Shown one piece after another: positions 1 through 38,202 of a DNA stretch of 38,202 nt (the first letter of the stretch is position 1; every line of letters starts with the position of its first letter). A program made the position numbers and the translations under genes. The notes beneath the pieces were generated by a model. That model ran no database searches. It was given only the letters and a program-made list of their open reading frames with translations, and was not told the DNA's origin. This DNA is from an uncultured Roseiflexus sp. (GTDB lineage Bacteria > Chloroflexota > Chloroflexia > Chloroflexales > Roseiflexaceae), in NCBI GenBank assembly GCA_937935075.1, contig CALGYB010000145.1, positions 1 to 38,202 on the forward strand, written 5' to 3'.

Positions 1-59
1 ACGCGGCAGCGCCGATGGTACTGGCGGGACGCCCGCCGGGAGAGTAGGTCCGTGCGCCG
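1..59 (+). rRNA. rrf: 5S ribosomal RNA, 3' part
   Basis: The first 59 bases match the 3' half of bacterial 5S rRNA: the GCCGATGGTACTG segment, a GC-rich hairpin, then the conserved GGGAGAGTAGGTC block and a closing strand. The 5' half lies outside the window. It is followed after about 7 bases by a tRNA and a terminator, which suggests the end of an rRNA operon. The exact 3' end is uncertain by a few bases. Confidence 0.85.
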
Positions 60-65
60 AATCAA

Positions 66-140
66 CGCGGCGTGGAGCAGTGGCAGCTCGTCGGGCTCAT
101 AACCCGAAGGTCGGTGGTTCGAATCCACCCGCCGCTACCA
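66..140 (+). tRNA. Initiator tRNA-fMet (anticodon CAT)
   Basis: A full cloverleaf can be drawn with the CCA end encoded (138-140). The acceptor stem pairs 67-72 with 130-135 and the anticodon CAT is at 98-100. The anticodon stem ends in three consecutive G-C pairs (93-95 with 103-105), and the D stem has an A-T pair (76 with 88). The first acceptor position is unpaired (C66 against T136). The three G-C pairs and the unpaired first position are hallmarks of initiator tRNA rather than elongator Met. It lies directly behind 5S rRNA and is probably processed from the rRNA transcript. Confidence 0.95.
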
Positions 141-145
141 CGCAG

Positions 146-183
146 AACAGGCGGTTTCCAATTTGGAAACCGCCTGTTTTTTT
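146..183 (+). terminator. Intrinsic terminator of the rRNA-tRNA operon
   Basis: A perfect 14-bp stem (146-159 with 165-178) around a five-base loop is followed by a run of T up to 183. This is a textbook Rho-independent terminator and ends the rRNA/tRNA-fMet transcript. Confidence 0.93.
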
Positions 184-319
184 GCTTTTGCGTTGCGCTC
201 TGTTTTGAGCGGCGGCTTTCGTTCGATTTGAGCGCCAATTGTCAGAAGGCGACGTTGCCGCTTGTCTGCTTCGAGGGTGCGTCGCCCTGCCGACGCAACA
301 ACTACGGCTGCGCAACATG

Positions 320-375
320 TGAACAGTTTTCCATGTTCCTGTCTGTTCAGGAATGGGGGGCGGACGTGGTACAAT
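320..375 (+). promoter_or_regulatory. Possible promoter and dyad upstream of cofE
   Basis: The 271 bases between the terminator and cofE hold no convincing gene. Near the end of the gap is a dyad, TGAACAG (320-326) and CTGTTCA (343-349), overlapping a second one, TTCCTG (336-341) and CAGGAA (348-353). A TACAAT hexamer follows at 370-375. No good -35 hexamer is visible, so the promoter call is weak; the dyad could be a regulator site. Confidence 0.3.
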
Positions 376-454
376 GACTGGCGCTCCGTTTCTCGCGCTT
401 CTCGCTGGAGGCCAGGGTTGTAGACTCTGGTCCGGCGTATGAGGACGTTGTTCG

Positions 455-1213
455 ATGAACGATGGTATTATCTGCATTATTCCAATACGTGGCATCGGCG
501 ATGTGCAACCTGGCGATGATCTCGCTGATGTTCTCGTCGATGCGCTGAAACGTAATGAGATAGCGCTTGAAAACGGCGATGTGCTGGTTGTGACGCAGAA
601 GGTTGTGTCCAAGGCGGAAGGGCGCCTGGTAAACCTGGAAACGATTGAGCCGTCGCACATGGCGCGTATGGCGGCATTGCAAGGACGAAAAGATGCTGCG
701 TACTACGAGGTGGTGCTGCGTGAAAGTCGGCGGATTGTCAGGATGGATCGCGGTGTTCTGATTACCGAAACTCATCATGGGTTCATCTGCGCCAACGCTG
801 GCGTCGATGAGTCGAATGTAGCCGATGAGCGTTTTGTGACGTTGCTCCCCGTCGATCCCGATGCTTCGGCAATGCGCCTGCGCCTGGCGCTGCGTGAACG
901 TTGCCAGGCTGATGTGGCGGTCATTATTTCGGATACCTTTGGGCGACCGTGGCGCGAAGGACAAGTGAATGTGGCAATCGGCGCCGCCGGTCTCGCACCA
1001 CTGGCTGACTATGTCGGGAAGCAAGATCCATATGGCTATACCATGCATGCCAGCGTGATTGCCGTAGCAGATGAATTGGCTTCGGCTGCGGAACTGGTTA
1101 TGGGCAAAGTGGATCGGATTCCCGCTGCGGTGGTGCGCGGGTATTCAGTGGCGCCCTCCGATGATGGCGCGCGTGTCTTAATCCGGGCGCCGGAACGCGA
1201 TCTGTTCCGTTGA
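455..1213 (+). CDS. cofE: Coenzyme F420-0:L-glutamate ligase
   Basis: The product, 252 residues, adds glutamates to F420-0 using GTP, the last stage of coenzyme F420 synthesis in the cytoplasm. The sequence matches the CofE/FbiB N-terminal family: an IPIRGIGDVQPGDDL start, VVTQKVVSKAEG near residue 48, and ISDTFGRPWREGQVNVAIG near residue 158, which carries metal and nucleotide contacts in the family. It has normal length for stand-alone CofE. In actinobacteria this domain is fused to a nitroreductase domain (FbiB); here that partner is the separate next gene. The ATG at 455 has a GAGGA about nine bases upstream. It is first in a co-directional F420 cluster. Confidence 0.93.
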   Translation: MNDGIICIIPIRGIGDVQPGDDLADVLVDALKRNEIALENGDVLVVTQKVVSKAEGRLVNLETIEPSHMARMAALQGRKDAAYYEVVLRESRRIVRMDRGVLITETHHGFICANAGVDESNVADERFVTLLPVDPDASAMRLRLALRERCQADVAVIISDTFGRPWREGQVNVAIGAAGLAPLADYVGKQDPYGYTMHASVIAVADELASAAELVMGKVDRIPAAVVRGYSVAPSDDGARVLIRAPERDLFR

Positions 1214-1247
1214 TGGATGCAGAAAGACCGCAGGAGCGCCAGAGTTC

Positions 1248-1880
1248 ATGATGACCACTGAAACGAATCGTCTGTCACTCTCGCTGGCGGAAATTATCCG
1301 TGGCCGGCGCTCGGTGCGTCGCCTGTCGGATCGTCCTGTTGCGCGGGAGCATATCCTGGCGATGCTCGAAGCGGCCCGTTGGGCGCCTTCGCCACACGGC
1401 CGGCAGCCATGGCGGTTTGTGGTTTTGACCCGCGCGGAAGTCAAATGCACGCTTGCGGAGGCCATGGGCAATGAATGGCGCCGCCAGCTTGCACTTGATG
1501 GTCAGGACGCTGCGACGATCGACTTGCGTGCGCGCAAGTCATATGAACGGATTACGAGCGCCCCTGTGGTTATTCTGCCGTGTCTGTATACGGTCGATCT
1601 CGATGCCTACCCCGATGCTGTGCGCCACGCTGCCGAAGTGACCATGGCAGTGCAAAGCCTCGGCTGTGCTGTTCAGAATATGCTGCTCACTGCGTATGCG
1701 CTTGGGCTGGACTGCGGGTGGATGTGCGCCCCATTGTTTTGCCCGGAAATTGTCACGGCGGCGCTCGACCTGGATCCGGCGCTGATACCCCATGCCTTGA
1801 TTACAGTGGGGTATGCCGCTGCCGAACCGGTCCGCCGGGAGCGATTGCCGCTCGAGGCATTGATCGTTCGCTTCGATTGA
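1248..1880 (+). CDS. Nitroreductase-family protein, FbiB C-terminal-like (likely dehydro-F420-0 reductase)
   Basis: This 210-residue protein belongs to the FMN-dependent nitroreductase fold. It starts with IIRGRRSVRRLSDRPV and AARWAPSPHGRQPWRFVVL, the FMN-phosphate contact region, and has AVQNMLLTAYALGLDCGWM near residue 140. It sits 34 bases after cofE and 18 before cofD. In mycobacterial FbiB the equivalent C-terminal domain reduces dehydro-F420-0, the product formed when phosphoenolpyruvate is the starting substrate. Position and family support the same job here, but activity is inferred. A general nitroreductase is the alternative. The ATG at 1248 is followed directly by another ATG; CAGGAG lies roughly 10-15 bases upstream. 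Confidence 0.85.
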   Translation: MMTTETNRLSLSLAEIIRGRRSVRRLSDRPVAREHILAMLEAARWAPSPHGRQPWRFVVLTRAEVKCTLAEAMGNEWRRQLALDGQDAATIDLRARKSYERITSAPVVILPCLYTVDLDAYPDAVRHAAEVTMAVQSLGCAVQNMLLTAYALGLDCGWMCAPLFCPEIVTAALDLDPALIPHALITVGYAAAEPVRRERLPLEALIVRFD

Positions 1881-1898
1881 CCCGGATGGAGCCGTTGT

Positions 1899-2846
1899 AT
1901 GATTGTCGTCCTGGCGGGCGGTGTTGGCGCCGCCCGTTTCCTCGAAGGGTTGGTGCAGGTCGTGCCGCCGGAAACCATCGTAGCTATCGTTAATACCGGC
2001 GATGATATGGTCTTCCACGGGTTGCATGTATCCCCGGATATCGATATTGTGACGTACACACTGGCCGGAATCGTCGATCCGGCGCAGGGATGGGGGATTC
2101 GTGACGATACCACGCACACATTGTCCATGCTTGCGACACTCGGCGCTGAGACCTGGTTCAAACTCGGCGATCGTGACCTGGCGACGCATATTCGCCGCAC
2201 TGAGTTGTTGCGTGCTGGATGGACTCTCTCACAGGTGACGGATGCGTTTCGCCGCGCGTTGAATGTCGGTGTGCGGGTGATGCCAATGAGCGATGATCCG
2301 GTAGCGACTGAGATCGCCACGCCGGTGGGATGGTTGCATTTTCAACAGTATCTGGTGCAGCGCCGCGCTCGTGATGAGGCGCTTGGGGTGCGTTTTGTCG
2401 GCGTCGAGCGGGCGCGTGCGGCGCCGGGAGTGCTTGAAGCGCTGCGCGCGGCTGAGACGATTGTGATCGCGCCAAGCAACCCGGTCGTCAGTATCGGCAC
2501 GATTCTGGCGGTGCCCGGCGTGCGTGACGCGATTGTGGCATCGTCGGCGCCGGTTGTGGCAGTCAGCCCGATCATTGCCGGCGCGCCGGTCAAGGGTCCG
2601 GCTGCGCCGCTGATGCGCGCCGTTGGGCTGGAGGTGTCGGTGCGCGGTGTGGCTTCCTGCTATCGTGGCGTGATCGATGTGCTCGTGATCGATCAGGCGG
2701 ATGCCGATCTGGCGAATGACCTTCGCGTGTCTGGCGTCGATGTGGCGGTGACCGACACCGTGATGCGCGGTCCTGCCGAGAAACGGCGTCTGGCTGAAGC
2801 AACGCTCGATGCTGCAAGAACCGCCAGACGGTGTCGCTCGTACTAG
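1899..2846 (+). CDS. cofD: 2-phospho-L-lactate transferase (FbiA/CofD)
   Basis: The 315-residue product transfers the phospholactyl or phosphoenolpyruvyl group from its guanosine diphosphate carrier to the deazaflavin Fo, giving F420-0 or dehydro-F420-0. Family marks are the N-terminal VVLAGGVGAARFLEGL nucleotide-binding loop, VNTGDDMVFHGLHVSPDIDI near residue 30, FKLGDRDLATHIRRTELL near residue 88, and APSNPVVSIGTILAVPG near residue 190. Length fits the family. It follows the nitroreductase gene by 18 bases, so the first three genes are probably one transcript. The last residues, rich in Arg and Ser, are not conserved in the family as far as I can judge. Confidence 0.95.
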   Translation: MIVVLAGGVGAARFLEGLVQVVPPETIVAIVNTGDDMVFHGLHVSPDIDIVTYTLAGIVDPAQGWGIRDDTTHTLSMLATLGAETWFKLGDRDLATHIRRTELLRAGWTLSQVTDAFRRALNVGVRVMPMSDDPVATEIATPVGWLHFQQYLVQRRARDEALGVRFVGVERARAAPGVLEALRAAETIVIAPSNPVVSIGTILAVPGVRDAIVASSAPVVAVSPIIAGAPVKGPAAPLMRAVGLEVSVRGVASCYRGVIDVLVIDQADADLANDLRVSGVDVAVTDTVMRGPAEKRRLAEATLDAARTARRCRSY

Positions 2847-2953
2847 TCGCTACAGTGTGGTTCATCTGCGGCGGGCGGCGTCTGGAATGGGCTTGAGACC
2901 GTAACACGGCAGCGGATTTTTATACTCATGCGCGGTCATTCATACAATACTGC

Positions 2954-3040
2954 CGGGGCGCTGCGGGCGAAAGCCCTCGCTGAGCAAGTGCAAGCCCCGT
3001 TGGGACTGCTGATGCCAGGGCGTTGTAGATTGTTACGCCT
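2954..3040 (+). other. Structured intergenic segment between cofD and cofC
   Basis: The 267-base spacer breaks the otherwise tight F420 cluster. It can fold as an outer CGGGGC/GCCCCG stem (2954-2959 with 2994-2999) around a GGGC-GAAA-GCCC hairpin (2965-2976). A second hairpin follows, GGCGT with ACGCC (3019-3023 and 3035-3039). A TACAAT hexamer at 2943-2948 just upstream could be a -10 element, but no clear -35 is seen. It may be a leader for cofC or a dispersed repeat; the sequence alone does not decide. Confidence 0.35.
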
Positions 3041-3113
3041 TGCAAATCAAGCGCTCGAACATCTTGTCTGACTGACCGCAAGTGAGTATTACCAGGCAGC
3101 ATGGGACGTCGAT

Positions 3114-3770
3114 ATGGAGATCCACGCGATTGTTCCGGTGAAAGAGTTACGCCAGGCGAAGCAACGCCTGGCGCACGCGCTCGATGCACACGAACGGCGG
3201 GAGTTGTCGCTGGCAATGCTTGGCGATGTGCTGGCGGCGCTGTCGCAATCGCCGGTTCACCGGATAACGGTGATTAGTCGGGATGTGGCAGCGTATCAAA
3301 TAGCAGCCATGTATGGCGCAGCGGTTGTTGTGGATCAGACGTCTGATCTCAACGCTGCACTTTGTCAGGCGGCTGCGGATGTGCCTGGCGCCGCCGCTCT
3401 CCTGGTGACGCCTTCAGACATCCCGCTGCTGCGCGCAGAAGACATTGCAACGCTATCGGCAACATCCGGCGTGGCGCTCACACCAGCCCATGATGGCGGA
3501 ACGAACCTGCTACTTGTCCATCCTGCACGAGGATGGACGTTCCTGTTTGGTCCTGACAGTTTTGTGCGTCATTGTGCAGAAGCCCGGCATCGTGGGTTGC
3601 CGGTGCACGTCGTGCGCATGCCGCATCTCGAGCGCGACATCGACGAGATCGATGATCTAATCTGGCTGGCGCAGCAACCCGGAACTACAGCGGCGCAACG
3701 TCTGGCGCGGGAGTTTTTTGAACGTAAAGGAGCACATCGATGGCGATTATCGGATATGCCGCAGCCTTAG
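3114..3770 (+). CDS. cofC: 2-phospho-L-lactate / phosphoenolpyruvate guanylyltransferase (CofC/FbiD)
   Basis: The 218-residue enzyme activates 2-phospholactate or phosphoenolpyruvate with GTP to supply CofD. Recognisable CofC signatures are the N-terminal IVPVKELRQAKQRLA with its conserved PVK, TPSDIPLLRAEDI near residue 103, HDGGTNLLL near residue 126 and FGPDSFVRHC near residue 144. Whether it uses phospholactate (archaeal) or PEP (as shown for mycobacterial FbiD) cannot be read directly; the neighbouring FbiB-like reductase favours PEP. The Shine-Dalgarno is weak. The 3' end overlaps the next gene by 31 bases, implying coupled translation. Confidence 0.93.
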   Translation: MEIHAIVPVKELRQAKQRLAHALDAHERRELSLAMLGDVLAALSQSPVHRITVISRDVAAYQIAAMYGAAVVVDQTSDLNAALCQAAADVPGAAALLVTPSDIPLLRAEDIATLSATSGVALTPAHDGGTNLLLVHPARGWTFLFGPDSFVRHCAEARHRGLPVHVVRMPHLERDIDEIDDLIWLAQQPGTTAAQRLAREFFERKGAHRWRLSDMPQP

Positions 3771-4729
3771 AACAGTTCCATCCGAACGATCTGCTGGCAT
3801 ACTGCCAGCTTGCCGAGCAGCACGGCTTCAGAGGGGTCATGGCGGCGGATCATTTTCAGCCGTGGGTGCCGCAACAGGGGCACAGCGCTTTTGTCTGGAG
3901 CTGGATGGCGGCGCTTGGGGCAACGACGCGCACCCTGACATTCGGTCCGGGTGTGACCTGCCCGTCGTTCCGGTACCATCCGGCGGTTGTGGCGCAAGCG
4001 GCTGCAACCCAGGCTGCAATGACTCCCGGTCGTTTCTGGCTGGGGCTGGGCAGCGGCGAGGCGCTTAATGAACGCGTTGTCGGCGGCATCTGGCCCGAGC
4101 CGCACATCCGCCTTCAGATGCTCCAGGAAGCGGTGAGCATCATCAAAAAACTGTTCACCGGCAAAGTCGCTCGCCACGATGACGGGAAATACTTCACAAT
4201 GGAGCGAGTTCGTCTTTGGACGTTGCCGCCGAACCCGCCGCCGATCTACATTGCAACGGCTGGACCGGTGACCGCAGAATGGACGGGGAGAGAGTGCGAT
4301 GGGATTATCACGCCTGGCGCCAGCCCCGACAAACTGCGCATGCTGCTGGGGAAATTCGAAGAGGGTGCGCGAAAGGCAGGCAAGGATCCTTCACGGATGC
4401 CGAAACTGTTACAGTTGCATATGTCGTGGGCGGAGACCTACGAAGAGGCAATGCAGAACGCGCTGACCGAATGGCCCAATGGCGGCATGCCCTTCCCGAA
4501 ACAGGATATTCGCAGCCCGGAAGATTTCGCCGAGATTGCGAAACTGGTGCGCCCGGAAAACTTCAAGAATCGGATGCTGATCTCACCCGATCTTGAAGAA
4601 CATCGTGCATACATTCAGCAGTTCATCGATCTGGGGTTCGATGAGATTCATGTGCACAATGTCGGACGCAATCAGGAGCAGTTCATCAAAGCGTTCAGCG
4701 AACAGGTCATGCCGCGCTTGAAAGCATAA
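3740..4729 (+). CDS. F420-dependent LLM-class oxidoreductase, FGD-like
   Basis: This 329-residue luciferase-like TIM-barrel protein closely resembles F420-dependent glucose-6-phosphate dehydrogenase. Shared motifs include ADHFQPW near residue 36 (the catalytic His/Trp region) and GLGSGEALNE near residue 101. However, the stretch around the G6P phosphate-binding lysine of mycobacterial FGD1 (Lys198) reads ITPGASPDKL here, with no lysine at the aligned place. The substrate may therefore not be glucose-6-phosphate. A strong AAAGGAG lies 8 bases before the ATG, inside the end of cofC. Its place in the F420 cluster supports F420 as the cofactor; the substrate is unknown. Confidence 0.9.
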   Translation: MAIIGYAAALEQFHPNDLLAYCQLAEQHGFRGVMAADHFQPWVPQQGHSAFVWSWMAALGATTRTLTFGPGVTCPSFRYHPAVVAQAAATQAAMTPGRFWLGLGSGEALNERVVGGIWPEPHIRLQMLQEAVSIIKKLFTGKVARHDDGKYFTMERVRLWTLPPNPPPIYIATAGPVTAEWTGRECDGIITPGASPDKLRMLLGKFEEGARKAGKDPSRMPKLLQLHMSWAETYEEAMQNALTEWPNGGMPFPKQDIRSPEDFAEIAKLVRPENFKNRMLISPDLEEHRAYIQQFIDLGFDEIHVHNVGRNQEQFIKAFSEQVMPRLKA

Positions 4730-4740
4730 TGGAGCGTCGT

Positions 4741-5157
4741 ATGAGACATCACGCCACGCTGCCGGCGGAAATTCCGGAGTCGCACCGCGATCTGCTCGAG
4801 CGACCGTTGATCATGACCCTGGCGACAACCTTGCCCGATGGCACACCGCAAGCGACGCCGGTCTGGTTTCACTTCGCAGATGGATACATCTACCTGAATA
4901 CTGCTGTCGGTCGGCTCAAAGATCGCGCAATTCGGGCGAATCCCTATGTCGCGCTGGTGGTCATCGATCCGGACGACATCTACCGGTACATTCAGATTCG
5001 CGGCCCGGTTGTCGAGGTCAATGAGGAGCAAGGGCGTGCGCATATCGACTACCTGGCACGGCGATACACCGGCGCAGAACGCTTCACATCGAATCCGCCG
5101 GATCAGCGACGGGTGCGATTCAAGATTGCACCGGAGAAGGTCAATGTGATGGGGTGA
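4741..5157 (+). CDS. PPOX-class F420-dependent oxidoreductase
   Basis: The protein (138 residues from the chosen start) has the split-barrel flavin-binding fold of the pyridoxamine 5'-phosphate oxidase superfamily, Rv1155-like subgroup. Visible marks are IMTLATTLPDGTPQATPVWFHF near the N-terminus, INLNTA-like IYLNTAVGRLKDRAIRANP, and the RFKIAPEKVNVMG end. Such proteins commonly bind F420 or FMN. The ATG at 4741 is preferred because TGGAG stands 6 bases before it; an upstream in-frame ATG at 4729 overlaps the previous stop codon and has no site of its own. It ends the F420 cluster. Substrate unknown. Confidence 0.88.
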   Translation: MRHHATLPAEIPESHRDLLERPLIMTLATTLPDGTPQATPVWFHFADGYIYLNTAVGRLKDRAIRANPYVALVVIDPDDIYRYIQIRGPVVEVNEEQGRAHIDYLARRYTGAERFTSNPPDQRRVRFKIAPEKVNVMG

Positions 5158-5186
5158 GGCGCCATGATCGGCGGCTACATTTGGGC

Positions 5187-5265
5187 GGGCATGTCGCAGA
5201 CCTGCATACGGGCGTCGGGGCAGGTCTGCGACATGCCCCTTCACGGGCAGGTCTCAGACCTGCCC
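5187..5265. repeat. Nested inverted repeats between convergent genes (possible bidirectional terminator)
   Basis: A perfect 19-base inverted repeat (5187-5205 with 5220-5238) is followed by a related 10-base palindrome (5245-5254 with 5256-5265). Both are variants of one motif, GGGCAGGTCTGAGACC. They lie between the F420 cluster (+) and the molybdenum hydroxylase gene (-), so they could stop transcription from both sides, though no T-run follows. The second palindrome includes the last sense codons and stop of the - strand gene. Confidence 0.75.
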
Positions 5266-7548
5266 CTTCTGTGAATCGTGCATCGCCCGCCACAGCGTTT
5301 CTGCACGGATCGGGATCTCGGTCACGCGCACGCCGGTAGCGTCGCGGATGGCGTTGGCGATTGCCGCAGCGCCAGCAGTAATTGGCGGCTCGCCGACGCC
5401 GCGTGCGCCGAATGGACCGTGCGGCGAGGGGTTTTCGACCAGCACCGCTTCGATGTCTGGAACCTGATCGAACGTGGGCAGGTTGTAGTCCATGAAACTG
5501 GCGGTCAGCAACTGACCGTACTCATCATACACCATTGCCTCGTACAATCCCCAGCCAATGCCCTGCACCGAACCGCCATGGATTTGACCGGCAACCATCG
5601 TCGGATTGAGGGCAAATCCGACATCCTGGATGGCGATGTACTGTTTCAGCGTCACCTGCCCGGTTTCGGGATCGACGCGCACCTTTGCCAGGTGGGCGAC
5701 AAAGCCGGGTGCATTCTCAGAAACGGCGGCGCCTCCTTCTGCAACGATTGGTCCCGGTCCACCTGCTCTGCTTTCAGCGATTGCTGCCAGTTCACCGATC
5801 GAGATCGCTTTATCGGGGAAACCCTTAACGCTCACCATCCCGTTGCGGAGTTCGAGATCGGCGGCGCTGGCTTCGAAGTGGTCTGCCGCCACATGGAACA
5901 GTTTCTCGCGCACGGCGCGGGCTGCATTCGCAACCGCCCCCGCCACGCTGTAGGTCGTCTGACTGCCGCCGGAAGGACCGGCAAATGGACCGCTGCGGGT
6001 ATCGCCTTGAATGAGTTCCACCTGTTCAGGCGGGATGTCGAGGATCTCGGCAGCCACCAGCACGAGTGAGGAGTTGACGCCGGAAATATCGACCGATCCG
6101 ACATGCACGCGCACAGTGCCATCGGTATCCACACGGCACACCGACGCAGCAGGCGACATGCCGCAGGGCCATCCGCCGATAGCGATGCCAACACCCTCGT
6201 TGGGTCCAACCTCGCGTTCCTTCCAGGCAGGATGGTCGCGCAGCCGCTCGAGCACCAGTTTCAGCCCGATATGGGGCCAGGGAGCGTTGTTGCCCATCGG
6301 ATCGCCGGTTTCGGCAGCGTTTTGCAGGCGAAATTCGAGCGGATCGCGCCCAAGCGCGCGTGCAATGTCGTCGATCGTCGATTCGATCGCAAACGTGGCA
6401 GTTGGCGCTCCGGGAGCGCGGTAAGCGCCAGCCTGCGGCTTATGCGTCAACACTTCATAACAGTCGATTTTGACATTCGGGCATTTGTAATAGCCGCCAA
6501 GCAGAATGCTGACGATTCCTCCCAGGGTGAAGGGAAAGACGCCATTATCCATTAACACGCGCGCCTGGATCGCCGTGAGCGCGCCGTCGGCGCGCGCGCC
6601 AACCTTCAGTTCGACTATCGCCGCCGGCGAGGGCGTCGTCGAGAGAAAATCTTCGGTGCGGGTCAGCACCAGGCGTACCGGACGTTTGACCGTCACGGCA
6701 ATGGCGGCGACCAGCGGGTCGATAATGCCGTACTTGGCGCCAAAACCGCCGCCAATCGTCATGGGCACAACGCGCACCTTGTGCTTCGGCAGCGACAAAA
6801 GGCGCGCCACCTCGTCACGCACGCTGAATTGCCCTTGCGTGCTGGCATAGACGGTGACGCTGCCACGGTATGGATCCGGCTCGGCGACCGACGCATGCGG
6901 CTCCAGATATCCCTGGTGAACCATCGGGGTACAGTAGACCCGTTCGATGATCACATCGGCTTCGGCGAAGCCACGTTCCACATCGCCGCGCGCGAAATGC
7001 ACCTCGTCGTGGATGTTCGAGGGCGCGCCGGTTGTTTCCTGTTCGCCTTTGTCAACCGCAGCATGGGCTGCGGTCAGGTCGGCGCCCTCTTTGGGCAGCC
7101 CTTCGGGCCAGATAACCGGCGCGTCGGGCATAGCGGCTTTGCGCACATCCACGATTGGCGGCAGCGGCTCATACTCGACCAGCACAAGGTCGGCGGCATC
7201 ACGCGCTGCCGCTTCGGTTTCACCGACGACTGCCACGACGGGTTGGCCGCGCCAGAGGACGCGATCCTTTGCCAGAACCGCGCTATGGCGTGAATTGACG
7301 GCGCGATCCCGCGTCGGCAGGTCTTCGGCGGTCAGCACGGCGACAATGCCAGGCGCTGACCGGGCAGCGTCGGCATCAATCGAGACAATCCGCGCGTGAG
7401 CATACGGACTCAGCACCAGACATGCGTGCAGCATGCCAGGAAGCGACAGGTCGCCCGCATACTTTGCGCTGCCGGTAATCTTCTCTAGGCCTTCAACCAG
7501 GCGATGCCCTTTGCCAAGGTAGCGAAACGTTGATCCATTGTGAGACAC
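5254..7548 (-). CDS. Xanthine dehydrogenase-family molybdenum-binding subunit
   Basis: A 764-residue molybdopterin cytosine dinucleotide-type hydroxylase large subunit. The N-terminal KITGSAKYAGDLSLPGMLHA domain is followed by the molybdenum-binding halves with GGGFGAKYG near residue 265, AGAYRAPGAPTATFAIES near residue 375, and the catalytic glutamate at 720 in GARGVGEPP. The form I CO dehydrogenase signature (AYxCSFR) is absent, so CO oxidation is unlikely; an aldehyde, purine or aromatic N-heterocycle substrate is plausible. No FAD or [2Fe-2S] subunit is next to it, which is unusual. Start is GTG with GAGGA upstream, 15 bases after gatC. Its last codons lie in a repeat. Confidence 0.92.
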   Translation of the reverse strand: MSHNGSTFRYLGKGHRLVEGLEKITGSAKYAGDLSLPGMLHACLVLSPYAHARIVSIDADAARSAPGIVAVLTAEDLPTRDRAVNSRHSAVLAKDRVLWRGQPVVAVVGETEAAARDAADLVLVEYEPLPPIVDVRKAAMPDAPVIWPEGLPKEGADLTAAHAAVDKGEQETTGAPSNIHDEVHFARGDVERGFAEADVIIERVYCTPMVHQGYLEPHASVAEPDPYRGSVTVYASTQGQFSVRDEVARLLSLPKHKVRVVPMTIGGGFGAKYGIIDPLVAAIAVTVKRPVRLVLTRTEDFLSTTPSPAAIVELKVGARADGALTAIQARVLMDNGVFPFTLGGIVSILLGGYYKCPNVKIDCYEVLTHKPQAGAYRAPGAPTATFAIESTIDDIARALGRDPLEFRLQNAAETGDPMGNNAPWPHIGLKLVLERLRDHPAWKEREVGPNEGVGIAIGGWPCGMSPAASVCRVDTDGTVRVHVGSVDISGVNSSLVLVAAEILDIPPEQVELIQGDTRSGPFAGPSGGSQTTYSVAGAVANAARAVREKLFHVAADHFEASAADLELRNGMVSVKGFPDKAISIGELAAIAESRAGGPGPIVAEGGAAVSENAPGFVAHLAKVRVDPETGQVTLKQYIAIQDVGFALNPTMVAGQIHGGSVQGIGWGLYEAMVYDEYGQLLTASFMDYNLPTFDQVPDIEAVLVENPSPHGPFGARGVGEPPITAGAAAIANAIRDATGVRVTEIPIRAETLWRAMHDSQKGQV

Positions 7549-7563
7549 AGGTTTCCTCGCTTC

Positions 7564-7857
7564 TCACGACTCTTCAAAAATGGCACGGACACGGAACATT
7601 CCATCCTGCTGCTCAGGGGCGTTTGCCAGCGCCTGCTCGCGCGGCAACGACGGGCGCACCTCGTCCTCGCGCATCACGTTGGTCAGATCGGTGACTTGCG
7701 CTGTTGGTGGCACAGCGCTGACATCGATCTGCTGCAACATCTGAAAATGGTCGAGAATGCGCGACAGTTGATCGCGCATGTGCTCGAGTTCGGCGGGCGA
7801 GAGGCGCAGCCGCGCCAGGCGTGCAACGTGTTCAACATCGTCCAGTGTCAGCGACAT
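7564..7857 (-). CDS. gatC: Asp-tRNA(Asn)/Glu-tRNA(Gln) amidotransferase subunit C
   Basis: The 97-residue product is the small linker subunit of the GatCAB complex, which converts misacylated Glu-tRNA(Gln) or Asp-tRNA(Asn) to the amidated form. The sequence has the family pattern: LTLDDVEHVARLARLRLSPAE, then DHFQMLQQIDVS and a loop with PPTAQVTDLTNVMREDEVRPSL. Length is normal. gatA and gatB are not in the window. The ATG has GGGAGG upstream and lies 18 bases after the YbbR-type gene, so co-transcription with the cyclic-di-AMP genes is likely. Confidence 0.95.
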   Translation of the reverse strand: MSLTLDDVEHVARLARLRLSPAELEHMRDQLSRILDHFQMLQQIDVSAVPPTAQVTDLTNVMREDEVRPSLPREQALANAPEQQDGMFRVRAIFEES

Positions 7858-7875
7858 ATGACCGTCCTCCCTCTT

Positions 7876-9234
7876 CTATGGTGTTGCTGTCGGTGTTGGC
7901 GTTTCTCCTGGCGTCGCTGCGGGCGTGCCTGGCGTCGCCGTTGGTTGAATCTCACTCTCGATTGTTGATGTCGGCGCCGGTGTGGCGGTTGACGGCAGGC
8001 GCAGCGTCACGAAGACGCGCGGCGCCGGCGCTGCCAGGGTCACTCCTTCCGGGAGCGTGAACGTTGGTTCGAGTTCATAGGTTCCCGGTCCCAATCCACG
8101 GACATTGACAATGCCAAGCAATTGGGCGCCGGATAAGGCTTCGAGTTGTGCAGAGGCGCCGGCCACGGTGATGGAAACGATGTTGGGGCTGATCGATACC
8201 AGCAATCCATCATTCATGCCGGTGGCCTGCACCGACGCCGGTACAGTGACCTGGAATGGACGGTTGATCAGCGCAATTCGCACCGTCACGATCGCCTCTG
8301 TCGGCTCGCCGAAGCGAAGTTGCGTGCCGCGCGGCGCAATGAGCGAAACCGAGCGAGTGAACGTTTGGGTTGCGCCGGTGACATCCACCTCGGCAGTTGG
8401 AACATTCTCGGCGTCATCGAGCGGTCCTGAGCTGCCGGTCAGTGTCACGAGCAATGGTGATACCTCAACTCCGGCGACCACGTATCCGCTGGCAGGGAAG
8501 CCGGTGATCGACGGCACAACCGGCACGCGCTTGAGACCGACGCTGGGAATGATCGGCACCAGGATATCGGCAGTGGCCGGCTCGACCGTCACGCCGGCTA
8601 CCGGTTGGTTATTGGCATCAATTGCTTCGAGCGTTCGCGGGGAATTATAATTGGCGGTCAGGCGGTCAATATCGACGCGCGCGCGCACCGCCGTCACGCG
8701 CGTTACTCTTCCCTGCGGTCCACGCACCGTGACGGCGGTCAGCGGTTGCCCGCGTGAAGTTGCCTGCGGTGCGCGCGCCTCAAAGCCAAACGGCACGACT
8801 CCAGAGGTCTCGATGGTCAGCGCGACAGTCCTGGTTATTTCCTGATCTAGCCGGATAACCAGATAGTTCGGTTCGACGGCGGTGCGCAGGCGAAGCGGAC
8901 GGGTTGTGACAACATTGACCGGCACATTATGCTCACCCGGCCCGCGTCCGGTAAGGTCGACAAAAGGGCGCAAATCACTTAGGCGCACATCGCGCTCGCG
9001 GAGCGTCTCTGCGTCGGTCAGGACGGTGATATCGACCTCAGGACGCTGGGTGCGTGGCAGACCTTCCTGATCGACGACCATCAATCCAGGCGCGAGGCCT
9101 TCGATATCTACCGGTACATTATCGTAGGCGGTGGAAAGATCGGGATTCTGGGTGTACGACACAAAGACCCACAGCGTGAATGCCAGAATCAATGCCAGCA
9201 GGAAACGCAGGGCTGAGGTGTTCAGGAAATCCAC
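7876..9234 (-). CDS. YbbR-like domain protein, CdaR homologue
   Basis: A 452-residue membrane-anchored protein. It begins with a short cytoplasmic stretch and one hydrophobic segment (about residues 9-26), then extracytoplasmic beta-rich repeats in which YbbR units can be recognised, for example QEITRTVALTIETSG, VGLKRVPVVPSITG and NRPFQVTVPASVQATG. The last 40 residues are rich in Pro and Thr, like a low-complexity linker. In Firmicutes the CdaR protein binds and tunes the diadenylate cyclase CdaA, encoded just upstream; here cdaA ends 21 bases before, giving the same pairing. The glmM gene that often follows is absent. Confidence 0.88.
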   Translation of the reverse strand: MDFLNTSALRFLLALILAFTLWVFVSYTQNPDLSTAYDNVPVDIEGLAPGLMVVDQEGLPRTQRPEVDITVLTDAETLRERDVRLSDLRPFVDLTGRGPGEHNVPVNVVTTRPLRLRTAVEPNYLVIRLDQEITRTVALTIETSGVVPFGFEARAPQATSRGQPLTAVTVRGPQGRVTRVTAVRARVDIDRLTANYNSPRTLEAIDANNQPVAGVTVEPATADILVPIIPSVGLKRVPVVPSITGFPASGYVVAGVEVSPLLVTLTGSSGPLDDAENVPTAEVDVTGATQTFTRSVSLIAPRGTQLRFGEPTEAIVTVRIALINRPFQVTVPASVQATGMNDGLLVSISPNIVSITVAGASAQLEALSGAQLLGIVNVRGLGPGTYELEPTFTLPEGVTLAAPAPRVFVTLRLPSTATPAPTSTIESEIQPTATPGTPAATPGETPTPTATP

Positions 9235-9255
9235 GACGACGACCTTTCGCGCACT

Positions 9256-10095
9256 TCAGTTCTTTGGCTCTTCGTCGAGTTGCACTTTGAGCAAACCCGC
9301 CAGCATGCTTCGCAGACGCGCCTCATTGAGATAGCTTACCATACGTCCGTCGTGCACCAGCGAAATCGCGCCCGTCTCTTCGGAAACCACCACGGCGATA
9401 GCATCGGATTGCTCTGAGATGCCTTTTGCCGCGCGATGGCGCGTGCCGAGGCGCCGTGGTCCGACGATGTCTTCGCTGAGCGGCAGCACGACGTTGGCAG
9501 CCAGGATGCGGTTGCCGCGCACAATGACCGCCATATCGTGCAGCGGCGCATTTGGATAGAAAATATTCAACAGGAGCGGCACTGCCAGGCGCGCATCGAG
9601 GATGACGCCGCGGTCGGCGTATTCTTGCAGCCCCGTCTCACGCTCAATGACCATCAACGCCCCAATGCCTTGCTGCGACAACTGCTGTGCAGCACGCGAA
9701 ATGCCAATCACCGTTTCGATCAATTCCGAGCGGTTGGCGCGCGAGAAGGGGCGTCCCAGCAGATCGTTGGTCCGTCCCAGGCTTTCGAGCGCACGGCGCA
9801 ATTCCGGCTGAAACAGAACCGGGATAGCCACGATCAAGGCGGGTTGAATGGCATTTTCGAGCAGCCAGCGCAGCGTCTCGAGCGGCAGCACCGAACTGAG
9901 CGCGATCGAGATGACCAGCATGATGCCAAAACCGCGCAACAGTTGAACGGCGCGCGTGCCGCGAATGACACCAAGCAGCCAGTAGAAAATCAGGGCGACA
10001 ATCGCTATGTCGAGCAGAGCGCGCGGGTCAACGAAGGGGTTGAGACGGTCGGCGAGGCGATTGATCCATTCCAGGATGCTGCGAATGTCAGGCAT
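9256..10095 (-). CDS. cdaA: Diadenylate cyclase CdaA (c-di-AMP synthase)
   Basis: The protein (279 residues from the chosen start) makes cyclic di-AMP from two ATP at the membrane. It has three hydrophobic segments near the N-terminus, with the family signature LLGVIRGTRAVQLLRGFG, and then a DisA_N (DAC) domain with GTRHRAAKGISEQSDA, the RHR motif. The second catalytic motif, usually DGA, reads LHDMAVIV, with Met in place of Gly; the aspartate is kept. The ATG at 10095 fits other CdaA starts. An upstream in-frame ATG at 10140 adds 15 residues, but a TAAAAT (10141-10146) there looks like a -10 box. Confidence 0.92.
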   Translation of the reverse strand: MPDIRSILEWINRLADRLNPFVDPRALLDIAIVALIFYWLLGVIRGTRAVQLLRGFGIMLVISIALSSVLPLETLRWLLENAIQPALIVAIPVLFQPELRRALESLGRTNDLLGRPFSRANRSELIETVIGISRAAQQLSQQGIGALMVIERETGLQEYADRGVILDARLAVPLLLNIFYPNAPLHDMAVIVRGNRILAANVVLPLSEDIVGPRRLGTRHRAAKGISEQSDAIAVVVSEETGAISLVHDGRMVSYLNEARLRSMLAGLLKVQLDEEPKN

Positions 10096-10251
10096 ATCGT
10101 TCCATCGGTGCACGGCGCGTCGGGATAGGCGTTCACGCATATTTTACCGCTATCCCGGCGTTTTGGGATGACACACTGATGATAGAAACCGTTGTCCATG
10201 CGGCATCCGCACGTCTACAACAGTCCTGTCACCGTCGCCGCGCGCCGTTCG

Positions 10252-13200
10252 TCACCGATTCCCTGCCTGTTGCTGTTCGAGCATCCGTTTCGCCGCCGCC
10301 TGTAGCGCTTGGACGCGCTCCATCTCGACACCCGGCACTTTTGCCAGCCGGGTATAGATGCGGATTGCCTGTTCGTACTCTTGCCGGCGCATGAGCGCAT
10401 CACCCAGCTGGAACAGATTGTCGGTATCGTTCTGGTCCAGTCCGTAGATCTGATGCATCTCGGCGATAGCGTTATCCAGATCGCGGTGATGAAGCAGGAT
10501 ACGAATAATCTGCTTCTTTTGTGCGATGGCTTCACGGGTCATGCCGGCCAGCGTGTACATGAACGACAGCCACTGACGCGCTTCGATATCGTTCGGTGCG
10601 ATCTGCACGATTCTGTCGTAGAGGACGCGCGCCTCTTCCTGCCTGCCGAGCGTCCAGTACACCTCAGCCGCCTGCTGAAGGTTGGCAATCGCGTCCTTGA
10701 TCTGCCCTTCCTTCCGCTGAAGTTCAGCGACGCGCGTCAACGCTTCGATGCCTTTATCCAGGTAGCCGCGCCGGATATACATTTTCGCCAGGCGATGGCT
10801 GATCGGGATATTGTTGGGCGCCAGGCGCAGCGCATTTTCGAGCGCCTCAATCGCGCGATCCAGCATCTGGCGCTGCTCGTAGTGGGTCGCCAGTTCGTCG
10901 AGTTGCGCCAGCGCTTCATTCAAACGCCCCTGCCGGAAATAGATGTCGGACAGTTTGGTGTAGATCGCGCGGTCGTAGGGCAGGAACTGTTTGGCTTCCT
11001 GCAACGCGCGCTCGGCGCTGGCGAGATCGCCGACCGCAGCGTAGGCTTCCGCCATGCGGCGCACGATTTCACCCTGGGAAAGGGGAGTCGAGAACGGATA
11101 CCGGGCGTTGTCCGGCGGCGGCGATGCGGGAGGAAGATCCAGGGCGCGCTGAAGCTGGCTCAATGCCTCGCTTGCCTGACCGAGTGCGATATGGCTATCT
11201 GCCAGCGCCTGATAGACAAGATGTGGTGTCAGCATGGGATCGCTCTCGGTATTGAGCAGTTCGAGCGCCTGCTCGAACTCCAGCAGCGCCGATGGATGCT
11301 GCTCTGCCTGCTGCTGAATAATGCCCAGAAGATAGTGCAGGATCGGGAGATCGGCAACCAGCAGCGCGGCGCGGTACTCGGATTGCACGTCACTCAAGCG
11401 TTGTGGTTGCTGTTTGATCTGGTCGAGCAGTGTCGCCAGCGATTGCCAGACGGCGACGGGTTGCTCCCCCATCATTGCCAGCGCCATGTTGATGCGCGCG
11501 ATATTGACCGGATTCTGCTGGTCGAGTTCGAGGGCGCGCCGGAACGCGACCAGCGCTGCTTCGGTGCGGTCGAGTTTCAGGAGCGCCTGCCCATACTGCG
11601 CATGGAGGTCGGCGTTGGAGGGGGACCATTGCAGGGCGCGCCGATACTCCTCGAGCGCTTTGGTCGTTTGCCCCATCCGAAAATACGCGCTGGCAACCAC
11701 AGCCAGTTGCTGCGCCGCTTCGTCGTTGCGTCCTTCAGCGCGCAGCAACTCAGCCAGCCGTGAACGCGCCATGATCGTATCGGGTGACAGTTCGATCAGC
11801 CGATAGTAGACATCAATAGCACGCCGGGGTTCATTGCGCGCTACATACGTGTCGATCAAGAGTTGATACTTGATCAGCGCTTCGTCTTTGCGCCCATCAC
11901 GCTCGTAAATTTCTCCCAATCGCAGATGGATTGGCAAATAATCCGGGTTCAGCCTGATCACTTCCATACAGGCGTCGTTGGCTGCCAGCATCAACCCCTG
12001 CTCGACATACTTTTCGCTTGCCAGCACATACCGTTCACAGATGTCATCCAGTCCGGTTGTGTCGAGTGGTGTCACTGGCTTAGCCGGAACGTGTTCGGCA
12101 GGTGGCAGCGTTTCAAGGACTGCCAGGGGATCGACCGACTCGATGGCGACGGATGGGGTTGCTTCGATGCGGTCGTCTGATGTCTGCGGCTGAGGCGACC
12201 GCAGAAAATCGGTAATGGGCCGAATTTTCCCCCACGTTTCGGGCATTGGACTTTCGGGGGAGGTTTCGGGTGCAGGGACGGATGGCGATGCGGTTAACGC
12301 GCCGGTGCCGAGCGTGCGAAGTTTGGCGAACATATTGCGCTCGGTCAGGTCTTTGGCTTTCTGGCGAAACTCATCGGCGCGCTCGCGTCCCCAGCGCTTG
12401 CCCTGCAGGAAGTGCGCCAGCGTCGAGTAGAGCGTTGCCGCGCGAGCAATGTCGTCGATCTGGATGTAGATCTGCGCCGCGCTCTCGTACATCTGGATCA
12501 TGTCATCGGCTTCGGCGCGCCCGATCGACTCTAGCGGCAACAGACGAATCGTTTGTTCGTACTCATGCGCTGCTTCCGGCAGTTGACCCAGCGCCTGGTA
12601 CGCCTGACCAAGCATGTAATGCGCCGACAGGGCATATTCCGGGTCGCCGGCGGCGCCCTGTAGCAGTTCGATGGCGCGCTGATACTCGCCGCGCTCCTGG
12701 TAGAGCAATCCCAGGCTATAAAAGACGTCGCTGCGATCAGTTCCGAGTTTGAGGGCGCGTTCATACTGTTCGATGGCGCCGTCGATATCGCCCGCCTCCT
12801 GACGCTCGTGCGCCTGAGCGACGATTCGCTCGATAGCGAGGTGCGCGCCGCGCAAGCCGCCGGCGCCGATGATGGGCAGGGAGGTTGCATCAGGGGCGGC
12901 GGTCGCCGCCTCGATGGCCGACTGGACGGTGGTTGCCAGGGCATCGTGGAGCGTCGCAATCAACTCTTTGGCTTCACGGTTCTCTGGTTCGCAACGCAGC
13001 GCGGTTTCCGCCAGATCCGCCGCCTGTTCAAGTTGCCCGCGCGCCTGATGGCGCCGCGCCAGTTCGAGATAGTGAGTTGCCGCCTCTGCTGTCGCGTTAT
13101 GGTCAGCGAGCAACTGCGCTAAACGCACCCGCTGATCGTCGGCGTCGGGTTGCAGGCGTAGCGCCTCGCGCAGGGCGTCGATGGCGCGTGCGGCCAGTTT

Positions 13201-13527
13201 GCGGTTCATCTGTAGATCGGCGAGTTGCACATAGGCGGCGGTTGCCGCCTTCACATCGCCAAGACGCTCGTGGGTGCGCGCCAGATATTCCAGATAGAAC
13301 GGATTACCGGCATCGATGCGACGCAATTCATCGAAAATCTGAAGCGCCTGCGCATACTTTGCCGTGTTGAAGAAGGCGACAGCGACAGCCGAGCGCGCGT
13401 CCAGGTCCTGAGGGAATTCTTGCAATGCGCGGGCTGCCTGCTTCAGCGCCTCTTCCCAGTTCATGAGCCGCGCTGCTTCGCGGCTTTGCTCCATCGCACG
13501 GTCGAACAGTGCACGGTTGCCTGGCAT
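10252..13527 (-). CDS. Large tetratricopeptide repeat protein
   Basis: A 1091-residue protein built almost entirely of 34-residue TPR units from end to end, for example GDIDGAIEQYERALKLGTD and GQTTKALEEYRRALQWSPSN. A Pro-rich, low-complexity linker around residues 440-480 splits it in two. There is no signal peptide or membrane segment, so it is probably a cytoplasmic scaffold. TPR domains bind other proteins; the partner and role are unknown. The ATG at 13527 is chosen for the AGGGG seven bases upstream; a GTG further up at 13611 would add 28 basic residues. It precedes cdaA by about 150 bases in the same direction. Confidence 0.9.
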   Translation of the reverse strand: MPGNRALFDRAMEQSREAARLMNWEEALKQAARALQEFPQDLDARSAVAVAFFNTAKYAQALQIFDELRRIDAGNPFYLEYLARTHERLGDVKAATAAYVQLADLQMNRKLAARAIDALREALRLQPDADDQRVRLAQLLADHNATAEAATHYLELARRHQARGQLEQAADLAETALRCEPENREAKELIATLHDALATTVQSAIEAATAAPDATSLPIIGAGGLRGAHLAIERIVAQAHERQEAGDIDGAIEQYERALKLGTDRSDVFYSLGLLYQERGEYQRAIELLQGAAGDPEYALSAHYMLGQAYQALGQLPEAAHEYEQTIRLLPLESIGRAEADDMIQMYESAAQIYIQIDDIARAATLYSTLAHFLQGKRWGRERADEFRQKAKDLTERNMFAKLRTLGTGALTASPSVPAPETSPESPMPETWGKIRPITDFLRSPQPQTSDDRIEATPSVAIESVDPLAVLETLPPAEHVPAKPVTPLDTTGLDDICERYVLASEKYVEQGLMLAANDACMEVIRLNPDYLPIHLRLGEIYERDGRKDEALIKYQLLIDTYVARNEPRRAIDVYYRLIELSPDTIMARSRLAELLRAEGRNDEAAQQLAVVASAYFRMGQTTKALEEYRRALQWSPSNADLHAQYGQALLKLDRTEAALVAFRRALELDQQNPVNIARINMALAMMGEQPVAVWQSLATLLDQIKQQPQRLSDVQSEYRAALLVADLPILHYLLGIIQQQAEQHPSALLEFEQALELLNTESDPMLTPHLVYQALADSHIALGQASEALSQLQRALDLPPASPPPDNARYPFSTPLSQGEIVRRMAEAYAAVGDLASAERALQEAKQFLPYDRAIYTKLSDIYFRQGRLNEALAQLDELATHYEQRQMLDRAIEALENALRLAPNNIPISHRLAKMYIRRGYLDKGIEALTRVAELQRKEGQIKDAIANLQQAAEVYWTLGRQEEARVLYDRIVQIAPNDIEARQWLSFMYTLAGMTREAIAQKKQIIRILLHHRDLDNAIAEMHQIYGLDQNDTDNLFQLGDALMRRQEYEQAIRIYTRLAKVPGVEMERVQALQAAAKRMLEQQQAGNR

Positions 13528-13672
13528 GGAAGACCCCTGATGCGGCAGTGGCGAATATGCCACTCCCTTGCGAGAGCGTTTGTGTCTCCTCTTGCGCGAT
13601 GGATCGCACAAGAATCAGGGATAATGATAGCACAAAACGGCGTTATCAGGGAATGATCGCGCGTCCGGCAAT

Positions 13673-14506
13673 CTATTTCAGGCGGCGTTGCGCGCCGGCA
13701 ATCGGGTAACGTTGCGCAATCGGCAGTCTGCGATAATCGGCGGCGTCGATAATGATATGTTCTTCGCAGAGTGCGCGGTCGGACATGCGCGAGAAGATGC
13801 GCGGGTCGATCTCTTCGGGTTTGCGGTTGCTGGTAATGACCGTCGGCAATGCAAAGTTGTACCGATGATTGATGATCTGAAACAGTTTTTCGCGCGCCCA
13901 ACTGGTCGTATTTTCGGTGCCGAGATCATCGAGGATGAGGACGTCCGCCTCACGAATATCCTCGAAGCGCTGATCATACTCGATCTCGCTCGATGGTCCG
14001 AACGTCGAGCGCAGGTGGTCGAGCAGGTCGGGTACGATGGCAAAGAGCACGCGGTAGTGGTTTTGAATCAACTGATTGGCGACAGCCGCCGCCAGGTGGG
14101 TTTTACCGCACCCATAGTTGCCGAACAGAATGAGCCAGCCGCGCGGCTGGCGCGCATATTCGAGCGCACGCAAATAAGCGCGACGAACGCCAGGGACGTT
14201 TGGGTTGAAGGTTTCGAAGGTCTTATCGAGGAACGCCGCCAGGTTGCTGATTTCCAGCAGACGCGCCGCTTCGCGTTGCTCCTGCTCCGCCATTTTACAA
14301 ACGCATGGAAAGAGTTTTGCGAAGTCGGGATGCCCGAAGGGCACCGCCTTCTTGTAGAATCCCGCTCCTCCGCAGTACGGGCAGACGGCGCTACTGGAGG
14401 TCGGAGACGTCGCTGCCGCGGCGGAAGAGATCGCCGTAGGCGCCACTGATGTATTTCTCGACGTCGATAGGTCGGTCGGTTCGATCCTGCGCATCGTTTC
14501 GTCCAT
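13673..14506 (-). CDS. DnaI/DnaC-type helicase loader ATPase
   Basis: A 277-residue AAA+ protein expected to load the replicative helicase. After a Ser/Thr/Ala-rich start comes a probable zinc site (CPYCGGAGF followed by FPCVC), then Walker A GNYGCGKTHLAAAV, Walker B VLILDDLG, and a sensor region TVITSNRKPEEIDPRI. This layout matches DnaI of Firmicutes and DnaC/IstB relatives. The ATG at 14506 has GAGAGGTGGG upstream, so it overlaps the preceding dnaD-like gene by 116 bases. It is not next to any transposase, which argues against an IstB function. Confidence 0.9.
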   Translation of the reverse strand: MDETMRRIEPTDLSTSRNTSVAPTAISSAAAATSPTSSSAVCPYCGGAGFYKKAVPFGHPDFAKLFPCVCKMAEQEQREAARLLEISNLAAFLDKTFETFNPNVPGVRRAYLRALEYARQPRGWLILFGNYGCGKTHLAAAVANQLIQNHYRVLFAIVPDLLDHLRSTFGPSSEIEYDQRFEDIREADVLILDDLGTENTTSWAREKLFQIINHRYNFALPTVITSNRKPEEIDPRIFSRMSDRALCEEHIIIDAADYRRLPIAQRYPIAGAQRRLK

Positions 14507-15110
14507 GGGTCGCCCACCTCTCGAGTATCTTCTTGACGTAGCGCCAGGAGCGGGCGTTGGCGCGCACCGCTTCTCGCATTGCATCCTCGATCCAGTGCGC
14601 CGGGTAGCGCTCTTCCGCTTCGCGCAGGTCATCGAGCAGCATGGGGGTCACCAGCCCGATATTTTGCTCGTACAGCGTGATCAGCGACGGGCGATCATCG
14701 GGGAGCGGCGGGTTGGGTGCAAGTGCTGCGCTCGCCTGCCCGACCTGCTCGACCCATGCACGGTTTGCAGCGGTATTCACCACGTACCAGTTGATGTTGC
14801 GCGCGCCGTCGGGCAGGGCGACGTGGAGGAGCGTCGTGCGGCGCACGGCGGCGTCGAGTCCTTCGGCGAGCAATTCTTCGGGCGGGCGCAGCCGTGTAAT
14901 GGCGCGCAATCCGCGTCGCAGCACCCGATCGGTTGCCAGTTCGTCCCAACTGATCCGCCGTGGCGCCGGTCCCCGCTGCCGGCTGAGCCGGTAGAAGACG
15001 TGCAGCGTGACTTTGAGTTCGCTGGGAAGCGTGATCTGTGGCAATACCTCGGTGAACAACTCACCCGGCAGTCCTACCAGTGCGTCGGTTGTGAAACCGG
15101 TGAATGCCAT
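14391..15110 (-). CDS. DnaD-domain primosome-like protein
   Basis: A 239-residue protein with an N-terminal winged-helix-like part (residues 25-110, LPSELKVTLHVFYRL) and a C-terminal DnaD/DnaB_2-type helical domain near residues 155-210, seen in YEQNIGLVTPMLLDDLREAEERYP-like sequence and the SWRYVKKILERWATHG end, resembling the YxxIxxILxxW motif of DnaD. In Firmicutes DnaD works with DnaI to recruit the helicase at origins. Its partner gene overlaps its 3' end and dnaB is about 470 bases upstream, so the whole loading apparatus is grouped. GGAGCAG precedes the ATG. Confidence 0.85.
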   Translation of the reverse strand: MAFTGFTTDALVGLPGELFTEVLPQITLPSELKVTLHVFYRLSRQRGPAPRRISWDELATDRVLRRGLRAITRLRPPEELLAEGLDAAVRRTTLLHVALPDGARNINWYVVNTAANRAWVEQVGQASAALAPNPPLPDDRPSLITLYEQNIGLVTPMLLDDLREAEERYPAHWIEDAMREAVRANARSWRYVKKILERWATHGRNDAQDRTDRPIDVEKYISGAYGDLFRRGSDVSDLQ

Positions 15111-15154
15111 CCGCTGCTCCGCTTCCAGGTCAACGCAGGTACGTTAGACCAGGG

Positions 15155-15182
15155 TAGAACATGCATGTTCTATGCCATTATA
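15155..15182 (-). promoter_or_regulatory. Promoter with palindromic operator for the dnaD-dnaI pair
   Basis: On the - strand a perfect TATAAT (15177-15182) lies 45 bases before the transcript's coding start region. Just downstream, centred on the expected transcription start, is a perfect 18-base palindrome (15155-15172, core AGAACATGCATGTTCT). A -35 element is not obvious. The arrangement is that of a repressor operator blocking initiation. The regulator is unknown; the half-site AGAAC recalls some LexA boxes, but the six-base spacing does not fit the usual one. Confidence 0.6.
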
Positions 15183-15260
15183 CACGACCAGCAATGATGC
15201 GCACTTCGTCCGGGGACGCAGGAACATCGCCCGTACCGGCGTCCGCATGCCCGCAGTTAA

Positions 15261-15321
15261 GCCCACGCCGGCGGGCTTGGCGCCTGTAGCCTGCGGCTTC
15301 AGTCGCCGGGCGGACTCATGC
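15261..15321. repeat. Dispersed 61-bp intergenic repeat, copy 1
   Basis: This segment recurs nearly unchanged at 15378-15438, differing at about five positions. It contains small inverted repeats (CGCCGGCG, and CGGCTTCAG with a C-rich complement). A partial inverted copy is found at 20601-20630. No coding potential. The gene-free stretch 15111-15490 consists mostly of these repeats and the promoter region. Confidence 0.85.
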
Positions 15322-15377
15322 GTGGTCATGTGACCCATCATGGTTGTTGCGCACATCATCCAGCATCGCCCGGTACA

Positions 15378-15438
15378 GCCCGCGCCGGCGGGCTTGGCGC
15401 CCGTAGCCCGCGGCTTCAGCCGCCGGGCGGACTGATGC
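15378..15438. repeat. Dispersed 61-bp intergenic repeat, copy 2
   Basis: Second copy, in direct orientation, of the repeat at 15261-15321, 56 bases further on. The flanks differ, so the repeat unit is sharply bounded. Confidence 0.85.
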
Positions 15439-15490
15439 CACTGCGCAGTCATGCGTCCACGACACGCCTGCCGGGATGCGTTGACCCTAA

Positions 15491-15579
<89 letters not shown>

Positions 15580-15580
<1 letters not shown>

Positions 15581-16914
15581 TAATACCCCTCCGGCGTGCG
15601 ATAGGTCAGATCCATGAACCGCGTTGTCGATGGCTCGAAACGCATCGGCACAACGCCGACCGGACCGTTGCGATGTTTGGCGATATGTATCTCGGCAATG
15701 CCTTTTTTGTCGGTATTCGGGTCGTACAATTCTTCGCGATAGATGAACATCACAATATCGGCATCCTGCTCGATCGACCCCGACTCGCGCAGATCGCTCA
15801 GCACAGGCACGTGGCTGGTGCGCCCTTCGACGGCGCGCGAAAGTTGCGATAGCGCAATGACCGGCACATTGAGTTCACGTGCCAGCGCCTTCAAACCACG
15901 CGAAATCTCGCTCACCTCCTGCACGCGATTGTCGGTGCGGCGCCCCTGCATCAATTGCAGGTAGTCGATGATGATCAGGTCTACCCCGGCGCGCGCCTGA
16001 AGACGGCGCGCCCGGCTGCGCACATCCATGATGCTCAGCCCTGCCGAGTCTTCGATATAGATGGGCGCGGCAGCCAGACGTCCCATTGCGCTGATGACGC
16101 GCTCCATCTCTTCCTCGCGGAGTTGTCCCAGGCGCAGGCGGTGGGTGTCGATAGTCGTTTCCATTGAGAGGAGACGCTGCACCAGTTGCTCGCGGCTCAT
16201 TTCCAGGCTAAACACACCGACCGTTCCCTGGTATTGCATGGCGACGTTGTAGGCGATGCTCATCACCAGGCTGGTTTTACCAACGCCCGGGCGCGCTGCG
16301 AGAATAATCAGGTCACTGCGCTGTAGTCCGCCGGTGATCAGATCGAGGTCACGGAAGCCGGTCGGCAGCCCGACGACCTCGCCGCGATGTTCCTGGAGGT
16401 AGTTGATCTGCTCATAGTACGCATCGATCACCTGACCGATGTGGACAAAATCCTGGTTAGTGCGCCGCTGTGAGACCTCGAACAGAGTCTGTTCGGCGAG
16501 GTCAAGCGTTTCCTCGATATCCCGTTGCTCCTCATACCCCAGCGCGGCGATCTTGCCGCCGGCGGCGATCAGGCGGCGGAGGAGTGCGGTGCGTTCAACG
16601 ATGCGGGCATAGTACTCGACGTGGTACGAGGTCGGGACGGTATCAACCAGTTCTGCCAGATAGAGCACGCCGCCAACGGCTTCGAGTTGATTGCGACGAC
16701 GCAGTTCCTCAGCCACGGTGCGGGTGTCGGGAGGAATGCGGGCATTGTAGCATGCCAGCATCGCCTCGTAGATCTGCGTGTGCCGCTGCAAGTAAAAATA
16801 ATCCGCCTGCAACCAGGGTGCAATGGCGATGATGGCATCCCGGTTGAGCAGGATCGAGCCGAGGGTGGCTTTCTCGGCGTCGATGCTATGCGGCAGATCG
16901 GGCAGGACGGTCAT
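15580..16914 (-). CDS. dnaB: Replicative DNA helicase DnaB
   Basis: The 444-residue hexameric helicase unwinds DNA at the replication fork. Features: the N-terminal domain LPHSIDAEKATLGSILLNRDAI, RecA-like core with Walker A AARPGVGKTSLVMSIAYN near residue 207, GVFSLEMSREQLVQRLL, Walker B DLIIIDYLQLM near residue 315, and LSDLRESGSIEQDADIVMFIYR near residue 385. Length is typical and no intein is present. It lies between rplI and the dnaD-dnaI pair. The stop codon (TAG, 15580-15582) straddles the junction with the downstream MITE-like element, so the original C-terminus may have been slightly different. Confidence 0.97.
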
Positions 16915-16938
16915 ATGTCGAACGCTTCCCAGCTCTTA

Positions 16939-17052
16939 TAGCGCGATCAACCGAATGGCGACCATCTTGCGGCTGACGTTGGCTTCGACTGGCTCAGCCA
17001 ACGTCAGCCGCTCCACGTCCTTGGATTGTCCAGGTTCTGGTTAATCGCGCTA
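16939..17052. mobile_element. MITE-like element, 114 bp, with TTA target duplication
   Basis: Terminal inverted repeats (TAGCGCGATCAACC at 16939 and GGTTAATCGCGCTA ending at 17052, one mismatch) are bordered by direct TTA repeats (16936-16938 and 17053-17055). A further perfect inverted repeat, GCGGCTGACGTTGGC with its complement, lies inside (about 16969-16983 and 16997-17011). Its ends differ from those of the other element. It fills much of the gene-free stretch 16915-17229; the remainder, 17056-17229, shows nothing I can name. Confidence 0.72.
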
Positions 17053-17229
17053 TTATGTATCCCTTATCTGTGTTCTCTCATTCTCATGAAGATTGGACAC
17101 AGGTTATACTCCGGTTTTCGACAGATTATCCCATGTCTGTCCACATACTCCCTGAGAAGCGAAATGTGCCAGGGCGCGATGCCGTGGCACATTATCCTTA
17201 CGGAAAATGCTATCGAATGTCGCAGAACG

Positions 17230-17727
17230 TCAGACGGCTTCGGGATCGGGAGGAAGCTGGATCGCCCCCTCTTCGCCCTCGACGACGACGTTGACCACCG
17301 GTTCGACGCCTGCCATCAGGCGAATCGTGACCGGATAGATGCCAATGCGCTTGATCGGCTCTTCGAGTTGCACCTTGCGGCGATCGAATTCCTCGCCAAG
17401 CATTGCACCGATCTTCTCCGCAATATCACTGCTGGTGATCGATCCATACAGCCGGTCGAGTTCGCCGACGCGCGCCGTGAAGCGCAAGGTCTGCCCTTGA
17501 AGACGAGCGGCAATCGCCTGCGCATCGCGGCGCGCCGCTTCTTCGCGACGGCGTTGTGCCGCCAGGCGTTCCTCCGCCTGTTTGATCTGACCGCGGGTCG
17601 CCAGGACTGCCAGACCGCGCGGGATGAGATAATTGCGGCCATACCCGCCGGATACCTCGCGGACTTCGCCGGCAGCGCCAAGATTGGCAACATCCTGCGT
17701 CAACACAACTTTGATTTTGCTCCCCAC
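17230..17727 (-). CDS. rplI: Large-subunit ribosomal protein L9
   Basis: The 165-residue protein binds 23S rRNA domain V and has the two-lobed L9 form: N-terminal KIKVVLTQDVANLGAAGEVREVSGGYGRNYLIPRGLAV, a long charged helix with many Ala/Arg/Glu (residues 45-75), then a C-terminal lobe with LYGSITSSDIAEKI. GTG at 17727 is the start, because AGGAG is about six bases before it; longer in-frame extensions give non-L9 sequence. The acidic tail is somewhat longer than in E. coli. It precedes dnaB, a pairing seen in many bacteria. Confidence 0.95.
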   Translation of the reverse strand: MGSKIKVVLTQDVANLGAAGEVREVSGGYGRNYLIPRGLAVLATRGQIKQAEERLAAQRRREEAARRDAQAIAARLQGQTLRFTARVGELDRLYGSITSSDIAEKIGAMLGEEFDRRKVQLEEPIKRIGIYPVTIRLMAGVEPVVNVVVEGEEGAIQLPPDPEAV

Positions 17728-17818
17728 AGCAACACTCCTGAGCGGTGTTCCGAAAAAAACAATAAGGAAGCGCCGCAGCCGGCAGAGGCATCGGGCGCAT
17801 ATCAGTCGAACGCCGGAT

Positions 17819-17848
17819 ATAGTATCACACAATCACCCGACTCGTCAA
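17819..17848 (-). promoter_or_regulatory. Candidate promoter of rplI
   Basis: On the - strand TTGACG (17843-17848) and TACTAT (17819-17824) are 18 bases apart, a fair sigma-70-type match. It lies at the 3' end of the HAD gene and about 90 bases before rplI. It could give rplI its own transcript. No experimental support. Confidence 0.4.
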
Positions 17849-18507
17849 TGTGAATCGTATGCGCGAATGATTGCCAGGAGATCGTGCAATCCGTCAACAA
17901 CCGCAATAGGTTGGGGAGCGCCTGCCGGGAGCGTCGCTCCATGACGGTTGACCCAGATGGCCGGCATCCCCGCCTGTGCCGCGCCCCACAGGTCGTTCTC
18001 GGGCGAATCACCCACGAAGAGCGCCTCATCAGGCGCAACTGCCAGGGCGTTCAGCGCAATGTGGAAGATCTGCGGGTCTGGTTTGGCGACCCCGACCTCC
18101 TCGGAGACGATGATGGCGTGCATGTACGAGGCAAGGTCGAACCGCTCGATCTTGGGACGCTGTGACCATGATGGGCCATTGGTGATCAGTCCAAGATGAT
18201 AGCGTGCGCCGAGGGCGGTCAGCAATGCCGGTGCGTCCGGGTCGAGGGTGAGTGTATCGAACCAGATATCTTGATAGCGCGTAAAAGCGTTCTCAATGAG
18301 AACTTGATCGGTAATCCCCTGGGAGCGCAGGAAGTCGGGCAACTGGTTGATCCAGATCTTCGCCGTGAGCGCGAGGTGCACCAGCATCTCCAGGTCGCAA
18401 GAGGTGATGCGCGATACCTCTGCCAGCGCAATGCGCAGGCACGTGATCCAGTGCGCCTTGAGATCGTACAGGGTGTCGTCCAGGTCGAAAAGAACGGCTC
18501 GCAGCAT
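17845..18507 (-). CDS. HAD-superfamily hydrolase
   Basis: A 220-residue phosphatase-like protein with all four haloacid dehalogenase motifs: DLDDTLYD near residue 8 (nucleophile and acid/base aspartates), LITNG near residue 109, the lysine in VAKPDPQIF near residue 140, and FVGDSPENDLWGA near residue 165. The cap is the helical (C1) type. Substrate cannot be told; small phosphorylated metabolites or nucleotides are usual for the subfamily. It is co-directional with rplI, 117 bases upstream. Confidence 0.92.
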   Translation of the reverse strand: MLRAVLFDLDDTLYDLKAHWITCLRIALAEVSRITSCDLEMLVHLALTAKIWINQLPDFLRSQGITDQVLIENAFTRYQDIWFDTLTLDPDAPALLTALGARYHLGLITNGPSWSQRPKIERFDLASYMHAIIVSEEVGVAKPDPQIFHIALNALAVAPDEALFVGDSPENDLWGAAQAGMPAIWVNRHGATLPAGAPQPIAVVDGLHDLLAIIRAYDSH

Positions 18508-18588
18508 AGGTTGTCCGCTCCTCTGCGTCGTAAGTTCCTGATATCAACGTGCGGTTAGTCAGACAAGATGTTCGATCATGAGTATGAG

Positions 18589-18617
18589 TTCACCCAAAGG
18601 CGCGAAGGCGCAAAGGG
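18589..18617. repeat. Short GCG/AAGG-rich dispersed repeat
   Basis: This 29-base segment (pattern TTCACCCAAAGGCGCGAAGG) reappears in related form at 20644-20670, and as an inverted version at 20685-20709. It lies in the 241-base gap between the HAD and metallo-hydrolase genes, where I see no other feature. Confidence 0.6.
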
Positions 18618-18748
18618 CTAACATATCGCTCCGGCTTTCACCGCTCGTCACTCGCCGCTGGTCGAGCAATGAACATCATCTGCTCTGGTGGAGACCTCGC
18701 AGAGCAATGTCTTCACCGGTTCCCTCCAACCTTCCTGCTTCCAACGCC

Positions 18749-19714
18749 TCACGAATCGCACCGTCGCCACGAGTACCCGCCGCCATTGTGTTCGATCTGT
18801 TCGATCCGGCCCTGTGCCGCCAGATACTCCAGGTGCGCCAGCGTTTCCGCCATGGCGAAGCGCATCTGATGGGATGTCAGTTCCTGGAGCGGAAAGACCG
18901 CCGTACATACCTCATAAGCGGTTGCTCCCGAACCGACTGCCTGCTCCATTGCTTCCAGACGTTCCGCATGATGGACGCGCAATTCTTCCAGGCGTTCGTG
19001 GAAGCGCGTGATAGGCGGACCATGTCCCGGGAGCGCCAGCGCCACATCGAGTTCCTCCAGGCGGTCGAGCGACGCCAGGAACTGTGCCAGCGGATTTCCG
19101 CGACTCCACCCCCACAGACCGATGTTGGGCGTAATCTTGATCAACACCGCATCGCCGCAGATCAGCAGGCGCTCCTCGGCGCAGTAGAACACCAGATGGT
19201 CATCGCTGTGCCCTGGTGTTGCGATTGGTGTGAACACTCGCTCACCGATGGTCAGGGGTTCACCTGTCGGGAGATGCGTGATTGTGGATGGCACAGGATG
19301 GGTCATCAGACGCAGGTGGGCAATATCCTCTGCCACGGTCGACATCAAATCGAATGGCAAGCCATGGGCGCCGAAGAACGTCGCAACCGTTTCGTGAGCG
19401 CGCGAATCGGTGTGCCACTGAGCGCGAGCAAACGCGGCTTCACCTGCCGAAAGCGTGACCGGCGCACCGGAGAGACTCTGGAGCCATCCGGCCATGCCGT
19501 AGTGATCGGGATGGGCATGGGTCAGAACGATGCGCTTGATCGCGCGTGGATCGATGTCGTAGCGGGCGAATGCGTCACGCCAGGCAGCCTCTCCAGGCGG
19601 ATAATGGAGACCGGTGTCGATGATTGTCCATCCTTCTCCATCGCGCATCAGATAGGTGTTCACGATCCGCAACGGGAACGGCAGTGGCAGGTGAACCGGA
19701 TGAATGCCTTCCAT
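18749..19714 (-). CDS. Metallo-beta-lactamase-fold hydrolase
   Basis: A 321-residue protein of the MBL superfamily, with the zinc-ligand motif THAHPDHYG near residue 78, a later GHSDDHLVFY near residue 190 and LICGDAVL near residue 210, and a C-terminal LPGHGPPI with a further His. The C-terminal 90 residues look helical (LACTB2/Glx-like substrate-binding end). Thioesterase, glyoxalase II-like or ribonuclease-like activity are all possible. The ATG at 19714 has GAGAGG nine bases upstream; a GTG at 19735 adds seven residues. It diverges from the inositol phosphatase gene. Confidence 0.9.
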   Translation of the reverse strand: MEGIHPVHLPLPFPLRIVNTYLMRDGEGWTIIDTGLHYPPGEAAWRDAFARYDIDPRAIKRIVLTHAHPDHYGMAGWLQSLSGAPVTLSAGEAAFARAQWHTDSRAHETVATFFGAHGLPFDLMSTVAEDIAHLRLMTHPVPSTITHLPTGEPLTIGERVFTPIATPGHSDDHLVFYCAEERLLICGDAVLIKITPNIGLWGWSRGNPLAQFLASLDRLEELDVALALPGHGPPITRFHERLEELRVHHAERLEAMEQAVGSGATAYEVCTAVFPLQELTSHQMRFAMAETLAHLEYLAAQGRIEQIEHNGGGYSWRRCDS

Positions 19715-19755
19715 GGTATCATGCCTCTCGTACACTACAACACGAAGGACAGGGT

Positions 19756-20529
19756 GTGATCGACATTGACATCGAGGAATTGTGCGCCTGGGCGCGCGAG
19801 AGCGGTGACATCGCGCTTCGCCTGTTCAGCCATGCCAGAGCCCGGCGCAAAGCCGACAACAGTCCGGTCACCGAGGCGGATGTCGCCATCGAGCGTCTGC
19901 TGGTCGAGCGGATTACTGCGCGCTATCCAGATCATGGCATCATCGGCGAGGAGCAGACGCAATTTGACATGACAAAAGAGTATGTCTGGGCGCTCGATCC
20001 AATCGACGGAACAGCGTCGTTTGTCGCCGGGCTGCCGGTGTGGGGCATTTCCATCGGGTTACTTCATCGCGGCATTCCGTCTATGGGACTCTTTTACATG
20101 CCGCTGACCAACGACTGCTATTGGGCAATCGAAGATCGTGCATTCTTGGGGCATCAACCGATCTGTGTCGATACGAAGCCAGAGCAAGAATGGCACAGTG
20201 AAGACTGGCTGGCAATCCCTTCTGACGCACACCGACGCCTCGAGATCGATTTTATCGGCAAAACGCGCAGCCTGGGTTCTGCTGCTGCTGCAATCTGTTA
20301 TGTGGCGCGCGGTTCGGCGCTGGGTGCAGTGCTGACCTACGCAACCATCTGGGATCTGGCGGGCGGGCTTGCAATCCTGAAAGCAGCCGGTGGAGTTGGT
20401 GTCACGTTAGCGGGTCAGCCGTTGGACCCCCGTCCACTGATCGATGGTCGGGCGCTACGGGAGCCGTTATTATTCGGCGCTCCCGGCACAGTCGATTCGC
20501 TGCGCCGTCATATTCGGGCGCGCTGCTGA
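19756..20529 (+). CDS. Inositol monophosphatase-family protein
   Basis: A 257-residue metal-dependent sugar-phosphate phosphatase. Family motifs are present: GIIGEEQ near residue 70 (metal-binding Glu), WALDPIDGTASFVAGLPVW near residue 85 (metal-binding Asp residues), and the C-terminal TIWDLAGGLAILKAAGG near residue 198. Possible substrates include myo-inositol-1-phosphate, histidinol phosphate and 3'-phosphoadenosine phosphate; the sequence alone does not choose. The GTG at 19756 with AAGGA six bases upstream marks the start; a longer frame from 19624 overlaps the divergent gene and has no family similarity. Confidence 0.92.
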   Translation: MIDIDIEELCAWARESGDIALRLFSHARARRKADNSPVTEADVAIERLLVERITARYPDHGIIGEEQTQFDMTKEYVWALDPIDGTASFVAGLPVWGISIGLLHRGIPSMGLFYMPLTNDCYWAIEDRAFLGHQPICVDTKPEQEWHSEDWLAIPSDAHRRLEIDFIGKTRSLGSAAAAICYVARGSALGAVLTYATIWDLAGGLAILKAAGGVGVTLAGQPLDPRPLIDGRALREPLLFGAPGTVDSLRRHIRARC

Positions 20530-20600
20530 AACGTGCTGCTATCCGCCTGGCTGCCCGGCGGCTGATGAACATTCACAACATAATCCGGCAATTCACTTTG

Positions 20601-20630
20601 CGCCCGGCGACTGAAGTCGCGGGCTGGTGC
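20601..20630. repeat. Partial inverted copy of the 61-bp intergenic repeat
   Basis: The reverse complement of this segment matches the CCGCGGCTTCAG-CCGCCGGG part of the repeats at 15261 and 15378 with few differences. It is in the spacer between the convergent inositol phosphatase and rpsI genes. Confidence 0.7.
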
Positions 20631-20643
20631 AGGTAATACCGGA

Positions 20644-20709
20644 TTCACACAAAGGCACAGAGGCGCAAAGCGCTTACTTTTCATCTTCGCGCCTTCGCGC
20701 CTCTGCGTG
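20644..20709. repeat. Imperfect inverted repeat downstream of rpsI (possible terminator)
   Basis: Left arm 20644-20670 and right arm 20685-20709 are imperfectly complementary (AGGCGCAAAG against CTTCGCGCCT and so on) and are related to the repeat at 18589. Placed between convergent genes, the hairpin may end the ribosomal operon, but it has no T-run and many mismatches. Confidence 0.5.
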
Positions 20710-20736
20710 AGATCGAGCAACGGCTTCCAGGCGTCA

Positions 20737-21135
20737 TTACCGCTTCGTGTACTGTGGCCGCTTGCGGGCGCGTTTGAGACCAGCCTTTTTCCGTTCTTTC
20801 ATGCGCGGATCGCGTGTGATCAACCCGGCCTGTTTGAGGATCGGGCGGAAGTCGGGATTGGCATCGAGCAGAGCGCGGGTAATGCCATGGCGCACTGCCT
20901 GCGCCTGGCCGCTGACGCCGCCGCCGCGCACCTTGACCAGCACATTGTATGCGCCGGCGGTCCCGGTCAACTCAAGTGGTCTGGCAATGTCGCGGGCGTA
21001 CAACTCACGGGCGCCGAAGTACTCGCGGATCGACTTACTATTGACAACAATATCACCGCTGCCAGGAAACAGCCGCACCCGCGCTACGGCAGTCTTCCGC
21101 CGGCCTGTTCCCTGAAAGTAGCGCTTTTCGATCAT
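20737..21135 (-). CDS. rpsI: Small-subunit ribosomal protein S9
   Basis: A 132-residue protein of the 30S head, whose C-terminal tail reaches the P-site tRNA. It has [20 protein letters not shown] near the start, [15 protein letters not shown] in the middle, and the basic tail [12 protein letters not shown]. The ATG at 21135 with GGGAG eight bases upstream gives the standard length; a GTG at 21153 adds six residues. Last gene of the superoperon, 20 bases after rplM. Confidence 0.97.
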
Positions 21136-21155
21136 GGATTCGCTCCCATCCACTG

Positions 21156-21596
21156 CTAGCCGCGCGGTCGCGGTTCATAGACCCTGGGTTGTTGCGCCGC
21201 ATGCGGATGTTTTGGTCCAGCATAGATCTTGAGTTTCGTCAGTTGCTGCCGTCCCAGGCGAGTTTTCGGCAGCATGCCTTTGACAGCGAAGCGCAAAACG
21301 CGCTCGGGATGGCGTGCGATCAACTGCTTGAACGATACCGCCTTGAAACCGCCAGGATAGTTCGAATGGCGATAATACATTTTCTGCTCCGGCTTCCTGC
21401 CGGTCAGTCGGATACGCTCGGCATTGACGACGATCACGAAGTCGCCGCCGTCGAGATACGGGCTGAATGTCGGCTTGTGCTTGCCGCGCAGCAGGGTCGC
21501 GATCTGAGTTGCGAGCCGGCCAAGAGTCTGATTGGTCGCATCGATCACGTACCAGTCGCGTTGTACCTCCGACGCCTTTTGCGCGTAGGTTTTCAT
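21156..21596 (-). CDS. rplM: Large-subunit ribosomal protein L13
   Basis: A 146-residue early-assembly protein of the 50S subunit. The family features [20 protein letters not shown]-type sequence near residue 15, [25 protein letters not shown], and [12 protein letters not shown] are clear, as is the ending [16 protein letters not shown]. The start overlaps the truA stop by four bases (ATGA), indicating translational coupling. rplM-rpsI is the conserved pair. Confidence 0.97.
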
Positions 21597-22405
21597 AGTT
21601 CCATCCTTATCTCGGTCACTCCAACCGATGCAGCGGACTCGCCCGCCACACCGTTGTCATCTCCTGGATAGCGCACTGCCATAAGGTAGAGGCCATGCGC
21701 TGGCGCCAGCACCCTGGCGCGGCGGTTGGCGCCTGCCAGCACTGCCGCGAAGCCGGTGGCATCGATCCGTCCTTCGCCAACCTGGATCAGCGTTCCGACC
21801 AGGTTGCGCACCATATGCCGGAGAAACGCATTCGCGGCGATATCGATCAGCACCAGCGGCTGCCCCCACACCGTGGCGCGTGTACAGCGCGCAGCATAAC
21901 AGATACGAACCGTCGAGCCTTCCTGTAATCCATCGCTCAATGGCGCGAAATCGTGTGTGCCAATCACCTGTTGGATCGCCGCGTCCATCGCCGCCACATC
22001 GAGAAGGCGCGGCACATAGGCTGCGTGGCGTCGCAGCAGCGGCGACGGCGTGCGGCCATTGTCGATCACATAGCGATACTCACGGCGAACTGCCGAATAG
22101 CGCGCATGGAACTCCTCGGGAACTTCCCAGGCGGCGAGGATGCCGATATCCTCCGGCAGAACGCCGTTCAACCCCCGCAGGATCGTCGCCGGCGAGTGAC
22201 GGGTCTCGGTGGTGACATTTGCCACCTGACCACGCGCATGCACGCCGGCATCGGTGCGTCCCGCCAGGGTCATCCGGCGGCGCTCACCGGTCAACTGCTG
22301 CCAGGCTGCTTCGAGCGCGCCCTGCACCGACCGGCCATTGGTTTGCCACTGAGAGCCGACGAAATCTGTGCCGTCGTACTCGATACGCAGCGCAATGTTT
22401 CGCAT
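21593..22405 (-). CDS. truA: tRNA pseudouridine(38-40) synthase
   Basis: A 270-residue enzyme making pseudouridine in the anticodon arm of tRNAs. The catalytic aspartate is in [16 protein letters not shown] near residue 50; other marks are [15 protein letters not shown] at the N-terminus and [16 protein letters not shown] near residue 200. Overlaps at both ends (four bases with rplM and an ATGA-type overlap with rplQ) tie it to the ribosomal operon, the same position as in many Gram-positive bacteria. Confidence 0.96.
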
Positions 22406-22755
22406 CAGAGCAGTTCAATCTGCACCATCGTCGCGCCATCGCCCTGGCGTTGTCCCAGTTTTGTAATACGCGTGAACCCGCTGGTGCGATCGGCGTATTC
22501 GGTTGGTGCGAAACTGAAGAGCTGCCGCATTGCCGTCTTACTCGCCAGGCGCGAGAGCGCCATCCGCCGATTATGCGGCGTATCCTGGCGCGCCAGCGAA
22601 ATCAATTTCTCGATTTCTGGTTGCACTGCTTTGGCTTTTGCCAGCGTCGTTGTAATCCGGCGATGCTCGATCAGCGCAATCATCAGACCGCGGATCAACG
22701 CGTCGCGCTGTTCTTTTTCTCTGCCGAGCAGAAAACCTTTTTTACGGTGTCGCAT
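22405..22755 (-). CDS. rplQ: Large-subunit ribosomal protein L17
   Basis: A 116-residue protein with the L17 pattern MRHRKKGFLLGREKEQRDAL, LIEHRRITTTLAKAKAVQP and ISLARQD. Length matches the family. Last gene of the classical alpha operon; it follows rpoA after 13 bases and overlaps truA. Confidence 0.97.
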   Translation of the reverse strand: MRHRKKGFLLGREKEQRDALIRGLMIALIEHRRITTTLAKAKAVQPEIEKLISLARQDTPHNRRMALSRLASKTAMRQLFSFAPTEYADRTSGFTRITKLGQRQGDGATMVQIELL

Positions 22756-22768
22756 CGTGCGTCCCTCA

Positions 22769-23740
22769 TCAACCCTCGATTTCAGTGGGAGAAATATGCG
22801 ACGTCTGACCGATTTGCGGAATATAGCCGCGTTCGATCAGCTTATCGCGGATCTCCTCCATCGATTTCTGCCCCAGATTGCGCACCGAAAGCAGCGCCTT
22901 CTCGTCCATTTCGAGCACCTGACCGACTTTCGTGATATCGGCGCGCTTGAGGCAATTGTAAGTGCGTGTCGAGAGATCAAGCTCTTCGATCGGCGTATCG
23001 TAAATATCGGACGGAATGGCAAGACCATTTGGCGCCGCCATCGGTTCCGTTTCGGTCGAGAGGCGGTTGAAATCGGCGATGGTCTGCGAATACTGCACGA
23101 GCACCTGAGCGGCGTGGCTGAGCGCGTCCCCCGGCTTAATCGTGCCATCGGTCCAGATTTCGATCAACAGACTGTCGTGGTCGGTCGCCTGCCCGACGCG
23201 AATATTCTCGACCACATAGTTGACCTTCGGCACCGGCGTAAAAATGGCATCAACCGGGATCTCGCCGATCGGCAGCGCATCGCGTTGATCGGCGGGCAGG
23301 TAGCCGCGCCCGCGTTCGACCGTCATCTCGATCTCCAGCGCCGTATCGTCGCGATCAATCGTGCAGATGTAATGGTTGGGATTGACGATCTCGACATTGC
23401 TGGGAGCGTCGATATCGGCGGCGCGCACAACGCCCGAGCCGCGCTTCGACAGTGAGATTTTCACAGGACGCTCGGCGTAAGAACGCAGACGAATACCTTT
23501 GATGTTCAAGACAATTTCAGTGACGTCTTCTTTGATTCCCGAAATAGTCGAGAACTCGTGAAACACCCCATCGATTTTGATTTTCGTAATCGCTGCGCCC
23601 GGGATAGACGACAGGAGAACGCGACGCAGCGCATTCCCCAGCGTATGGCCATAACCGGGGTCGAGCGGCTCGATTTTGAACCGCCCATAATTTTCCGCAG
23701 CAGTGACGACTTCAATCTTCGGCATGGCGATGTCCAGCAC
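22769..23740 (-). CDS. rpoA: RNA polymerase alpha subunit
   Basis: A 323-residue subunit that nucleates RNA polymerase assembly and contacts promoter UP elements. The N-terminal assembly domain has GYGHTLGNALRRVLLSSIPG near residue 28 and VNYVVENIRVGQATDHDSL near residue 165. The C-terminal domain has IEELDLSTRTYNCLKRADI and LLSVRNLGQKSMEEI near residues 255-290. The GTG at 23740 has AAAGGAGG five bases upstream; the ATG six codons later is less well placed. Confidence 0.97.
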   Translation of the reverse strand: MLDIAMPKIEVVTAAENYGRFKIEPLDPGYGHTLGNALRRVLLSSIPGAAITKIKIDGVFHEFSTISGIKEDVTEIVLNIKGIRLRSYAERPVKISLSKRGSGVVRAADIDAPSNVEIVNPNHYICTIDRDDTALEIEMTVERGRGYLPADQRDALPIGEIPVDAIFTPVPKVNYVVENIRVGQATDHDSLLIEIWTDGTIKPGDALSHAAQVLVQYSQTIADFNRLSTETEPMAAPNGLAIPSDIYDTPIEELDLSTRTYNCLKRADITKVGQVLEMDEKALLSVRNLGQKSMEEIRDKLIERGYIPQIGQTSHISPTEIEG

Positions 23741-23832
23741 GATCGCCTCCTTTTCTATCCTGGCTGATACGCATGAGCCGGGTTCCTGCGACGCAACGTC
23801 AACACCACCGCGCGTCGGGAACCCGGATCAGG

Positions 23833-24453
23833 TCAGCGGCTGTAGAACTCGACAATCAATTGCTCATTGATGCCCGGCTCGGCGTCTTCGCGCCGTGGCA
23901 TTGCCACAACTTCGCCCGACAGGTCGGCCGGGTTCAGGCGCAGCCAGTCTGGCGCTTTGTGTTTGGCAAGCGCGCCGCTATCGACCAGATTTTTGAAATA
24001 CATGCGCCGACGGCTTTCCGGTCGAACGGCGATGGTCTCTCCCACACGCACGGTATATGACGGGATGTTCGTCTTACGCCCGTTCACCGTGATATGCCCG
24101 TGGGTCACCAGTTGGCGCGCCTGTGCGCGGGTCGTGGCGAAGCCGAGGCGATACACGACGTTGTCGAGGCGCCGTTCGAGCAGAATCAACAGATACGCAC
24201 CGGTTTCACCCGGAAACCGTTGCGCCTTCTCGAAAATGCGGCGGAACTGCCGTTCCAGCACGCCATAAATATAACGCGCCTTCTGTTTTTCGAGCAGTTG
24301 CAAACCATAATCCGACACCTGCCGTCGGCGCGCCGATGGTCCGTGCTGTCCTGGCGGGAACGGACGTTTTGCCAGAATCCGCTGCCCCTTTTCGGTGACG
24401 CCGATGCCCAGGCGCCGGCTGATTTTTCCTACGGGTCCGATATAGCGAGCCAT
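23833..24453 (-). CDS. rpsD: Small-subunit ribosomal protein S4
   Basis: A 206-residue primary 16S-binding protein. It has [36 protein letters not shown], and the S4 RNA-binding domain with [20 protein letters not shown] and [18 protein letters not shown]. The N-terminal zinc-binding cysteines found in some S4 proteins are missing (cysteine-free form). The ATG at 24453 follows a TTG that would add one residue. Confidence 0.97.
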
Positions 24454-24473
24454 CAATCACCCCTTATGATTTC

Positions 24474-24890
24474 TCAGACGCGCCGGCGCTTCGGCGGGCG
24501 GCAGCCGTTGTGCGGGATGGGAGTGACATCGGTAATCGCCGTGACCTGCAAGCCAGCCGCCTGCAAGGACCGGATCGCCGCCTCACGTCCCGCGCCCGGT
24601 CCTTTGACGAACACCTCAATCTGGCGCATCCCGTTCTCGAGCGCCTTCCGCGCAGCATTTTCGGCTGCGACCTGCGCCGCATACGGTGTGCTTTTGCGCG
24701 ACCCTTTGAAGCCATTTTGCCCGGCGCTCGACCAACAGACCACATTGCCATTCGGGTCGGTAATGGTCACAATGGTATTATTGAACGTGCTCTGAATATG
24801 CGCCTGACCGCGCGGCACATTCTTCTTTTCGCGGCGTTTACCGCGTTGCCGTTTGGTTGTGGCGGACCCTTTCGCCGACTGCTTTGCCAT
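24474..24890 (-). CDS. rpsK: Small-subunit ribosomal protein S11
   Basis: A 138-residue platform protein. Family sequence begins after a Lys/Ser/Thr/Arg-rich N-terminal stretch of about 25 residues: [40 protein letters not shown], and [18 protein letters not shown] with the end [11 protein letters not shown]. The ATG at 24890 has AGGGAG about six bases before it; an upstream in-frame start adds 13 residues and lacks support. Confidence 0.97.
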
Positions 24891-24955
24891 ATGCTCTCCC
24901 TGTACACCCGCGCCAGATGAGCGCTGCACCGATCACAGCCGCCTGGCGACGCGCA

Positions 24956-25339
24956 TTACTTCTTCAAGGTCTTCTTCTTGATGCCGATGGCCTGTCCACG
25001 GCGACCACGACGGGTGCGCGCGTTGGTCCGCGTGCGCTGACCGCGCACCGGCAGCCCTTTGCGATGGCGCAGACCGCGATAGCACCCAATATCCATCAAG
25101 CGCTTGATATTCATCTGAATTTCGCGCCGCAGATCGCCCTCGACGCGATACTCGCGCTCGACGATTTCACGAATGCGCGAGACTTCTTCCTCGGTCAGAT
25201 CGCGCACTCGGGTAGCGGGGTTGACGTTCGCCTTTCGCAGCACATCAGCCCCATTCGAGCGCCCGATGCCAAAAATGTAGGTAATTGCGATTTCGATATT
25301 CTTGTTGCGCGGGAGGTCAACCCCTGCAATGCGTGCCAT
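24956..25339 (-). CDS. rpsM: Small-subunit ribosomal protein S13
   Basis: A 127-residue protein at the top of the 30S head that touches tRNA and the 50S bridge. Marks are [36 protein letters not shown], and [23 protein letters not shown]. The tail GIKKKTLKK is basic. It lies between rpmJ and rpsK as in most bacteria. Confidence 0.97.
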
Positions 25340-25441
25340 ACGCTCCTCTTCTTGAACTGCTGGCGCCCGCCCGTGGGCAGCGCGACCGTCGATGTCCTGC
25401 GGCTCGGTGCGCCGGAGCGCCCGATTGCTCTTCGTGCCGTT

Positions 25442-25558
25442 CTATCCCTGGCGCTGCTTATGCTTGGGTTGGCGGCTACAGATGACGCGCAGCACACCTT
25501 TGCGTTTGATGACGCGACAATATTCGCAGCGCGGTTTGACCGACGCCTGGACTTTCAT
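25442..25558 (-). CDS. rpmJ: Large-subunit ribosomal protein L36
   Basis: A 38-residue zinc-binding protein read directly from the sequence. It begins [20 protein letters not shown] and ends in PKHKQRQG. The Cys-x2-Cys, a later Cys and a His form the zinc site, so this is the standard zinc type. Length is exactly typical. The ATG at 25558 has GGAATG upstream. Located between infA and rpsM, its usual place. Confidence 0.95.
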
Positions 25559-25669
25559 GGTCATTCCTTCCTGCTTGCCAATCTGCAATTTTACAACAAC
25601 TCAAAATAATAACACTCCACCGCCTGCCGTGCAACTGTGCGAACGGCACAAACAGACGATTTGCTCGAT

Positions 25670-25891
25670 CTACTTGTAGCGATACGTAATCCGCCCTCGA
25701 GTCAGATCATAGGGCGACAGTTCGACCAGTACCCGATCCCCTTTCAAAATGCGAATGTAATTCATCCGCATACGACCTGAGATATGAGCCAGCACCTCGT
25801 GACCATTTTCGAGTTTCACACGAAACATGGCATTTGGCAGTGGTTCAGTGATGGTTCCTTCCATCTCAATGACATCCTTTTTTTTGGACAT
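25670..25891 (-). CDS. infA: Translation initiation factor IF-1
   Basis: A 73-residue OB-fold protein that binds the 30S A site during initiation. Marks are [40 protein letters not shown], and [20 protein letters not shown] at the end. The ATG at 25891 has a strong AAAGGAG; a longer frame would run back into adk. Only one base separates it from the adk stop. Confidence 0.97.
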
Positions 25892-25892
25892 G

Positions 25893-26588
25893 CTACTCCT
25901 TTCGCGCTTCCACGCAATCGCCGGTCGGCGTGGCACTGGCGGCATAGGCATTGATCGCTTCGATCATGCTGCGCGTGACCTGAGAAATCTCACGCCGTCC
26001 ATCAATTTCCACCAGCAACCCCTGATCGCGGTAGTACTCGATCAGCGGCATCGTTTGAGCAAAGTACACTTCGAGCCGGTGACGCGCTGTTTCCATGGTG
26101 TCATCGCTGCGTTGATACAGTTTCCCACCGCAGTCGTCGCAGACGTTGGGGTGTTTTGATGGGAAATAGTAAATATTATACGTCGAGCCACAGACTTTGC
26201 AAGTCTGTCGCCCGGCGATACGACGCAGCAGCATATCTTCCGGCACGCGGATATAGAGCACGACATCGATCCGGCGCCCCTGCTTGTTGAGTTCCGCTTC
26301 GAGCGCCCGCGCCTGCTCACGAGTGCGCGGGAACCCGTCGAAAATGACGCCCCGACTGCAATCGGGCTTACTGATGCGTTCGACGATCATGCGGATCACG
26401 ACTTCGTCCGGCACCAGTTCACCGCGGTCCATGTACGATTTTGCCAGCATGCCGAGTTCTGTTCCCTGGCGAAGCGCCGCGCGGAACAAGTCGCCGCTGG
26501 CCACGTGCACCATCCCGGTATGCTCCTCGAGGTGCTTCGCCTGTGTGCCTTTACCGGCGCCAGGCGCTCCGAGAAGAATAATATCCAT
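25893..26588 (-). CDS. adk: Adenylate kinase
   Basis: A 231-residue enzyme equilibrating ATP, ADP and AMP. It has the P-loop [16 protein letters not shown] at the start, [28 protein letters not shown] near residue 84, and a LID domain with a four-cysteine zinc site (CKVCGSTYN then CDDCGG) as in Gram-positive type adenylate kinases. The C-terminus is a little longer than the 214-217 residues usual. It lies between secY and infA. Confidence 0.97.
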
Positions 26589-26623
26589 GGCACAACCCTC
26601 TGCACATCGTCGAACACCCGCCG

Positions 26624-27976
26624 TCAGCGATTAATGAACCCTTCGTAGTTTCGCATCACCAGTTGCGCTTCGAGTTGCCGCATTGTATCGACCGCCACGC
26701 CGACGACAATCAGCAATGCGGTAGCCCCCAGGCCAATCGGTACGCCGGTGAGTTGTTGGGTAATGAACGGCAGAATGGCGACCGTTCCCAGGAAGAGCGC
26801 CCCAATCCGTGTGATTCGGCTCACAACCTGGTCAAGGTACTCCTCGGTTCGTTTTCCCGGTCGAATACCCGGAATGAAACCGCCATTGCGCTGCAGGGTA
26901 TCCGGGATATTTTGCTGGTCGAAGATGACCTTCGTGTAAAAGTAGGTGAAGAAGTAGACCAGCACGAACAATGCGATCGAGTAGACCAGTGTACCGCCGC
27001 CGTACTGTGGGCTGAACGTTTGAAACGTAAAACAGGCGATCTGTTTCAGCACACTTGCGTCGGGAGGCGCCACCTGTTCGGGGCAGCCGTAGGAGGCCAG
27101 CGTGCCGGGAAAGATAATGATACTCTGTGCGAAGATCAGCGGGATCATGCCGGCCATATTGACCTTGAGCGGAATATGGCTGCTCTGCCCGCCGTAGACG
27201 CGATTGCCGCGCACCCGTTTGGCATACTGCACCGGGATGCGTCGCTGTCCCTCGTGCATGAGCACAATACCGATGATCGTTCCCAGCGCGATCACCAGGA
27301 ATGCGATCAACCCGATTGCCTGTTCGAGTCCGCCCAGTTCAACGGTGGTGAACGCCTGAATGATCAATCCCGGCAACCCGGCGACGATGCCGGCGAAAAT
27401 GATCATCGACACGCCATTGCCGATCCCGCGCTCCTGAATCTGTTCGCCAAGCCATACCAGCAGCATCGTTCCCGCTAGCATAGACACCAGAATGGTGAAC
27501 GTCGGGAAGAAATTGTTCACGATATCGAACGGCGTCTGAAAAAGCGCCTGACCGGCGCCAAGGCTGCGGTCGAGCGTCAACGTCTGCCCATAGGCTTGCA
27601 GGAGCGCCATCGGGATGGTCAGGTAGAACGTGATCCGGTTCAGCCGCATGCGTCCCTGTTCGCCCTCTTTGCGCAATTCTTCCAGCGCCGGAATGATCGG
27701 CACCAGGAGTTGCAGAATAATCTGCGCCGTAATGTACGGGTAGACCCCCATCGCAGCGACCGACAGATTCTGCAATGCGCCGCCGGCGAAGATATTGAGC
27801 AATTGCGCCAGTTGATTGCCCTGCAAGGCGAGCCGCAGACTTTCGAGCGCCGTCGGGTCGATGTTTGGCACGGGAATGTGGGCAATCAGGCGAAAGAGCA
27901 GCAACATTGCCAGCGTAAACAGGATACGCTGGCGCAGATCCGGCAATCGGAGCGCATTGACAACCGATTCAAGCAT
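26624..27976 (-). CDS. secY: Protein translocase subunit SecY
   Basis: A 450-residue membrane channel of the Sec export system, with about ten hydrophobic segments. Family marks: RILFTLAMLLLFRLIAHIPVPNID with the first membrane segment, GVYPYITAQIILQLL with the plug region near residue 78, and YAKRVRGNRVYGGQSSHIPLKVN near residue 250. An extra-cytoplasmic loop with two cysteines (YGCPEQ and QIACF) is present near residue 310. Gene position after rplO is canonical. Confidence 0.97.
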   Translation of the reverse strand: MLESVVNALRLPDLRQRILFTLAMLLLFRLIAHIPVPNIDPTALESLRLALQGNQLAQLLNIFAGGALQNLSVAAMGVYPYITAQIILQLLVPIIPALEELRKEGEQGRMRLNRITFYLTIPMALLQAYGQTLTLDRSLGAGQALFQTPFDIVNNFFPTFTILVSMLAGTMLLVWLGEQIQERGIGNGVSMIIFAGIVAGLPGLIIQAFTTVELGGLEQAIGLIAFLVIALGTIIGIVLMHEGQRRIPVQYAKRVRGNRVYGGQSSHIPLKVNMAGMIPLIFAQSIIIFPGTLASYGCPEQVAPPDASVLKQIACFTFQTFSPQYGGGTLVYSIALFVLVYFFTYFYTKVIFDQQNIPDTLQRNGGFIPGIRPGKRTEEYLDQVVSRITRIGALFLGTVAILPFITQQLTGVPIGLGATALLIVVGVAVDTMRQLEAQLVMRNYEGFINR

Positions 27977-28022
27977 TCAAGGTTCTCCTTGTGTTGAGCG
28001 CATGCGGCGGCAGCCTTGCGCC

Positions 28023-28547
28023 TCATGCCCCCTGTGTCGCGTCAGCCTTGCGATGATGTCGGGGCGGGTTTGGTCCCCGGCTGCGGCTGCGGCGCTCGAC
28101 AACCCACGGCGTCTCGATGGCCACGCCGCCGGCTGCCTCAATGCGCGCGCGCGCACTGGCGCTGAACTTATGCGCATGGATCGTCAGCTTGCGCTCCAGT
28201 TCGCCATCACCCAGGATCTTAACCGGCTTTGCCGGATGAATCCATCCCTGCTCGACCATTGCTGCGATGGTCAGTTCGGTTCCATCCGGCACGTTGTTGA
28301 GCTGACCGACATTAATGATCTGATACTCGACCCGCCAGCGGTTCTTGAACCCGCGCAGTTTGGGCATTTTGCGGGTGATGCGCATCTGCCCGCCTTCGAA
28401 AGACGGCGGTGGATTGGGACCGGAACGCGCCTTCTGACCCATCATGCCTTTGCCGCCGGTTTTCCCCTTGCCAGAGCCAATACCGCGTCCGATGCGCTTA
28501 CGCTCGCGATGCGCGCCTGGGGCTGGCTTCAAGTCATGCAGTTTCAT
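28023..28547 (-). CDS. rplO: Large-subunit ribosomal protein L15
   Basis: A 174-residue late-assembly 50S protein. It starts [20 protein letters not shown] followed by [22 protein letters not shown] and [20 protein letters not shown], all typical. The C-terminus has a Ser/Arg/Pro/His-rich tail beyond the usual end. The ATG at 28547 has GGGAGA upstream; a longer frame overlaps rpmD. Confidence 0.96.
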
Positions 28548-28561
28548 AATCGTTTCTCCCA

Positions 28562-29017
28562 TCACGCCTGCCGACCGGCGGTGAGGCGCGCCTGGAGCGC
28601 CTTGAGTTCTTCCCATTTTCCCTCGGCTGCCAGGCGCGCCTGTTCGGGCCAGGTGTCGGTGAACGCCAGCCGGATCTTGCTATCGCGCAGGATCTCGCTG
28701 ATCTGCGCAGGTTCGAAGGTTGCCAGTTGAGCGAATCTGGTAATGCCGGCCGCCTTCAGCGCACGCGCAATTTTCGGACCGATGCCCTCAATCCGTTGCA
28801 GGTCGTCGCCTGAATGGTCGGCTGGCGCGTCGCCGTCTGGAATCTCCTCAACGCTGACCAGGTGACGAACCTTGAAGATCATGCCGCGAATCGTCGGCGT
28901 ATCATCGTGAATGACCGTACTATTGAGACGGCGCAATCCAAGAGATCGGATGGTCGCTTTCTGGTCGTGACTGTATCCTATCGCGCTCTTGCGATACGTG
29001 ATTTTCAATCTGGACAT
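28562..29017 (-). CDS. rpmD: Ribosomal protein L30 with C-terminal helix-hairpin-helix extension
   Basis: A 151-residue protein. Residues 1-58 are normal L30: [20 protein letters not shown], then [20 protein letters not shown] and [15 protein letters not shown]30 usually ends there. After an acidic linker (58-70) comes an added domain of about 80 residues with [19 protein letters not shown], a helix-hairpin-helix pattern, and a Trp/Glu-rich helical end. It resembles the extra domain seen on L21 in some alphaproteobacteria. The function of the addition is unknown; binding rRNA is a reasonable guess. It lies between rpsE and rplO as usual. Confidence 0.95.
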
Positions 29018-29020
29018 CTG

Positions 29021-29563
29021 CTAAGCCTCCTGAGGCGCCGGTTCACGGCGCATGCGCCGCAGGCTCAGTTCTCTCGGCGTCATGCCGCGCATGCGCGCTT
29101 GCTCTTCGAGCGATGTGAGCGCACCAAGCGCCTTGAACGTCGCCTTCACCACGTTGATCGGGTTGTTGCTGCCATAGCGTTTCGAGAGGACGTCCTTGAT
29201 GCCGGCCATCTCGAGCACGGGGCGCACACCACGACCGGCGATGACGCCGGTTCCGGGGGCGGCCGGGAGCAGGCGCACCTTGGAGGCGGCAAACTCTTCC
29301 TGCACCTCATGCGGAATGGTTGTACCAGAGAGCGGCACCCGGATCAGGTTCTTTTTGGCCGCCTCCACGCCTTTACGGATCGCTTCAGGCACTTCGGCGG
29401 CTTTTCCCATACCGATGCCGACGTGCCCCTTTCCATCGCCAACGACGACGACAGTGCTGAAACTGAAGCGCCGCCCGCCCTTGACCACTTTCGAGACGCG
29501 GTTGATCTGCACCACGCGCTCTTCGAGTTCGAGGTCTTCCGCCTTAATACGTTGCTTGGGCAC
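29021..29563 (-). CDS. rpsE: Small-subunit ribosomal protein S5
   Basis: A 180-residue protein of the decoding fidelity (ram) region. Marks are [40 protein letters not shown] and the C-terminal [21 protein letters not shown]. The GTG at 29563 is chosen since GGAG stands seven bases before it; another GTG two codons earlier at 29569 lies too close to that site. Confidence 0.96.
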
Positions 29564-29662
29564 TGTCACACTCCATCAAGGCTAGAGGTTGCGGCTGCTG
29601 CGGCGCTGCACGCCTGTGACCGTCAACCTGTACGTTGTTGCTGATTCCGGTCGGCGACGCAG

Positions 29663-30028
29663 TCAGAACTTCAACCCGCCTTCGCGCGCCGCATCGGCGA
29701 GCGCCTGGACGCGCCCGTGGTACTTGAAGCCGCCGCGGTCAAACACGACGTATTCAATACCTGCCGCCCTGGCGCGTTCTGCGATGGCGGCGCCGATCAC
29801 TTTCGCTCGTTCGGTCTTCGTCTTGCCGACGAGCGATGGTTGCAGTTCAGATTCGACGGTCGAAGCGGCCGCCAGCGTTCGCCCGACCGAGTCATCAATG
29901 ACCTGAGCATAGATATGCATATTGCTGCGAAAGACGCACAGTCGCGGACGCTGAGGCGTCCCGCTCACTTTCTTGCGCACGCGACGGTGGCGCCGAATAC
30001 GCAGTTCGCGCGGTGTTCGTTTTGCCAT
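29663..30028 (-). CDS. rplR: Large-subunit ribosomal protein L18
   Basis: A 121-residue protein that binds 5S rRNA. It shows [40 protein letters not shown] and the closing [19 protein letters not shown]. Length is typical. Seventy-one bases separate it from rplF upstream. Confidence 0.97.
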
Positions 30029-30099
30029 TGTGATATGCTCCTCGCGGCAGAGATTGCCATCCCCTGCCCTTGCCGGGTCGTGAAAGACAATAGGAAGCG

Positions 30100-30663
30100 C
30101 TAACGCGCTTTACCCGCCTTGCCCGCCTTGCGACGCACGCGCTCTTCACGATATTTGATGCCGTATCCCTTATACGGCTCTGGCGGTCGCAAAGCGCGTA
30201 GTTTTGCGGCTTCCTCACCAACCTTCTGCTTGTCGATTCCCCGTATGATCACTTGCTGCGGCTCATTGGCGCTTCGGCGTTCTATCACCTCAAAGGTGAC
30301 GCCTTCGGGCGGGGTGACGCGGATCGGATGGGAAAAGCCCACCAGCAGGATCAGGTTTTTCCCTTCCCGTGCAGCGCGATAGCCAATGCCGGTGATTTCC
30401 AGTACTCGCTGATACCCATCCGTGACGCCGGTCACCATATTAGCAATGAGCGAGCGTGTCAACCCGTGCAGGGCGCGGTGGTGTTTGTTGTCCGAAGGGC
30501 GTGCGACCGTGATAACGCCGTTTTCATGGGTGATAACCATTTCCGGCGACAGTTGTTGGGTCAACGTGCCCTTTGGGCCTTTCACGGTCACCAGATTCCC
30601 TTCAGCGATCGTCACCTCGACGCCGCGTGGCACCGGGATCGGTTTTTTTCCAATACGCGACAT
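30100..30663 (-). CDS. rplF: Large-subunit ribosomal protein L6
   Basis: A 187-residue protein near the factor-binding site. It begins [19 protein letters not shown], has [16 protein letters not shown], and the conserved [20 protein letters not shown] at its end, followed by a short Lys/Gly/Ala tail. Usual length. Confidence 0.97.
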
Positions 30664-30683
30664 GATCTACTCCTCAGCGCTGC

Positions 30684-31082
30684 TCACCAGACGTAACAGA
30701 GAACTTCGCCGCCGACGCGCTGTTGCCACGCCTCGTGTCCAGCCATCACGCCGCGGGGTGTTGAGAGAATGCTCAATCCCAACCCGCCGCGCACACGTGG
30801 AATATCGGCGCGTTTGGTGTAGATGCGCAATCCTGGCTTGCTCACGCGCTTCAGCCCGGTAATGACCGGTCGTCGATCGGGAGTGTATTTCAATGTAATG
30901 ACAATGGTATTGTACGGTTTGCCTTCCTGCACCGTGAAGTCTTGGATGAAACCCTCGCGCTTAAGAATCTGCGCAATAGCGAGTTTCATTTTCGACGACG
31001 GGATCGACACCGTTGCGTGGCGGGCCATGCACGCATTTCGGATGCGGGTCAGCATATCGGCAATCGGATCATTCACGCTCAC
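30684..31082 (-). CDS. rpsH: Small-subunit ribosomal protein S8
   Basis: A 132-residue central-domain protein that in E. coli also represses its operon. Marks: [37 protein letters not shown] and the end [19 protein letters not shown] followed by GGEVLCYVW. Start is GTG with a strong AGGAGG six to seven bases upstream. Confidence 0.97.
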
Positions 31083-31136
31083 TGCGATCCTCCTTTATTT
31101 CCGGCCTGACAGCAACGTTCATCGGCGCTCCACCTG

Positions 31137-31322
31137 CTACCAGCTCGATTTCGTCACGCCGGGGATCAACCCGCGCAGTGCGAGTTCACGGAAGCAGATG
31201 CGGCACATGCCGAACTTGCGCATGTATGCACGCGAACGTCCGCAGATCTTACAGCGGTTGTAGGCCCGCACCTTATACTTTTGCGGCCGCTGTGCTTTGA
31301 CCATTAATGCCTTGCGTGCCAA
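31137..31322 (-). CDS. rpsZ: Small-subunit ribosomal protein S14, zinc type
   Basis: A 61-residue type Z S14 with two Cys-x2-Cys pairs ([15 protein letters not shown] and CRICFREL), the zinc-binding form. TTG at 31322 is the chosen start: AAGGAG is seven bases upstream and the length becomes exactly that of the family. The ATG six codons later would remove conserved residues. Confidence 0.95.
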
Positions 31323-31388
31323 ACCAAGTCTCCTTATCAATGATCCCGGCTGGTCAGCGTCTCATCTCACGGACGCTCCTGGCCAGGA

Positions 31389-31931
31389 CTAATCGCGAAA
31401 CGGCATACCGAGGCGCTTGAGCAATGCATACCCCTGTTCATCGTCGGGTGCAGTCGTCACAATCACCACTTCGAGGCCGCGCAGTTTATCGACCTTATCG
31501 TAGTCGATCTCCGGGAAGACAATCTGCTCACGCAGACCAAGCGAATAATTGCCGCGTCCATCGAACGAACGACGACTGACGCCGCGAAAGTCGCGCAGGC
31601 GTGGCAGCACCAGGTTTATCAACCGATCAAGGAACGACCACATGCGCGGTCCGCGCAACGTGACCATGACGCCGATCGGCATCCCCTGGCGTACTTTGAA
31701 CGCTGCGATCGACTTCCTGGCGCGCGTGATCACCGGTTTCTGGCCGGCGATTGCCGCAAGATCGGACGTTGCAGCGTCGAGCGCCTTGGAGTTCTGGATC
31801 GCCTCGCCAAGCCCGATATTCAGGACGATCTTTTCCAGCCGTGGCGCCTGCATCACGGAGCGGTAGCCAAACTCCTGCATCAGCGCTGGCACGACTTCGG
31901 TCTGATATTTTTCTTTGAGGCGTGGTACCAT
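31389..31931 (-). CDS. rplE: Large-subunit ribosomal protein L5
   Basis: A 180-residue 5S rRNA-binding protein. Marks: [58 protein letters not shown] and [20 protein letters not shown]. The ATG at 31931 has GAGGAG upstream; a longer frame lacks similarity and overlaps rplX. Confidence 0.97.
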
Positions 31932-31978
31932 TCCCTGCTCCTCAAGGAACCGGGAGCATACTGCTCCGGTTGCGCCTT

Positions 31979-32311
31979 TCACTCATCGATGACGGCATCA
32001 CATGCTTTGCAATACCGCACCTTTTTGGGGCGGCCTTTGTGGTCTGTCTCTTCCAGAAAGCGATGCCCGGTGCGTGACGCACGACCACACTTCGGGCAGA
32101 TCAGCATCACGTTCGACACATGGATCGGCGCTTCCATCTCGATAATCCCGCTGGGGCGCGTCGGGCCGCGCGGTTTCATGTGTCGTTTGACCATATTCAG
32201 GCCCTCGACGATCACCCGTTGCTCTTTGGGGCGCGATTCTTTGATTTTACCGCGCTTCCCGCGATCTTTGCCGGTAATGATCAGGACCTCGTCGCCGGTT
32301 TTGACATGCAT
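31979..32311 (-). CDS. rplX: Large-subunit ribosomal protein L24 with zinc-ribbon-like C-terminus
   Basis: A 110-residue assembly initiator of the 50S subunit. The KOW-domain start ([20 protein letters not shown]) and [20 protein letters not shown] are standard. The C-terminal part has [14 protein letters not shown] and later CKACDAV, two Cys-x2-Cys pairs that could hold zinc, as in Thermus-type L24; E. coli and Bacillus L24 lack them. ATG at 32311 preceded by AGGAG. Confidence 0.96.
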
Positions 32312-32331
32312 TGCACATTCTCCTGAAGCAA

Positions 32332-32700
32332 TCACAGCACTTCCGGCGCCAGCGAAATGATCTTCATAAACGCGCGTTCACGCAGTTCACGCGCGACGGG
32401 ACCGAAGATGCGCGTACCGCGCGGGTTGTTGTCTTTCCCGATAATCACCGCCGCGTTATCATCGAACCGGATATGCGATCCATCGGGGCGGCCGTACTCC
32501 TTGGCAGTACGCACGATGACTGCGCGCACCACCTCGCCTTTCTTCACGGCGCCACCGGGGGTCGCTTCCTTGACCGAAGCGACGATCACATCACCAACGC
32601 GCCCGTAGCGCACATGCGAGCCGCCCAACACGCGGATGCACAGTATTTCTTTGGCGCCGGTATTATCGGCGACGCGCAGTCGCGTTTCCTGCTGCACCAT
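32332..32700 (-). CDS. rplN: Large-subunit ribosomal protein L14
   Basis: A 122-residue, highly conserved intersubunit-bridge protein. Marks: [40 protein letters not shown] and [25 protein letters not shown] precedes the ATG within the end of rpsQ. Confidence 0.98.
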
Positions 32701-32702
32701 GG

Positions 32703-32963
32703 TCAGGCCTCCTCATTGCGCTTGACAATCTCGACCACTTCCCAGCGCTTGGTTTTGCTCAACGGGCGAGTCTCGCCGATGCGCACGATATCACCGATCT
32801 GGCATTGTTGCTCATCGTGCGCGTGAAACTTGCTGGTACGGCGAACAATTTTCCGATACAGCGGATGTGGTTTTAGATAATCAACTGCCACCACAACCGT
32901 CTTTTGCATTTTATTGCTGACGACTCGCCCAACTTTGAATTGCCGCCGCCGTCCTTCAGTCAT
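32703..32963 (-). CDS. rpsQ: Small-subunit ribosomal protein S17
   Basis: An 86-residue primary 16S-binding OB-fold protein. Marks: [39 protein letters not shown] and [19 protein letters not shown]. It lies 11 bases after rpmC. Confidence 0.97.
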
Positions 32964-32974
32964 TGGTCCATCTC

Positions 32975-33175
32975 CTACGACTCAATGCCCAGTTCGCGTT
33001 CGCGCAGGATGGTCTTGATTCGCGCAATATCGCGCCGGACTATCCGCGGGCGACTGGTAGCCGTTAATTTTCCCATCACCTGCTGAAAGCGCAGGTTGAA
33101 CAATTCTTCGTAGCAGTCTTTCAATTTTGCGCGCAGCTGTTCATCGTCCAGTTTGCGCAACTCATCGGCTTTCAT
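32975..33175 (-). CDS. rpmC: Large-subunit ribosomal protein L29
   Basis: A 66-residue helical protein near the peptide exit tunnel. It begins [20 protein letters not shown] and contains [20 protein letters not shown] with the usual [10 protein letters not shown] ending. Start overlaps the rplP stop by four bases. Confidence 0.97.
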
Positions 33176-33597
33176 GCTGCGCCCTCCTGATCTTCACGCG
33201 ACACGATCTTGCACTTGATCGGCAATTTCTGTGCAGCGCGCTCGAGCGCTTCGTGGGCGATTTCGGGGCGCACCCCGGCCAGTTCAAACAGGATGCGGCC
33301 CGGCTTGATCACTGCCACATAGTGATCGACGGCGCCCTTCCCCGAACCCATGCGCGTCTCAGCAGGCTTCGCCGTAATCGGCTTGTCTGGAAAGACACGG
33401 ATCCAGATTTTGCCGCCGCGCTTAACGTGATGGCTGATAGCGCGCCGTGCCGCTTCGATCTGACGGCTCGTCATCCACGTTGCCTCGATCGCCATCAAGC
33501 CATACTCACCAAAAGCGACGGTATTGCCCCGATGCGCCATACCGCGATTGTGGCCGCGCTGCTGTTTCCGATATTTGACACGCTTTGGCATCAACAT
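33172..33597 (-). CDS. rplP: Large-subunit ribosomal protein L16
   Basis: A 141-residue protein near the peptidyl transferase centre. Marks: [33 protein letters not shown]-like [40 protein letters not shown] and [20 protein letters not shown]. The ATG at 33597 has AAAGGAGG upstream; one two codons later is also possible. Confidence 0.97.
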
Positions 33598-33611
33598 AAC
33601 GACACCTCCTT

Positions 33612-34391
33612 TCAGCCGCGCGACCGTCCGCTGCGTTCGGGCCCGCCGCCGCGCCCGCCGCGCCCACCGCGCCCGCTCTTGCGTTGTGGACGTTCTTCGT
33701 CTTCCTCAGCGGCGCCTGATCGGGCGGCAACCGTCGCTTGCGCTGGTTGCAGTTGACCCTTCTGATCAGGGAAGACCTCGCCTTTGTAGATCCACACTTT
33801 GACGCCGATCCGCCCATACGTTGTATGCGCATGGACCTGTGCATAGTCGATATCGGCGCGCAGGGTATGAAGCGGCACCCGGCCGTCGCGCTCCCAGGCG
33901 ATACGCGCCATTTCCGCGCCTGCCAGACGCCCTGAGCACTTGATCTTGACCCCTTGCGCCCCGAGGCGCATGGCGCGCTGCACTGCCTGTTTCATCGCGC
34001 GCTTGTACGACACGCGCTTGTTGATCTGCTCGGCAATGCTTTCAGCCACCAGTTGCGCTTCGAGTTCCGGTTGATGGATTTCCTGAATATTGAGTTTGAC
34101 TTTCTTGCCGGTCCGTCGTGCCAGTTCTTCCCGCAGTTCATCGACTTTCGCGCCACGTTTGCCGATGACGATGCCCGGCTTGGCGGTATAGACCGTCACC
34201 TCGACCTTATTCGCCGAGCGCTCGATATCGATCCGCGCCACGCCTGCGTTTTCAAGCTCTTTTGCGATGATCTTGCGCAGCATGACGTCTTCGTGGAGCA
34301 GTTCGGTATAGTTGCGTTCTGCAAACCACTTCGACTGCCAGTCCTTGATATACCCAAGGCGGAAGCCGATCGGGTGCACTTTTCGTCCCAT
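33612..34391 (-). CDS. rpsC: Small-subunit ribosomal protein S3
   Basis: A 259-residue protein lining the mRNA entry tunnel. It has [20 protein letters not shown], the KH domain with [20 protein letters not shown], and [20 protein letters not shown]. The last 40 residues form an Arg/Gly-rich tail ([11 protein letters not shown] pattern) beyond the usual end of the family, preceded by an acidic patch. Confidence 0.97.
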
Positions 34392-34436
34392 AGATCCTCG
34401 CTCTCTTCAGCGCGGCGGCGCGGTTACGTCGCCTGC

Positions 34437-34778
34437 CTACATTTCCCCGCCGTCATCGACAATCACCGTGATATGGGTCGTCCGCTTGCGAATACGATCG
34501 GCACGACCGCGAGCGCGCGGCATAATGCGCTTGAATGCCGGACCTTCATCGGCGAAGATGTACTTCACGACGAGATCATCGGGCGCCATATCGTAGTTGT
34601 TGGTGGCATTCGCGCGCGCCGACTCGATCGTGCGGGCGATTTCGCGCGCCGCTTTGTGCGGCAGATAGCGCAGGATCGCCAGCGCCCGATCAACCGGCTT
34701 GCCACGCACCAGATCCATCACCGGGCGCACCTTGGTCGGCGAGATGCGGACATACCTGGTTACTGCTTTTGCCTGCAT
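34437..34778 (-). CDS. rplV: Large-subunit ribosomal protein L22
   Basis: A 113-residue protein lining the exit tunnel. Marks: [40 protein letters not shown] and the beta-hairpin end [23 protein letters not shown] at 34778 with AGAGGT upstream gives standard length. Confidence 0.97.
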
Positions 34779-34810
34779 ATCAAACCTCTGCTGTGTCGAT
34801 TGGGCGCCCG

Positions 34811-35098
34811 TCATTTCATTTTGCCGCGCTTATCGACCTTCTTGCCGCCGTGACCGCGGAACAGCCGGGTTGGGGCGAATTCACCCAGTTTGTGCCCGAC
34901 CATGTTTTCGGTGATATACACCGGCACGTGGCGCCGGCCATCATGAACGGCGATCGTGTGCCCGACCATCTGCGGGAAGATTGTCGAGTCGCGCGACCAT
35001 GTACGCAGCACTCGCTTTTCGTTTGCCCGATTCAATTCCTCAATACGACTGAGCAGCCGCACATCGACATATGGTCCTTTTTTCGAAGAGCGCGACAT
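34811..35098 (-). CDS. rpsS: Small-subunit ribosomal protein S19
   Basis: A 95-residue 30S head protein. Marks: [40 protein letters not shown] and [20 protein letters not shown]. Length typical. It lies 15 bases after rplB. Confidence 0.98.
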
Positions 35099-35113
35099 AC
35101 GCTGTACTCCTGC

Positions 35114-35941
35114 TTACTTCGTCCGACGGCGGATGATAAAGGGATCGGTCCGCGGGTTGTGGCGGGTCTTCACGCCACGCGCTGGCTTTCCCCACTTGGT
35201 TTTGGGGGTCGGCATACCGCGTGGTGCGCGTCCTTCGCCGCCGCCGTGCGGATGGTCGCGCGGGTTCATGGCCGCGCCACGCACTTCGGGGCGCCGTCCA
35301 AGCCAGCGTTTGCGCCCGGCTTTCCCCAGGCGAACGTTCTGATGATCCAGGTTGCCGACCTGTCCGACCGTCGCCATACACTCGATAAACACGCGACGCA
35401 CCTCTCCCGATGGCATACGCAGCGTGGCATAGTTGCCCTCTTTTGCCATCAACTGAGCCGCTGCGCCGGCGCTCCGCACCATCACGCCGCCGCGTCCTTT
35501 TTCAAGTTCGATATTGTGCACCTGGGTTCCAAGCGGTATCTGGCGCAGCGGCAGCGCATTACCGACCCGAATATCGGCTGATGGCCCGCTCATCACCGTA
35601 TCACCGACGTTCAGACCGAGTGGCGCCAGGATGTAGCGTTTCTCGCCATCGACATAATGGAGCAGCGCGATGCGTGCAGATCGGTTCGGGTCGTACTCAA
35701 TCGCCGCCACCTTTGCCGGAATGCCGATTTTATCGCGCTTGAAGTCGATCTTGCGATAGTGACGCTTATGCCCGCCGCCGCGATGACGCACCGTAACGCG
35801 TCCATAGATATTCCGCCCGGCCTTCTTGCGCAGCGGCTCGAGCAGCGATCGCTCCGGCTCCGTTTTCGTGATCTCCTCGAAGGTCGAGACCGACATATTG
35901 CGGCGCCCTGCCGAGGTTGGTTTGTACTTTCTGACAGGCAT
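35114..35941 (-). CDS. rplB: Large-subunit ribosomal protein L2
   Basis: A 275-residue primary 23S-binding protein needed for peptidyl transfer. Marks: [40 protein letters not shown] and the conserved [20 protein letters not shown] with the essential histidine near residue 230. Usual length. Confidence 0.98.
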
Positions 35942-35944
35942 CGG

Positions 35945-36232
35945 TTATGCTCCCTCAAACAGGTCGATGCGGTCGCCTTCAGCCAGGGTGACGATCGCCT
36001 TTTTCCAATCGGCGGTATAGCCGTACTGGCGTCCCCGGCGGCGCAATTTCCCGCGCACGTTCATCGTATGGACGGCGGTCACCCGCACGTTGAAGATTTC
36101 CTCGATTGCTCGCTTAATCTGCGGTTTGGTGGCGTTGCGATCAACCTCGAACGAATACTTGTTGAACTGCATCAGGTTGGTATTCTTTTCGGTGATCAGC
36201 GGCCGTATGATGATCTGATGCGCATTCATCAC
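35945..36232 (-). CDS. rplW: Large-subunit ribosomal protein L23
   Basis: A 95-residue protein at the tunnel exit that docks trigger factor and SRP. Marks: [40 protein letters not shown] and VRTVNT-like [18 protein letters not shown]. Four-base overlap with rplD upstream. Confidence 0.97.
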
Positions 36233-36897
36233 GCCCCCTCCTCGCTTACATCCACTGCTGCAACCGCGCGCTCTGGCCGGTCGAGATACCCCTGAGCGAC
36301 ATCGACGGCGGCTTTCAGCATCACCACATGGTCGTAACTGAGCAGGTCGATCACGTTCAGGTAGTGTGCCAGCAGGGTTTTGACGTGCGGCAGGTTATTC
36401 GCCGAGCGACGCACATTTTCATCCTTCTGGTCAAGAACGATCAACGTCTTTCCGGTCAGGTTCAGTGCATTGAGCACCGCAATCATGTCTTTTGTGCGCG
36501 GCTGCTCGAATGTCAACCGATCCAGAAAGATAATCGCGTCGTCGCGGCGCCGCGCTGAGAGCGCCGAGCGCACTGCCAGGCGTCGCATCTTGCGCGGCAT
36601 GTCTTTGGTATAGGTGCGCGGATGGGGACCGTGCGCAACGCCGCCGCCCTTGCGATGCGGCGCGCGAATCGACCCCTGGCGCGCGCGGCCGGTGCCCTTC
36701 TGACGGTAGAGTTTGCGCGTGCTTCCCTCGACCTCGCCGCGACCAAGCGTGTTGTGCGTGCCGAGGCGCGCATTGGCGCGCTGGCGCTCCATCGCCTGAT
36801 GCATGACCGGCACATTCGGCTCAATCCCGAAGACATAATCCGATATCTGGATAACGCCGACTTCTTCGCCGGACTGGTTGTACAACTTGGCTTCCAT
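36229..36897 (-). CDS. rplD: Large-subunit ribosomal protein L4
   Basis: A 222-residue tunnel protein. Marks: [40 protein letters not shown] and [20 protein letters not shown], then a Rossmann-like C-terminal half. The C-terminus has about 15 Ala/Val/Glu-rich residues beyond the usual end. In E. coli L4 also represses the S10 operon; no such leader is recognised here. Confidence 0.97.
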
Positions 36898-36936
36898 GGC
36901 ATTTCCTCAATATATCTGCGCTCAGAGCCGGCGCGC

Positions 36937-37569
36937 CTACGAGCCCTTGATTGCCCGGCGAACCATCACCAGTCCGTTGTTGGCGCCTGGAATCGAGCCG
37001 CGCACGAGCAGCAAATTGCGCTCTGGAACGACATCGACGACGGTCAGGTTTTGCACCGTCACCCGTTGATTCCCCATCCGCCCGGCCATCCGCGTGTTCT
37101 TCCACAGATGACCTGGATCGGTGCCGGCGCCAATCGAACCCGGCGCCCGCAGACGGTCGCTCTGACCGTGCGTTCGTGGCCCGCCGCCGAAGCCATGGCG
37201 CTTGACCACACCCTGGAACCCGCGGCCTTTCGATGTGCCGATGACATCGATACGCTGACCTGGCTTGAACATCTCGACGGTCAACACGTCGCCCACCTTA
37301 TGATCGGCGATATTGTCGGCACGGAACTCACGCAAGTGGCGCACCAGTTTCCCCGCGCCGCGCAGATGCCCTTGCTCAGGTTTCGTCAGACTTTTCGCTC
37401 GAACTTCCTGATACCCGATCTGCACGGCTTCGTACCCATCCCGCTCTTTTGTGCGGATCTGCGTGACGACGCAGGGACCAACCTCAATGATGGTCACCGG
37501 AATAACCTGACCGGTCTGGTCGAAGACCTGGGTCATGCCGATTTTGCGTCCAAGCAACCCTTCGATCAC
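36937..37569 (-). CDS. rplC: Large-subunit ribosomal protein L3
   Basis: A 210-residue early-assembly protein. Marks: [34 protein letters not shown]-like [20 protein letters not shown], and [23 protein letters not shown] at 37569 is the start, with GGAGG seven bases upstream; upstream in-frame residues are Cys-rich and unlike L3. Confidence 0.97.
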
Positions 37570-37629
37570 AATAGCACCTCCGCAGCATGCGTGTTCACTT
37601 CCACCGCAGCGGCTGCTTGTTCTCAGCAA

Positions 37630-37938
37630 TTACAGCTTGATCTCGATATCCACACCCGCCGGCAGATTGAGTTTCATCAGCGCGTTGATCGTCTGCTGAC
37701 TCGGGTCGAGCACATCGATCAGGCGCTTGTGGGTGCGAATCTCAAACTGTTCCTGCGAGTCTTTGTCAATAAATGGCGACCGAATGACGCTATATTTTTC
37801 GATTTTGGTCGGCAGCGGCACCGGACCAGCGACCAGCGCCCCGGTGCGTTCTGCGGCTTCAACGATCTGTCGCGCCGACTGGTCGAGAATCTTATGGTCA
37901 TATGCCTTGAGCCGGATGCGAACCTTTTGTTTCGCCAT
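37630..37938 (-). CDS. rpsJ: Small-subunit ribosomal protein S10
   Basis: A 102-residue 30S head protein that also serves as NusE in antitermination. Marks: [40 protein letters not shown] and [26 protein letters not shown] precedes the ATG. First gene of the S10 part, after tuf. Confidence 0.98.
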
Positions 37939-37952
37939 ATGCGCCTCGTTTA

Positions 37953-38059
37953 GGTGTTAGGGGTTAGCGGTTAGGGTTAGGGTTACTCTGATGTGTTGAC
38001 CCTTCATCCATACCCTGCACCCACTACCCCATTACCCGCTAACCATTACCCATCACCCG
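37953..38059. repeat. Imperfect GGTTAG-rich inverted repeat between tuf and rpsJ
   Basis: The left arm (about 37953-37984) has repeated GGTTAG/TTAGGG units and the right arm (about 38018-38059) has the complementary ACCC/TTACCC units, sharing the core GGTTAGCGG. It fills most of the 123-base spacer. It could form an irregular hairpin in the transcript. Similar low-complexity stretches may be dispersed in the genome. Confidence 0.55.
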
Positions 38060-38061
38060 TA

Positions 38062-38202
38062 CTAATCGACAATCGCCGAGACGACGCCTGCGCCGACGGT
38101 GCGTCCGCCTTCGCGGATGGCGAAGCGCAACCCTTCCTCGATCGCCACCGGCACGATCAACTCCACAATCATCTCGATGTTGTCGCCCGGCATCACCATC
38201 TC
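38062..38202 (-). CDS. tuf: Elongation factor Tu, C-terminal part
   Basis: The last 46 residues of EF-Tu run to the window edge: [20 protein letters not shown], then [20 protein letters not shown] and SAIVD before a TAG stop. This is the third beta-barrel domain that holds aminoacyl-tRNA. The rest lies beyond the right edge. Placed just before rpsJ in transcription order, as in the str-S10 arrangement. Confidence 0.96.

Follow-up and report, generated by a model that had tools for sequence, protein, structure and literature searches.

A helicase-loader operon of Roseiflexus with a candidate LexA operator at its core promoter

Why should an exactly symmetrical sequence lie where transcription of two putative helicase-loader genes would be expected to begin? 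The question arises from a stretch of 38,202 bases of an uncultured Roseiflexus sp. (the window), in which a perfect 18-bp palindrome stands between a -10 element and a dnaD-like gene. An earlier note on this DNA had taken the symmetry as the sign of a dimeric repressor of the dnaD-like and dnaI-like genes, perhaps one belonging to SOS or cell-cycle control. The reading that we favor, with a probability of about 0.7, is that LexA, the repressor of the DNA-damage (SOS) response, has the palindrome as its operator within the core promoter that drives the dnaD-like and dnaI-like genes of Roseiflexus.

Layout of the promoter and its genes

Both the palindrome and the consensus TATAAT that the earlier note had placed ahead of it are real: from 15182 to 15155, the minus strand reads TATAAT, GGCA, and TAGAACATGCATGTTCTA (Table 1), and 44 nt separate the palindrome from the ATG of the 239-aa gene. 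If transcription begins at the usual distance of about 7 nt from the -10 element, it would do so within the palindrome. No clear -35 element was seen for this promoter, which was also absent from the list given by a consensus promoter scan of positions 13000 to 18000. No other match to the 18-bp palindrome with up to 3 mismatches occurs in the window, and an exact search found its 14-bp core, GAACATGCATGTTC, once in the genome that it comes from. In 38,202 bases of this composition, chance would give 0.18 perfect 18-bp palindromes, and the length of this one is by itself within chance; at such a place, the expectation is about 0.0005 per 100 bp. It is thus its place, together with its conservation in all six genomes of the genus, and not its length, that sets the palindrome beyond chance. 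A second perfect 18-bp palindrome, the GC-rich GCCAGCCGCGCGGCTGGC, lies within the dnaI-like coding region (14134-14151).

Table 1. Features around the dnaD promoter, with positions in the 38,202-base window
Feature	Position	Strand	Basis or remark
Perfect 18-bp palindrome TAGAACATGCATGTTCTA	15155..15172	.	Window-wide sequence search
-10 element TATAAT	15177..15182	-	4 nt before TAGAAC
LexA-like box AGAAC-ATGC-ATGTT, reading toward dnaD	15158..15171	-	Matrix score 17.85, window top
Same 14-mer on the opposite strand, 2-bp offset	15156..15169	+	Product of perfect symmetry, this genome only
dnaD-like gene P0001, 239 aa, DnaD/DnaB_2 domain	14391..15110	-	Profile matches
dnaI/dnaC-like AAA+ ATPase gene	13673..14506	-	IstB/DnaA/DnaC-type ATPase match
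dnaB, replicative helicase gene	15580..16914	-	Same direction, upstream of dnaD promoter

The labels dnaD-like and dnaI-like hold for both genes, as judged from the DnaD/DnaB_2 domain of the former (PF07261, E 3.8e-9; TIGR01446, E 2.1e-9) and the IstB/DnaA/DnaC-type ATPase domain of the latter, for which an ATG at 14506 was chosen as the start within a mechanical open reading frame (ORF) beginning at 14632. Since the dnaI-like gene overlaps the end of dnaD, the two are probably co-transcribed. Between dnaB and the dnaD promoter lie two 62-nt repeats that are 92% identical (15260-15321 and 15377-15438). Their 19-nt core, GGCTTCAGYCGCCGGGCGG, has 81 matches in the genome at up to 1 mismatch, versus 0 for the reversed control, and the repeats belong to a dispersed REP-like family.

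Conservation of the box and its counterparts at lexA and recA

Within the genus, the promoters of related strains, where the earlier note had proposed that conservation be sought, all carry the box. A search with the pattern TATAATN{3,9}TAGAACATNNATGT found TATAAT-N(4-7)-TAGAACATNNATGT exactly once per genome in 6/6 Roseiflexus genomes, always at dnaD, and the reversed control gave 0 matches. The box therefore overlaps the core promoter in every one of them, TATAAT and TAGAAC being separated by 4 nt in the window and, in the remaining five, by 4, 4, 5, 5, and 7 nt. Its left arm, AGAACAT, is invariant; the right arm reads GTTCT in the window's genome, GTTAC in G015 and G043, GTTAT in G007 and G023, and GTCAC in G029. 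Perfect palindromy, that is, N6 symmetry, is accordingly confined to 1 of the 6 genomes, the window's own, and the exact symmetry that the earlier note had treated as the signal does not survive the comparison. The DNA upstream of the -10 element is largely unalignable among the genomes, save for the G007/G023 pair, which is alike throughout, and parts of the leader 3' of the box are common within subgroups. Given that the upstream DNA resists alignment almost throughout and that the spacing from the -10 element is not fixed, the box is kept as a unit; and with a constant left arm and a variable right arm, it appears to be the asymmetric box that is under selection, the perfect symmetry being local. 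These comparisons are not independent, as only six related genomes of one genus carry the dnaD site.

The earlier note had also suggested looking for the motif at lexA and recA, and it is the SOS branch of its proposal that gains: the lexA promoter carries the dnaD motif and the recA promoter a related one. All boxes were chosen and aligned by eye, and the Roseiflexus lexA box in the spacer between -35 and -10 was first noticed through a dnaD-derived pattern. A profile search found lexA in 5/6 Roseiflexus genomes; there was no match in G043, whose assembly is 82% complete and in which one place resembling the lexA box has no lexA gene. In all five genomes with lexA, a near-identical box, AGAACA-N4-TGTTAT, lies between the -35 and -10 elements of that gene, directly after the -35 TTGACA (AGAACAAGCGTGTTAT in G000, G015, and G029; AGAACAGGTGTGTTAT in G007 and G023). 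Outside the central four letters, this spacer box is identical at 12/12 letters to AGAACATGCATGTTAT of the G007 and G023 dnaD promoters. Exact matches to AGAACANNNNTGTTMT in the six genomes amount to 9 places, namely lexA in 5/5, dnaD in 3, and 1 other, with 0 in G043. A second box, CGAACAGGCTTGC, is found in the lexA start region. At recA, the box AGAACCTTCGTGCTATAAT, which reads AGAAC-N4-GTGC followed by TATAAT, is present in 5/6 Roseiflexus genomes (none was found in G023) and also in G045 and G051, while recA of G011 has CGAAC-N4-GTGC. Beyond the genus, a GAAC/GCAC/AAAC-N4-GT pair could be seen by eye between the -35 and -10 elements of lexA in G045, G051, and G011 and in 17/19 further lexA promoters of the order; G003 and G026 have no such pair there, and their GAAC boxes lie further downstream.

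The resemblance was then expressed as a score with a 14-position matrix trained on 13 boxes from the lexA and recA promoters of four Roseiflexaceae genera, dnaD being excluded. The palindrome scored 17.85 and ranked first of all window positions (runner-up, 12.2; training range, 14.0-19.7), with a P per position of 6e-7 under a slightly different background, and 6/6 Roseiflexus dnaD promoters scored between 14.7 and 17.8. When the Roseiflexus lexA spacer box was left out, the window site still reached 16.4 (P 1.4e-6 per position; 5e-4 such scores expected per 200-bp region, both strands). The dnaD box thus matches the lexA and recA boxes of its own lineage within the training range, with or without the spacer box. 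A matrix of lexA start-site boxes plus recA gave 14.2 for the window, 13.2 for G043, and 7.9 for G029. With one made from recA, SRAP, and 54-aa-gene boxes (training range, 19.5-22.6), the same three promoters scored 8.3, 12.3, and 7.1, for which the chance expectations per 200 bp are 0.04, 0.005, and 0.06. The dnaD box is therefore tied firmly to the boxes at lexA itself and weakly to those of the recA kind, and since the recA-type matrix scores the dnaD site low, its membership among LexA boxes leans on those of lexA.

Upstream regions were scored for 49/57 dnaD loci (7 loci were left out, as was L167, whose contig ends too soon). None of the 43 dnaD promoters from other genera of the order reached the score range of the Roseiflexaceae-type box, the highest being 10.1 in G016 (CGAACATGAATGTC), under a matrix whose boxes all come from Roseiflexaceae and which might overlook a differing LexA box of other families. 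The best reading would be that the LexA operator at dnaD was gained in or near Roseiflexus. In families f2, f3, and f4 (e.g., L018, L175, and L171), the dnaD promoters show no Roseiflexaceae-type LexA box; they have in common TGTGGTANCAT or the shorter TGGTANNAT, an element near the gene start that resembles an extended -10.

Register of the box and competing readings

The consensus of the Gram-positive-type LexA operator, or SOS box, is GAAC-N4-GTTC, and the lexA boxes of the order resemble GAAC-N4-GT(T/G)(C/T), as in CGAACAGATGTTCC at lexA of G049. The dnaD box shares with this operator type the AGAAC half-site, the core-promoter position, the recurrence of the motif at lexA and of a related one at recA, and a genome that encodes a LexA with intact-looking cleavage residues. 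It differs in having six rather than four central bases in its symmetry (GAAC-N6-GTTC), in its right half when read in the N4 register, and in its target, a helicase-loader operon. In the N4 register, the site reads AGAAC-ATGC-ATGT, with a perfect left half and a right half that is weaker than the GTGC of recA; the right halves of Roseiflexus lexA (GTGT, TTGC) and recA (GTGC) also deviate from a strict GTTC. The objection in the earlier note that the half-site spacing departs from the usual LexA boxes thus holds in part, as AGAAC-N4-ATGT fits the local LexA box and its right half is weak. In the window's genome, the perfect symmetry produces an N4-register box on each strand, with a 2-bp offset between the two.

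Sequence alone does not decide between the N4 and N6 registers, which allows for another regulator, one that binds with N6 spacing and that lexA and dnaD would have in common. Such a dimeric regulator would act on a true GAAC-N6-GTTC palindrome at Roseiflexus dnaD and lexA, LexA itself using N4 boxes and taking the lexA start-site box and those of recA and SRAP. The perfect N6 symmetry in the window would fit it, as would the low scores given to dnaD by the recA-type matrix and the AGAACA-N4-TGTTAT common to the lexA spacer and dnaD boxes, which is N6-symmetric in 4/5 right-half bases. However, that symmetry is perfect in just 1/6 genomes, other genera and families have an ordinary N4 LexA box between the lexA -35 and -10 elements (CGAAC-AGAT-GTTCC in G049), and LexA itself is the simplest candidate to bind a box in the lexA promoter. 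We consider this regulator unlikely.

Somewhat less probable still is a chance palindrome combined with ordinary promoter conservation among close relatives. The 0.18 palindromes expected per window, a comparison limited to one genus with DnaD proteins 91-92% identical, the likeness of G007 and G023 across the upstream region, and the leader parts common within subgroups would all be compatible with it; yet between diverged subgroups the box is retained in spite of indels, while the bases on either side of the -10 element (upstream of it, and from it to the box) have changed, and the same motif recurs at lexA. A structural role, in which the palindrome would fold the dnaD mRNA into a 5'-terminal hairpin, was rejected and seems very improbable. 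A 7-bp stem of -5.5 kcal/mol is indeed predicted in the window, but 17/200 shuffles fold equally well or better, three of the four further leaders that represent the other five genomes do not form this stem in the predicted fold (the fourth keeps 4 pairs, -0.5 kcal/mol), and the right-arm changes break pairs without compensation.

SOS machinery and a possible role in fork restart

The genome of the window carries lexA and recA genes, with TIGR00498 and TIGR02012 matches above cut-off. Its LexA has both Pfam domains (S24 and LexA_DNA_bind) and shows an Ala-Gly cleavage site, Ser, and Lys, residues that we take to act in LexA cleavage; a cleavable LexA is therefore predicted. The pattern AGAACNNNNDTGYTAT, which was built on the boxes described above, found 37 sites versus 1 for the reversed control in the six Roseiflexus genomes and gave a less clean result in other Roseiflexaceae (sites/control: G045, 15/3; G011, 3/1; G051, 3/1). 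Inspected sites precede recA and genes for a 54-aa conserved protein, an ArsR-type regulator, and an AAA_24 ATPase; another stands before the SOS-associated SRAP gene of G045, and this gene, with its box, occurs in 1/9 Roseiflexaceae genomes searched. Some of the 37 sites do not lie at a visible promoter, nor do several hits from G045, G011, G015, G023, and G029.

The 54-aa protein (MYxKxIVYDxExHDY...) has no Pfam family and is encoded at L125, L132, L134, and L156, with L154 of G051, seen by its start only, as a tentative member. Its promoters read AGAAC-N4-GTGC-TATACT in three Roseiflexus genomes and G011, and it is likely an SOS gene. The ArsR-type regulator has an AGAAC-N4-(A/G)TGC-TATACT box at L122 (G000:C20) and L131 (G007:C1); the gene that follows it in L122 presumably resembles superoxide dismutase, and the letters of the G007 box also occur in G015, G023, and G029, in a comparison of the box alone. 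As a candidate for a wider operator, the AGAACATGCATGTTCT form of the palindrome was rejected. At up to 3 mismatches, it occurs at 6-18 places per genome versus 1-4 for the reversed pattern; as the reversal lacks the palindromic form, it is not a strict control. Six of these or comparable places were inspected: those at L044 and L045 are inside long ORFs, that at L158 is in a 117-aa frame just beyond the end of a 327-aa frame, that at L140 (brought in by the AGAACANNNNTGTTMT-type exact-match search) is within a 91-aa frame, and those at L038 and L036 are outside listed frames. No regulon of this form was found beyond lexA and dnaD.

If the palindrome is a LexA operator, we infer LexA binding, repression, induction, and a replication-restart role in Roseiflexus along the following lines. 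In the undamaged cell, a LexA dimer on the start site would lower transcription of the loader operon, a basal supply of loader remaining, possibly also by read-through from dnaB. RecA filaments at stalled forks would promote self-cleavage of LexA and lift repression, the loader genes would rise together with recA and lexA, and the raised loader would help to put the replicative helicase back on forks that have been repaired. The DnaD and DnaI proteins of B. subtilis bring the helicase onto oriC and, following PriA, onto stalled forks (PMC10804225), and a DnaD mutant of that species triggers LexA loss (PMC10201434), which makes SOS control of a helicase loader plausible. Like the PriA-DnaD-DnaB-DnaI restart primosome of B. 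subtilis, the present locus has a DnaD-domain protein and a DnaI-like ATPase; the difference is that SOS control of the loaders is a prediction for Roseiflexus. The portions of PMC10804225, PMC10201434, PMC3323433, and PMC8565304 drawn on here do not name DnaD or DnaI as LexA targets, in a comparison that stopped short of the full list of 31-33 B. subtilis SOS genes. Among the titles and abstract openings listed by a literature search, which covered neither subscription journals nor databases such as RegPrecise, none pointed to LexA control of dnaD or dnaI or to a Chloroflexi LexA box. The operator would be of a familiar kind, and the dnaD-dnaI operon a new target for it.

Y-family polymerases are named among the core SOS outputs in a portion of PMC8565304. 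No match to PF00817, the Y-family polymerase profile, was found in 9 Roseiflexaceae genomes (G000, G007, G015, G023, G029, G043, G045, G011, and G051), in a search that matched 11/14 control genomes and did not cover DnaE2-type bypass polymerases. It is a tentative and rather doubtful idea that the Roseiflexus SOS response does without Y-family bypass polymerases, the loader being raised and forks re-loaded instead of error-prone bypass. The boxes assembled here provide a first-draft LexA box for Chloroflexales. If LexA controls the helicase loader, the capacity for replication initiation and restart would join the SOS response of Roseiflexus, and, if this is true, it would become testable whether an SOS response can rest on fork restart in place of lesion bypass.
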